Source: a virus
Reading direction: 5' to 3' (one strand)
Length of the DNA: 45,247 nt
Virus record (IMG/VR): IMGVR_UViG_3300022868_000035
Span: 1-45,247 of that record
The position numbers and the translations under genes are program-made. Below are positions 1 through 45,247 of the stretch, in pieces. The notes below the pieces were generated by a model. That model did no database searches, had not been told where the DNA came from, and saw only the letters and a program-made list of their open reading frames with translations. Every line of letters starts with the position of its first letter. Position 1 is the first letter of the stretch.

Positions 1-2
1 AA

Positions 3-326
3 ATAAACAATGGCTTAAAGCTATTGGACAATTCTTTTAGGACAGACTTTAACTCAGTAAGATTAAATGCTGGGAATACTTTACAACACGAATTAGCTAA
101 GTGTAAGAAGTGTTGGGAGCTGATTAACGACGGACAGAGAGTTATAACTGAGGCTGTATTTAAGAATGGTGGTAGAGCAGATATATTTATTCCAGAGACC
201 TGTCAGGTCTTTGAAATTCTACACTCGGAGAAGTTATCCGATGCACAAATGAAAGAGAATTATTACCCAATGGAGTGTGATATATTTTATTTAACAAGTG
301 AAGAGGTATTAAAAGATGAGAGATAG
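3..326 (+). CDS. PD-(D/E)XK nuclease-like protein, 5' end outside window
   Basis: The frame is open back to base 3, so the true start may lie off the left edge; the first start codon inside is TTG at 24. The visible protein has an E at the start of a strand (ITEAVF), then G-R-A-D-IFIP and VFEIL, an order of acidic residues and strands like a PD-(D/E)XK restriction-type nuclease core. It ends in an acidic helix. It overlaps the next gene by 11 bases. I do not recognise the family; the nuclease reading is a pattern-based inference. Confidence 0.5.
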   Translation: MNNGLKLLDNSFRTDFNSVRLNAGNTLQHELAKCKKCWELINDGQRVITEAVFKNGGRADIFIPETCQVFEILHSEKLSDAQMKENYYPMECDIFYLTSEEVLKDER

Positions 327-471
327 AACTACTACAATGGATTGTACCTGTGCACATTGTATAAACCACGTTTGTATAATAGTATTTCATCACGAAAGAG
401 GTATAGGATGTTCTGACCCAAAGTGTGTTCATAATAGAGTTGAAATTGATTGGAGAGGCGAACTACAATGA
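316..471 (+). CDS. Small Cys/His-rich protein (51 aa)
   Basis: ATG at 316 overlaps the end of the upstream gene and the stop TGA overlaps the next ATG (ATGA), a coupling used repeatedly in this region. The protein has C-x-C-x-x-C near residues 10-15 and further Cys and His residues (N-H-V-C, then G-C-S-D-P-K-C), enough for one or two zinc sites. Function unknown; a small zinc-binding protein is the reasonable reading. Confidence 0.5.
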   Translation: MRDRTTTMDCTCAHCINHVCIIVFHHERGIGCSDPKCVHNRVEIDWRGELQ

Positions 472-629
472 CAAATAATATAAATAGAATGTATGGACAG
501 ATGGTGGGAGAACGAATAATACATTCACCAAGACAGTCAGGTAAAACATTCGCTAATATTTTATACAGGAAGTATTTAGAACTTATGAGAACTAGAGAGA
601 GAATAAATTGGAAGGAAGAACTTGATTAA
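468..629 (+). CDS. Mini protein with Walker A-like motif (53 aa)
   Basis: ATG at 468 overlaps the preceding stop. Residues 19-27 read H-S-P-R-Q-S-G-K-T, a Walker A-like loop of the kind seen at the start of large terminase and some helicase ATPase domains, followed by a helix. There is no Walker B or any other ATPase element before the stop at 627. It could be a truncated ATPase remnant or a short protein that resembles a P-loop by chance. Confidence 0.45.
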   Translation: MTNNINRMYGQMVGERIIHSPRQSGKTFANILYRKYLELMRTRERINWKEELD

Positions 630-642
630 TATCCTCTATCAA

Positions 643-657
643 TCGAAACACTTATAA
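643..657 (+). promoter_or_regulatory. Archaeal BRE/TATA promoter
   Basis: TCGAAACACTTATAA matches the core shared by several intergenic sites in this window (CGAAACA followed by a TTTATATA-type box). It lies in a gene-free gap about 50 bases upstream of the GTG start at 709. Confidence 0.65.
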
Positions 658-708
658 AGATTAAAATTAATATAAGATAGTAGCTTAATAAAACAGTGAG
701 GTGAAATA

Positions 709-1011
709 GTGATAGATTTTGTATATGACAATAAAATATTAGATAAGATTGAAGACGGTACATTAGAGATAGTAGACGTAGATGAAGATGAATTTTTTTA
801 TATAAAAGGACTCACATTTGAATCGGGTGACATATGGATAAATTTATCAGCTAACCAATGGAAAGAAATGACAGAGATAGGTGTAACGTATTATATGACA
901 GAAACTATAACACACGAAACAATACATACTTTATTGTTTGATGTGAATGATAATATAGCTGGTCAGGAACATATTTGTCGAGTTATGGCTGGTCAAGAAG
1001 ACCTTGTATAA
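709..1011 (+). CDS. Small HExxH metallopeptidase-like protein (100 aa)
   Basis: GTG start at 709 with GAGGTGA just upstream. Near residues 67-72 the sequence reads T-H-E-T-I-H, a match to the HExxH zinc-binding signature of metallopeptidases. A later G-Q-E-H-I-C segment could supply the third (Glu) ligand as in gluzincins. The N-terminal half is acidic and strand-rich. The protein is very short for a peptidase, so either a minimal domain or a degenerate copy. It has its own promoter and is followed directly by the next one. Confidence 0.5.
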   Translation: MIDFVYDNKILDKIEDGTLEIVDVDEDEFFYIKGLTFESGDIWINLSANQWKEMTEIGVTYYMTETITHETIHTLLFDVNDNIAGQEHICRVMAGQEDLV

Positions 1012-1038
1012 TCGAAACATTTAAATAAGAGAAGTTTC
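1012..1038 (+). promoter_or_regulatory. Archaeal promoter with short flanking inverted repeat
   Basis: TCGAAACATTTAAAT at 1012-1026 is a close copy of the window's promoter core. GAAAC at 1014-1018 is mirrored by GTTTC at 1034-1038, so the TATA box sits inside a 5-bp inverted repeat. The gene at 1081 lies about 55 bases downstream, preceded by AGGTGA. Confidence 0.65.
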
Positions 1039-1080
1039 ATAATAATAGTGTAAAGGCGTAATCTAAAAACAGGTGAAAAT

Positions 1081-1527
1081 ATGAAAATAACTTTAAATTT
1101 CAAAGATATTGAAAAACTAATCAAAGATTCCTATGATGGTGTACTAGAAATAACAGCACCAAAGGAGAACATTGACATTCTAATAGATGTGGACGGAGAC
1201 AACTTTAAAAGAAAGAAAGAAACGTACACACAAACAACACCAACAATGAAAATGTCGCTAACACCGGCAATAGTACCAAATGGTAAAGATATTACTACAA
1301 AAGATATGTTGCCACCTATTGATGGTAAGTCAACGGTTGACTATGAAAGTTTATTAGCAATCAAAGAAGCAACCAAGGCAGAAGTAAGTAGTAAGGACAT
1401 TGCATCAGAAACACATATTCCATTAGTAAAAACTCTTGAAGAAAAGAACGCAATTGCCTTAGCAACTGGTGGTATGGTAACAGGGCGTGGAAATAAGAGA
1501 GCTATGATTGATAGAACAAGAGGATAA
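1081..1527 (+). CDS. Hypothetical protein (148 aa)
   Basis: ATG at 1081 with AGGTGA five bases upstream and a dedicated promoter. The first 45 residues look like a beta-rich fold (MKITLNFKDIEKLI, then VLEITAP and IDILIDVDGD). The middle is a low-complexity Thr/Pro-rich stretch, and the C-terminus ends in a basic GRGNKRAMIDRTRG tail. Not recognised. It is the first gene of a run leading to the HNH-like protein and glutaredoxin. Confidence 0.5.
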   Translation: MKITLNFKDIEKLIKDSYDGVLEITAPKENIDILIDVDGDNFKRKKETYTQTTPTMKMSLTPAIVPNGKDITTKDMLPPIDGKSTVDYESLLAIKEATKAEVSSKDIASETHIPLVKTLEEKNAIALATGGMVTGRGNKRAMIDRTRG

Positions 1528-1528
1528 A

Positions 1529-1873
1529 ATGACTAAAACAAAAGAAGAACTAAGACCACAAACAGCGGCAACAAAAAAGAAGATTGCGAAAGCAATGACA
1601 GGAAAGAAAAACCCTGCATATAAAGATGGTAGAAGAAGTTATAGAAATGTAGCTAAAGCTAAACCAGGACAACACGTACATCACAAAGATGGGAATAGTT
1701 CCAACAACAGTAAAGGTAATTTAGAAAAATTCCCTGCTAAAGGTCCTGGACGGGCTGCACATGAGAAAAAACACAACCGCGCAGATAATTTTAAGAAAAA
1801 AGGTGGTCGTAAAACTCCAGCAAGAGGATACAAAGCAAAGACAATGAATAAGAAACCATTGAAGAAACAATGA
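1529..1873 (+). CDS. Basic HNH-like endonuclease (114 aa)
   Basis: I place the start at ATG 1529, one base after the upstream stop and with GAGGATAA as ribosome site; a longer form from 1508 would overlap the upstream gene. It carries a NUMOD3-like GKKNPAYKDGR motif, then H-V-H-H-K-D-G-N and N-L-E plus a later H-E-K-K-H, matching the HNH_3 type of beta-beta-alpha metal nuclease. The C-terminus is very rich in Lys and Arg. Free-standing homing or nicking endonuclease is the likely role. Confidence 0.65.
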   Translation: MTKTKEELRPQTAATKKKIAKAMTGKKNPAYKDGRRSYRNVAKAKPGQHVHHKDGNSSNNSKGNLEKFPAKGPGRAAHEKKHNRADNFKKKGGRKTPARGYKAKTMNKKPLKKQ

Positions 1874-2097
1874 TAGTAACTGTATATTCAACAAGACAAT
1901 GTCCAGCCTGTATAGTATTAAAGAAATGGCTAGACACGAATAAGATAGAATACAATTCAATAATCGTAGGGGAGGATATTTCTCCACAAGAATTTACCGA
2001 TACAACTAATAGCATGGGAGTTCCCGTGACTATAGTTGACGGAGTACAAGTAGATGGCTTTAATCAAGCAGAACTTGGTAAGCTATTAAAACTATAA
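1870..2097 (+). CDS. Glutaredoxin / NrdH-like redoxin
   Basis: A 75-residue thioredoxin-fold protein. The active site is C-P-A-C at residues 12-15 (context STRQCPACIVLKKWL), the cis-proline region is M-G-V-P-V-T, and the end D-G-F-N-Q-A-E-L matches the glutaredoxin C-terminal helix. The usual length for NrdH and small glutaredoxins is 75-80 residues, so it is complete. Such proteins re-reduce ribonucleotide reductase; the class II enzyme at 12366 has a C-terminal Cys pair that needs a partner of this kind. Start ATG overlaps the upstream stop. Confidence 0.88.
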   Translation: MIVTVYSTRQCPACIVLKKWLDTNKIEYNSIIVGEDISPQEFTDTTNSMGVPVTIVDGVQVDGFNQAELGKLLKL

Positions 2098-2241
2098 TGT
2101 TTAAGGTTATTTGGCACTAGCGTCATGTTCTTACCTTAAAAGAACTAAAAATGCAAGTCAATAGTGTTGCGACTTCAAAACCACACACTAATTCTTTTAA
2201 AAATAGAGTAAAAGTAGAGATACTTATGCAAAGGTGATAAA
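2098..2241 (+). other. Intergenic region with stem-loops and weak TATA
   Basis: A 144-base gap, long for this compact genome. TTAAGGT at 2101-2107 pairs with ACCTTAA at 2133-2139. Alternatively GTTCTT at 2127-2132 and AAGAAC at 2140-2145 form a perfect 6-bp stem with a 7-base loop. AAGTC and GACTT around 2155-2175 form a further small stem. I tested a tRNA fold and rejected it. A TTTTAAAAATAG stretch near 2195-2206 could be the promoter for 2242. A terminator/leader or small RNA is possible. Confidence 0.35.
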
Positions 2242-2637
2242 ATGAAAACACATGAAGCAATATGCGAAATGAAGAAAGGTAAGATAGTCGAAGCCTTATT
2301 TGTCGAACAAAATAAATTATCTAAAGACGAATTTAATCCTGTTATTGGTTATGATACTAAAAAGACTATGTCAGGTTTCTATGATGGAAACGGAGATGAT
2401 TGTGATGATACCATAGTTAGTGCTATTTCTAGTAATGTTGATTGGAAAGTAAAAGAAGTAGATTGGAATTTAGCAGATGAACTTGCAATACAGGAATCAC
2501 ATCATACAACATATTTTCTTGAAAAAGATACTAAGAAGTGTCGAGATTTAATACTTAAAGATTTAGATGAGTTTACTACTCCTACACTTGTTAGAACAAT
2601 AAATGTTATTAACAAAAGATTTGGAGACATAAAATGA
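2242..2637 (+). CDS. Hypothetical protein (131 aa)
   Basis: ATG at 2242 preceded by AAAGGTGATAAA. An acidic, soluble-looking protein with a central acidic stretch (GFYDGNGDDCDDTI) and a helical C-terminus (RDLILKDLDEF). No transmembrane segment and no motif I recognise. It starts the run of overlapping genes that includes the OB-fold-like protein at 3072. Confidence 0.45.
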   Translation: MKTHEAICEMKKGKIVEALFVEQNKLSKDEFNPVIGYDTKKTMSGFYDGNGDDCDDTIVSAISSNVDWKVKEVDWNLADELAIQESHHTTYFLEKDTKKCRDLILKDLDEFTTPTLVRTINVINKRFGDIK

Positions 2638-2750
2638 ATAGAAAAGGCCGCATGGATAAGTGTTGGAAAGAAATACTTAGCATGAGAAAATTGAGAATAA
2701 AAGCAAAAAAATATGGATTAATTTTTAATAATGAAAAGGTGATAAAATGA
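2634..2750 (+). CDS. Small basic protein (38 aa)
   Basis: ATG 2634 overlaps the upstream gene's end and its TGA overlaps the next ATG at 2747, so it fits the coupled run. It is a Lys/Arg-rich single helix (MRKLRIKAKKYGL). Short and not recognised, but the spacing supports translation. Confidence 0.4.
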   Translation: MNRKGRMDKCWKEILSMRKLRIKAKKYGLIFNNEKVIK

Positions 2751-3079
2751 GCGAAGAAAAGAGTGCGCTACCCGAAGAAGAGATAGAAACTTTTATCGAG
2801 GACTTGGAAAAGAATAAATTAAACCAAGACGATAAAATTGACCCAACTGTAGAACAACACATTGGAGAAATGGGATTCTTATGGGATAGAGTACAACAAA
2901 AAATGAAAGAAGATGGCATCTGTTTTGGGTGTAAGAAAGAAATAGTATTCGAAGATGATGCTAAGGCACACTTAGTGGAAGCGAATAAAGTAGAAAAGGG
3001 AGTAGTTGCTTTTGTAACTATTTGTGAAGATTGTTTTGAAAAAGACAATAAAAAAGACGAGGTAGAAAAAAATGAGTGA
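2747..3079 (+). CDS. Acidic zinc-ribbon protein (110 aa)
   Basis: ATG at 2747 with AAAGGTGATAAA upstream. The N-terminal half is acidic and helical. The second half holds C-F-G-C near residue 60 and C-E-D-C near residue 94, the two knuckles of a zinc ribbon, followed by a charged Lys/Asp/Glu tail. Partner unknown. It overlaps the OB-fold-like gene by 8 bases, so a role near DNA replication or repair is plausible but unproved. Confidence 0.5.
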   Translation: MSEEKSALPEEEIETFIEDLEKNKLNQDDKIDPTVEQHIGEMGFLWDRVQQKMKEDGICFGCKKEIVFEDDAKAHLVEANKVEKGVVAFVTICEDCFEKDNKKDEVEKNE

Positions 3080-3617
3080 TGATGAAAAAGAAAGCAACCC
3101 TAAACTAGTGTTTGGAGATTTAGGTAATGGACAAAGTGTAGAAGTAACACTAGAGATGGCTAGCGCAGGAGCTACTGGAGAATCTAAATTCGGTGAATGG
3201 CAACTATGGTTTGGACAAGTAGAAAAAGCAACCGTCCATGAAGGTAAAGGCAAAGATGAAAAACTTGTAATGGATTACACAGGTAAAGTAATATTCTTTC
3301 CATCAGAGAAGTTGATTCCTCAATTAGAGACAGCGGCTAATGGAAATGAAGGAGTAAAGGTTAAGATTACTAAAGTAGAGAAGAAAGGTATTAGTAAAAA
3401 ATTCACAACCTATGAAGTTGAGAAGTTATCAGAGGGAGCACCCTCTGATTCTTCTTTGACCTCAACTGAGAAAGAATTGATTGATGCCGCAAAAGAATTA
3501 GTAGAAATGAATGTAGATGTGACTGAGGAGATATTTATAACATCATCCCAAGAACCACAATATAAAAATAATATTACAAAGGAAAGGGCTAAAGAACTAT
3601 TTGAACATATGAAATAA
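3072..3617 (+). CDS. Putative ssDNA-binding, OB-fold-like protein
   Basis: 181 residues. Residues 20-115 alternate strands in a way typical of an OB fold: SVEVTLEM, WQLWFGQVEKATV, DYTGKVIFFP, VKVKITKVEKKG and FTTYEVEKL, with aromatic residues that could stack on bases. A Ser/Asp linker and a helical C-terminal domain (ELIDAAKELVEMN, KERAKELFEHM) follow. Virus replication clusters normally include a single-strand binding protein and no other candidate is visible, so this is my best guess; there is no sequence-level proof. Confidence 0.45.
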   Translation: MSDDEKESNPKLVFGDLGNGQSVEVTLEMASAGATGESKFGEWQLWFGQVEKATVHEGKGKDEKLVMDYTGKVIFFPSEKLIPQLETAANGNEGVKVKITKVEKKGISKKFTTYEVEKLSEGAPSDSSLTSTEKELIDAAKELVEMNVDVTEEIFITSSQEPQYKNNITKERAKELFEHMK

Positions 3618-3618
3618 A

Positions 3619-3927
3619 ATGGGAATATTCGAAGACCTTAAAAAACAGAAATTAGAAAGCAAAGAACCTGTAATAAAGGCAAAAAAGACATTAAAAAAGC
3701 AATATTTATTTGGTTGCATATCAAATGGTGATGCCTTAATAAGACTTGATGAAGAATATGGTATTAAGGTTATTGCGATAGATAATAATTTTGTAAATTT
3801 AATATTAGTGGATTATGGTAAAGAAATAAAAATGGAAAAACAAGGTTGGCAAAAAACTAAAGAAGTTAAGAAAGAAGTTAAGAGAATTGAAGTAAAAGAA
3901 CAATCAGAAGCAGAAGATTTATTTTAG
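3619..3927 (+). CDS. Hypothetical protein (102 aa)
   Basis: ATG two bases after the preceding stop. A Lys-rich N-terminus leads into a small beta-rich core (YGIKVIAIDNNFVNLILVDYG) and a charged C-terminal helix ending in EAEDLF. Not recognised. Neighbours are the OB-fold-like protein and the cobalamin adenosyltransferase. Confidence 0.45.
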   Translation: MGIFEDLKKQKLESKEPVIKAKKTLKKQYLFGCISNGDALIRLDEEYGIKVIAIDNNFVNLILVDYGKEIKMEKQGWQKTKEVKKEVKRIEVKEQSEAEDLF

Positions 3928-3936
3928 GTGAGAAAG

Positions 3937-4434
3937 ATGAAAATATATACAAAGAACGGAGATAAAGGGACAACTATTATTAACGGAGAAACCATTAGTA
4001 AAGATAGTTGTCTAACAAAAACAATGGGGGCATTTGATTCATTACAGTCGGCATTAGACAGAGTAACATATGGATTAGATTTGTTGCCTGAAATGGGCAG
4101 ACATTTAGGAGAATGTTCTGTTATAAGAGTTAATCTAAATCATATCATATCAGAAGTTATGGACATACCTTGTAGCGGAATTGACATTGATGATATTGAG
4201 GAATTAGAACTACTAATTGATGAGATGAATGTAGAGATTGACCACTTTGTTAGTTTTGGTAATCCTGTAGCGATGGATATTAATGAGGCAAGAGTTAGAA
4301 CTAGAAAACTTGAAAGAAAGTTAGTAGGAGCATACAACGAGAATGTGATTAATGATAACAGTTATAAGTATGTAAATAGATTAAGCGACTATTTATTTGT
4401 ATTGGCTGTTTACATTGAAAGAAAGTTTGAGTGA
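3937..4434 (+). CDS. PduO-type ATP:cob(I)alamin adenosyltransferase
   Basis: Transfers the adenosyl group of ATP to cob(I)alamin to make adenosylcobalamin. Start set at ATG 3937, five bases after AGGTGA; an upstream GTG (3928) is inside that ribosome site. Family signatures are in order: K-I-Y-T-K-N-G-D-K-G-T-T at the N-terminus (ATP site), ISKDS, GAFDSLQSALDR, then FGNPVAMDINEARVRTRKLE with the conserved Arg-rich helix, and NRLSDYLFVLAVYIE at the C-terminus. Length (165 aa) is near the usual 170-190. The class II RNR at 12366 uses this cofactor, which explains why a virus would carry it. Confidence 0.88.
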   Translation: MKIYTKNGDKGTTIINGETISKDSCLTKTMGAFDSLQSALDRVTYGLDLLPEMGRHLGECSVIRVNLNHIISEVMDIPCSGIDIDDIEELELLIDEMNVEIDHFVSFGNPVAMDINEARVRTRKLERKLVGAYNENVINDNSYKYVNRLSDYLFVLAVYIERKFE

Positions 4435-4443
4435 GGTGAAATA

Positions 4444-5562
4444 ATGGCAGAGGAATTTGCACTACATAATGATTGCATACAAAAATTTAATAATAAACTT
4501 TATGATAAAATATTTTCACAGGAGAATATAAGTAGTAAGCATAAGGCTATTAGTATAGACGGTGAGAAATACTATGGTTACTTTTTAGAGAAAGATAGAA
4601 GTTCGTTTTTTATTCCAACAGAATTTTTAGATGAATTGCCTTTCAAAGTTTTAACATCAAAAGAAATGGACTATAAAGGAGAAGTATTTCAATTCATAAC
4701 AAATGTTAAATCTATAATCATTCCAGCCGAGAAGAAGATGGAGTTTAGAGATTTAGTAGATATAGCGCCAGCCTTCTCACATACAAATCAATTACACTTT
4801 ACATTATATAAAATACTTGCTGTAGCGGCATACTCTGATAGAGTTAATGTTAGAATTTCAACAGACGCTGGGTTTGGTAAAGATAGTGTAGTTGGTATAA
4901 TTCAACAATTAGTTGATTCAACCGTTAATATTTATGGAGCAACCTTTGCTAAGTTAGAATATAGTTTAACAAATAAACTAATGATTCTTAATGAAATGGG
5001 TAACTTAAAAGCAGATGAGAAGTTCTCAATGCAGGAGTTCTTATTAGCAACAGGAGCATACTTCAATACTTACACAAAGAGAACAAGAAAAACAGCAACA
5101 ACACAAGAGCAGTATGATATTAGTCGATTAAGTCTAATGATATTCTATAACTTACCAAGTTATTACACAGGTAAAGCACAAGAATACTTCGACCAAATAT
5201 TTACTCCAGCAGTAATACATAGATTCATTCCTTTTGTGTTTGAAGGTAGATTAACAACAAAGTTTGAGAAGTTAGTTGATACTGATAAGATAATGGTAGA
5301 GAATGAAGGACTATATAAAGATATTATAGCAACTCTTAACCATTATAGACAGAATATGTTGTCAGATATTAAATGGACTATACCTGAAGAAGTAAGCTTT
5401 ACAGATAAATTAAAGAGATACGAAAGAACATTTAATGTTATTCTTAAATATGTAGGTGAGTATGCTGGGTCACAGGAAGAATTTAATACAATGAGTACTG
5501 AACTATACAAGTGCTATAAAGCATATGACCGATTAACGACAGATGAAAAGGAGATATTATAA
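4444..5562 (+). CDS. P-loop NTPase-like protein, possible helicase
   Basis: 372 residues, ATG at 4444 after GAGGTGAAATA. A long N-terminal domain leads to D-A-G-F-G-K-D-S at about 141-148, a Walker A-like loop with Asp in place of the usual Thr/Ser after Lys. L-M-I-L-N-E-M at 179-185 could be Walker B, and a polar strand ending in N-L at about 254 resembles sensor 1. The C-terminal 100 residues are helical. The window has no MCM or DnaB, so this is the best candidate for a divergent AAA+ or SF3-like replication ATPase. That role is inference. Confidence 0.45.
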   Translation: MAEEFALHNDCIQKFNNKLYDKIFSQENISSKHKAISIDGEKYYGYFLEKDRSSFFIPTEFLDELPFKVLTSKEMDYKGEVFQFITNVKSIIIPAEKKMEFRDLVDIAPAFSHTNQLHFTLYKILAVAAYSDRVNVRISTDAGFGKDSVVGIIQQLVDSTVNIYGATFAKLEYSLTNKLMILNEMGNLKADEKFSMQEFLLATGAYFNTYTKRTRKTATTQEQYDISRLSLMIFYNLPSYYTGKAQEYFDQIFTPAVIHRFIPFVFEGRLTTKFEKLVDTDKIMVENEGLYKDIIATLNHYRQNMLSDIKWTIPEEVSFTDKLKRYERTFNVILKYVGEYAGSQEEFNTMSTELYKCYKAYDRLTTDEKEIL

Positions 5563-5738
5563 TGGTAAAGAAAGATGATGATGGAAAATCAATAGCAAGA
5601 GATATAGACGCTCTAATAGCCTCTGAGAAACTATTTCAGAGTTTTAGAGAATTAAAGAATGCTGGGTTCACAGATAATCAAGCATTGGTGTATCTTTCAA
5701 ACTTAATTGGATATATAACGGTGAATAAGAAAAAATGA
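5562..5738 (+). CDS. Small helical protein (58 aa)
   Basis: ATG shares one base with the upstream stop and the TGA overlaps the next ATG. It is mostly two helices (ARDIDALIASEKLFQSFRELKN, then TDNQALVYLSNLIGYI). Not recognised; the tight coupling with neighbours supports it as real. Confidence 0.5.
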   Translation: MVKKDDDGKSIARDIDALIASEKLFQSFRELKNAGFTDNQALVYLSNLIGYITVNKKK

Positions 5739-5890
5739 AACACGAAGCAGTACAATGTAATAGATGTAGTAAACCAGTCTATCCAGTATCTTTATTAAAT
5801 AGAGATAGGAAGACTTGGTGTGGGTGTGATAAAACAGACGTTCCAGATGGTTGGAGTGGGTATGTTTATAAGAAGAAATGGGAAAAATGA
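5735..5890 (+). CDS. Mini zinc-ribbon protein (51 aa)
   Basis: Starts in an ATGA overlap. C-N-R-C at residues 8-11 and C-G-C at 29-31 form a compact zinc ribbon, followed by an aromatic, basic tail (WSGYVYKKKWEK). One of a set of such mini proteins in this genome; role unknown. Confidence 0.5.
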   Translation: MKHEAVQCNRCSKPVYPVSLLNRDRKTWCGCDKTDVPDGWSGYVYKKKWEK

Positions 5891-6015
5891 TAGTTGAAGT
5901 AATAGCAGGAAGTATTACTGTTGCTAACTTGGTAGTTAATATTACAACTACTTATGTTCAGCCTATTGTAACTTCATTTATAGTAGAGGGGTATTGGTAC
6001 TATGCATTACCCTAA
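5887..6015 (+). CDS. Small hydrophobic protein (42 aa)
   Basis: Starts in an ATGA overlap and runs into the following gene. Almost entirely apolar (IVEVIAGSITVANLVV, then VQPIVTSFIV), so probably a single membrane-spanning peptide. Function unknown. Confidence 0.4.
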   Translation: MIVEVIAGSITVANLVVNITTTYVQPIVTSFIVEGYWYYALP

Positions 6016-6088
6016 ATTCGATGAGAAGATAGTGGAAGAGGCAGCAAAGAAGTACAAAAGATTGTTAGAAGCAATAGGAGATTTATAA
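6002..6088 (+). CDS. Very small protein (28 aa)
   Basis: ATG at 6002 lies inside the end of the preceding gene and the stop abuts the next ATG. Encodes a charged helix (EKIVEEAAKKYKRLLEAIG). AGAGGGGT upstream could be the ribosome site. Support is only from spacing and the unbroken tiling of small genes. Confidence 0.35.
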   Translation: MHYPKFDEKIVEEAAKKYKRLLEAIGDL

Positions 6089-6256
6089 ATGATTTACATT
6101 ATAACATTAGACGATATGCAAATGGAAGAATTGAATTGTAGCAAAGAAGAGGCAGAGAAGGTATTCAAAGAATATTTAGACGCATACAAAGATGAAGACA
6201 TATATAATGATGTGTGTTTATTTGAGCTACACGAACTAAAACGAGAGAAGCTTTAA
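6089..6256 (+). CDS. Small acidic protein (55 aa)
   Basis: ATG immediately after the preceding stop, with AGGAGAT upstream. Starts with a hydrophobic strand (MIYIITLDD) followed by an acidic helix (KEEAEKVFKEYLDAY). Not recognised. Confidence 0.45.
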   Translation: MIYIITLDDMQMEELNCSKEEAEKVFKEYLDAYKDEDIYNDVCLFELHELKREKL

Positions 6257-6257
6257 A

Positions 6258-6617
6258 GTGATTAGATACTTTACCAAACCTTATCTACCACGACACGTTA
6301 ATCGTAAGATACCGAAGTGGCAGATATGGACAGGTAGAGCAGTAGCTGTTGGATTAATAAGTTTAATGGCATTTCAAGAATGTAATACAAACAAAGTGAA
6401 AATAAACAAAAACAATCTAGAAACTAAGATAGATACACTAATAGAATATTATGATGACTTACAAGACAAGCCAGAGTATCGTAAAGACTTAAAAGATACT
6501 TATGTGTTGTATTTAGACTTCATAAGAATGAACTCTCTTAAAACAGATAGAGAACAAAAATACATGACGTTTATGGCTAACGTATATGTAAAACATTATG
6601 TGAGAGGTAAGAAATAA
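6258..6617 (+). CDS. Hypothetical protein with one membrane-like segment (119 aa)
   Basis: GTG start one base after the preceding stop; no good ATG exists before residue 38. A basic N-terminus precedes a hydrophobic stretch at about 27-40 (AVAVGLISLMAF), then a soluble helical domain with a Tyr/Asp-rich helix (TLIEYYDDLQDKPEY). Probably membrane-anchored and facing the cytoplasm. Not recognised. Confidence 0.45.
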   Translation: MIRYFTKPYLPRHVNRKIPKWQIWTGRAVAVGLISLMAFQECNTNKVKINKNNLETKIDTLIEYYDDLQDKPEYRKDLKDTYVLYLDFIRMNSLKTDREQKYMTFMANVYVKHYVRGKK

Positions 6618-6721
6618 TGGCAATAGTAAATAAATGTTTAGGATGTGAAGATAAACGATATGTTAATTACACAGGATATTGTAAAAGATGTCACAGAAAG
6701 AACGGAGAACAAAAAAGATGA
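6617..6721 (+). CDS. Mini zinc-ribbon protein (34 aa)
   Basis: ATG overlaps the upstream stop and TGA overlaps the next ATG. C-L-G-C and C-K-R-C, about 15 residues apart, form a minimal zinc ribbon with a basic tail. Role unknown. Confidence 0.45.
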   Translation: MAIVNKCLGCEDKRYVNYTGYCKRCHRKNGEQKR

Positions 6722-6942
6722 TTTTTGGAAATTTTAATAGAAGAATAAAAGATAATAGTAGAAATCTTATAACTCTATATGATGAATTAACACGACACAT
6801 AGAGACAGATACAAAATTAGCTAGTATAGTATCTAAATTACAAGATGAAATTGAAATATTAAAAAAAGAAATAAAGGTAGAAAATGGAAAAACATTATGT
6901 AAAAAATGTCACATTGAGACACATAGAGGTAAAAGAAGATGA
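6718..6942 (+). CDS. Helical protein ending in an HNH-like tail
   Basis: I set the start at ATG 6718 (overlapping the preceding TGA); an upstream ATG at 6688 would overlap the mini zinc ribbon. Residues 1-55 are helical. The last 18 or so residues, from NGKTLCKKCHIETHR, match the C-terminal end of an HNH endonuclease. At DNA level 6880-6912 closely resembles 27260-27292 in the intact HNH gene at 26828. This looks like the tail of a lost endonuclease fused to, or left behind in, a small gene just upstream of radA. Confidence 0.5.
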   Translation: MIFGNFNRRIKDNSRNLITLYDELTRHIETDTKLASIVSKLQDEIEILKKEIKVENGKTLCKKCHIETHRGKRR

Positions 6943-7871
6943 ATGAGACAAAAATAATAGACTTGCCAGGAGTGGGGCCGAGTACAGTTACAAAACTAAC
7001 TGACGCTGGATTAGGGACAGTGATGTCTATTGCTGTAAGCTCTCCACAAGAGATTAGCACAGTAGCAGGCTTAAGTGAGAGTGTAGCAAGAAAGATAATT
7101 AAGAACGCAAGAGATAATCTTAAATTAGGATTTGAGAAAGCGACTGATTACGCACATAGACGAGATAAGATACAGAAGATTAGCACAGGGTGTACAAACT
7201 TTGATAGTATAATTGATGGTGGATTTGAATCAGGTGCTATTACAGAAGTGTATGGTCAATTTGGAAGTGGGAAGACGCAGTTATCACATATAACAGTAGT
7301 TAGAGCATTACTTGAAAACAAAGACAATAAAGCAATCTATATTGATTCAGAGAACACTTTTAGAGCTGATAGAATTAAAGACTTTGCAACAGCTAATGGA
7401 TTAGACCCAGAAGAAGCATTGGATAGAATTTACGTTGCAAGAGCATATAATAGCGACCATCAGATGTTATTGATAGATGAAGTTGAAAAGATACTTCAGA
7501 CTGACAACAGTTATAGAGTTATTATTGTGGATAGTTTAACTTCACATTTCCGAGCAGAATTTATTGGTCGTGGGACATTAGCAACAAGACAACAGAAACT
7601 TAACAAACATATGCACCAACTACTTAAATTAGCTGACTTATATAATATGGTTGTATTGGTTACAAATCAAGTGATGGCTAAACCAGATAGTTTCTTTGGA
7701 GACCCAACGCAAGCTATTGGTGGACATATTGTTGGACATAATAGTACTTTTAGAATATATATGAGACCAGGTAAAGCTGGAAGTATCTTTGCTAAATTAA
7801 TGGATAGTCCAAACTTACCAAACAATGATACTAACTTTATGGTAACAAAAGAGGGGTTTGTAAATGTTTAA
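6939..7871 (+). CDS. radA: RadA-type DNA recombinase
   Basis: 310 residues, close to archaeal RadA (about 315-320). An N-terminal helix-hairpin-helix domain (LPGVGPSTVTKL, residues 9-20) is followed by the RecA core: Walker A G-Q-F-G-S-G-K-T at 106-113, Walker B R-V-I-I-V-D-S-L at 193-200, the L1 region around FRAEFIGRG and an L2 region around 250-265. It forms filaments on single-stranded DNA for strand exchange in repair or replication. The ATG overlaps the preceding stop. All expected motifs are present, so it should be active. Confidence 0.95.
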   Translation: MNETKIIDLPGVGPSTVTKLTDAGLGTVMSIAVSSPQEISTVAGLSESVARKIIKNARDNLKLGFEKATDYAHRRDKIQKISTGCTNFDSIIDGGFESGAITEVYGQFGSGKTQLSHITVVRALLENKDNKAIYIDSENTFRADRIKDFATANGLDPEEALDRIYVARAYNSDHQMLLIDEVEKILQTDNSYRVIIVDSLTSHFRAEFIGRGTLATRQQKLNKHMHQLLKLADLYNMVVLVTNQVMAKPDSFFGDPTQAIGGHIVGHNSTFRIYMRPGKAGSIFAKLMDSPNLPNNDTNFMVTKEGFVNV

Positions 7872-7977
7872 AGACATAAGATGGGACGAACTAGGTCTTT
7901 TTCTCCTTATAAATGCATTAGCACTATTTGGAGTATTTACTGGAGTAGCATTTATAGTGTATATACTTATGGGGTAA
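7864..7977 (+). CDS. Small membrane protein (37 aa)
   Basis: ATG lies inside the last codons of radA. A short polar N-terminus precedes one long hydrophobic segment (LLINALALFGVFTGVAFIVY), a single transmembrane helix. Not recognised. Confidence 0.45.
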   Translation: MFKDIRWDELGLFLLINALALFGVFTGVAFIVYILMG

Positions 7978-7981
7978 TAAA

Positions 7982-8125
7982 ATGACAGAACCAAATATTA
8001 TAGATGTAATAAGATTTCAAGGATGGTTGAAACAAGAGTTTTGGTGTGTTTCGTTATCGGATGCTTTAGAAGAGATTGAGAAAAATTCTCCTCTTTATCA
8101 ACGATATGTAGGGTGTAAAAAATGA
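7982..8125 (+). CDS. Small hypothetical protein (47 aa)
   Basis: ATG four bases after the preceding stop, with GGGGTAAT upstream, and a TGA overlapping the next ATG. Contains a Trp-rich helix (FQGWLKQEFWCVSLSDALEEI). Not recognised. Confidence 0.45.
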   Translation: MTEPNIIDVIRFQGWLKQEFWCVSLSDALEEIEKNSPLYQRYVGCKK

Positions 8126-8238
8126 AACTAGAAGAAAGATTTTGTTGTGGTTGTGGTAGAGACTATATGGACTTTACAGATGACCCTGATATTAATTATT
8201 GTCACACATGTATTAAAAATGGAATGGTGAGAGGATAA
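8122..8238 (+). CDS. Mini zinc-ribbon protein (38 aa)
   Basis: ATGA overlap with the preceding gene. C-C-G-C-G and C-H-T-C, separated by an acidic loop (DFTDDPD), form a zinc ribbon. Ends one base before the next ATG. Role unknown. Confidence 0.48.
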   Translation: MKLEERFCCGCGRDYMDFTDDPDINYCHTCIKNGMVRG

Positions 8239-8239
8239 A

Positions 8240-8647
8240 ATGAGAATAGAAAAAAACTCTGTAAAGATTTACGAAAACGAGGAAGAAGTCAGAGCTTCTC
8301 TAGAAACAGAGATACATATGGCACGTCTTTGGTTATCAACAAGCAACAAAAAACTATTCAACTTTTACATGTATAGCAATATTAAAAATAATGATATATT
8401 AAAGTATTTTAAAACACGTGGAGTATTTTTTTACAAACAACCAATACATGATAAACATAGTAGATGTTGTAAGTCCAAACATTTGTATAAATATATTATG
8501 ACTCTAAATAATAAAGGAGAATATTATTTCAAAAGATTTAAATGGATAAGAGAGAACACTAAAGGAACATTATATCATTTATTATCAGGTTTACACTTTG
8601 GATATTCGTTTAATAAGATAATTAAATTTTGTTGGAGAAATAGGTGA
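8240..8647 (+). CDS. Hypothetical protein (135 aa)
   Basis: ATG directly after the preceding stop, with AGAGGATAAA as ribosome site. Basic and aromatic-rich with many Phe, Tyr, Lys and paired Cys residues (HSRCCKSKH) but no zinc-ribbon spacing. Possibly nucleic-acid binding from its charge. Not recognised. Confidence 0.45.
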   Translation: MRIEKNSVKIYENEEEVRASLETEIHMARLWLSTSNKKLFNFYMYSNIKNNDILKYFKTRGVFFYKQPIHDKHSRCCKSKHLYKYIMTLNNKGEYYFKRFKWIRENTKGTLYHLLSGLHFGYSFNKIIKFCWRNR

Positions 8648-8651
8648 AAAA

Positions 8652-8972
8652 ATGAAACAAGAAGAAACAATACTTGTTCTTAATAAGAAAATAGAAAAAT
8701 CTTATAAAGAAGATAAACAAAGATATGATGAAGAATATAATAGTTCTCACATATCAAGAGATAATGACAATTGGAGAAATAGATGGAAAGGTGAAATCTT
8801 TTTATTAAAAAATAATATTAATTACGAAAATTATGATGGCAGTCAAAATGCTCTACTAATAGACAAATTTATTTTTTATCCAGCAACTAATAAGTGGCAA
8901 GTTAAAGGTAAAAATGTTTATTATAAAAGTAAAGGAATAGAAGATTTTTTAAGAAGATTTTATAATAGGTGA
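8652..8972 (+). CDS. Hypothetical protein (106 aa)
   Basis: ATG after TAGGTGAAAAA. Highly charged N-terminal helix (KKIEKSYKEDKQRYDEEY), then a Trp/Lys-rich half (WRNRWKGEIF; NKWQVKGKNVYYKSKG). Its stop overlaps the ribosome site of the next gene. Not recognised. Confidence 0.45.
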   Translation: MKQEETILVLNKKIEKSYKEDKQRYDEEYNSSHISRDNDNWRNRWKGEIFLLKNNINYENYDGSQNALLIDKFIFYPATNKWQVKGKNVYYKSKGIEDFLRRFYNR

Positions 8973-8977
8973 TAAAA

Positions 8978-9172
8978 ATGGATATAAATGTATTATTAGA
9001 AGGAAGAGGAGAAGGAACACCACTTAAAGTAACAATGAAAACAGGAAGAGTTTTACGTGGTGTTATAGATATTATAGAAGGACACTTCTTTACATTGGCT
9101 GACTACAATGATGAAAAAGTAACCATAGACATTGAAGACGTTTCATTGATAGAAGATGATACTGATTATTAA
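8978..9172 (+). CDS. Sm/LSm-like protein (64 aa)
   Basis: ATG 8978 follows AGGTGATAAAA; an in-frame GTG at 8969 is less likely because it lies in the ribosome site. The strand pattern PLKVTMKTGRVLRG, VIDIIEGHFFTLAD, KVTIDIEDVSLIED matches the Sm1/Sm2 fold: a polar strand with K-T-G-R-x-x-R-G, a bent strand with an aromatic pair, then I-E-D-V-S-x-I. Sm-like archaeal proteins bind U-rich RNA as rings. Length fits a minimal Sm domain; no known viral homologue is asserted. Confidence 0.5.
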   Translation: MDINVLLEGRGEGTPLKVTMKTGRVLRGVIDIIEGHFFTLADYNDEKVTIDIEDVSLIEDDTDY

Positions 9173-9189
9173 TTTTTAAAGGTAATAAA

Positions 9190-9363
9190 ATGAAAAGAAA
9201 AGAAACAATAATAAGGATAGAAGCGATGGGATATACAACAGGTATGTTCTCAGATGAAGTACATGTAAGAGAGATATGTGCATATACTAACATGGACACA
9301 ATGATACCAGATGATAGTAAGAAATATAAAGTGGGAGATGTAGTAGAGGTAATTGTAAGATGA
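9190..9363 (+). CDS. Small hypothetical protein (57 aa)
   Basis: ATG after AAAGGTAATAAA; TGA overlaps the PCNA start. A compact beta-rich protein (KETIIRIEAMG, then KYKVGDVVEVIVR), the last part resembling a small barrel. Not recognised, but its coupling to PCNA suggests co-expression. Confidence 0.45.
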   Translation: MKRKETIIRIEAMGYTTGMFSDEVHVREICAYTNMDTMIPDDSKKYKVGDVVEVIVR

Positions 9364-10070
9364 AAATAGAAACAAAAATACTAAGAGATTACATTAATAA
9401 AGTGAGTTTAAGTGGTACAATAGCAACACTTAACTTAAACTTTACTGATGAAGGTGTAACAACTAGAATTAAGAACATCACAGGCATTGCATTGACTGAG
9501 GGTATGTTAAAGAAAGAAGCTTTTGAAGTATATGAACCTATTGGTGAGATATATATTAAAGAATCTAAGATGTTGATTAACTCTTTAAAAACATTTAATG
9601 ATGTCGTGACATTAGAAGTGTGTAATGATGGAGTAATACTTAAGATTTCAGATGATAAGAGAGAAGTAAATAATATGTTAGCTGAGAAGAGTATTTGTGA
9701 TAATATATTAGAGAAGATACCTGATGTAGAAACAACAGTTAAAGTAACAGTCGACACATCAGTATTAAAAAGAACAGTTGCGGACATAGACTTACTTAAA
9801 GTTTCAGATATTAAATTTGTAAAAGAAGGTAAGATGATGTATGTTCAAGTTGGTAAAAAGAACGAGTACGATTATATTAAAAACAGTATTGAGTGTGACG
9901 TTGAAGGAGATGTAACAGTGGGCATTGGTGCATCATTCGCAGACGTAGTGTCATCTCTAGGAGAAGCAGTAACAATGTATCTTGGAACAGACTTACCAAT
10001 TACGTTCTTAGAAATAACAGAATTTATGGTTGTAAGAAGTATGATTGCACCATTTGTGGAGATAAAATAA
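9360..10070 (+). CDS. pcn: DNA sliding clamp (PCNA-like)
   Basis: 236 residues, against about 245 for archaeal PCNA. The two-domain clamp pattern is visible: an N-terminal domain with the FEVYEPIGEIYI segment, an interdomain region around 110-120, and a C-terminal domain ending in L-x-I-T-E-F-M-V-V-R-S-M-I-A-P-F-V-E-I-K, the typical PCNA tail. It would form a trimer and tether PolB (20015), loaded by RfcS (10758). ATG overlaps the preceding stop. Identity is based on overall layout and C-terminus; sequence is divergent. Confidence 0.85.
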   Translation: MKIETKILRDYINKVSLSGTIATLNLNFTDEGVTTRIKNITGIALTEGMLKKEAFEVYEPIGEIYIKESKMLINSLKTFNDVVTLEVCNDGVILKISDDKREVNNMLAEKSICDNILEKIPDVETTVKVTVDTSVLKRTVADIDLLKVSDIKFVKEGKMMYVQVGKKNEYDYIKNSIECDVEGDVTVGIGASFADVVSSLGEAVTMYLGTDLPITFLEITEFMVVRSMIAPFVEIK

Positions 10071-10080
10071 AATGAATTTA

Positions 10081-10137
10081 CCTCTGATTGAGAAACGAAA
10101 CATTTATATAGTAGAAGAACTATTATTCAATTAGAGG
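10081..10137 (+). promoter_or_regulatory. Consensus promoter inside an inverted repeat
   Basis: CGAAACATTTATATA at 10096-10110, followed by GTAGAAG, is the clearest copy of the window's promoter. CCTCTGATTGA at 10081-10091 and TCAATTAGAGG at 10127-10137 are inverted copies with one mismatch and frame the promoter. The right arm overlaps the ribosome site of the endonuclease at 10145. Confidence 0.7.
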
Positions 10138-10144
10138 TGATATT

Positions 10145-10786
10145 ATGTCTAGACAATTAGGTTTTAAACATACTGAAGAAACAAAAAGAAAAATAAGTGA
10201 AAAAAATAAAGGAAAAATTAAAACAAAAGAACATTTACAAAAACTATCAGAATCTGCAAAAATCGCGTGGATTAATAATCCAAACCAAGGTAATAAAGGA
10301 TGTAAACGTTCTAAAGAACATAGTTTAGCTATATCAAAAGCCAACAAAGGAAAATCACCATGGAATAAAGGGATAACTGGATATTCTACATCATGGAAAG
10401 GTCAGAAGCATACTGATACAACTAAAAAAAAGATGAGTGATAATCATCTAAGTAAAACTAATCCAGAATTATTTAAAAAAATTAACGACATATATAGACC
10501 AAGAAATCCAACTATATATGAACAACGAGCATCTGAAATACTAGATAAGAATAATATAAAATACATTACACAATATAAAATAAAAACATATTGTTGTGAC
10601 TTTTATATTCCAGAATTGAATCTAATATTAGAAATAGATGGATATAGTAAAACATCTAAAAGAAAACAAACAATAATAAAAGAAGGTTATAACCTTCTTC
10701 ATGTTTGGAATAAAAATGTTGAAACTATAATGAAAACAATATTTGAGGTAGAAAAATATGAAAGTTCCATTATCAGAAACTTATAG
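10145..10786 (+). CDS. NUMOD3 plus Vsr-like (EDxHD-type) homing endonuclease
   Basis: 213 residues, ATG after GAGGTGATATT and a consensus promoter of its own. The N-terminal half has repeated NUMOD3-type helices (HTEETKRKISEKNKG, SKEHSLAISKANKG) used for DNA recognition. The C-terminal part reads Y-E-Q-R-A-S-E-I-L, CDFYIPELNLILEIDGY and LLHVW, the pattern of Vsr/DUF559-related PD-(D/E)XK nucleases such as I-Bth0305I. It lies between PCNA and RfcS and its end overlaps the rfcS start by 29 bases, as expected for an insertion at a gene junction. Confidence 0.8.
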   Translation: MSRQLGFKHTEETKRKISEKNKGKIKTKEHLQKLSESAKIAWINNPNQGNKGCKRSKEHSLAISKANKGKSPWNKGITGYSTSWKGQKHTDTTKKKMSDNHLSKTNPELFKKINDIYRPRNPTIYEQRASEILDKNNIKYITQYKIKTYCCDFYIPELNLILEIDGYSKTSKRKQTIIKEGYNLLHVWNKNVETIMKTIFEVEKYESSIIRNL

Positions 10787-11669
10787 ACCTAAAACATTCA
10801 CAGAAGTTGTTGGTGTCAATGAATTAGATAAGATTAAGAATCAAATAGCTGACGTAAAGACAATGGCTAACTTATTGTTTTACGGACCTGCTGGTACAGG
10901 AAAGACTAGTGTGGCTAAAATAATTATTAAAGAATTACAACCAATAGATTACATCAAGATTAACGGTAGTGATACAACAGGAGTAGATACAATCAGAGAA
11001 AGAGTTTATAATTTTATTACGAGTATGTCAACAACACAAGGTAAGCCAAAGATTGTTTGGATTGAAGAGTTTGACTATATGAGTCAAAACGCATTTGCGG
11101 CTCTTAGAAGTATGATGGAACAGTATATGAGTAATGCAAGATTCATTTGTACTTGCAATTATATTAACAAGATTCCAGAACCTATACAATCCAGATTCAC
11201 GACGGTTGAGTTTAGTAAAGCCAAAAGTGAAGAAATTGTTGATAGAATTGAATTAATTTGTACACAAGAAGGCATTAAGATAACAAAAGATACTTTACTT
11301 AAAGTAGTTGAAAGAGGTAAAGGAGATATCAGAACCATCTTAAATAACATACAACAACTGTCTTCTAATGTAGATAATACTATACTAGAAGCTGATTTAA
11401 GTGGTTTAAATGACTTAACAGATGAAGTATTTACATTATTATCAGAGAAAAATTGGACAAAGATTAGATATGAAATACCTAATAGACATCCTGATTACGA
11501 GAAACTACTTTCAGAGTTGGAAGAAAAGTTTTTCTCTTCAAAGATTGAAACCTCCATAAAAGCTAAAGTGACTGAGATTATCTCGACAGGTTTGTTCGAG
11601 ATGTCTTTTAGCTTTGATAAGAATATTGCTTTTGCGGCAGTGTGTAGTAGAATAATAAAGGTGATTTAG
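10758..11669 (+). CDS. rfcS: Replication factor C small subunit (clamp loader)
   Basis: 303 residues, typical RfcS size. Opens with TYRPKTFTEVVG (RFC box), Walker A G-P-A-G-T-G-K-T at 43-50, Walker B-type W-I-E-E-F-D at 101-106 in place of the usual DExD, and Q-S-R-F near 144-147 carrying the arginine finger. The C-terminal helical collar is present. It loads the PCNA ring. No large subunit is visible; the 141-residue protein at 16019 may be a partner. ATG follows GAGGTAG. Confidence 0.92.
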   Translation: MKVPLSETYRPKTFTEVVGVNELDKIKNQIADVKTMANLLFYGPAGTGKTSVAKIIIKELQPIDYIKINGSDTTGVDTIRERVYNFITSMSTTQGKPKIVWIEEFDYMSQNAFAALRSMMEQYMSNARFICTCNYINKIPEPIQSRFTTVEFSKAKSEEIVDRIELICTQEGIKITKDTLLKVVERGKGDIRTILNNIQQLSSNVDNTILEADLSGLNDLTDEVFTLLSEKNWTKIRYEIPNRHPDYEKLLSELEEKFFSSKIETSIKAKVTEIISTGLFEMSFSFDKNIAFAAVCSRIIKVI

Positions 11670-11834
11670 ATGGTTAGTGATGAATTATTAATTGAGATAG
11701 ATTTTTTAATGAGAAATAGTCTATATTGGACTATAAGAAATTGGTTTGGAGTAAGAAAAGTTGCTAAGAAGTTAAACATTAAAAAATATTCTGGTATATT
11801 TAGAGAAAGACCAGTGGAGTATAATAAAAAATGA
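11670..11834 (+). CDS. Small basic protein (54 aa)
   Basis: ATG directly after the rfcS stop with AAGGTGATTTAG upstream; the TGA overlaps the next ATG. Trp/Tyr- and Lys-rich (YWTIRNWFGVRKVAKKLNIKKY). Not recognised. Confidence 0.45.
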   Translation: MVSDELLIEIDFLMRNSLYWTIRNWFGVRKVAKKLNIKKYSGIFRERPVEYNKK

Positions 11835-12082
11835 CATTTGAAGACGACTTTCCAAGTCTAAAAGGAAAAGTTCAATTCGGGTTACACCCCTCAGTTAAAA
11901 TGACAGACGTGATAATTAGTACAGAAGAATTAGCTGTACACACAACAACAGATATTTTAAGAGAGAACTGTCTTGACAAACAACGAGTGAAAGAAGCATT
12001 AGATAAAGCTCATAACCAATACAGCTCAGTTTTAGGTAGTGCAATAGTGATTCATAGTTTAAGAAAGGAGTTGGATTTATAA
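11831..12082 (+). CDS. Hypothetical protein (83 aa)
   Basis: ATGA overlap with the preceding gene. Strand-rich first half (VQFGLHPSVKMTDVIIST), then a helical second half (KQRVKEALDKAHNQYSSV). Soluble; not recognised. Confidence 0.48.
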   Translation: MTFEDDFPSLKGKVQFGLHPSVKMTDVIISTEELAVHTTTDILRENCLDKQRVKEALDKAHNQYSSVLGSAIVIHSLRKELDL

Positions 12083-12198
12083 TGCCATGTCAAGCTTGTG
12101 GATGTAGAAAGACGAATTATAAAATGTTTAAATCTAGAATACTATGCAAGAAACATTATGATATGTTTGTAAAAGCGGCAGAGGAATTAGAAAAATGA
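12082..12198 (+). CDS. Mini zinc-binding protein (38 aa)
   Basis: ATG shares one base with the upstream stop after AAAGGAGTTGG. M-P-C-Q-A-C-G-C followed by L-C-K-K-H gives three or four zinc ligands, then a helix. Its TGA overlaps the next ATG. Role unknown. Confidence 0.48.
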   Translation: MPCQACGCRKTNYKMFKSRILCKKHYDMFVKAAEELEK

Positions 12199-12362
12199 AC
12201 GGTAAAGAATTTTATGTTAAATTACTTGCTGATATAATAGCTAGAGCTGACCAAGATGAAATGTTATTTGGTAATTCGTTTATTGAAGTAACATATAATA
12301 AAAGTGGTTTTTTAGATTCTTTGAAATTTAAAGACCCTATTGAAGAGATAAAAATGAGGTAG
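12195..12362 (+). CDS. Small hypothetical protein (55 aa)
   Basis: ATGA overlap with the preceding gene; ends three bases before the RNR start, and its last codons (ATGAGGTAG) supply the ribosome site for RNR. Acidic helix and strand (VKLLADIIARADQDEML, FIEVTYN). Not recognised. Confidence 0.45.
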   Translation: MNGKEFYVKLLADIIARADQDEMLFGNSFIEVTYNKSGFLDSLKFKDPIEEIKMR

Positions 12363-12365
12363 AAA

Positions 12366-14315
12366 ATGAAAGAAGCAACGTTTGAAATTAGTGATGACTT
12401 TTTAAAAAACTATGAAGGTAAACAACCTAAATGGGGACAACTAGGATATATAACCTATAAAAGAACTTATAGTAGACCATTAGCAGATGGTAAAGCAGAA
12501 GAATATTGGCAAACAGTTAGAAGAGTTGTTGAAGGAGTATTCACTATTCAAAAGAGACATTGTCAAAAAACAAGATTACCATTCAATCATTGGAAAGCAC
12601 AAGCATCAGCACAGAAGATGTTTCAGTTAATGTGGGATTTTAAATTCACACCACCTGGAAGAGGCTTATGGATGATGGGTACTGATTATATGTACAAACG
12701 TGGTGGAGCGGCATTAAACAACTGTGCGTTCTCAAGTACTGAAAATATCGATGTTGACTTTGCAGAGCCATTCACATTCTTAATGGATATGAGTATGCTT
12801 GGAGTTGGTGTTGGTGGAGATACAAGAGGAGCTGGTAAAGTTACAATTAAAGAACCAAAGATTGACGGACCTCACGAAATAGAAGATACAAGAGAAGGTT
12901 GGGTAGACATTATTCAACGAATATTAAATTCATTCGTTGGAAAAGATACAATGCCAAGTCACATCAGTTATGATAAGATTAGACCGTTAGGTGCTCTCAT
13001 CGCTGGATTTGGTGGAGTAGCATCAGGACCTGACCCTTTAATTGAATTAGTTGAAGATATTAAAACATTATTATATGAACGAGTTGGAAGTCCAATTAAA
13101 TCTACAGATATAGTTGATATTTATAATTTAGTTGGTAAATGTGTAGTATCTGGTAACGTTAGACGTTCAGCAGAGATTATGTTTGGAGAACCTGAAGATA
13201 AAGATTTCATGGCTCTTAAAGACCCTGAGATAAACAAAGAAGCTTTAATGCATCACAGATGGGCAAGTAATAACTCAGTGTTCGCAAAAGTTGGAATGGA
13301 CTATACAGAATTAGCAGAGAAGACAGCTAAGAATGGAGAGCCAGGTTTCATGTGGTTAGATAACGCACAGAACTTTTCAAGAATGGACGGAGTTGTTGAC
13401 CATAAAGATTACAGAGCTAAAGGTGGTAATCCATGTTTAGAACAAACACTTGAACCATATGAATTATGTTGTTTAGTGGAGACTTATCCAAGTAACCACG
13501 ATACATTAGAAGAGTGGCACGAAACACTGAAGTATGCTTATATGTATGCTAAAACAGTGACATTAGTACCAACTCACAATGAACTTACCAATGCTGTAAT
13601 GTTGAGAAACAGACGTATTGGTTGCTCAATGAGTGGGATAGTGCAGGCGTTTACAAAGTTTGGAAGAAGAAACTTTTTGAATGAATCAAGCGTTGGTTAC
13701 GAAAAGCTCCAACGGTGGGACAGAATTTATTCAGATTGGTTATGTGTACCACGTTCTATTAAGACTACCTCGGTTAAACCTAGTGGAACAGTGTCACTAC
13801 TTTCAGGAGTAACACCAGGAATACACTATCCCATCTCAGAGTATTATATTAGAAATATTCGATTTCAAGAAGGTAGTAGCTTACTTAAACATTTAAGAGA
13901 AGCTGGTTACACTATTGAACAAGATAAATATTCAAATAATACTTGGGTTGTTAGTTTTCCAGTTAAAGAGAACTACTTTGATAGAGATATAAATGACGTA
14001 TCAATGTGGGAGCAATTAGAAAACGCAGCACAAATTCAAGAACACTGGGCTGATAACCAAGTGAGTGTTACAATAAGCTTTAGCAAAGAAGAAGCTAAAG
14101 ACATTGGTAGAGCATTAGAGTTGTACGAAACTAGACTTAAAGGAGTATCTTTCTTACCAAAGAAAGACCATGGGTACGAACAAGCACCATACATTCCAAT
14201 TAGTAAAGTTGATTATGATTTAATGGTTGAGAATCTTAAGAAGATTAAAAAAATTAAGAAAGACACACATGAAGTTACAGAGAAGTACTGTGATAGTACA
14301 AGCTGTGAGGTATAA
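12366..14315 (+). CDS. nrdJ: Class II (adenosylcobalamin-dependent) ribonucleotide reductase
   Basis: Reduces ribonucleotides to deoxyribonucleotides using adenosylcobalamin. It most resembles the monomeric RTPR type of Lactobacillus, in 649 residues (RTPR about 740). The active-site Cys of the first redox pair is in L-N-N-C-A-F at C120. The thiyl Cys and catalytic Glu are in N-P-C-L-E at 355-359, and the second redox Cys is in E-L-C-C at 368/369. The C-terminus carries the mobile pair C642 and C647 (CDSTSC). The cofactor can be made by the adenosyltransferase at 3937 and the reductant may be the glutaredoxin at 1870. Confidence 0.92.
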   Translation: MKEATFEISDDFLKNYEGKQPKWGQLGYITYKRTYSRPLADGKAEEYWQTVRRVVEGVFTIQKRHCQKTRLPFNHWKAQASAQKMFQLMWDFKFTPPGRGLWMMGTDYMYKRGGAALNNCAFSSTENIDVDFAEPFTFLMDMSMLGVGVGGDTRGAGKVTIKEPKIDGPHEIEDTREGWVDIIQRILNSFVGKDTMPSHISYDKIRPLGALIAGFGGVASGPDPLIELVEDIKTLLYERVGSPIKSTDIVDIYNLVGKCVVSGNVRRSAEIMFGEPEDKDFMALKDPEINKEALMHHRWASNNSVFAKVGMDYTELAEKTAKNGEPGFMWLDNAQNFSRMDGVVDHKDYRAKGGNPCLEQTLEPYELCCLVETYPSNHDTLEEWHETLKYAYMYAKTVTLVPTHNELTNAVMLRNRRIGCSMSGIVQAFTKFGRRNFLNESSVGYEKLQRWDRIYSDWLCVPRSIKTTSVKPSGTVSLLSGVTPGIHYPISEYYIRNIRFQEGSSLLKHLREAGYTIEQDKYSNNTWVVSFPVKENYFDRDINDVSMWEQLENAAQIQEHWADNQVSVTISFSKEEAKDIGRALELYETRLKGVSFLPKKDHGYEQAPYIPISKVDYDLMVENLKKIKKIKKDTHEVTEKYCDSTSCEV

Positions 14316-14316
14316 G

Positions 14317-15798
14317 ATGGATTTTGGAGAACACAAAACTAAGAATTTCCAATTTACTGTTAATATAGATTTTAAAACAAAAACTGAATTAACTCCAAGA
14401 ATGATAGAAGTCTCTGAGGCTTTTGGACTGGGTGTTAGTGAAGAAAAACATTTTACAATCTATAAAGACTTTAAAATAGGATTCAATGCTGGCGATGTTG
14501 TATTTATAACAGGAGATAGTGGTGGTGGAAAAACTTTATTACTAAAAGAAATTAGAAATAAATTAAATCCAGACCTCAATTACAGTGAAAACTTAGATGA
14601 TATAAAACCAGAACCAGATGAAGTAATAATTGAAAACATTGGTAAGACACTAGATGAGGGTATAAAGTATCTCTCAATGATGGGTCTTAACGATGCATTT
14701 ATTTTTTTAAGAAAGTACAAAGAATTAAGTGATGGTCAGAAGTATCGTTACAGACTTGCTAAAGCAATATCATTAGAGGCAGAGTTCTTATTCATTGATG
14801 AATTTTGTGCTAACTTAGATAGAACAACAGCAAAGGTAATAGCGTTTAACTTACAAAAGATAGCCAAGAAGAAAGATATGGTGTTAATAGTTGCAACAAC
14901 ACATAGAGACTTAATAGAAGACTTAAATCCAGACGTATTAGTTGATAAGAAGTTTATGGATAATGTTGAAGTTACTTATACTGAAGCAAAGAAAAAGAAA
15001 ATATCATTCTTTGATGATGTTAAAATATCTAAAGGAACTATGGCAGATTATAAAAAATTAAACAAATTTCATTACAAGAATACAGCAACAAACTTTCCAT
15101 ATATGGTAATAACTAAACTTACATATAATAGTGACTTAGTTGGTGTGGCTGTTCATTCACCACCGTTCTTACAAACAAAAGGACGAACTATTAAGTTTGG
15201 AAGCACATACACAAAAATGGAAAAAAAAGTAGTTAGTGACATTAATAAACTATTCATTAGAGGCTCAAGATATGTTATCTCTCCAAAGTATAGAGGGTGT
15301 GGATTGGGTAAGAAGTTAGTAATTGATAGCTTACCATATATTAAACACAAGAAATACTTAGAAGTAATCACTGTTATGGGTAAATACAATCCTGTGTTTG
15401 AAAGAGCAGGAATGGAAAAGATAGAAATAACAGAAGAAACAGATAGACCAACAGTTAAATTCACAAAATGGATGGTTGAGAAAGGATTAAGACTTGAAGA
15501 AGTGCATAATCCAAGATACTTCAAAAGCTTCTTAGATGAACTAAATAAAGAAGACAGATTAACAGCAGTTCAAATGATGGGAAAAGTAATGCATCATCCT
15601 AAACTTGGATTATCAGGACAAGATGGTAGAAGAGCAGAAGTAGTTGCTCAAGAGAATAGATATAAGACAGCACCATTTGAAGACGTATATGATGAGTTAA
15701 TTATCAATATACCAAAACTGTATAGTGGTATGACACTTTACTATATTATGGAAAACCCACACTACGAGGATAAAGACAAATGTCAAACTTATTTATAG
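14317..15798 (+). CDS. ABC-type ATPase fused to GNAT acetyltransferase (COG2401-like)
   Basis: I start it at ATG 14317, just after the RNR stop, giving 493 residues; the frame stays open further upstream inside RNR. The N-terminal ATPase has Walker A G-D-S-G-G-G-K-T at 66-73, signature L-S-D-G-Q-K-Y-R at 137-144, Walker B F-L-F-I-D-E-F at 157-163 and the switch His at 196. The C-terminal half has a GNAT acetyl-CoA loop, Y-R-G-C-G-L-G-K-K-L at 325-334. This fusion occurs in archaea and several virus genomes; the substrate is not known. Confidence 0.85.
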   Translation: MDFGEHKTKNFQFTVNIDFKTKTELTPRMIEVSEAFGLGVSEEKHFTIYKDFKIGFNAGDVVFITGDSGGGKTLLLKEIRNKLNPDLNYSENLDDIKPEPDEVIIENIGKTLDEGIKYLSMMGLNDAFIFLRKYKELSDGQKYRYRLAKAISLEAEFLFIDEFCANLDRTTAKVIAFNLQKIAKKKDMVLIVATTHRDLIEDLNPDVLVDKKFMDNVEVTYTEAKKKKISFFDDVKISKGTMADYKKLNKFHYKNTATNFPYMVITKLTYNSDLVGVAVHSPPFLQTKGRTIKFGSTYTKMEKKVVSDINKLFIRGSRYVISPKYRGCGLGKKLVIDSLPYIKHKKYLEVITVMGKYNPVFERAGMEKIEITEETDRPTVKFTKWMVEKGLRLEEVHNPRYFKSFLDELNKEDRLTAVQMMGKVMHHPKLGLSGQDGRRAEVVAQENRYKTAPFEDVYDELIINIPKLYSGMTLYYIMENPHYEDKDKCQTYL

Positions 15799-16022
15799 AG
15801 TTTCAAAAACTCATAAAACACAGAAGACCTGATGAATGGAATGAAGAACTACTTAATAGTAATGGTATATGTATAATTTGTAATAAGAAAGTGGGGATAA
15901 ATAATCTAGAATTAGACCACATTATACCATTGTCTAAAGCACATATTGGTCAGATATATAATATAAAAGATGTTCAACCATTGTGTAAAAGATGTAATGT
16001 AATAAAAGGTAATAGAAGATGA
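15780..16022 (+). CDS. Short HNH endonuclease (80 aa)
   Basis: ATG lies within the last codons of the ABC/GNAT gene. C-I-I-C-N-K-K, L-E-L-D-H-I-I-P-L and C-K-R-C-N-x-x-K-G form the complete zinc-bound HNH fold of the McrA/Cas9-like type, with catalytic His in LDHI. No DNA-recognition domain, so either a minimal homing nuclease or a packaging-type HNH. Its stop overlaps the next ATG. Confidence 0.8.
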   Translation: MSNLFIEFQKLIKHRRPDEWNEELLNSNGICIICNKKVGINNLELDHIIPLSKAHIGQIYNIKDVQPLCKRCNVIKGNRR

Positions 16023-16444
16023 AAAATATGTTTGAACAATTTAAAGATTTAGTATATAAAAATAAAATTCCAGATGAGTCTTTATTAGTTCCTATACTGA
16101 TATGGTTATCTGGAAGTGAAAAAAATATAGAACAAACACAACGAGTAAATAAGAAGTTTTTTGCTGGGAATCGAAAGATTTATATAAGAGAAGTATCATT
16201 AAGTAATAGTATAGGACATATAATTAGATATCCTAAAATTACCAAAGACGATGAAAAAACAAAATTCTTTAACAATGACATCTGTAAATACTTCGGCTGG
16301 ACATCTAATGAACTCAGAAAAAACATTACTATTTTAAATATTGAAGAGTTAAAACCAGTTATAGCTAAAGCTTTTGGCTACAACGACAAAGAAAGACGAG
16401 TATTAAAATTACCAAAACTTAAAAATGCCAAAAAAAGGACATAA
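16019..16444 (+). CDS. Possible phage clamp-loader A-like subunit (141 aa)
   Basis: Not identified by a motif. Its layout (short N-terminal helix FEQFKDLVYKN, a hydrophobic VPILIWLSGS segment, N-K-K-F, a KITKD segment, ICKYFGWTSNELR, then ITILNIEELKPVIAKAFG) recalls the helical gp62-like clamp-loader A subunits of T4-type phages. Those lack an ATPase and pair with an RfcS-like subunit. This would fit the absence of an RFC large subunit. I hold this as a hypothesis. Confidence 0.35.
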   Translation: MKNMFEQFKDLVYKNKIPDESLLVPILIWLSGSEKNIEQTQRVNKKFFAGNRKIYIREVSLSNSIGHIIRYPKITKDDEKTKFFNNDICKYFGWTSNELRKNITILNIEELKPVIAKAFGYNDKERRVLKLPKLKNAKKRT

Positions 16445-16979
16445 AATAACGGAAGAGCATAGAGAGAAACTACGTCAGGCTAAACTTGGAACTAAAAGAC
16501 CTAAAGAAGTATGTGAGAAGATAAAGAAAAATCATTCGAAATACTGGCTTGGAAAATCTAGAGATAAAGACACTATCGATAAGATTAAAGAAAAACGAGC
16601 AAAACAGATAATAAAACCATTCACAGATGAACATAAAAGTAAGTTAAGTGATTCCCAAAGAGGTAAAGAAATCAGTATAGAACAAAGAATATCTATAAGC
16701 TTAAGACAGAGTGGAAGAACAGAGTTTACAGATTTTATGTATAATATCAATGGTAATGTAAGAAAAACTCCACAATACACAGAATGGAGAAAACAAGTAT
16801 TTGAAAGAGACGATTATACTTGTCAAGAGTGTGGAAAAAAAGGATGTTTTTTAGAGGCTCACCATATAAAATCATTTGCAGAATATGAAAAATTAAGATT
16901 TAGTATAGACAATGGTATAACATATTGTAGGGAATGTCATTGTTTAAATGATGAACGTAGAATGAGATTTAGTAAGTAG
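16425..16979 (+). CDS. NUMOD3-HNH homing endonuclease (184 aa)
   Basis: ATG overlaps the end of the preceding gene by 20 bases. Residues 5-95 hold three NUMOD3-like DNA-recognition helices (ITEEHREKLRQAKLG; FTDEHKSKLSDSQRG). The C-terminal HNH domain has W-R-K-Q-V-F-E-R-D-D-Y-T-C-Q-E-C, H-H-I-K-S-F, and N-G-I-T-Y-C-R-E-C-H. The final His usually found in the last helix is not clear (CHCLNDERR). It separates the clamp-loader-like gene from the phosphoesterase. Confidence 0.82.
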   Translation: MPKKGHKITEEHREKLRQAKLGTKRPKEVCEKIKKNHSKYWLGKSRDKDTIDKIKEKRAKQIIKPFTDEHKSKLSDSQRGKEISIEQRISISLRQSGRTEFTDFMYNINGNVRKTPQYTEWRKQVFERDDYTCQECGKKGCFLEAHHIKSFAEYEKLRFSIDNGITYCRECHCLNDERRMRFSK

Positions 16980-17081
16980 TATTAACTACAACAAGCAGCG
17001 TAGGTTGATAAAATTAGAGGTAATCAACCATGGCAGAAAGAAAAGAAAGAAGTAATAACTTATGGAAGATGGGTGACTACA
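16980..17081 (+). other. Leader with hairpin and mini ORF
   Basis: GGTTGAT at 17003-17009 pairs with ATCAACC at 17023-17029, a 7-bp stem with a 13-base loop that contains TAGAGGTA, a possible ribosome site. ATG at 17030 directly after the stem opens a 20-codon frame (MAERKERSNNLWKMGDYNGN) whose end overlaps the start of the next gene at 17082. It could be a leader peptide or translational switch; no promoter is evident. Confidence 0.35.
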
Positions 17082-18443
17082 ATGGGAATTGAAAAATTCG
17101 TAGTTACAAGCGCACAGGCAATGGCAAAGCCTAACATGAAATTTTTAAAGAGCTTAGAACATTATTGTAATATGAACAATGCTGATTTAATAGTATTACC
17201 AATGATAGGAAAAGACGCTAAACAAGATTCGATTGATTCAAACTTTCATCCCAAGATATTAGAACTTGGACTTACAAGAGATGTTTATAAATTAAATAAG
17301 AATATTGGTGTTGACCATTTTAACTTAAGACCTCAACAAGTCGACCCAATAACAGGCTTACAAAGATTCGCACAACGTGGACAAACAAAGATATTCGCAG
17401 CTCCTAAACAGAGATGGAAATATTTTCCACATTCAAATCAACAGATACCAAAAGCATTAATAACAACTGGAGCATTAACAGAACCAAACTATGCAACAGG
17501 AGCAGATGTTAGTGCTGAAAGAAGAAGACTTGGTGGAATTGCAAAGCGTGACCATGAATATGGAGCTATTGTAGTTGAAGTTGTTAATGGTAATATATAT
17601 CATTGGCGTAATCTATTATCACAAGTAAATGGAAAATTTACTGATATGGGCACATTATATGATGGAGACAAAACAAGTCATGTAAAACCACTCGTAATGA
17701 GCGCAGGAGATTGGCACACTGGATATTCAGACCCAGTTGCAAGACAAGCGACTCTTGATATGATAGTTGATTTAGAACCTCAAAAAATCTTTTTACATGA
17801 TTTCTTTGATGGTCATAGCGTATCACATCATACTCAACAACAATTAATTTATCAATGGATAAGAGAAGGTGCAGATAAAGGCAACTTAAGTTTAGAACGA
17901 GAGTTCGATATGTGTTATAACGAACTTAACAGTATTGATGATGTAATGAAGAGTGGAGAAATAGTTGTTGTACAATCAAACCACATGGAATTCCTTGATA
18001 GATATTTAGATGAAGGACGATTTATTAAAGACCCAGGCAATGCAAGAATGGCTTTTAAACTAGCTTCATTGTATGTTGATGGTTTAAATCCAGTCGAAGA
18101 AGGAATGAAGATGAGTGGTGAAATACCAGACAATGTTACTTTTTTAGACAGATGGTCAGATTATAAAGTTAAAGGTTTTCAATTAGCTAATCATGGAGAT
18201 AACGGTCCTGGTTACAGAGGATTCAGTATATTAGCAAAAGAAGCTGTTTATGGAAAGAGTATAACAGGTCATTGTCACACAAGTGAAAAACTAAGACAAA
18301 CTTACACTAACGGTTCAATATTACCATTTGATATGTTTTACTTGAAGGGAAGTCCGATAAGTTGGACTCAATCACATAACTTCATATATGATACGGGTGT
18401 TCAAACTGTCAATATAATCAAAGGAGATTATAAAGCGAAGTAA
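17082..18443 (+). CDS. Calcineurin-like metallophosphoesterase, T5 A1-like
   Basis: Start taken at ATG 17082; an in-frame GTG at 17073 is possible. The phosphoesterase metal-site motifs are in order: G-D-W-H at 209-212, H-D-F-F-D-G at 239-244, S-N-H-M-E at 299-303, N-H-G-D at 370-373 and G-H-C-H at 396-399. The 200-residue N-terminal region beginning FVVTSAQAMAKPN resembles the A1 protein family of T5-like and jumbo phages, linked there to host DNA breakdown. Phosphoesterase fold is well supported; the A1 link is from memory of the family. Confidence 0.72.
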   Translation: MGIEKFVVTSAQAMAKPNMKFLKSLEHYCNMNNADLIVLPMIGKDAKQDSIDSNFHPKILELGLTRDVYKLNKNIGVDHFNLRPQQVDPITGLQRFAQRGQTKIFAAPKQRWKYFPHSNQQIPKALITTGALTEPNYATGADVSAERRRLGGIAKRDHEYGAIVVEVVNGNIYHWRNLLSQVNGKFTDMGTLYDGDKTSHVKPLVMSAGDWHTGYSDPVARQATLDMIVDLEPQKIFLHDFFDGHSVSHHTQQQLIYQWIREGADKGNLSLEREFDMCYNELNSIDDVMKSGEIVVVQSNHMEFLDRYLDEGRFIKDPGNARMAFKLASLYVDGLNPVEEGMKMSGEIPDNVTFLDRWSDYKVKGFQLANHGDNGPGYRGFSILAKEAVYGKSITGHCHTSEKLRQTYTNGSILPFDMFYLKGSPISWTQSHNFIYDTGVQTVNIIKGDYKAK

Positions 18444-18444
18444 A

Positions 18445-18750
18445 ATGGAAGACGGCGAACTAGAACAAATAACAAAAAAAGAATTTGACAATGTGTTTAA
18501 AGAAAATATCAGTCTTGTTGAAAAAGAACTAATTAAAACATTAAACCAAATGAATATTCATATTCCTGGATTAAGCGATTTAACTGATTGTTATCTCGCG
18601 TTATTAGAATTCAGAAGTGATTATAGAAGAGATTACAAGACACATAGAGTTGGTCATTATATTAATGATTCGGGTCTTACATACAAGAAGATTGCAGATA
18701 GAAAAATAGGATTCCAACCACATTATAATGACGACAAAACTAAGTCCTAA
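18445..18750 (+). CDS. Hypothetical protein (101 aa)
   Basis: ATG two bases after the preceding stop. Helical and charged (QITKKEFDNVFKEN; LVEKELIKTLNQMNI), then a basic aromatic C-terminus (YRRDYKTHRVGHY). Soluble; not recognised. Confidence 0.45.
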   Translation: MEDGELEQITKKEFDNVFKENISLVEKELIKTLNQMNIHIPGLSDLTDCYLALLEFRSDYRRDYKTHRVGHYINDSGLTYKKIADRKIGFQPHYNDDKTKS

Positions 18751-18856
18751 TTGTCCATACTGTTACGATGGTGTAATAGTGAGAGACAAGAATTGTGGGG
18801 TATTGTTTTGCAACAGATGTTTCAAAGAGATTCAGATTAAAAATTTTGGAGATTAA
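18728..18856 (+). CDS. Mini zinc-ribbon protein (42 aa)
   Basis: ATG overlaps the preceding gene by 23 bases. C-P-Y-C at residues 9-12 and C-N-R-C at 28-31 form a zinc ribbon. Ends three bases before the next ATG with GGAGATTAAA as ribosome site. Role unknown. Confidence 0.48.
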   Translation: MTTKLSPNCPYCYDGVIVRDKNCGVLFCNRCFKEIQIKNFGD

Positions 18857-18858
18857 AA

Positions 18859-19089
18859 ATGAAAGTAAAAAATATTTTAGGTTTAGAAAGTATAGTAAAT
18901 GATAAACTAGATATGAAAGTAGGTATACTGAAAAGAACTTACATCAAATATCAATTCAATAATTTATATACAAATAAACACGGTCCTATAACTATTGATA
19001 AAAATAATCCATCATTATATGACCAACAAATAGTAAATAAATTTGATACTTATGTTAGATATGTAAGAAGATATCATGGTATAAAATAA
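18859..19089 (+). CDS. Hypothetical protein (76 aa)
   Basis: ATG after TTGGAGATTAAAA. Basic, rich in Tyr, Lys and Asn, ending in YVRYVRRYHGIK. Could be nucleic-acid binding from charge alone. Not recognised. Confidence 0.45.
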   Translation: MKVKNILGLESIVNDKLDMKVGILKRTYIKYQFNNLYTNKHGPITIDKNNPSLYDQQIVNKFDTYVRYVRRYHGIK

Positions 19090-19091
19090 AA

Positions 19092-19502
19092 ATGTTACTT
19101 GAAGAAATACTTAAACCACAGAAATTAAACAAAGGGAAACACGATACACTAATATTAAAAGTAGAGAGTGCCATAACCCTCAGTCCAAATGTTATGAGTA
19201 TGTATAAGAGTGCTTATTTTAAACATAATGGTGTTGAAGGAGACTTTGATTATCTAGCTATGTTTTATGACTCTAAAATACACGACATAGAACATTGGAA
19301 AGAAGTACCATTTGCAGATTCAACATTATTAATATTTGAAATGAAGTCAAATGATACATCGAGTAATTACCACAAAGCGCAGAGACAACTAAAAAAAGAA
19401 AAGAATTTTATATTAAACAACACAGACTATAGAAGTATAGACTGCTTTTATTCGTTTAATGTTGGAAACAGTTATATGTTTAGACATGAACAAATAGATT
19501 AA
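19092..19502 (+). CDS. PD-(D/E)XK nuclease-like protein (136 aa)
   Basis: ATG two bases after the preceding stop. G-D-F-D-Y-L-A-M-F followed by L-L-I-F-E-M-K-S-N, then a helix with Q-R-Q-L-K-K-E, is the D...ExK core of the PD-(D/E)XK superfamily: Asp at about 54-56, then E-M-K at about 79-81. Small single-domain proteins of this kind act as resolvases or nucleases; which one cannot be told here. It sits before PolB with an endonuclease in between. Confidence 0.6.
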   Translation: MLLEEILKPQKLNKGKHDTLILKVESAITLSPNVMSMYKSAYFKHNGVEGDFDYLAMFYDSKIHDIEHWKEVPFADSTLLIFEMKSNDTSSNYHKAQRQLKKEKNFILNNTDYRSIDCFYSFNVGNSYMFRHEQID

Positions 19503-19530
19503 ACTTAACAAAAATTGGTGAGACAAAAAA

Positions 19531-20034
19531 ATGAGTAAAATAAAATACGTATGTAAGAATTGTAATATAGATTTTTACGATTATGAGTATAGAAATAGAA
19601 ACTATTGTTCTAAAAATTGTGCTAATTCCTCTATAGAAAGAAATACTAGAATAGGAAATGGTAATAAAATTTCACTTCTAAACCACACACACTCATTAAA
19701 AACTAAACAAAAAATGAGTGAAAGAAAGACAGGTAGTAAACATTGGAATTGGCAAGGAGGTATAACCAATATTACAAGAGCACTTAAGAACGGAATAGCG
19801 TATAGAAATTGGCGAAATAGTGTCTTTGAGAGAAATGATTATACTTGTCAAGCAAAAGATTGTCAATATTGTAAAAATAAAAAAGGTGTTTTTCTACACG
19901 CGCATCATATTAAATCTTTTAAACGTTATAATAAATTAAGATATGATATTAACAATGGAATAACATATTGTTCAAAATACCATTTAAAAAGTGGCATTCA
20001 TAAAAAAAAAGGTGATGAAGATTTTTTTAATTGA
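19531..20034 (+). CDS. HNH homing endonuclease with N-terminal zinc finger
   Basis: ATG after TTGGTGAGACAAAAAA. Residues 8-34 hold C-K-N-C and Y-C-S-K-N-C, a zinc finger shared with several endonucleases here, then a NUMOD3-like segment (GSKHWNWQGG). The HNH domain follows: W-R-N-S-V-F-E-R-N-D-Y-T-C, H-A-H-H-I-K-S-F and N-G-I-T-Y-C-S-K-Y-H. The second Cys of the last knuckle is replaced by Tyr. It overlaps the PolB start by 20 bases. Confidence 0.8.
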   Translation: MSKIKYVCKNCNIDFYDYEYRNRNYCSKNCANSSIERNTRIGNGNKISLLNHTHSLKTKQKMSERKTGSKHWNWQGGITNITRALKNGIAYRNWRNSVFERNDYTCQAKDCQYCKNKKGVFLHAHHIKSFKRYNKLRYDINNGITYCSKYHLKSGIHKKKGDEDFFN

Positions 20035-22396
20035 AACTAGTCATAAAGATAAACACTCTGAACTTAACATATTCTATAGAGATTCTAAAAATAAGAAACA
20101 TGTTAAGATTGTGAAAGATTTTAAACCTTATTTTTATGTAGATGATAGTGAAGCTATTCCTGATGATTATAGAATAACAGGAGTAGAGACAGGTCATAAA
20201 GACTTGTTTAATAATAAAGTAAAGAAGATATTCATACAACGTTCAAAAGACATGTATGGTGTCAGAAAATTATTCGAGAAACATTACGAAGCAGATGTTC
20301 CATTTCCACAAAGATACATAATAGATGTATTGGGAGAAGTTGAAACATATAAATTACACACACTATCACTTGATATAGAAACAGACAGTGTTAGTACATT
20401 TCCAAACGTTGATGACCCAGACCAAGCAATTATTTCTTGTGCGTTTGCAGATAATAGAGGCTTTAAAAGAAAGTACATATTTAAAAGTCCAGATTGTAAA
20501 GTAGATATTGAAGTAGATGATATTACCAAAGTATTTGTTAATGAAGAACAATTACTACAGGGAATAGTAGCTCTTATTAACAAATTAGACCCAGACGTAT
20601 TAACTGGTTGGAATGTGAGAGACTTCGACTTGGCTTATCTTATAAATAGAATAAAGAAAACAGATATTAACTATCATGCTATGTCTCCAATGGGACAAGT
20701 ATTCTGTGAAAAGAATGAGAGAATGGGAGATGATGTTTGGGATATTAAGATTCGTGGTAGAATAATCATTGATGGAATGGAAGCTTATAAACATTTCAGA
20801 AAGATGTCAAATCAAGGAAGAGCAGAAAGTTATTCATTAGAATTCACTGGTCAAAATGTATTAGGTGTTGGTAAGATACAACACGAAGATAACTTCCACG
20901 ACATGTGGGTTAAAAATCCAAACGAATTACTTAAATATAACTTAAGAGATACTGAATTAGTTATAGACATCTTAGAGAAACTAGAGATAATAGAATTTTA
21001 TGATTACATTAGAGCAAAATCGTTTGCATTATTAGACCAAATATATCAAACAACATCATTAGTTGATGGTTATTTACTTAGAATAGCACATAATAAATAT
21101 GTATTACCAAGTAAAGACAAGAGAAGTTCAGAGAAATACAAAGGAGCATATGTATTTCCACCAACTCCAGGACTATATGATAACGTATTAGCACTTGATT
21201 TAAAAGCACTATATCCAAATATTATTAAAACATTTAACGTTGGATTTGAAACTTTCAATCCTGAAGGCGATATACAACTTAAAGAAGGTATTGGATTTAA
21301 TAAAGGTATTGGTTTAATGTCTCAGATTATGAGAGAGCTTGAAGGAGAACGAAAGATTTATAAAAAGAAGATGTGGATAGCAGACCAAGCAAACAATGAA
21401 GCTGAAAGAAAACTAAACCATTATAAACAGTACTCAGTAAAAGTACTGATGAATAGTTTCTATGGTTATCTTGGTTATCCAGGCTCAAGACTTTATAAAA
21501 AAGAAGTAGCTGAAGCTATTACAGAGTGGGGAGTTGCTATAATCCAATGGACAAAGAAAGTACTTAACGATATGGAATATACTGTTATCTATGGAGATAC
21601 TGATTCAGTATATGTAACACCAAAGACATCTTCATTATTTGCTCTATTAAAAGAAGGTAGTGGACTTGTGAAGAATATTAATAAGTCATATACAGAATTT
21701 GTAGAGACGTATGGTTCAGATGATTGTACATTAGAAATGGAGTTTGAGAAGATATTCAAGAAGTTATTATTTGTTGGTAAAAAAGATAGTAATGAAGGAG
21801 CAAAAAAGAAGTATGCTTATATATTATTATGGGAAGACAAGAAGAAGGTAACAAATGATGTTAAATTCACAGGCTTTGAGACAGTAAGAAGTGATACGCC
21901 AAGAATATCTAAGAAGATACAAACAGAGATTGTTGGTAAAATACTAAATGGTATAAGAAAACAAGAAATAGTTGATATACTAAAAGAATTAGATAATAAT
22001 ATCAGAACAAAGAAGATACCAACAGAAGACATAGCATTTCCAAAAGGAATCTCTCAACCATTAGCAACATACGGTAGAATGGTTATTGATGAAGAGACTG
22101 GAAAGAGAAGAAAGACTGGTACACCACCTGTTATCACAGGAGCAAGATATGCAAATAAATATCTTGGAAAAAACTTTAATCAAGGTAGTAAACCAAAATG
22201 GATTTATATTAAGAAAGTACCACCAGGATATCCAAACACAAAGATATTAGCGTTTGAAGAAGATATTCCAGCAAAATTTCAAATAGATTATGATACAATG
22301 ATTGAGAAAATTATTAGAAACAAACTAGAAGCTATACTGCTTGCTAGTGGTTTCGGTGAATTTCCAAAGATAGACGCAAGACAACAAACTCTATAG
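20015..22396 (+). CDS. polB: Family B DNA polymerase
   Basis: Start set at ATG 20015 after AAAAAAAGGTG, giving 793 residues (archaeal PolB about 770-800); a start at 19991 lies inside the upstream gene. Exonuclease motifs are present: D-I-E at 120-122, N200 to D205 (TGWNVRDFD), Y308-N-L-R-D312. Polymerase motifs too: A D-L-K-A-L-Y-P at 395-401, B K476...N-S-F-Y-G at 480-484, C Y-G-D-T-D-S at 526-531. Motif A has Lys-Ala in place of the usual Ser position. It is a proofreading replicative polymerase, expected to work with the PCNA at 9360. Confidence 0.96.
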   Translation: MKIFLIETSHKDKHSELNIFYRDSKNKKHVKIVKDFKPYFYVDDSEAIPDDYRITGVETGHKDLFNNKVKKIFIQRSKDMYGVRKLFEKHYEADVPFPQRYIIDVLGEVETYKLHTLSLDIETDSVSTFPNVDDPDQAIISCAFADNRGFKRKYIFKSPDCKVDIEVDDITKVFVNEEQLLQGIVALINKLDPDVLTGWNVRDFDLAYLINRIKKTDINYHAMSPMGQVFCEKNERMGDDVWDIKIRGRIIIDGMEAYKHFRKMSNQGRAESYSLEFTGQNVLGVGKIQHEDNFHDMWVKNPNELLKYNLRDTELVIDILEKLEIIEFYDYIRAKSFALLDQIYQTTSLVDGYLLRIAHNKYVLPSKDKRSSEKYKGAYVFPPTPGLYDNVLALDLKALYPNIIKTFNVGFETFNPEGDIQLKEGIGFNKGIGLMSQIMRELEGERKIYKKKMWIADQANNEAERKLNHYKQYSVKVLMNSFYGYLGYPGSRLYKKEVAEAITEWGVAIIQWTKKVLNDMEYTVIYGDTDSVYVTPKTSSLFALLKEGSGLVKNINKSYTEFVETYGSDDCTLEMEFEKIFKKLLFVGKKDSNEGAKKKYAYILLWEDKKKVTNDVKFTGFETVRSDTPRISKKIQTEIVGKILNGIRKQEIVDILKELDNNIRTKKIPTEDIAFPKGISQPLATYGRMVIDEETGKRRKTGTPPVITGARYANKYLGKNFNQGSKPKWIYIKKVPPGYPNTKILAFEEDIPAKFQIDYDTMIEKIIRNKLEAILLASGFGEFPKIDARQQTL

Positions 22397-22404
22397 GTGA
22401 GACA

Positions 22405-23463
22405 ATGAATAGACTAGATATTATTAAAAAATTTTGTGCAGGTGCAAATTACTATATGGTTAGATATGACGAGAGTCGTGGAAAAATATTAGAAGAAGCA
22501 CTATCAGAGAATTTAATAGATAATGAGATACATAGAAGTACAACAAACAAAGACGATAGTATGTTATTTGTATACAAAATAGACCCTGATAATAACTTAT
22601 ATGTTAAGAACCCACTACAACTATTGTTATACTCTTTAGAAGAAGCTAGAGCTATTGAAGCAGTATATCCATACATATTTAATTGGATATATGATGGATT
22701 GTATTTGAAAGCATACGCTATCATACCAAGTAATAGTTCAAAATCACATACAACAATTACAAGATATGGTGGAACAAAGAACTTTTATAAGATATTAGTC
22801 CAACATTTAAGTAACATTGGTAAGATGAAGAAAGGACAGAGTCCAGATTATGACTTTGCCAGTCTAAATATAGTTATACAAGAAACAGAAATATCAATTG
22901 GTTCAATAAACAAGAAGACTGGATATTCATCAATACATATCAACTTAAAAGATGGATATAAACACATACTAAAAAATAGTCTTAAGTGTCAGATTAACGA
23001 CACACGACTTAATGTTTTAGATATGAAGTATTGGGCAAGAGAAATTAATCCTGATTTCATTAGTGAAGCAAAACATATGAAACTAGACAATCCAATACCA
23101 TACTTTGATGAGATATACACTATATATCCAAAACCAATGAAGAGAATTATGAATCTACAACACAAAGGTAATTATAATAGATTCTTAATATCTAGATTTT
23201 TATTATCTGTACACTCTCCAAAAGACGCTAGATTTATATACTATGCTGTATTGGGAGATGAAGAACGAGAACATGTAAAAACAGGTAATTGTTCAACACA
23301 ATGGAATTATATTAGAAACAATATTGATAAATACGACTGTCCAAGTCTTGAAGAAGTAAAGAGATTCATCTACACAACAGATGAACCATTAGCACATTTG
23401 TTAGAGCCTGTGCAAGATTTTATCGATTCCGAGAAGAAAAAAACGAAAGATTTAAATAGTTGA
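22405..23463 (+). CDS. Primase-like protein next to PolB (352 aa)
   Basis: ATG after TAGGTGAGACA. The C-terminal third (RFLISRFLLSVHSPKDARFIYY, then W-N-Y-I-R-N-N, then Y-D-C-P-S-L-E-E-V-K-R) resembles the helical C-terminal domain of archaeal primase large subunit, with only two Cys residues instead of the four Fe-S ligands. A central TGYSSIHINL could echo an archaeo-eukaryotic primase motif. Position directly after polB supports a priming role. No clear catalytic Asp pair was found, so this is tentative. Confidence 0.4.
   Translation: MNRLDIIKKFCAGANYYMVRYDESRGKILEEALSENLIDNEIHRSTTNKDDSMLFVYKIDPDNNLYVKNPLQLLLYSLEEARAIEAVYPYIFNWIYDGLYLKAYAIIPSNSSKSHTTITRYGGTKNFYKILVQHLSNIGKMKKGQSPDYDFASLNIVIQETEISIGSINKKTGYSSIHINLKDGYKHILKNSLKCQINDTRLNVLDMKYWAREINPDFISEAKHMKLDNPIPYFDEIYTIYPKPMKRIMNLQHKGNYNRFLISRFLLSVHSPKDARFIYYAVLGDEEREHVKTGNCSTQWNYIRNNIDKYDCPSLEEVKRFIYTTDEPLAHLLEPVQDFIDSEKKKTKDLNS
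23444..23460 (+). promoter_or_regulatory. Archaeal BRE/TATA promoter inside gene end
   Basis: CGAAAGATTTAAAT followed by AGTTGAAG, one base off the window's promoter core. It overlaps the last codons of the primase-like gene and lies about 40 bases upstream of the ATG at 23495. Confidence 0.6.
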
Positions 23464-23494
23464 AGTAATATTATATAATATTAGGGTGAAAGAA

Positions 23495-23617
23495 ATGGAC
23501 ATAATCCAAAAAGTATGGAGAAACAAGGGAAACAATCAGAAACTTGTAACTATACCTAGAAATAGTGATATAAAAGATGGTGATTACGTTATCATTAAGA
23601 AAATTGAAAATAAATAA
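23495..23617 (+). CDS. AbrB/SpoVT-like swapped-hairpin protein (40 aa)
   Basis: ATG after AGGGTGAAAGAA, led by its own promoter. Residues 15-35 read Q-K-L-V-T-I-P-R-N-S-D-I-K-D-G-D-Y-V-I-I, the pattern of archaeal AbrB-type DNA-binding domains (G-x-S-x-x-V-T-I-P ... G-D-Y-V). At 40 residues it is a bare domain. A transcription regulator is likely. Its last 41 bases overlap the long form of the endonuclease gene that follows. Confidence 0.55.
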   Translation: MDIIQKVWRNKGNNQKLVTIPRNSDIKDGDYVIIKKIENK

Positions 23618-24227
23618 ACAATGTACAATATGTAAAAAGATATTTGAGACATACGAATGTCATAATAGAAAATATTGTTCAAATGAATGTTATTATAACT
23701 CTTTAATTGGTAGTAAACAATCATCTACTACTATATTAAAAAGAAGTAAGTCTCTTAGTAACAGAAAACTCTCTGAAGAACATAAAAAGAAAATAGGTAA
23801 TTCAAATAGAGGAAAAAAACACTCAAGAGAATTCTGTGACAATATTGTGAAAAATAACAGAAAAAGAATAGTTACAGAAAAAACTAGACAACTAAAATCT
23901 AAACTAATGACTGGAAACTTAAATCCAGCTTGGAAAGGTGGTGTTACTGCTAAAAATTATGGAATTAGAAAATCTATAGATTATAAAAAATGGAGAACTT
24001 CAGTTTTTAAGCGTGATAAATATACTTGTCAATTAAGTGGTCAAATTAGTGGTTTATTAGTAGCTCATCATATTGAAAGTTTTTCAACAAATAAAGAAAA
24101 ACGATTAGATATTAATAATGGATTTACTATAACAAAAGAACTTCATTTTAAATTTCATAAAATTTATGGAAAGAAGAATAATACTCGAGAACAGTTGGAA
24201 GAATTTAAAGAGGTTAAAAAAGAATGA
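23577..24227 (+). CDS. NUMOD3-HNH homing endonuclease (about 207-216 aa)
   Basis: ATG 23577 lies inside the AbrB-like gene; TTG 23604 is an alternative that would begin near the zinc finger. Order: zinc finger C-T-I-C ... Y-C-S-N-E-C, two NUMOD3-like helices (LSEEHKKKIGNSNRGKKH), NPAWKGGV, then the HNH domain W-R-T-S-V-F-K-R-D-K-Y-T-C and A-H-H-I-E-S-F. The second zinc knuckle is partly lost (Q-L-S-G-Q; ITKELHFKFHK), though the catalytic His pair remains. It inserts between the AbrB-like gene and the coiled-coil protein. Confidence 0.78.
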   Translation: MVITLSLRKLKINKQCTICKKIFETYECHNRKYCSNECYYNSLIGSKQSSTTILKRSKSLSNRKLSEEHKKKIGNSNRGKKHSREFCDNIVKNNRKRIVTEKTRQLKSKLMTGNLNPAWKGGVTAKNYGIRKSIDYKKWRTSVFKRDKYTCQLSGQISGLLVAHHIESFSTNKEKRLDINNGFTITKELHFKFHKIYGKKNNTREQLEEFKEVKKE

Positions 24228-24445
24228 ACAAGACAGATTTGGAGACAGAAGTAAAAAGACTTGAGACAGAAAACAAGAGATTAAAGAAAGACAACGATTT
24301 TATGTTTAAACAACAAAGTAGCTTTAAAAAAATGGCTGAGAGAGCTGGAAGTGAATTAGCACCATACAAAGCTATGGTTATGAGACTTGAAGAAGAAATG
24401 AGTAGATTAGTATCAACACTAAAATCACAAGGTGATAAAAAATGA
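24224..24445 (+). CDS. Coiled-coil protein (73 aa)
   Basis: ATGA overlap with the preceding gene. Residues 1-30 and 45-68 show heptad spacing (TEVKRLETENKRLKKDN; MRLEEEMSRLVSTL). Its stop overlaps the start of the phosphoesterase, with AAGGTGATAAAA as ribosome site, so the two are co-translated and may interact. Confidence 0.5.
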   Translation: MNKTDLETEVKRLETENKRLKKDNDFMFKQQSSFKKMAERAGSELAPYKAMVMRLEEEMSRLVSTLKSQGDKK

Positions 24446-25593
24446 AAAAAAACAAACTAAGTAAGAGCCAACAGTTAGTATTGGACACATTAAACGAAGA
24501 AGAAGCATTAACATATGACGATATATCAGAGATAACTGGCTTAAGTTATGATGGTATTAGAGGGAGAGTATCTGAGTTAAAACAACTCGGTTATAAGATA
24601 GATAGAATGAGAGAAGGCGCTAATACATTTTTAATGTATAAACCACCATCAAGCTATCGTAGACCATTAGATATAAAGAGTGGAATATCTGAGAAACTGA
24701 AAGCTATTGATGACTTTTATAAGATAACAGACTTTTTAGATGGTGTCAAGAATACGAAGAATAAAAAGACTAAATTCAAAGATAAAGTACCAACTGAAAA
24801 TGAGAAGACACCAGTATTACTATTATCAGACTTACATTTTGGAGAATTAATCCATAATAGAGAAGGTTTGTTAATATATGATACTGAGGCTGCTCAAATG
24901 AGAATGGAATATCTTGGAGAACAAGTCTTAGAACATCTAAAAAATAATCAAAATAACCATCTATATATTTTAGGACTTGGAGACTTTGTTGATGGAGATA
25001 TGATTTTTAAGAATCATCTATTCAGAGTAGAGAAAGCAGCAGTTGAGCAAGTACAAGACGTTGTAAAGTCTATATCAGCTATGATTAAGATGTTAGTAGC
25101 AAATGGTATCACTGTAGAAATGCATAATGTACGAGGAAACCATGGTATCACAAACTATAAAAATATAGAAGAAGATAACTGGGACAACGTTGTATATGAT
25201 ATGTTAGCGTTAATCTTTACTGATAGTGAAGATGTAATGATTAGAAACTTCAGAGGAGAAGAAGGAGAAGTTGTAATCAATGGTCGTTCAATAATATTAA
25301 GTCATGGATATAATATGGGGTCACAGATTAAAACAGCAAGTGGTCTTAGAGCATTTAGAGGAATCTGTGGTAAATATGGATTAGATACAGGAGATATTGT
25401 AGTAGTTGGTCACTTACACGAATTTGGTGTAGAATCAGACCAAGGAAAGATATTGGTCAGAAATGGTTCAATGGCTGACGCAAGTGAGTACGCATTTAAA
25501 CTGAATTTATTCTCAGTACCAATGCAGACACTGATGGTATTAGAAGATGATGTACCATATCCAATACTTATACCATTGGAATTAGAGGGATAA
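24442..25593 (+). CDS. Winged-helix plus Mre11-like metallophosphoesterase
   Basis: 383 residues. Residues 7-65 form a winged helix-turn-helix (LTYDDISEITGLSYDGIRGRVSEL). The phosphoesterase domain follows: S-D-L-H at 129-132, G-D-F-V-D-G at 180-185, R-G-N-H-G at 231-235, S-H-G at 287-289 and G-H-L-H-E at 323-327. The motif set matches SbcD/Mre11-type nucleases, and the DNA-binding domain suggests a DNA end-processing or repair nuclease. No SbcC/Rad50 partner is visible; the coiled-coil protein just upstream is much too short for one. Confidence 0.8.
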   Translation: MKKNKLSKSQQLVLDTLNEEEALTYDDISEITGLSYDGIRGRVSELKQLGYKIDRMREGANTFLMYKPPSSYRRPLDIKSGISEKLKAIDDFYKITDFLDGVKNTKNKKTKFKDKVPTENEKTPVLLLSDLHFGELIHNREGLLIYDTEAAQMRMEYLGEQVLEHLKNNQNNHLYILGLGDFVDGDMIFKNHLFRVEKAAVEQVQDVVKSISAMIKMLVANGITVEMHNVRGNHGITNYKNIEEDNWDNVVYDMLALIFTDSEDVMIRNFRGEEGEVVINGRSIILSHGYNMGSQIKTASGLRAFRGICGKYGLDTGDIVVVGHLHEFGVESDQGKILVRNGSMADASEYAFKLNLFSVPMQTLMVLEDDVPYPILIPLELEG

Positions 25594-25594
25594 G

Positions 25595-25864
25595 ATGAAT
25601 GCAATAATGGGTTATATAATAGGAGCACTAACAGGTGTAATAATATCTATAGGCGTATTTTATCATATAAATATAAATAGTAGAATACGTGATTTAGAGA
25701 TTGTAGTATCAGACTTTCCAACACCTGAAGAATTTGCTAAGAAGATTATGACAATGAAGATGCCAATAAGTGAACTACCTAAAGACGTAGTAGAAGCTAT
25801 GAGAGAGGAAGCACTTAAGACACCACAAAAAACACAAAATGTAGATACAAGTTATCTAGGATGA
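25595..25864 (+). CDS. Membrane-anchored small protein (89 aa)
   Basis: ATG one base after the preceding stop with AGAGGGATAAG. Residues 4-25 (IMGYIIGALTGVIISIGVFYHI) are one transmembrane segment. A soluble tail (DFPTPEEFAKKIMTMKMPISELP) follows. Not recognised. Confidence 0.5.
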   Translation: MNAIMGYIIGALTGVIISIGVFYHININSRIRDLEIVVSDFPTPEEFAKKIMTMKMPISELPKDVVEAMREEALKTPQKTQNVDTSYLG

Positions 25865-25868
25865 TAAA

Positions 25869-26111
25869 ATGAAAGAAAAAATTAGAACTATTAGTAGTTG
25901 GCACGAACTTGTGGACTTTGTTGAGGATATTAACCCCAACAAAGAAACTGTAGTTCTAGTCGGATGGCTCAACGAGATTTATAAAGAAAGAACTTATGTT
26001 AAACAATTAGTATTTTCAACTATGGATGTTAACATATTAAAGGAGAAGAATAATGTTAAAAAAACTAAAAAATTGGCTAGAAAGCCTACTGTTAAACGTA
26101 CAACAAAGTGA
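25869..26111 (+). CDS. Hypothetical protein (80 aa)
   Basis: ATG at 25869 after TAGGATGATAAA. A small alpha/beta core (ISSWHELVDFVEDI; ETVVLVGWLNEIY; VKQLVFSTMDV) and a Lys/Arg-rich tail. The tail-coding bases overlap the next gene by 59 bases. Not recognised. Confidence 0.45.
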   Translation: MKEKIRTISSWHELVDFVEDINPNKETVVLVGWLNEIYKERTYVKQLVFSTMDVNILKEKNNVKKTKKLARKPTVKRTTK

Positions 26112-26847
26112 TAATGATGATTACATACAACGTATAGAACTTTTACTAAATGAATTAGAAGCTAGTAATAATGTAAATATAGATATGGCTGAGATTGTTG
26201 CTAAGTTGAATGATGAGAAGAAAGCATTACAACTATTAGTACCTGTACCAAAACCAACAATCACTAAACCATCTTGGCTTAAAGGCTATATGAGTTATAA
26301 ACCAAGAAGAAGATTTGTTAGTAAGAACTTAGATATTACAAAACTGTTTACAAAACCACAATACTGCTTTGATAAATCGACTTTACTATATGAATTACTT
26401 AAGAAAAACAACTTACTTAATGTAGAAAAAACATTTGATAATATGAAGAAGATTATGAGACTTATTACAGGTATGATTACATACGAATATGATAAGACTG
26501 ATAATTGGAGACCTATTACAGATATTTTAATGTTTGGTAAAGGAGATTGTGATGATTCAGGCGGAATTGCTATTACAAGCGCACTTGGAATGGCTGGTTG
26601 GAATGAAGATGAAGTATTCGTAGCAGCTGGGTGGTTCTATAAAAATAATGACTTAGATAAGAACAACAGAGGCGGGCATGCTTGGGGAGTAGCTAAGTGT
26701 GATGGTAAGTGGTATGTACTTGAAGGTACAAATAGAACAGCTATACCAAGACTATGGTCAACATGGAAAAAGAAATATGAATGTTCTTGGGGAGTTTGCA
26801 ATTGGCGTTGGCAGGGTATGATTTCAAATGGCAGAACTTACTTGTAA
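26053..26847 (+). CDS. Transglutaminase-like cysteine peptidase
   Basis: 264 residues, ATG after AAAGGAGAAGAATA. An N-terminal helical, Lys-rich region (1-60) and a Pro-rich linker precede a papain-like core: G-K-G-D-C-D-D at 162-168 with catalytic Cys 166, G-G-H-A-W-G at 207-212 with His 209, and W-Y-V-L-E-G-T at 220-226 with Glu 224 in the usual Asp position. This matches the transglutaminase-like (TGL/BTLCP) superfamily. Possible roles are cleaving or cross-linking host proteins or peptides; there is no signal peptide. Confidence 0.75.
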   Translation: MLKKLKNWLESLLLNVQQSDNDDYIQRIELLLNELEASNNVNIDMAEIVAKLNDEKKALQLLVPVPKPTITKPSWLKGYMSYKPRRRFVSKNLDITKLFTKPQYCFDKSTLLYELLKKNNLLNVEKTFDNMKKIMRLITGMITYEYDKTDNWRPITDILMFGKGDCDDSGGIAITSALGMAGWNEDEVFVAAGWFYKNNDLDKNNRGGHAWGVAKCDGKWYVLEGTNRTAIPRLWSTWKKKYECSWGVCNWRWQGMISNGRTYL

Positions 26848-27313
26848 GCAAAAATCGGCTAGAACTAAGTCGAAAAACGCTACATTAACTATTAAATGTG
26901 ATAATTGTGGTATAAAATTTAAAAGATTAAAATGTCATATTAATCGTACAGACTTTAAAATTAAACACCACTTTTGTTGTATTAAATGTTATTGGAATTT
27001 TAAAAAAGGGAAACCTAATATTGGATGTGCTGGAAAACAAAGACCATATATGAAAGGAAAATTACATCCTAATTGGAAAGATGGACGCACAGAATATCCA
27101 AGTGACAAAATTAGAAAAAGTTACAAATGGAAAATTTGGAGAACTAAAGTATTTAAAAGAGATAAATATACTTGTCAGTTGTGTAATAAAAAAGGTGGAG
27201 AATTACATCCTCACCATATGAAATTTAAATCTTTGTTTCCAAAATTAGTATTTGTAGTTAAAAATGGACAGACATTATGTAAAAAATGTCATATGAGGTT
27301 ACATAGAAGATGA
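26828..27313 (+). CDS. HNH homing endonuclease, intact (161 aa)
   Basis: ATG overlaps the end of the transglutaminase-like gene. A zinc finger (C-D-N-C ... C-C-I-K-C), NUMOD3-like repeat (HPNWKDGRTEYPS), then a full HNH domain: W-R-T-K-V-F-K-R-D-K-Y-T-C-Q-L-C, H-P-H-H-M-K-F-K and N-G-Q-T-L-C-K-K-C-H-M-R-L-H. All four zinc Cys and catalytic His are present, making it the best candidate here for an active HNH nuclease. Its 3' end is nearly repeated at 6880-6912. Confidence 0.87.
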   Translation: MAELTCKQKSARTKSKNATLTIKCDNCGIKFKRLKCHINRTDFKIKHHFCCIKCYWNFKKGKPNIGCAGKQRPYMKGKLHPNWKDGRTEYPSDKIRKSYKWKIWRTKVFKRDKYTCQLCNKKGGELHPHHMKFKSLFPKLVFVVKNGQTLCKKCHMRLHRR

Positions 27314-27441
27314 TTAGAAAAAAAGTAATTAGAGTAATAGCTGCCTTAGTTGATGATGAAGGTTTGACTAAAGCAGGTTATGAATGGCTCTATGATGAAC
27401 TTGGAATAACTAAAAAGGAATTAGATGAAGAAAATGAGTGA
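27310..27441 (+). CDS. Small acidic protein (43 aa)
   Basis: ATGA overlap with the preceding gene. A short basic start followed by an acidic helical body (LVDDEGLTKAGYEWLYDELGI). Its end overlaps the endonuclease start. Not recognised. Confidence 0.42.
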   Translation: MIRKKVIRVIAALVDDEGLTKAGYEWLYDELGITKKELDEENE

Positions 27442-27820
27442 ATGGAAAAACGTACCGAAAGACTTAGATAAATACTTTGGCTTTGTTTATTGTATAACAA
27501 ATACACTAAATGGTAGACAATATCTTGGAAAAAAGTTTCTTTGGAAAGATAAGAAACTTAAACCTCTTAAAGGTAAAAAGAATAAGAGACACTTCAAAGT
27601 TGAGACAGACTGGAAGAACTATTGGGGTAGTAGTAAAGAACTACTTGAAGATATAGAGAAGCACGGTAAGAAGAACTTTGAAAGAGAAATACTCTTACAT
27701 TGTGAGACTAAATGGGGCTGTGCTTACTATGAAGCTAAGATGCAGTTTGATTTAGAAGTATTATTTGACAAACACTGGTATAATAATTATATTGGTTGTA
27801 GACTAAAGGGGAAAAAATGA
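27425..27820 (+). CDS. GIY-YIG-like endonuclease (131 aa)
   Basis: ATG 27425 or ATG 27434; the latter overlaps the preceding stop. F-G-F-V-Y-C-I-T-N-T-L-N-G-R-Q-Y-L-G-K-K is a variant of the GIY ... YIG element. W-K-N-Y-W-G-S-S, K-N-F-E-R-E-I-L, Y-Y-E-A-K and W-Y-N-N-Y-I-G follow in the order seen in Seg-like phage endonucleases, with the metal Glu in YYEAK. No separate DNA-binding domain, so probably a free-standing homing or resolving nuclease. Confidence 0.65.
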   Translation: MKKMSEWKNVPKDLDKYFGFVYCITNTLNGRQYLGKKFLWKDKKLKPLKGKKNKRHFKVETDWKNYWGSSKELLEDIEKHGKKNFEREILLHCETKWGCAYYEAKMQFDLEVLFDKHWYNNYIGCRLKGKK

Positions 27821-28047
27821 AAACTATAGATGATTGCTGTGATTATGTTTATCCAACAGAAGTAGATGATGTAATAGCTTACAGTAAAGACCCAAAGCTG
27901 TTGATTCGTTACATTCAAAAAGATATTTGGAAACCTGTGAATAAACAGTGTCCACCATATCTGAGAATTTATCACCAACAAGAACCAATACAGTTGTTAA
28001 TAGCATTTCCAAACTATAATATTCTGTATAAAGATGAGAGGACTTAA
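27817..28047 (+). CDS. Hypothetical protein (76 aa)
   Basis: ATGA overlap with the preceding gene, with AGGGGAAAAA upstream. Acidic start (DDCCDYVYPTEVDDVI) and a mixed core (LLIRYIQKDIW; LLIAFPNYNILY). Not recognised. Confidence 0.45.
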   Translation: MKTIDDCCDYVYPTEVDDVIAYSKDPKLLIRYIQKDIWKPVNKQCPPYLRIYHQQEPIQLLIAFPNYNILYKDERT

Positions 28048-28144
28048 GAAAATGACTAAGAAAAACGATACATTTATAAAGGAAAGAACAAAAAGAGAAG
28101 AAAAACGCTTAGATAATATGATTTTAGAGTATATAACCGACTAG
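28034..28144 (+). CDS. Small charged protein (36 aa)
   Basis: ATG 28034 overlaps the preceding gene; ATG 28052 is an alternative. Basic helix (FIKERTKREEKRLDNMI). A promoter-like CGATACATTTATAAA lies inside it at 28066-28080, so part of this stretch may be regulatory. Not recognised. Confidence 0.35.
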   Translation: MRGLKKMTKKNDTFIKERTKREEKRLDNMILEYITD

Positions 28145-28148
28145 AAAT

Positions 28149-28163
28149 CGATACATTTATATA
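28149..28163 (+). promoter_or_regulatory. Archaeal BRE/TATA promoter
   Basis: CGATACATTTATATA followed by CTAGAAC, one mismatch from the window's promoter core, about 24-38 bases upstream of the endonuclease ATG at 28187. That spacing implies a short or absent leader. A near copy lies 83 bases upstream at 28066-28080. Confidence 0.7.
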
Positions 28164-28186
28164 CTAGAACAAACATAATAGTAGTT

Positions 28187-28612
28187 ATGGACAAAAAACA
28201 ATGTACTCAGTGTAAAAAACATAAAGGACTACATTTATTTAATAAACCAGAGAATAAATGGTGTATGTTATGTGTTCAGAAGAAACAATTATACAATGAG
28301 AACTTTAATAAGAAGAATAAACCATCTTATATGTTAACTATTATAAAAGCAAGAGCAAGAAAATATGGTATACCATTCAATTTAACAAGAGAAGATATAG
28401 ATATTCCAGATTATTGTCCTGTATTAGGAATACCTTTAGACTGGAGTGATAGAGAACATACTCCAAGTATAGATAAAATTATTCCAAAAAAAGGGTATAT
28501 TACTGGAAATATCGCTGTTATGAGTATGAAAGCTAACAGAATGAAGCAAGATTCGAGCTTAGAAGACCTAGAAAAGCTAGTAACATGGTTAAAAAGCGAA
28601 ACATTTAAATAG
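28187..28612 (+). CDS. Phage-type HNH/His-Me endonuclease (141 aa)
   Basis: Starts with a zinc ribbon (C-T-Q-C and C-M-L-C), then a Lys/Asn-rich helix. The C-terminal part reads Y-C-P-V-L-G-I-P-L, P-S-I-D-K-I-I-P-K-K-G-Y, G-N-I-A-V-M-S and A-N-R-M-K, the arrangement of HNH-type recombination and homing endonucleases in large phages, where the P-S-x-D-(R/K) segment and Asn residues hold the metal site. Free-standing, with its own promoter. Its last codons overlap the promoter at 28597. Confidence 0.7.
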   Translation: MDKKQCTQCKKHKGLHLFNKPENKWCMLCVQKKQLYNENFNKKNKPSYMLTIIKARARKYGIPFNLTREDIDIPDYCPVLGIPLDWSDREHTPSIDKIIPKKGYITGNIAVMSMKANRMKQDSSLEDLEKLVTWLKSETFK

Positions 28613-28771
28613 TAGAACTAGCTATATAATATATACAATGGTGATAAATAGCCACTAAAGACAATTCTATGTGATTTAAATAGTTAATATACAAACATAG
28701 AGATTGTCATCAAGTTTTTGACTGAAAATCAGTCGAAATTAAATAAAACATACCAAAAAAGGTGATTAAAC
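28597..28771 (+). promoter_or_regulatory. S-layer-like gene promoter and structured leader
   Basis: CGAAACATTTAAAT at 28597-28610, followed by AGTAGAAC, is a consensus promoter. GACAATTCTATGT at 28660-28672 is mirrored by ACATAGAGATTGTC at 28695-28708 (one extra base), forming a long stem. Its 22-base loop holds a second TATA-like TTTAAATAG. A perfect hairpin GACTGAAAATCAGTC lies at 28720-28734 before AAAGGTGATTAAAC and the ATG at 28772. The leader is about 135 bases, unusually long here. Confidence 0.6.
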
Positions 28772-30235
28772 ATGAAACAAACAAATGAAAAAAGCATTAT
28801 GAGTAAAGTTGCTTATGGAGTTGCTACAGTAGGAGTTGCAGTAGGACTATTAGGCGGAATTGGCTACATAAATGTAAGCAAAGATAAGAAAGTCGCAGAA
28901 CAGGCACTTTTAGACAACGCAGTAATCGTGGAATCACTTCAATCCCAGCTATCTGATAATAGCATTACACTTGAGAGCTTCAAAGCTCAAATAACAAATT
29001 TAGGTGTAGAATTGTCAGATTTGTCGGTAAGAAGTGAAGCAGACGCAGCAGTAATTGATGCATATGCTAAAGAAGTTGCTGAATTAAAAGCAATCGAAGA
29101 AGTACCAGCAACAGAAGCACCAGTAGAAGTTGTATTCAATGGATATGATGAAGAGTTAGATAGTATTGAATCATTTAGCTTTGTAGAACTGAACGACAAT
29201 CAAGTTGAGAAACTAGCAGACTTAGAAGTTGAGTTTGACGGCGAAGACGTTGATGTTAAAGAATTCTTAACAGTAAAAGGAGACTTTGAACTTGAGAAAG
29301 AAGTAGCATTTAACTTTGTTGATGAAGATATCGTTTATGAATTAGAATTTGATTCTGGTTTAGACTTTACTAAAGATGATTTGAAAATCTCAGTTTTAGG
29401 CGAAGAAATGGAAATCAAAAGCTATGACACAGATTTAATGGTTGTTAATAGAGCACCAGAAAAGATTGCTAAAGAAGGCGATGTTATTAAGGGATTAACT
29501 ATTGTACAAATTGGCGAAGACGCTATTATCGTATCATACGATGGTGAAACTGAAATCGTTAGTACTAGTAAGACTATTGGTGACTTAGAAGTTAGTGTTG
29601 AAGATATATTCTATAGCGATGTTGCAGAAAGAAGCTTAGTTAACTTAAGAGTTGGCGAAGACCTTGATGAGACTATCGAAGTTGATGATTATGTCGACGA
29701 AGATGAGTTATATCAATATACAACTATCGATATAGCAGCTGGTAAGATTGTAATTAAGTTAGTAGAAGATGTTGATGAAGTACAAGAACTTGTATTACCA
29801 AACGACTTTGCTAAAGTAAGTTATGCATTATCAAGTGAAGACTATAATGATGTTAGTGTTGTTAAGAAAGATGACAAACTATCAGAAATTAAAGCTGACT
29901 TTGAAGAATTTGACGCAACTAAAGTTAAATTTGAAGATGGAAACTGGACAATCGAAGATAATGATGGTGACGACTTAATTGTTACTGGCATGAATCTAGA
30001 GTTAAAAGACTCAGACTACACTATCGATTTCACAGACGATACTCAAGTATATGTAGCAGATATTGAATTCACACCAAGCTCAATCAACAGTGGAGTTGGC
30101 GACGAAGACGAAATCTACACTACAAGTGCAGGAATCGTTATCGAAGATAGAGATAGTTGGAATGAAGACGACGATGAAACTGTTAAATTATCAGTTCCAG
30201 AGAAGGCTGTCAAAGCAAAAATCTTTGTAGAGTAA
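28772..30235 (+). CDS. S-layer-like surface protein (487 aa)
   Basis: Residues 12-34 are a hydrophobic anchor or signal (VAYGVATVGVAVGLLGGIGY). Residues 38-100 are helical with heptad-like spacing. The rest is a very acidic, beta-rich region. Segments such as SVEDIFYSDV ... VNLRVGE and the C-terminal KLSVPEKAVKAKIFVE match the style of DPANN archaeal S-layer proteins, which end in a similar VPE...VFV strand. It lies next to the virus early genes with its own promoter and a terminator, so it looks regulated on its own. Roles to consider: host surface modification, exclusion, or decoy. Confidence 0.7.
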   Translation: MKQTNEKSIMSKVAYGVATVGVAVGLLGGIGYINVSKDKKVAEQALLDNAVIVESLQSQLSDNSITLESFKAQITNLGVELSDLSVRSEADAAVIDAYAKEVAELKAIEEVPATEAPVEVVFNGYDEELDSIESFSFVELNDNQVEKLADLEVEFDGEDVDVKEFLTVKGDFELEKEVAFNFVDEDIVYELEFDSGLDFTKDDLKISVLGEEMEIKSYDTDLMVVNRAPEKIAKEGDVIKGLTIVQIGEDAIIVSYDGETEIVSTSKTIGDLEVSVEDIFYSDVAERSLVNLRVGEDLDETIEVDDYVDEDELYQYTTIDIAAGKIVIKLVEDVDEVQELVLPNDFAKVSYALSSEDYNDVSVVKKDDKLSEIKADFEEFDATKVKFEDGNWTIEDNDGDDLIVTGMNLELKDSDYTIDFTDDTQVYVADIEFTPSSINSGVGDEDEIYTTSAGIVIEDRDSWNEDDDETVKLSVPEKAVKAKIFVE

Positions 30236-30237
30236 AA

Positions 30238-30276
30238 TCTACATTTTTTTATTTTTTTTCTTTTTAATTTTAAGAA
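30238..30276 (+). terminator. T-rich terminator after the S-layer-like gene
   Basis: Three T runs (of 7, 8 and 5) within about 25 bases, directly after the stop at 30235, with no stem needed: the standard archaeal intrinsic terminator form. Confidence 0.6.
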
Positions 30277-30277
30277 G

Positions 30278-30421
30278 ATGAAACAAAAATTTACAATACT
30301 AAAGCGTGGTAAGTGGTGGAACATTGTTAATTACATTCGTGTGTATATAGCTATTTCTAAACAACATAAGATAATATACGTTAATTGTAAGAAAGATGTG
30401 TATGCTCTTAGAGCTCGATAG
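30278..30421 (+). CDS. Small basic protein (47 aa)
   Basis: ATG 30278 just after the T-rich run. Basic with Trp-Trp (KRGKWWNIVNYIRVYI). No good ribosome site is clear. Lies between the terminator and the convergent gene cluster; may be real but weakly supported. Confidence 0.3.
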   Translation: MKQKFTILKRGKWWNIVNYIRVYIAISKQHKIIYVNCKKDVYALRAR

Positions 30422-30548
30422 GCTTGATTTAAGACGTTTTATTCTAAACTATGTCTTACTATTCCAAATCAATAATAATGGACAGGATGAGACATATGAC
30501 ACGTTTAAACGTATTCTAATGCAACATTTCTTCTATTTACTTCTTTAA
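30396..30548 (+). CDS. Possible small protein at the convergence point (50 aa)
   Basis: ATG 30396 overlaps the previous small gene; the end overlaps the convergent endonuclease at 30505. Leu/Ile-rich (LDRLDLRRFILNYVLLF). Support is only an open frame with a start, so low confidence. Confidence 0.2.
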   Translation: MCMLLELDRLDLRRFILNYVLLFQINNNGQDETYDTFKRILMQHFFYLLL

Positions 30549-31008
30549 GAACTCTAATCTCTATTTCTTTTGATAATACTACGTCACTTTTATTAGTGTT
30601 ACATGTATGACATGAAGTTACTAGATTAGAAATAGTATGTTCGCCGCCTTTTGATTGTGGATAAATATGGTCTACTTCTAATTCTTTAGCGTCTTCTATA
30701 GAACTTTTACCACAATAAATACAAGTAAAAATATCTCTTTCAAATATTCTAAAATCTGTAATGTAGCCATATGATGCTCTTGTTCTTCTACGATTCTTAT
30801 CATATTGTACTTTATTTATCTCTTTACATTCATCAGAACAATATTTTCCGTTAGTCGATTTTGATAGATATTCTTTATTACATATAGTACATGTTCTCTC
30901 AAATCTATTAATATATGTGCATTCCTTACTACAATAATTACCACTCTGAGAAAAAGTATTAAACTTTTTATTACATCGTTTACAACGTTTATTATATCTA
31001 GTTATCAT
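30505..31008 (-). CDS. HNH endonuclease with two zinc fingers (167 aa)
   Basis: ATG at 31008 with AAGGTGAGATA. Two Cys-rich fingers (C-K-R-C ... Y-C-S-K-E-C; C-T-I-C ... Y-C-S-D-E-C), then the HNH core: C-I-Y-C-G-K, L-E-V-D-H-I-Y-P-Q-S-K-G-G, N-L-V-T-S-C-H-T-C-N-T-N-K. Complete catalytic set. It ends the leftward structural cluster, the last gene before the convergent + strand genes. Confidence 0.85.
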   Translation of the reverse strand: MITRYNKRCKRCNKKFNTFSQSGNYCSKECTYINRFERTCTICNKEYLSKSTNGKYCSDECKEINKVQYDKNRRRTRASYGYITDFRIFERDIFTCIYCGKSSIEDAKELEVDHIYPQSKGGEHTISNLVTSCHTCNTNKSDVVLSKEIEIRVLKEVNRRNVALEYV

Positions 31009-31059
31009 TATCTCACCTTAAAAAATTATGACTCCGAAGAGCCATTAAATTATTGATTT

Positions 31060-31287
31060 CTACTTTGATATTTCTTTGTACCAGTATTCGCCAGCATCTA
31101 ACAGAAATTTACCAACAATAGTTAAGAATCCTAATAATGCTGGATTACTTGTAGCTAATGATGCAACCAATAGTGGTGCTCCTACTTTAGCTATTTCTTT
31201 AATTGTTTTCCAATTACCTAAGAACCATTCTTTAAGTTCCCATCCGTCAAATGTTTGTGATTTACTAATTACTTTTGGTTTTACCAT
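31060..31287 (-). CDS. Small membrane protein, holin-like (75 aa)
   Basis: ATG 31287 follows GGTGAAAAAA; a GTG at 31296 is inside that site. A basic N-terminal half is followed by a hydrophobic stretch (VGAPLLVASLATSNPALLGFLTIVGKFLL) long enough for one or two short helices, then an aromatic charged end (YWYKEISK). Position at the end of the virion cluster fits a lysis holin, but there is no adjacent lysin. Confidence 0.45.
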   Translation of the reverse strand: MVKPKVISKSQTFDGWELKEWFLGNWKTIKEIAKVGAPLLVASLATSNPALLGFLTIVGKFLLDAGEYWYKEISK

Positions 31288-31299
31288 TTTTTTCACCTT

Positions 31300-32916
31300 C
31301 TATTTATATAATAAGCTTATTGATTCATAAGCTGGACTTGAATCAGCACTTGATACTCTACTCATGTTAATTTTAAATTTTAAACTATTACCAGGTAATG
31401 AGAAGTCATGTACTTCTTCTCCTTCTGTTGTGTCATATGTTTCCCAAGTGACACCACCATTATTACTTACTTGATATGAATCTAAACTAGTAAAGTCATT
31501 TATACTTCTTCTTAATTCACATTGAGTTGCTTGTTGGTCAGATGTATATGTTGATGATATTACATTACCACTTATATCTCCACTATCTAATCTTAATACT
31601 CCTTCAGTTATAGCTGTACTTGAGAATGTTGCTATATATGATGGTGTTTCATCAAAGAATGTTGTGAAACTGTCTGACATGTCTTGAGGGTTACTTCCAC
31701 CTGTTACTTCATCTGGATTTAACTTTGGTATGAATAACTCTGATGCGTTCTTTAATTCTGCTGCTAATGATACTTTAGTTGTACAGAAATTACCAAGTGA
31801 ATGTGTAACTGTCTGTGCTTTATAATAACCATCTATGTTACAATAAGGAACTGATACGTTTATTAACTCTCCTGGTCTAAGTGTTGGTAAACAAATAGAT
31901 GATACATTACCTAGACTTGGATTTAATATACCTTGTTCTAATTCATAATCTGCTCTTGATTGTACCTTACTCATATTTTCTAATGATGAATCAGTAACAA
32001 TATTGTCTTTAATCCATAAGTTAGTCTGTGAAGCAGTATCATTCTCTGTCTTAACTGTTAATATATTACCACCTTCATCTTTTCCATAGACTATTACTCT
32101 ATTTAATATATCTGTGTTCTCTGTTCCAAACTCTCCAACAGTAACTAGATTAACGCCATATGCAATATTTGAACCAGTATTAGTTATAGTCTCTGATAAG
32201 AATGTTCTTAATACCCATTTACTACCATCGTATTCTATATAACATTCTAAACCAGCAGCTTTACAAAAACCTGTTATAGTAGTCCAAGCTTTCTTATGTT
32301 GATATGTTGTATTAACAAGATATGCTGGATAAGTTGGTACTGCTACGTCCCAAGTTACTGACGCTTCTGTAATATCTGTTGCTGGAACAAGTGTAGCTTC
32401 TGCCCATGCTGTTCCATTCCAAAATGTAAGAGTTAAATCTGTAAAGTAATTATTAAATATTCTTGCTATACTGATATCTGACCTTATAGCTGCTTCTGTG
32501 CCTGTTATTGTTCTATCAACTATCTCAGGGTATGCTCTACCTTCTATATTAACAGTAAATCCACTACCTGTAGACAAACCATACTTGACGTTATCTATCT
32601 TTGCTCTAAATATCTCTGTTGTCGCATCTGTATCATCAGCATAAAATTTGACAGTTTCTCCACCATTAAACTTATTGAGAAATATTCCTCCAATATTTGT
32701 TAGTGAAAAATTAAAGTCGCTTATCTTACTTGTAGCTGCTCTCTTAACAGTAGCATTACTAATCATATAATTATCAGCTAAAGCTCCACCATACGTATCT
32801 AATACGGTATAATCTACTGCACTATCATCTGTGATGACTATCTTAGAATAAGTCTTAGCATCTGTTGGTATAAATATCTTTGGTGCGCTAGTTCCACCTA
32901 ATGTTGTTCCAGCCAT
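31300..32916 (-). CDS. Tail hub / gpD-like baseplate protein (538 aa)
   Basis: ATG 32916 shares one base with the upstream gene's stop (TAATG). The middle and C-terminal regions read like the tail-hub (late control D) family: DILNRVIVYG, then LRPGELINVSVPYCNIDGYYKAQTVTHSLG, where the last strand-rich segment is typical of hub and tail spike base domains. The last 120 residues form a separate beta domain (ITEGVLRLDSGDISG; YQVSNNGGVTWETYD), probably a carbohydrate-binding or spike module. It follows the adhesin in the tail cluster. Confidence 0.6.
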   Translation of the reverse strand: MAGTTLGGTSAPKIFIPTDAKTYSKIVITDDSAVDYTVLDTYGGALADNYMISNATVKRAATSKISDFNFSLTNIGGIFLNKFNGGETVKFYADDTDATTEIFRAKIDNVKYGLSTGSGFTVNIEGRAYPEIVDRTITGTEAAIRSDISIARIFNNYFTDLTLTFWNGTAWAEATLVPATDITEASVTWDVAVPTYPAYLVNTTYQHKKAWTTITGFCKAAGLECYIEYDGSKWVLRTFLSETITNTGSNIAYGVNLVTVGEFGTENTDILNRVIVYGKDEGGNILTVKTENDTASQTNLWIKDNIVTDSSLENMSKVQSRADYELEQGILNPSLGNVSSICLPTLRPGELINVSVPYCNIDGYYKAQTVTHSLGNFCTTKVSLAAELKNASELFIPKLNPDEVTGGSNPQDMSDSFTTFFDETPSYIATFSSTAITEGVLRLDSGDISGNVISSTYTSDQQATQCELRRSINDFTSLDSYQVSNNGGVTWETYDTTEGEEVHDFSLPGNSLKFKINMSRVSSADSSPAYESISLLYK

Positions 32917-35900
32917 TATATAGTCGCCTCTGCTTTTAAGTCGAATGAAGGAATCCACACTCTCCAATCGTTATAACTACAAGTTAAATCAGCCCATAGC
33001 CATATTGGTACGTTTGAGTCTTCTGGTTGATTTGATGCTAAAGTTATATAAGTGTCGTTTACCATTAGTGTTGCTCCTACTTTACTATTATCTGTGTCTA
33101 CATAAAGGTCTACACAATCTGCTGACCCATACATCTTAATAGAGAAGTCTAAGTTATCTCCATAATTAGTAGTTGTAACGTTAATCATAGGATAAACTAA
33201 TGTTTGTCCGAATGGTGTTACGTTTTTAGCGTTCTTATCATTAGGATACCAATTAATGTTATTAATATTTGGTGGTAAGTCATAATCATATCCTGAATAT
33301 GAATACTTTAAAACATTACTTATATTACAAAAATTATCTGCTGAGTGTGCTCTAATTGTATCTCCAGAACTAATACCACCTAAATAATTATAATCTATAC
33401 CAGATATTGTGACATTGCCTGTTTCTCCATTCTCTACTTTAATAGTTACATTAGTATAACCACTACCAGCTGTTAACGCTGCTTGCACTGCTGTTGAACT
33501 TATAGTTATGGGACTCATAGTATACGTATAAGCTATACTAATAAGACTTGCTTGTAAAGCTCCTTTCTCTTCACTATATCCATATAAAGGCACGTAACAA
33601 AAACCATCTGAATCTGCTGTACATACTGCTAAATAAGTTGTTATAGCATCGCTCCAGTTACCATCTCTATTATTTGAATTGAATGTTCCTGTGTAATTCC
33701 ATTCTTTAACACCATCTAATAGTCCAATTTCCATCCAAGGGTCAACTGGATAAGTTGTTGACTCTATTCCTGTTATAGTCATATTAGCTGATGTAATAGT
33801 TGCTGTTTTTGGTAATCTAAATAATCCTACTTGTCCTATTGTTGCGTTTGTTGTAATGTTAGCGTTCTTAGTAATTGATGTGTCATTAAACTTTGTTTGA
33901 TTATAAGTACTTGTATCAGACATTAATCCTAAAGTGTTGCTTAAAGTAGTACCCACATAAACTTTAACACTATCTCCAGCTCCACTAACATTTAATGTAA
34001 GACTATTAAAATCATCATTTTCATGTCCTTGTATTTTAAATGTTTTGTTTTCAGCTCCTGTATAATTTAATTGTAATGTTGATTCACTATCTGAAGTTGT
34101 ACGAGTATGAAATTGTGATACTTCTGCATCGAATTGTGTTGAAGTAACATCACAACTATAATTTGTACCAAAAGCTGTGTTACTATCATCTATACAAACA
34201 TAATTATCACTTATATCATACCAAGACAAACTACCAGCATATAAATATCCTAAATCTCCACACACTGATAATGGAGTAATTTTAGTGACTGTTGCGCTCT
34301 CAAATGCTATTCGTACACCAGCTGTAGTCCAATGTGTTAATGTACCATCAGTAAAATCTGAACACCATAAAGTATCAGTTGTATAATCATATCCAACTTC
34401 ATAACAGTAACCGTAAGTATCTGATAATAATGATTCACTACCAGCAATAATATCAGTAACTATAATAGTCTCATTAGCCGATGTGAAATATAAATTTGTG
34501 CCATCTCCCGTCATAGACTTTAAACTTGTAAATGGTGTAGCATATGTACTAACAAATCCACCTGTCTCATCATGTATTGATATGTTATTAACATCACTAT
34601 ATAATAAATAATGATAACCATCTGATATATTATAATAATAATCTATAACACTTGTACCTACTTTTCCTGTTATTGTTGTATATGCACTATCATAAGTTGG
34701 TGTTCCATCACTTCCAACAGTCCAATTAAATATATAACTACTTTCATAACCATATAATTTATCTGTGTTATTATTACAAGAAAAGTAGTTACCATTAGAT
34801 GTACTAAGTGAACTAATATTTCTATCATAAGCGTCAATACTAGCATTTAAAATAACTGAACCTAATTCTTTTGTGATAGGATTTGAAAGTGTTCTAACGT
34901 CTACTCCATCTATTAAAAAGTCTACATCGTGTATTGGTACAGTTGTTGAATTTAACCATTCTGAATTAGTTGTTCCATCGTTTCCTCTACAACTAAATGT
35001 CCATTCATCTCCTGTTGATATATCTGCTATTGGTACATTATATAAATTGACATCTACACCTTCAGTGTGTGATGTTCCAATATCTACTGATATATTATTT
35101 ATCTCGTATATCTTAGTACCAACATTAGGAGCGGCACCAAAATTTACATATATCTCAACTGTATCATCATACAGTGATAAACAATCTGTGTTTGTTATAG
35201 TTATTGTTTGGTTGTAACGTGTACCTGGACTTGTACCAGCACTTGTAGGTGATATGCCAGTATTTGATATTCCCCCAACTTCATCTACACAATAAAATGC
35301 AAAGAAACTAGCGCCTGGAGATGTACCAGTATTTTCTAAATCAAGATTAAACGAAAACTCACTTATATCTGGAGATTTAAATGGTTTAGATATGTTATAA
35401 TATATTCTTCCACCACTTACTCCAATACCTGTATAACCAGCATATGTAGCTGAATTACCATCATAAGCATATTCAGGGTTTTCTATTTCATAATTTGGAG
35501 TTGATATATTACTATAAGTTATAGTTGATGCTCCAACTTCATATCCACTAAAGAATACGTCATCTTTATACCATATCCAATTGTAAGTAACATCGTCTCC
35601 ACCACTACTTGTAACGTTACACCATCCTCCTAATTCATTACTATTAGCTACTATATCATCATAACATAGATTACTAGCTGTATCTGTTTTAATTGTAGAA
35701 GTCTGTGTTGTTGGAGGAGTGTCAATACTCCACCACATAGCTTCTTCATACATTGGTATGGTAGTTCCACCAGCTAATTTGTTCCATGTTCCATTATAAC
35801 ACTGAGCATCAGTACTATTAATTGGATTTGGATAATCACTATATAATCTAAGTAGTAATGTATCACTATCATAATTCCAACAACTTTCTGGTATTGTTAC

Positions 35901-36767
35901 ATTTATTCGTCCAGTATTACTTACTTTTATTTCCCATAATGAAGTTGCTTGATATGCACCTTCTGGTTTAGTATAATTCATATAAGAATTTGATGTACTT
36001 GGAGGTGAAGTATAATCTGTTGCACCATATGTGTCCCAGTCTCCATCTATTGTTTTAATATATGTTGCTCCTGCATCCCAAGTTCCATCTTGTGTATATG
36101 TTCCTGTACTTAATCCACCACAAGCAGTTGCAACATTTGCGAACTCTTGGTAACAAAAAGAAGTTGTTGGTGGGTCAAAGATTCTAACAGAATAAACTTC
36201 ATAATCAGAAGTTGGTCTATAACGTACGATAAGCTTATCGCTAGCTGTTTTCTGTTGAAATAATTTAGAATAATAAGCGCCTTCTTGCCATTCGATTTTC
36301 ATCTTATGACCGAATTCTTCTGGGCTTGTAGCTATTCGTGTCTCTCCTGTATATAGAATATCTCTATATTCAAAATGTACTATCTTACCAATAGCATTAA
36401 TAACTTCTACTTCGTGTGTTACTGGAAATAATCTTACATCTGTTACTGTAGAATCAAATGTATACGTATCTATTGTCGTAATATTATCTTTCCATATAGA
36501 AGTTCTTGTAATTGTTGTGATGTCATCTAATGTTGTTGTGGCTAGTTCTCGTGACTTAGCACGCATTTTGGTAGTACCATCAAACAAGTTTACATACTCA
36601 GTCGCACTGAGTATCCAGTCTTCGTTTTCCCAAACATAAAATTTAGAATTTGTTTTGCCAATGTCTAACTTAACATTCTCTGGCATGAATATATATATTG
36701 ATGAAATTAAAATTACTAAAGTTAATATACTACTTAGTATTATTTTTGTCTTACCAGCTTTGTTCAT
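32916..36767 (-). CDS. Giant Ig-like adhesin / tail fibre (1283 aa)
   Basis: ATG 36767 after GAGGAATAGAA. A basic start and hydrophobic segment at 7-28 (KIILSSILTLVILISSIYIF) serve as anchor or signal. Then a long array of beta domains with repeated Cys pairs and Ig-like strands: Y-N-W-I-W-Y-K-D-D, S-T-G-D-E-W-T-F-S-C-R-G-N-D-G-T, and C-Y-Q-E-F-A-N-V-A-T-A-C-G-G-L. These phrases are characteristic of large surface proteins of Woesearchaeota- and Pacearchaeota-like genomes. Between Dit-like and hub genes, it probably recognises the host. An N-terminal membrane segment is odd for a fibre. Confidence 0.7.
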   Translation of the reverse strand: MNKAGKTKIILSSILTLVILISSIYIFMPENVKLDIGKTNSKFYVWENEDWILSATEYVNLFDGTTKMRAKSRELATTTLDDITTITRTSIWKDNITTIDTYTFDSTVTDVRLFPVTHEVEVINAIGKIVHFEYRDILYTGETRIATSPEEFGHKMKIEWQEGAYYSKLFQQKTASDKLIVRYRPTSDYEVYSVRIFDPPTTSFCYQEFANVATACGGLSTGTYTQDGTWDAGATYIKTIDGDWDTYGATDYTSPPSTSNSYMNYTKPEGAYQATSLWEIKVSNTGRINVTIPESCWNYDSDTLLLRLYSDYPNPINSTDAQCYNGTWNKLAGGTTIPMYEEAMWWSIDTPPTTQTSTIKTDTASNLCYDDIVANSNELGGWCNVTSSGGDDVTYNWIWYKDDVFFSGYEVGASTITYSNISTPNYEIENPEYAYDGNSATYAGYTGIGVSGGRIYYNISKPFKSPDISEFSFNLDLENTGTSPGASFFAFYCVDEVGGISNTGISPTSAGTSPGTRYNQTITITNTDCLSLYDDTVEIYVNFGAAPNVGTKIYEINNISVDIGTSHTEGVDVNLYNVPIADISTGDEWTFSCRGNDGTTNSEWLNSTTVPIHDVDFLIDGVDVRTLSNPITKELGSVILNASIDAYDRNISSLSTSNGNYFSCNNNTDKLYGYESSYIFNWTVGSDGTPTYDSAYTTITGKVGTSVIDYYYNISDGYHYLLYSDVNNISIHDETGGFVSTYATPFTSLKSMTGDGTNLYFTSANETIIVTDIIAGSESLLSDTYGYCYEVGYDYTTDTLWCSDFTDGTLTHWTTAGVRIAFESATVTKITPLSVCGDLGYLYAGSLSWYDISDNYVCIDDSNTAFGTNYSCDVTSTQFDAEVSQFHTRTTSDSESTLQLNYTGAENKTFKIQGHENDDFNSLTLNVSGAGDSVKVYVGTTLSNTLGLMSDTSTYNQTKFNDTSITKNANITTNATIGQVGLFRLPKTATITSANMTITGIESTTYPVDPWMEIGLLDGVKEWNYTGTFNSNNRDGNWSDAITTYLAVCTADSDGFCYVPLYGYSEEKGALQASLISIAYTYTMSPITISSTAVQAALTAGSGYTNVTIKVENGETGNVTISGIDYNYLGGISSGDTIRAHSADNFCNISNVLKYSYSGYDYDLPPNINNINWYPNDKNAKNVTPFGQTLVYPMINVTTTNYGDNLDFSIKMYGSADCVDLYVDTDNSKVGATLMVNDTYITLASNQPEDSNVPIWLWADLTCSYNDWRVWIPSFDLKAEATI

Positions 36768-36769
36768 TT

Positions 36770-37138
36770 CTATTCCTCTACAAGTGTCATAGAATAGGCA
36801 TATTTCATACCAGCATCGTTACTTGTGTCTTTAATAATTAAAGAACCTGGGTCTAATATGTATGTTCCATTATGTATACCATCTGTATAAGCATATGGTG
36901 TTACTACATCTAAAGCTTCTATCGCTGCTCTATTTGTTGATAAAGTAGCTGCGTCGTCTCCAAGTATTATACCATTCATCTTTAATTCCCACTGTTGTGC
37001 GTTTAATCCAATTATTTTAATCTGTGTTAGTATCTTACCAATAGTAGATTTTCTAGTTTTTTGTCTTCTTGTTGGAACTATACTTGTAACGTTTAAGCTC
37101 ACACTGTTATATACTATTGTTGAATTATATTCTGTCAT
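36770..37138 (-). CDS. Dit-like / tail completion protein (122 aa)
   Basis: ATG 37138 overlaps the tape measure stop. Strand-rich with a Q-W-E-L-K-M-N-G-I-I-L-G hairpin, an acidic loop and a C-terminal Y-S-M-T-L-V-E-E strand, resembling the short N-terminal domain of distal tail proteins. Directly follows the tape measure gene, where distal tail proteins usually lie. Confidence 0.55.
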   Translation of the reverse strand: MTEYNSTIVYNSVSLNVTSIVPTRRQKTRKSTIGKILTQIKIIGLNAQQWELKMNGIILGDDAATLSTNRAAIEALDVVTPYAYTDGIHNGTYILDPGSLIIKDTSNDAGMKYAYSMTLVEE

Positions 37139-40100
37139 TATAAAGTCCTCAACTCTCTTCTTAATTCTTTTGCGAATTCATAAGCAAATGCTCCTGGGTC
37201 TCCATTTACACCTGATACACTAACACTCTCTATGTTTATTGACATATTAGCACCATTACCTGTATTAGGTCCTGTAAGTGGTACAACCATCTCAGGTCCT
37301 TCTTCTCCCATAAGTGCGTTTGTTGGTTGTGTGATTAATCCACCCATAGCATACGCTTCTCTGTGGCTTCTCTTCCACGGTCCGCTGTCTGACCATTTAT
37401 TGTTTGCATAATCTGAAGCTTGTGACCAACTATCAAAAGCTGAAGTTTGGACTTTTTTCATTGCACCTATAGCATTTGTGAAATACCATTTCCATCGTTT
37501 ATTGTCTTGGTCTCCACCACCATTATTTGGGTCAGAAGGGTCATCATCTCCACCACCACCATTACCTTGTGCGGCTTTTAGTTCGTTATATAAATCTATA
37601 GTACCTTGAATACTGTTTTGATGTAATAAATGATTTTCCAATGCTTTCATAGTTGCTCTATCTAATCCTGATTCGGTAAGTGCTATAGAAGCTTGTTCGG
37701 CTTCATATTCTTCTACAACAGAATTTATAGATGACTGTACCTCATCTACAATTTTCTTCTGTTTCTCTAACATTTCTATAGCTATTTCAGCAGAAGAAGC
37801 AGTCACGTCGCCTTCACTTTCTAAATCTTTAATAGCTTCATTTACTAAATAATGTTTCTCACCATAATTTATATCAAACTCTAATTGTGCCTTCTTCTGT
37901 TCGTCTTGTAATTTTTCTAAAGCCGTTCTTTCTTTATTAGTAGCTTGTTCTGAAAACTTACTTGTTGCTAATAAAGTAGTTTTATATTTTTTAATAGAAT
38001 CTGATACATTTGTGCCTAATAAGTTACCATTTTCTATTGCTGATTTCATAAATTGATTTACTGTTTCTACCCACGCACTATAAGAATCTTTACTCATCTC
38101 ATTATTAACACTAGAAACAGTATCTCCTAACTCCATTTCAGCTAATGTTTGTTTTTTAATAGCTAATTCTAATTCGTGTAATTTCTTCAGTTCTGCATCT
38201 TCACCTGTAAATTTAACCTTTTTATAAGATTCATATATATCTGTTTGTTTTTCTAGTTCTTTACCTAACTTATCCTTTAAAATCTTATACATATAATTAA
38301 ATGATGATGTTAAATTTTCTATACCATCTGTATAATCATTAACTGCTCCAAGTAAATTAAGAATTGTTCCTATATCGTCTTCATGTAATTTATTAACATC
38401 TAACATTAAAGCTTTATAATTTGATAACGCTGTACTCTGTTGTGCTGATGAGTAATCCATATCATTCATAACTGCTTGTTGAACTTTTAATTTACTAACA
38501 AATTCGTCAAGTATTGTACTATCTACTTTTTTAGGAGCAACTATACTAGCTGCTGTTTCACTCCACTCTTTAACTGCTTTTTCTGATTCCTCTTTATTTC
38601 CTATTTCTAAAAAATATCGTATTTTCCACTCTGCAACATTCTGTTGTGAAAGTTCTCCAAGTCCTCTTTCTCTTGCTTTTTCTCTGAATTTTTCAAGCTG
38701 ACTCTCCATATCATCTACTGTTAGTTTAGCTGAAACATCATATGTTCCTAAACTAAGAATTTTAGTAGCTCTAGATGCTGTACTTTTTGTTGTTGCTTGC
38801 ATAATACCGCTGTCAAATACATCGTTAAGACTTTTTTCTTCTGTCATTCCTTGTTCTTTTCTAAATTCTGCTAATTCTCTTGCTATGACTCTACTAGTTC
38901 TTAAAGCTATATTTGTTCTATTAATTTGTTGTAACCAAGCACCAAATCCTTTATTAGTACTCGTCATTGCTTCATTCCAATCAGCAGCCCAACCTTGCCA
39001 GAAAAGCTTCCACTGGTTTGTTGTTGATGACATAGCTATGTTAAATTCATTCTGTAAAGAAGTTGCTTTTTCAAATTCACTGCTAGCTGCAACAATATTT
39101 CGTCTAAGTGCGTCATAATTAGATACTAAACCCAATACTGCTGTAGCTCCAACTCTTCCAAATATACTTGTTGCTTCTGTAATAGCATCTTGTTTATTTT
39201 CATATTTTGACAACATTTCTACAACATCGTTAAACATTCCTTCAGGGTCATCAGATAAGCCAAGTCTTATTTCAGATTGTGGTCTATTCAATAATTCTGA
39301 TAGTTTTTCTGCTTCTGTACTCATTCTTGTGAATACTGTTTTCATACGAGTACCAGCTCTCTCTGCCTTCATTCCCATATCTATAAGTGTAGCACCAATA
39401 GCTGAAGCAGTCTGCATAGATATTCCAAATATGTGGGCAGACGTTGCCATCTTAAGAACAGCTGCGCTAATTTCTTTTGAGTTCGCTGCTGTTGTATTAG
39501 ATAATTCGTTTATAGTACTAGCCATTCTTTCAGCTTCTCTAATAGGTAAACCATAAGCTTTAGATATCTTTGCTATTGCTAATGCTGCTTCTTCAGAATT
39601 TAAAACTGTAGATGCTGCCATCATAGCAGTAACTCTTGTAAATTCCATAATGTTTTTAGAACCACGAATACCCAACTGTCCAGCAACTGCTGCTATCTTT
39701 GCTAACTCTGTTGCAGAACCTGGTATTGTTGTAGATAAATGTAAAATACTAGACTGGAGAGATTTAATCTCGTCATCAGTCATCTTGGTTCTTTTTTGAA
39801 CTGTCTTCATTTCTGTTTCTAACTCAAGAAGTGGTTTTCCAAGTACTCTAAATGCTGCTGCTGCTAACATAACTACCATTGTTATATTAACTAATGTCCA
39901 TCTAAATTTAGTAAAACTTTTAAGAAATCCACCATGTGCTGATGTAAGTCTTTTAACACTACCACCCATAGACGCATAAGCCATTTTTGCTGACCTCATT
40001 TGGTTTATTTCTATTTGTGATAAAGTAATGCCTTTCTTTTTAAGCATATAAAATTTCATATATGTTGCTTCTAGATTTTTTACTTTATATGCTGTAGATT

Positions 40101-40623
40101 CATATAGCATCTTTTGTTTTCTTTGTGCTATTACTTGTTTTTCTGTTGCTAGTCTTTGCTTTTCATTAGCTGCTGCTAATTTAACAGCACTTGCTTTAAG
40201 TTTATTCTGTGCCATTATCTGCTTATGTGTCATAGCAACAGTCTTAGCTTTAAGTTTATTTCTATTAATTATCTGAGCGTTTGTTAATTTAATAACATTT
40301 CCTTCAAGTTTGAATGCTTCTCCACCCTTTCTAATAGCACTAACCATTGCTTTTTGAGTTGTAGTGAATTTTTTAATGGTTGTTTTTAATACCATAGAAT
40401 TAGTACTTAATTTTTTAGTAGATTCTGATGCTGTTTTCGCACTTTGTGAAAATCTTTTAAAATCTTCATTGAGAATTTTAAGTTTACTCTCTAAGCCTTT
40501 AAATGCATTACTACTCTTAATAACGTCTTCTGTTATTCCTTTAATAGCACCTTTAACTTTAGCACTATTAAGAAGTTTTAACATTACTGTTACTGATATT
40601 TGATTTGTTCCTGGGTCTGCCAT
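37138..40623 (-). CDS. Tape measure protein (1161 aa)
   Basis: ATG 40623 overlaps the frameshifted chaperone's stop (TAATG). N-terminal 230 residues are coiled coil; a hydrophobic stretch at about 240-265 (TLVNITMVVMLAAAAFRVLG) is followed by the PhageMin_Tail core (ELETEMKTVQKRTKMTDDEI; ITAMMAAST-type helices; MGMKAERAGTRMKTVFTRMS). Near the C-terminus a Gly/Asp-rich linker precedes A-M-G-G-L-I-T-Q-P-T and G-E-E-G-P-E-M-V-V-P-L, typical ends of tape measure proteins. It sets tail length; by the usual 1.5 angstrom per residue rule this would be roughly 170 nm. Confidence 0.92.
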   Translation of the reverse strand: MADPGTNQISVTVMLKLLNSAKVKGAIKGITEDVIKSSNAFKGLESKLKILNEDFKRFSQSAKTASESTKKLSTNSMVLKTTIKKFTTTQKAMVSAIRKGGEAFKLEGNVIKLTNAQIINRNKLKAKTVAMTHKQIMAQNKLKASAVKLAAANEKQRLATEKQVIAQRKQKMLYESTAYKVKNLEATYMKFYMLKKKGITLSQIEINQMRSAKMAYASMGGSVKRLTSAHGGFLKSFTKFRWTLVNITMVVMLAAAAFRVLGKPLLELETEMKTVQKRTKMTDDEIKSLQSSILHLSTTIPGSATELAKIAAVAGQLGIRGSKNIMEFTRVTAMMAASTVLNSEEAALAIAKISKAYGLPIREAERMASTINELSNTTAANSKEISAAVLKMATSAHIFGISMQTASAIGATLIDMGMKAERAGTRMKTVFTRMSTEAEKLSELLNRPQSEIRLGLSDDPEGMFNDVVEMLSKYENKQDAITEATSIFGRVGATAVLGLVSNYDALRRNIVAASSEFEKATSLQNEFNIAMSSTTNQWKLFWQGWAADWNEAMTSTNKGFGAWLQQINRTNIALRTSRVIARELAEFRKEQGMTEEKSLNDVFDSGIMQATTKSTASRATKILSLGTYDVSAKLTVDDMESQLEKFREKARERGLGELSQQNVAEWKIRYFLEIGNKEESEKAVKEWSETAASIVAPKKVDSTILDEFVSKLKVQQAVMNDMDYSSAQQSTALSNYKALMLDVNKLHEDDIGTILNLLGAVNDYTDGIENLTSSFNYMYKILKDKLGKELEKQTDIYESYKKVKFTGEDAELKKLHELELAIKKQTLAEMELGDTVSSVNNEMSKDSYSAWVETVNQFMKSAIENGNLLGTNVSDSIKKYKTTLLATSKFSEQATNKERTALEKLQDEQKKAQLEFDINYGEKHYLVNEAIKDLESEGDVTASSAEIAIEMLEKQKKIVDEVQSSINSVVEEYEAEQASIALTESGLDRATMKALENHLLHQNSIQGTIDLYNELKAAQGNGGGGDDDPSDPNNGGGDQDNKRWKWYFTNAIGAMKKVQTSAFDSWSQASDYANNKWSDSGPWKRSHREAYAMGGLITQPTNALMGEEGPEMVVPLTGPNTGNGANMSINIESVSVSGVNGDPGAFAYEFAKELRRELRTL

Positions 40624-41179
40624 TATTTCTTATGTTTTTTGTACTCTTTATTTTGTTTTTCTACTTCTCTATTGTGAGCGTCTGTTAATGCATTTACTTC
40701 AGGGTAAGTTAATTTGCCTAAGTTAAAAAAATCATAACCAAGACGATGTAAAAAGAGAGTTAAGTCGCCTTCTTGTCGACTGCGCTTAACTCTAATCAGT
40801 TTTTTGCAAATTCGTCTTCAGCTTCTTGTGCTGCTTTCTTTTTATCTTTATTTCCACCAAGTCCGCTTTCTCTAAATATTGTGTTTACTATAATACTTGC
40901 TAATATTGGTTTTATATGTTTTATTTCGTCTGCTTCGAATTTTGGGTCTACACAGTGTGTTCCAATTATATCTCCATCGAAATCTTTTTCTTCGTCTTTT
41001 GATACGTCAGCGAAAATTCTTTTAATTTTCCCTCTTGGAATTGGAATAACTTTAATAGTTTGTCCCTTATATTCTAATTGTTTTTCGTCTTTCTCATCTA
41101 TCTCTACTTCGACTTCAGTTGGAATTAATTCTCCCTTCTCGTCTCTTTCATATAAAATTGATTCTTTTTTCATTACCAT
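40623..41179 (-). CDS. Tail assembly chaperone, -1 frameshifted long form
   Basis: The 127-residue zero-frame protein (40796-41179) ends GCA-AAA-AAC-TGA. The heptamer A-AAA-AAC at 40805-40799 is a classic -1 slip site directly before the stop. After slipping, the -1 frame runs open for 58 more residues (LIRVKRSRQEGDLTLF ... LGYDFFNLGKLTYPEV ... YKKHKK) and stops at TAA overlapping the tape measure ATG. The extension has no internal Met start. This reproduces the G/GT arrangement of lambda-like chaperones that bind the tape measure. ATG 41179 follows AAGGTGAAG; ATG 41173 is an alternative. Confidence 0.8.
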
Positions 41180-41201
41180 TTTTTCTTCACCTTCGTTTTT
41201 T

Positions 41202-41217
41202 GTTTGTTTGTTTGTTT
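41202..41217. repeat. (GTTT)4 microsatellite
   Basis: Four perfect GTTT units between the terminator of the major tail gene and the chaperone gene, in the chaperone leader. It lies next to a long A/T run, so slippage-prone in length. Confidence 0.75.
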
Positions 41218-41249
41218 AAAAAATTAAAAAAAAAATAAAAAAATAATTA
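41218..41249 (-). terminator. T-rich terminator after the major tail gene
   Basis: Read on the minus strand, the bases just after the major tail stop are runs of 7, 10 and 6 T separated by A pairs or single A residues, the archaeal T-tract terminator form. It would reduce expression of the chaperone and tape measure relative to the abundant major tail protein. Confidence 0.65.
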
Positions 41250-41251
41250 CT

Positions 41252-42343
41252 CTAAGCTGAGTAATCTGCTGTTGCGTCTACAACATATGCTTTAGCATTT
41301 TTAACAAATACGTCAATTTGTTCTGATACAATATCTTCTGGAGAACCAGTGATATTCATACTGTTAAATGCACAACTTCCAAGAACTAATCTAACGAAAT
41401 CGTCAGTAATTAACTTTGGACTTGAACCAATTGCTCCACTTCTAACTAAATCAATTACTATTTGATATTTGTCTAAAGTGTCTTGTGGTGTAGTCGCTGA
41501 GTTGCTACCTAAGAATCTTTGATACATTTGTTTGTTTTTGAAATGTAATCCAAGACTTGACTCATAATCTCTGCCTTTAACGACTAAGTTTTTAAGTCCT
41601 CTTTTAGTTTGATAAGCATTGTTTGTTCCACAAATATACCATACTGCTTCGAGATTGTTATTTAATGAAAAGTCGAATGAATTAACTTCGCATAATTTAT
41701 CAGTTGTTGGTGGTACAGTGTATGCTGTAATTGCGCCACTAGTAGCGTATAATGCTCCTTGGTAGAATACGTATGGGTCATCAGTTGATTCTGCAACGCT
41801 TGTTGCACCTGCTGTTGACATAGTAACTCCTTGTGCAATCCAATCTGTTGAAATACTAACTGGGTCGTCAATTGTACCACTAATTCCAATGTTGTTTACT
41901 CTACAACCATTGAAAATTCTTTTCATGTTGTTAGTTCCAGTTGCTCCTGTATCTTCATCATCTGCAAATTCCATTGTAAAACTTGGAAAACTATCTGCTT
42001 CTGGTGATGCTGCACTACCCATAATATGTAAGTATGAAGCTCCTGTGTGTACTCTAGGACCTGAGTCTACTGTTGCTGATGTTCCTGTATCTTCACCGAA
42101 AGCTTGTCTTAAAAAGTCAGCTCCTTGTAAATAATATTCGAAACTACCAGATACTTCGAATTTACCTGGTACTATATTACTATAATCTCTACTTCCACCC
42201 ATTGTTCTAATCTTAATTAAATTATTTGTTTCAGTTGGGTTTACTGATTGTACTAAACCAAAAGGTTTATCTACTGTTGCTGCGGAACCATATGTGTCTT
42301 CGTTAGCCCAGTATAGAGTTTGTTGATACCCTAAATTTGTCAT
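41252..42343 (-). CDS. Major tail (tube) protein (363 aa)
   Basis: ATG 42343 preceded by TAAGGAGGA, the strongest Shine-Dalgarno match in the window, fitting a highly made virion protein. Beta-rich with the typical tube opening (YQQTLYWANEDTYGSAATVDKPF), strands such as KFEVSGSFEYYLQGADFLRQAFG and VSISTDWIAQG, and a C-terminal FDFSLNNNLEAVWYICG ... DVFVKNAKAYVVDA layout of phage tube proteins. Followed by a T-rich terminator. With no sheath gene next to it, a siphovirus-type tail is suggested. Confidence 0.75.
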   Translation of the reverse strand: MTNLGYQQTLYWANEDTYGSAATVDKPFGLVQSVNPTETNNLIKIRTMGGSRDYSNIVPGKFEVSGSFEYYLQGADFLRQAFGEDTGTSATVDSGPRVHTGASYLHIMGSAASPEADSFPSFTMEFADDEDTGATGTNNMKRIFNGCRVNNIGISGTIDDPVSISTDWIAQGVTMSTAGATSVAESTDDPYVFYQGALYATSGAITAYTVPPTTDKLCEVNSFDFSLNNNLEAVWYICGTNNAYQTKRGLKNLVVKGRDYESSLGLHFKNKQMYQRFLGSNSATTPQDTLDKYQIVIDLVRSGAIGSSPKLITDDFVRLVLGSCAFNSMNITGSPEDIVSEQIDVFVKNAKAYVVDATADYSA

Positions 42344-42357
42344 GTTCTATTTCCTCC

Positions 42358-42678
42358 TTATTTACTCTTTCTAGATGCTGCCATAGCTTTTGCGCCCAAT
42401 GATACATCATCTGCGTCAAAATCTCCATCACCATCAAAGTCGAATTTAACTTTTACTTCTTCTTTAACTTCTTCAATAGCCTCTTCGACTACCTTTACTT
42501 TTTTCTCTACTTTAATTGGTTTACTACCAACTAATTCAAAATCCTTATTTAATAATAGTAATTCTGCTGTTTCATTATCTAAATCTAAAACTTCTCCTCT
42601 CTTCCAATCATTAAATGTCGCACTGCCTACTTTAATTCGACAAGCTTTAAAACTTCCATTATATTTTACTTTTACCAT
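42358..42678 (-). CDS. Small virion protein with EF-hand-like loop (106 aa)
   Basis: ATG 42678 after GAGAGGTAAAGA. Residues 1-52 form a small beta domain (GSFKACRIKVGSATFNDWKRGEV ... LLNKDFELVG) seen in small head-tail proteins. A Val/Glu/Lys-rich linker leads to D-F-D-G-D-G-D-F-D-A-D-D at about 80-91, a calcium-binding loop as in dockerin and EF-hands. The loop may stabilise contacts with the major tail protein encoded next. Confidence 0.55.
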   Translation of the reverse strand: MVKVKYNGSFKACRIKVGSATFNDWKRGEVLDLDNETAELLLLNKDFELVGSKPIKVEKKVKVVEEAIEEVKEEVKVKFDFDGDGDFDADDVSLGAKAMAASRKSK

Positions 42679-42688
42679 TCTTTACCTC

Positions 42689-43084
42689 TCATAACACTTT
42701 TGAAAAATGCTTTATAACAATCTCTCGTGCTGCTTCTCTGCCTTTATTTCGTCCTTCTAACATGAAATGATATGGTGGCTTTGAAGTGCCATTATCATAT
42801 TTCCAACCAATATGTTCTACAATTGGTGTATATGGTGCATCAGGACCTCCAGCAAATACTATACCAGAAAACACTGTTGCTCCATCTTGTTTAATGTCTG
42901 TTTTTTCGAAACTAGCTATTAAAGCGCCTGTACGGTGTCTATTCTTTTTACTTTTCTGTCTATTGAAACTGGCTTTTGATTCTTTATCAACCACTTCCAT
43001 GATTTCTTTTACAGCTCTTCTAGCTGGAAGTCTAAAGATATCAAATGAAGTGAATATTCCACTCATCTCAACTTTAATTGTCAT
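42689..43084 (-). CDS. HK97 gp10-like neck/tail protein (131 aa)
   Basis: ATG 43084 three bases after the preceding stop. R-R-A-V-K-E-I-M-E, then K-N-R-H-R-T-G-A-L-I-A-S-F, Y-T-P-I-V-E-H-I-G and P-P-Y-H-F-M-L-E-G follow the order of the HK97 gp10 family (R-T-G-x-L and Y-x-x-x-V-E-x-G motifs). It acts at the head-tail join. Size and position fit. Confidence 0.82.
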   Translation of the reverse strand: MTIKVEMSGIFTSFDIFRLPARRAVKEIMEVVDKESKASFNRQKSKKNRHRTGALIASFEKTDIKQDGATVFSGIVFAGGPDAPYTPIVEHIGWKYDNGTSKPPYHFMLEGRNKGREAAREIVIKHFSKVL

Positions 43085-43085
43085 C

Positions 43086-43565
43086 TTAACTACAATCTAC
43101 GAAGTATTGTACTCGTATTGTAACTGCTCCATAATATAATTGTGTAACTGAATCATACTCTATTGTTGTAGTGTTTAAATGAGCATAACCTTTTACACCA
43201 TTATCAAATAATGTCGCTCCTTGTGATTTTAATGTAGTCTTAATAAGACCTTCGTAATACTCTACCAACGCTGCATTTTTATATTCTACACCATCTATAA
43301 TAGCTTTAAAACCATTTTTAGCATAGAACCATATATTTAAATATAAGTATTCTCGTTCAGCATAATTTGAACCAATAGAAAGAATTTCAGAAGGATTGTC
43401 TACCTTTCTGATTTGAATTTGAGGATATTTTGGCATAACGTTTGGTTCGTCGTAAAATATCCATAGGGAACCACCTCTATCTGTTCCTCCAGCATACGTA
43501 TATGGGTCTGGAAGATTTGTTCTAAGTGAATCTCGAATTGTTGTCATTGCGGTTATGCTATCCAT
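43086..43565 (-). CDS. Tail terminator-like protein (159 aa)
   Basis: ATG 43565. An N-terminal helix (TAMTTIRDSLRTNLPD), then strands with PQIQIRKVDN and YLYLNIWFYAKNG, and a final YYGAVTIRVQYFVD strand, as in phage tail terminator proteins that cap the tube. It lies two bases upstream of gp10-like, in the usual order. Identified by layout, no catalytic motif. Confidence 0.6.
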   Translation of the reverse strand: MDSITAMTTIRDSLRTNLPDPYTYAGGTDRGGSLWIFYDEPNVMPKYPQIQIRKVDNPSEILSIGSNYAEREYLYLNIWFYAKNGFKAIIDGVEYKNAALVEYYEGLIKTTLKSQGATLFDNGVKGYAHLNTTTIEYDSVTQLYYGAVTIRVQYFVDCS

Positions 43566-43566
43566 T

Positions 43567-44163
43567 TTATATCACATCTAATCTTAAGAAAGAACAACCA
43601 ATTTCATTTTTTATTTGTTGCTCTCTATATTTATCTTGTTGTAATTTTTCTTTATGTCGTGGTTCGTCTATTTCAATCGCTAAATTTAAAGCTGGACAAT
43701 ATCCATCTAAAAAATATCCATTAACTTTGTGTTGTCTTAATATTGTATAACCAAACGTTTTTTCTAATGTATCAAGAATTGGTTTCTCTTGTTTTCCAAT
43801 ACAAGGCATTAATGGCATACCATCAAAAAATTGTCTTTCTACATTTTTAATTTGAGCGTTTCTTAGTTTTAATCTAGTATCATCAGAATATTTTCTACCA
43901 ATGTTCATATGTGGATGTTTTTTATTAAAATTTGGATTGTTTTTCCCTTTTAATCCATCTTTTTGCCATAAATTTTTACAATTAGAATTACAAAATGACA
44001 CTTTAGAACATTTTAACTTAGAGGTCTTAGAATTACAGTATTCACAGTTAGCACTAACTCTAACGTATCTACCGTGCTTGTAGTTATTATTTTGTTCTCT
44101 ATTTTGATTTGTAACTACCAATTCGCTTTCCCTCCGGGTCAAGAATACGCCTCCACGAGACAA
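43567..44163 (-). CDS. NUMOD3 plus Vsr-like (EDxHD) homing endonuclease
   Basis: No ATG start is evident; TTG 44163 gives 198 residues, but later TTG codons following GGAGG or GGAGGG are as likely. A zinc finger (C-E-Y-C ... F-C-N-S-N-C), NUMOD3-like NPNFNKKHPHMNIGRKYSD, then K-Q-E-K-P-I-L-D-T-L, A-L-N-L-A-I-E-I-D-E-P-R-H and S-F-L-R-L-D, matching I-Bth0305I-type nucleases with EID and H. It interrupts the virion cluster and has its own promoter. Confidence 0.78.
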   Translation of the reverse strand: MSRGGVFLTRRESELVVTNQNREQNNNYKHGRYVRVSANCEYCNSKTSKLKCSKVSFCNSNCKNLWQKDGLKGKNNPNFNKKHPHMNIGRKYSDDTRLKLRNAQIKNVERQFFDGMPLMPCIGKQEKPILDTLEKTFGYTILRQHKVNGYFLDGYCPALNLAIEIDEPRHKEKLQQDKYREQQIKNEIGCSFLRLDVI

Positions 44164-44198
44164 TATTTTTAAGTATATTAGTAGTATGAGACTTCTAG

Positions 44199-44213
44199 TA
44201 TATAAATGTTTCG
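44199..44213 (-). promoter_or_regulatory. Consensus promoter for the endonuclease in the tail cluster
   Basis: On the minus strand this reads CGAAACATTTATATA followed by CTAGAAG, identical in its 15-base core to the site at 10096-10110. It lies about 40 bases before the endonuclease start and just after the stop of the 59-residue gene. Confidence 0.72.
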
Positions 44214-44216
44214 CTT

Positions 44217-44396
44217 TTACTCTGTGAATGAAGGCTCACTCTTGTTAACTTTATCAGATACTTTACGTTTATTAGTATCAATTACATGTGTGTTCGCTAC
44301 TGTTTTCTTGTTGTCTTCAGGTGTTATATTGAATCCCTTATCAAGAACTTTTCCTAATGGTAGCTTACTCTTACTTTTATCATGTACGTATGTCAT
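44217..44396 (-). CDS. Small basic virion-cluster protein (59 aa)
   Basis: ATG 44396, nine bases after the connector gene's stop. Lys-rich and polar (HDKSKSKLPLGKVLDKGFNITPEDNKKTV), probably flexible. Its stop is next to the endonuclease promoter. Not recognised. Confidence 0.45.
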   Translation of the reverse strand: MTYVHDKSKSKLPLGKVLDKGFNITPEDNKKTVANTHVIDTNKRKVSDKVNKSEPSFTE

Positions 44397-44404
44397 TTTT
44401 TATC

Positions 44405-45247
44405 TCACCATCCTGTGCTTCCAATATATCTATTTCTGTCGAAGTTTTGTACGACGTGCTTTCTGTTAACACCATAGATACTATCGTAATATTTAACTTG
44501 TGAACTTAATTGTACTCCAATTCTATGCATTAAAAGAGTTTCTACTTGTGTAACTTTATTAACCATAACATCAAGCTCTTTACTCATAGTTCCACCACTT
44601 GTAGCGTCAACTTGCTCAAGTAAAGCTTGACAAGTTCTGTATAAAGATAACTTATGATAAATATCAGGTACATAATGAATCTCAACATCATCATTTATGT
44701 CTAGAGTGACACCACTTGATGCGACTGGTAACACTTCAACCATACCATACTTAAGATTTGTCTTGTAACTATCATCTAAGTATAGTTCTGTCTTAGTAGT
44801 TGTACCATAGAACATTCTATCTGTTCTATAAATGTTCTCTTCTCCAACGAAGTATCTTGTTTGAATTGTGTCATCTAATTTACCAACTTCAGACCATATA
44901 GCTTGTACTGGAGTTCCAGCTTCAATATATATTAAATCATCAGTTTGTGTAATCATTTTAAAAATAGAAGTATCGTTCCATCTACCAACTGTGTCTATTA
45001 TTTCTTTAACATCTGCTACTGTGCAAAGTCTAAGTAATTCTTCAGCTGTGATTGGTTCAGAGTATTCTGACCATAAAGTAGTGTCTGAATCATAGAATCT
45101 AATTTTATACCAATTAGTTCGTGTTCCTGATGTATCAGTGTAAACTGTCACCCAAGTATTTGATACTGTCTTAGCTAAACCATCACTGGTTGCGTCTATT
45201 GTGTCAATAATTGAGTAAGTTCCGTATATAGTTGTAGATTTACTAAT
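44405..45247 (-). CDS. Head-tail connector-like protein, 5' end outside window
   Basis: The frame is open to the right edge, so the GTG at 45151 need not be the start. The first visible part (TIYGTYSIIDTIDATSDG; WYKIRFYDSDTTLWSEYSEP) looks like a fibronectin/Ig-type strand domain. From about 45060 down (LLRLCTVADVKEIIDTVGRW) it resembles head-tail connector proteins, with C-terminal helices (LYRTCQALLEQVDATSGG; VMVNKVTQVETLLMHRI). Capsid and portal genes would be expected next, beyond the window. Confidence 0.6.
   Translation of the reverse strand: MSKSTTIYGTYSIIDTIDATSDGLAKTVSNTWVTVYTDTSGTRTNWYKIRFYDSDTTLWSEYSEPITAEELLRLCTVADVKEIIDTVGRWNDTSIFKMITQTDDLIYIEAGTPVQAIWSEVGKLDDTIQTRYFVGEENIYRTDRMFYGTTTKTELYLDDSYKTNLKYGMVEVLPVASSGVTLDINDDVEIHYVPDIYHKLSLYRTCQALLEQVDATSGGTMSKELDVMVNKVTQVETLLMHRIGVQLSSQVKYYDSIYGVNRKHVVQNFDRNRYIGSTGW

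Follow-up and report, generated by a model that had tools for sequence, protein, structure and literature searches.

A predicted membrane-anchored acidic protein encoded in its own putative transcription unit by related tailed viruses that probably infect archaea

To our knowledge, little is known about how tailed archaeal viruses modify the surface of infected cells. In bacteria, phage-encoded surface lipoproteins that are tethered outside the membrane block DNA injection, as in the case of Ltp from phage TP-J34 (PMC3952083). For archaeal cell coats, an N-terminal signal peptide has been reported for the S-layer protein of N. equitans (PMC5744192). In the literature that we searched, S-layer proteins encoded by viruses were not described. 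Here, we analyzed P0001, encoded in a 45,247-nucleotide stretch of viral DNA (IMG/VR record IMGVR_UViG_3300022868_000035; the whole stretch is referred to as the window). A first-pass annotation had described this protein as S-layer-like and had suggested that it could remodel the host surface, block superinfection or be displayed on virions. Of these proposals, we consider superinfection exclusion or remodelling of the host surface the likeliest, with a probability of roughly 45%.

The tail genes of the window, including a tape measure gene (PF10145) and a tail protein gene (phrog_290), lie on the minus strand, and the replication genes on the plus strand are of archaeal type (Rad51/RadA, an RFC-like AAA protein and a family B polymerase). 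Considering these tail and replication genes together with the BRE/TATA-type promoters, we regard the virus as an archaeal tailed virus, and it probably infects archaea. An archaeal host, though not specifically a DPANN one, is well supported. The window also contains a B12-dependent ribonucleotide reductase gene (12366-14315, plus strand; PF21995, PF17975) and a cobalamin adenosyltransferase ORF (3928-4434, plus strand; PF01923, E 6e-26), and the virus may thereby provide its reductase with the coenzyme. A transglutaminase-like ORF (26053-26847, plus strand) shows a Cys-His-Asp pattern by eye; it had no Pfam match and no relative in the other viruses. In the related virus G004, the family B polymerase (L012:10232-13525, plus strand) carries an intein-like insertion in its middle, which is absent from the polymerase of the window.

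The P0001 gene (Table 1) starts with ATG and has GC contents of 0.55/0.27/0.24 at the three codon positions, resembling other genes of the virus. Because of this virus-like composition and the existence of diverged homologues, we consider it a real gene. The protein is acidic, as had been annotated, with a pI of about 4.05, 25% Asp plus Glu and zero Cys. The proposed membrane anchor was confirmed by hydropathy as one N-terminal hydrophobic segment, in which the best 19-residue means (1.7-1.8) start at residues 9, 13 and 17, and there is no second such segment. The annotated helical region and beta domains appeared in a single-sequence AlphaFold model as helices at about residues 38-105 and strands from residue 118, in a model of low confidence (mean pLDDT 37), so that this part of the description holds at that level only.

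Table 1. Coordinates of P0001, its predicted parts and the associated signals in the window
Feature	Position	Strand	Description or basis
Gene P0001	28772-30235	+	487-aa acidic surface protein, membrane-anchored (predicted)
Membrane anchor, about residues 9-35	28796-28876	+	hydropathy, lipobox scan, N-terminal alignment; lipobox here in relatives
Helical/coiled-coil stalk, about residues 38-110 (predicted)	28883-29101	+	low-confidence model; weak coiled-coil-type profile matches in homologues
Acidic beta-type ectodomain, about residues 118-487 (predicted)	29123-30232	+	conserved best at residues 140-238; BLASTP, alignments, profile
BRE/TATA-type archaeal promoter CGAAACATTTAAATA	28597-28611	+	motif enrichment; near-identical boxes in relatives
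Long structured 5' leader, about 138 nt	28635-28771	+	folding against shuffles; inferred transcription start
Leader hairpin 1, GACAATtCTATG ... CATAGAgATTGTC	28660-28708	+	13 base pairs; fold
Leader hairpin 2, TTTTTGACTGA AAA TCAGTCGAAA	28716-28738	+	fold
Ribosome-binding site AAGGTGAT	28759-28766	+	sequence; inside weak hairpin
T-rich tract, archaeal-type terminator	30244-30269	+	sequence, directly after the stop codon

Two other IMG/VR records with the identical P0001 gene proved to be pieces of the same virus, and diverged relatives were recovered by scans with the major tail protein, a hub-like tail protein and the polymerase. Virus G004, whose source metagenome 3300035698 is an Ace Lake (Antarctica) dataset according to a paper, encodes the homologue P0002 (553 aa, L012:16570-18231), and G005 and G006 encode P0003 (608 aa, L020:1441-3267) in two copies that differ by one base. 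BLASTP aligned P0001 and P0002 with 32% identity over 114 aa (residues 140-238, E 6e-8). A two-sequence profile of these proteins matched P0003 in G005 (E 1e-87), and tblastn with P0003 matched P0001 over query residues 5-255 (E 2e-11). The fourth virus, G007, encodes P0004, which is 235 aa long as called and probably starts 10 codons later. What P0004 has in common with the other proteins is confined to the N-terminal anchor module (hhalign E 5e-4, 25 columns, probability only 33%), which makes the link suggestive, and its ectodomain is different, shorter and devoid of the beta domains. No further families came from scans of viral sequences with the tail hub or the homologue alignments, P0001 and P0003 had no match among annotated phages and plasmids, and a genome scan with P0001 and also with the RFC gene, which detects close relatives only, found no relatives.

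In all four viruses, the gene occupies the same place next to the convergent tail module, with the same small plus-strand genes on its other side in G004 and G005/G006. The annotated location away from the virion genes was borne out, since the P0001 gene is the last one of the plus strand and faces the end of the minus-strand tail module. Between the viruses, this gene is about 27% identical, compared with 43-75% for neighbouring genes: 43-50% in the adjacent tail protein, 63-67% in the major tail protein and 63-75% in RadA. Fast divergence of this kind is what antagonism would lead one to expect in a surface protein. Two HNH genes flank P0001 (28187-28612 and 30505-31008), a sign of gene movement nearby, and P0001 could on this basis be a recent passenger gene from the host with no viral role. 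However, homologues with 27-41% identity occupy the same place with the same signals, and each has kept an intact long ORF, so that the passenger explanation is already disfavoured and we judge it very improbable. About nine HNH/homing-endonuclease-like ORFs occur in the window (at 10145, 15780, 16425, 19531, 23577, 26828, 28187, 30505 and 43567), and the two flanking P0001 were not observed next to its equivalent in G004 or G005. In these two viruses, a cold-shock-like ORF lies beside the surface-protein gene.

Simple hydropathy and motif scans found a hydrophobic N-terminal segment, as in an export signal, in all of the proteins and a lipobox in three of the four: LSGC in P0002 and LAGC in both P0003 and P0004. 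P0001 has a plain transmembrane segment without Cys. Because three relatives have a lipobox and P0001 has a transmembrane segment at the same point, membrane tethering appears to be the conserved feature; from these readings, it would be common to all four proteins, with an anchor that has changed in kind. On the one hand, the position beside the tail module in four of four viruses and the fast divergence, a trait of receptor-binding proteins, could fit an adhesin carried by the virion or its tail, in line with the virion display that had been proposed. On the other hand, P0001 and its relatives carry an export signal with a lipobox or a transmembrane helix, a tailed virion lacks a membrane in which P0001 could be anchored, and the promoter and strand of the gene are separate from the tail operon. 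We therefore consider virion display improbable for a lipoprotein that a tailed virus encodes, and we give the adhesin only a slim chance. Considering the export signal and anchor, and that the virion of a tailed virus has no membrane, P0001 most likely ends on the infected cell. Elsewhere in the window, a 1283-aa protein at the end of the tail operon (32916-36767, minus strand) has a signal-anchor-like start, as do two proteins of G007 (L028:1-2525 and L028:15037-17745, both minus strand); none of these had a Pfam or PHROGs match, and the 1283-aa protein is, by its sequence, a possible second membrane-anchored surface protein.

The promoter, long structured leader and terminator that had been assigned to P0001 were all recovered. 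The promoter belongs to a motif, CGA[AT]A[CG]ATTTA[AT]ATA, that occurs 10 times in the window compared with 0.7 expected by chance. Copies include those at 1013, 10096, 23444, 28149 and 28597 on the plus strand and at 44213 on the minus strand. Several copies lie 38-68 bases upstream of other window ORFs, and the motif could help to trace operons in this group of viruses. All three relatives have near-identical AAACATTTATATACTAG boxes at 124-153 bases upstream of the equivalent gene. Bacterial sigma-70 promoters were rejected as drivers of P0001, as sigma-70-like sites occurred no more often than by chance and the archaeal motif above chance. When transcription is assumed to start about 30 bases downstream of the TATA box, the inferred leaders of the four viruses are 93-138 nt long. 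The P0001 leader folds with a z-score of -4.14, and 0 of 200 shuffles were equally stable; the corresponding values for P0002, P0003 and P0004 are -5.5, -3.5 and -1.7. As a control, two other window genes with the same promoter have short, unstructured leader stretches (z -0.9 and 0.4). The hairpin sequences differ between the viruses, so the conserved trait is a structured leader as such, and an Rfam search of the P0001 leader found no known RNA family. AAGGTG precedes the start of the equivalent gene in all three relatives. In all four leaders (window, L012, L020 and L027), the ribosome-binding site lies inside a small predicted hairpin, which could reflect chance or translational control. 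T-rich tracts such as TTTTTTTATTTTTTT follow the stop codon in each of the three relatives. These signals suggest that all four viruses transcribe the gene as a separate unit, in which the structured leader may tune translation of P0001. The structured leaders are also a separate lead on timing or dose control of a viral surface protein.

We considered whether P0001 is a true viral S-layer subunit, that is, a homologue of the host S-layer protein that becomes part of the lattice and either replaces the surface or coats it anew, hiding receptors or loosening the lattice for egress. The acidic ectodomain, probably rich in beta strands, the N-terminal export signal and the separate promoter with its long leader would be in keeping with such a subunit, and the signal peptide of the N. 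equitans S-layer protein offers a precedent (PMC5744192). Profile searches gave a different picture. Pfam searches with all four proteins returned no S-layer family, hmmscan of P0001, P0002 and P0003 found neither a PF05123-type nor a PF05124-type S-layer family, and PF05124 (S_layer_C) had no match in the window even at E<=10. NCBIfam and PHROGs searches with P0001 and its relatives gave nothing significant for the ectodomain, and the PDB contained no relative by sequence or by profile, with DPANN S-layer proteins not represented in the searched sets. A match to PF16537 (T2SSB; E 5e-4, residues 233-259) was below the cut-off, and together with several matches to coiled-coil families it was taken as compositional or due to a short motif. 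A three-sequence AlphaFold model of the beta part reached a mean pLDDT of 41, with residues 105-200 somewhat better, and Foldseek with this model gave no match at E<=0.001 in the PDB or BFVD. The structure prediction and comparison proposed in the first-pass annotation were thus carried out, with models (pLDDT 37 and 41) that were too poor to compare.

The likeness to S-layer proteins, noted also in the first-pass annotation, involves phrases of sequence. A strand of P0001, LKISVLGEEMEI, looks to us like DPANN S-layer sequence, with the counterparts LKLSLLGKDVEI in P0002 and LKIVFLGEELEI in P0003. The C-terminal stretch VKLSVPEKAVKAKIFVE of P0001 likewise looks to us like DPANN S-layer proteins, as does the C-terminal VPEKAVKAKIFVE (P0002 VPSDVVKASLCIR). 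We treat this impression as a lead and not as a test; S-layer identity is not demonstrated. What stands of the S-layer-like description is an acidic, beta-type and tethered protein in its own unit, and what does not is homology to S-layer proteins in Pfam, NCBIfam, PHROGs or the PDB. In addition, the N-terminal lipid or transmembrane anchor, the presence of just two N-glycosylation motifs in P0001 and the absence of the beta domains in the fourth virus argue against a true subunit, which we consider unlikely. The broader proposal is equally doubtful: a lineage of tailed archaeal viruses would carry its own tethered S-layer-type subunit in a dedicated, leader-regulated unit and re-coat the infected cell, with the anchor kept and the ectodomain exchanged between relatives. 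If true, it would represent a viral S-layer mimic that hides receptors. If the S-layer link were proved, viruses would be seen to borrow the coat protein of the host itself, and S-layer-based exclusion would become testable.

Small membrane-type, possibly holin-like ORFs adjoin the surface-protein gene in the window (31060-31296, minus strand) and in two relatives (L012:18385-18597 and L020:3507-3695, both plus strand). P0001 could be a membrane-tethered lysis or egress factor that, together with the nearby small protein, opens the envelope as spanins do. A lipoprotein with a coiled coil recalls outer spanins, and P0002 gave a very weak, non-significant PHROG match to phrog_456, an Rz-like spanin (E 0.095). 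However, spanins have nothing comparable to the large beta ectodomain, there is no second transmembrane segment, archaeal envelopes have no outer membrane, and the holin assignment has no profile support. Accordingly, we regard a lysis function as improbable.

Returning to superinfection exclusion or surface remodelling, the gene, the anchor types, the homologues with their position, the transcription signals and the fast divergence are directly supported, and we infer the export, topology and function of P0001 as well as the S-layer-like character of its ectodomain. The infected archaeal cell would export P0001, made from its own promoter with the long structured leader, and the N-terminal anchor, an uncleaved transmembrane helix in P0001 and a lipid anchor in the relatives, would keep it tethered outside the membrane. 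The helical stalk may lift the large, acidic beta ectodomain off the membrane, to a position inside the host surface layer or immediately below it. The altered cell surface could then stop further tailed viruses from adsorbing or injecting; alternatively, progeny may be kept from sticking to debris and infected cells. A role against rival viruses or host surface structures is suited by the separate promoter, the fast divergence and the sharing of the anchor with a different ectodomain. Against exclusion stand the small set of proteins compared (three homologues and one partial homologue), the loss of the lipobox Cys in P0001 and the outcome of the searches, in which neither profiles nor structures connected P0001 with S-layer or exclusion proteins. 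Moreover, exclusion is typically a trait of temperate phages, and no sign of lysogeny was seen here. As a conserved, probably tethered surface protein with a fast-changing ectodomain and its own unit in four related viruses, P0001 is a candidate for archaeal superinfection exclusion or remodelling.

Compared with Ltp of TP-J34, P0001 is likewise virus-encoded, has an N-terminal anchor, is predicted to be tethered outside the cytoplasmic membrane and is encoded outside the virion operon. However, Ltp comes from bacterial temperate phages, no sequence relation between the two was seen, and the ectodomain of P0001 is much larger and of beta type. Ltp also belongs to a lysogeny module, whereas no lysogeny is shown for the present virus. 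With phage spanins, P0001 and its relatives share the features of a lipoprotein with a coiled coil near a small membrane-type ORF, but differ in the large acidic beta ectodomain, the lack of a significant profile match and the archaeal type of the virus. With the archaeal S-layer proteins of methanogens and DPANN (S_layer_N/S_layer_C), P0001 shares an export signal, an acidic composition, a probable richness in beta strands and an apparent likeness of phrasing. Unlike these proteins, P0001 is viral, has no S_layer_C match or proven homology, and combines an N-terminal anchor with a predicted coiled-coil stalk.
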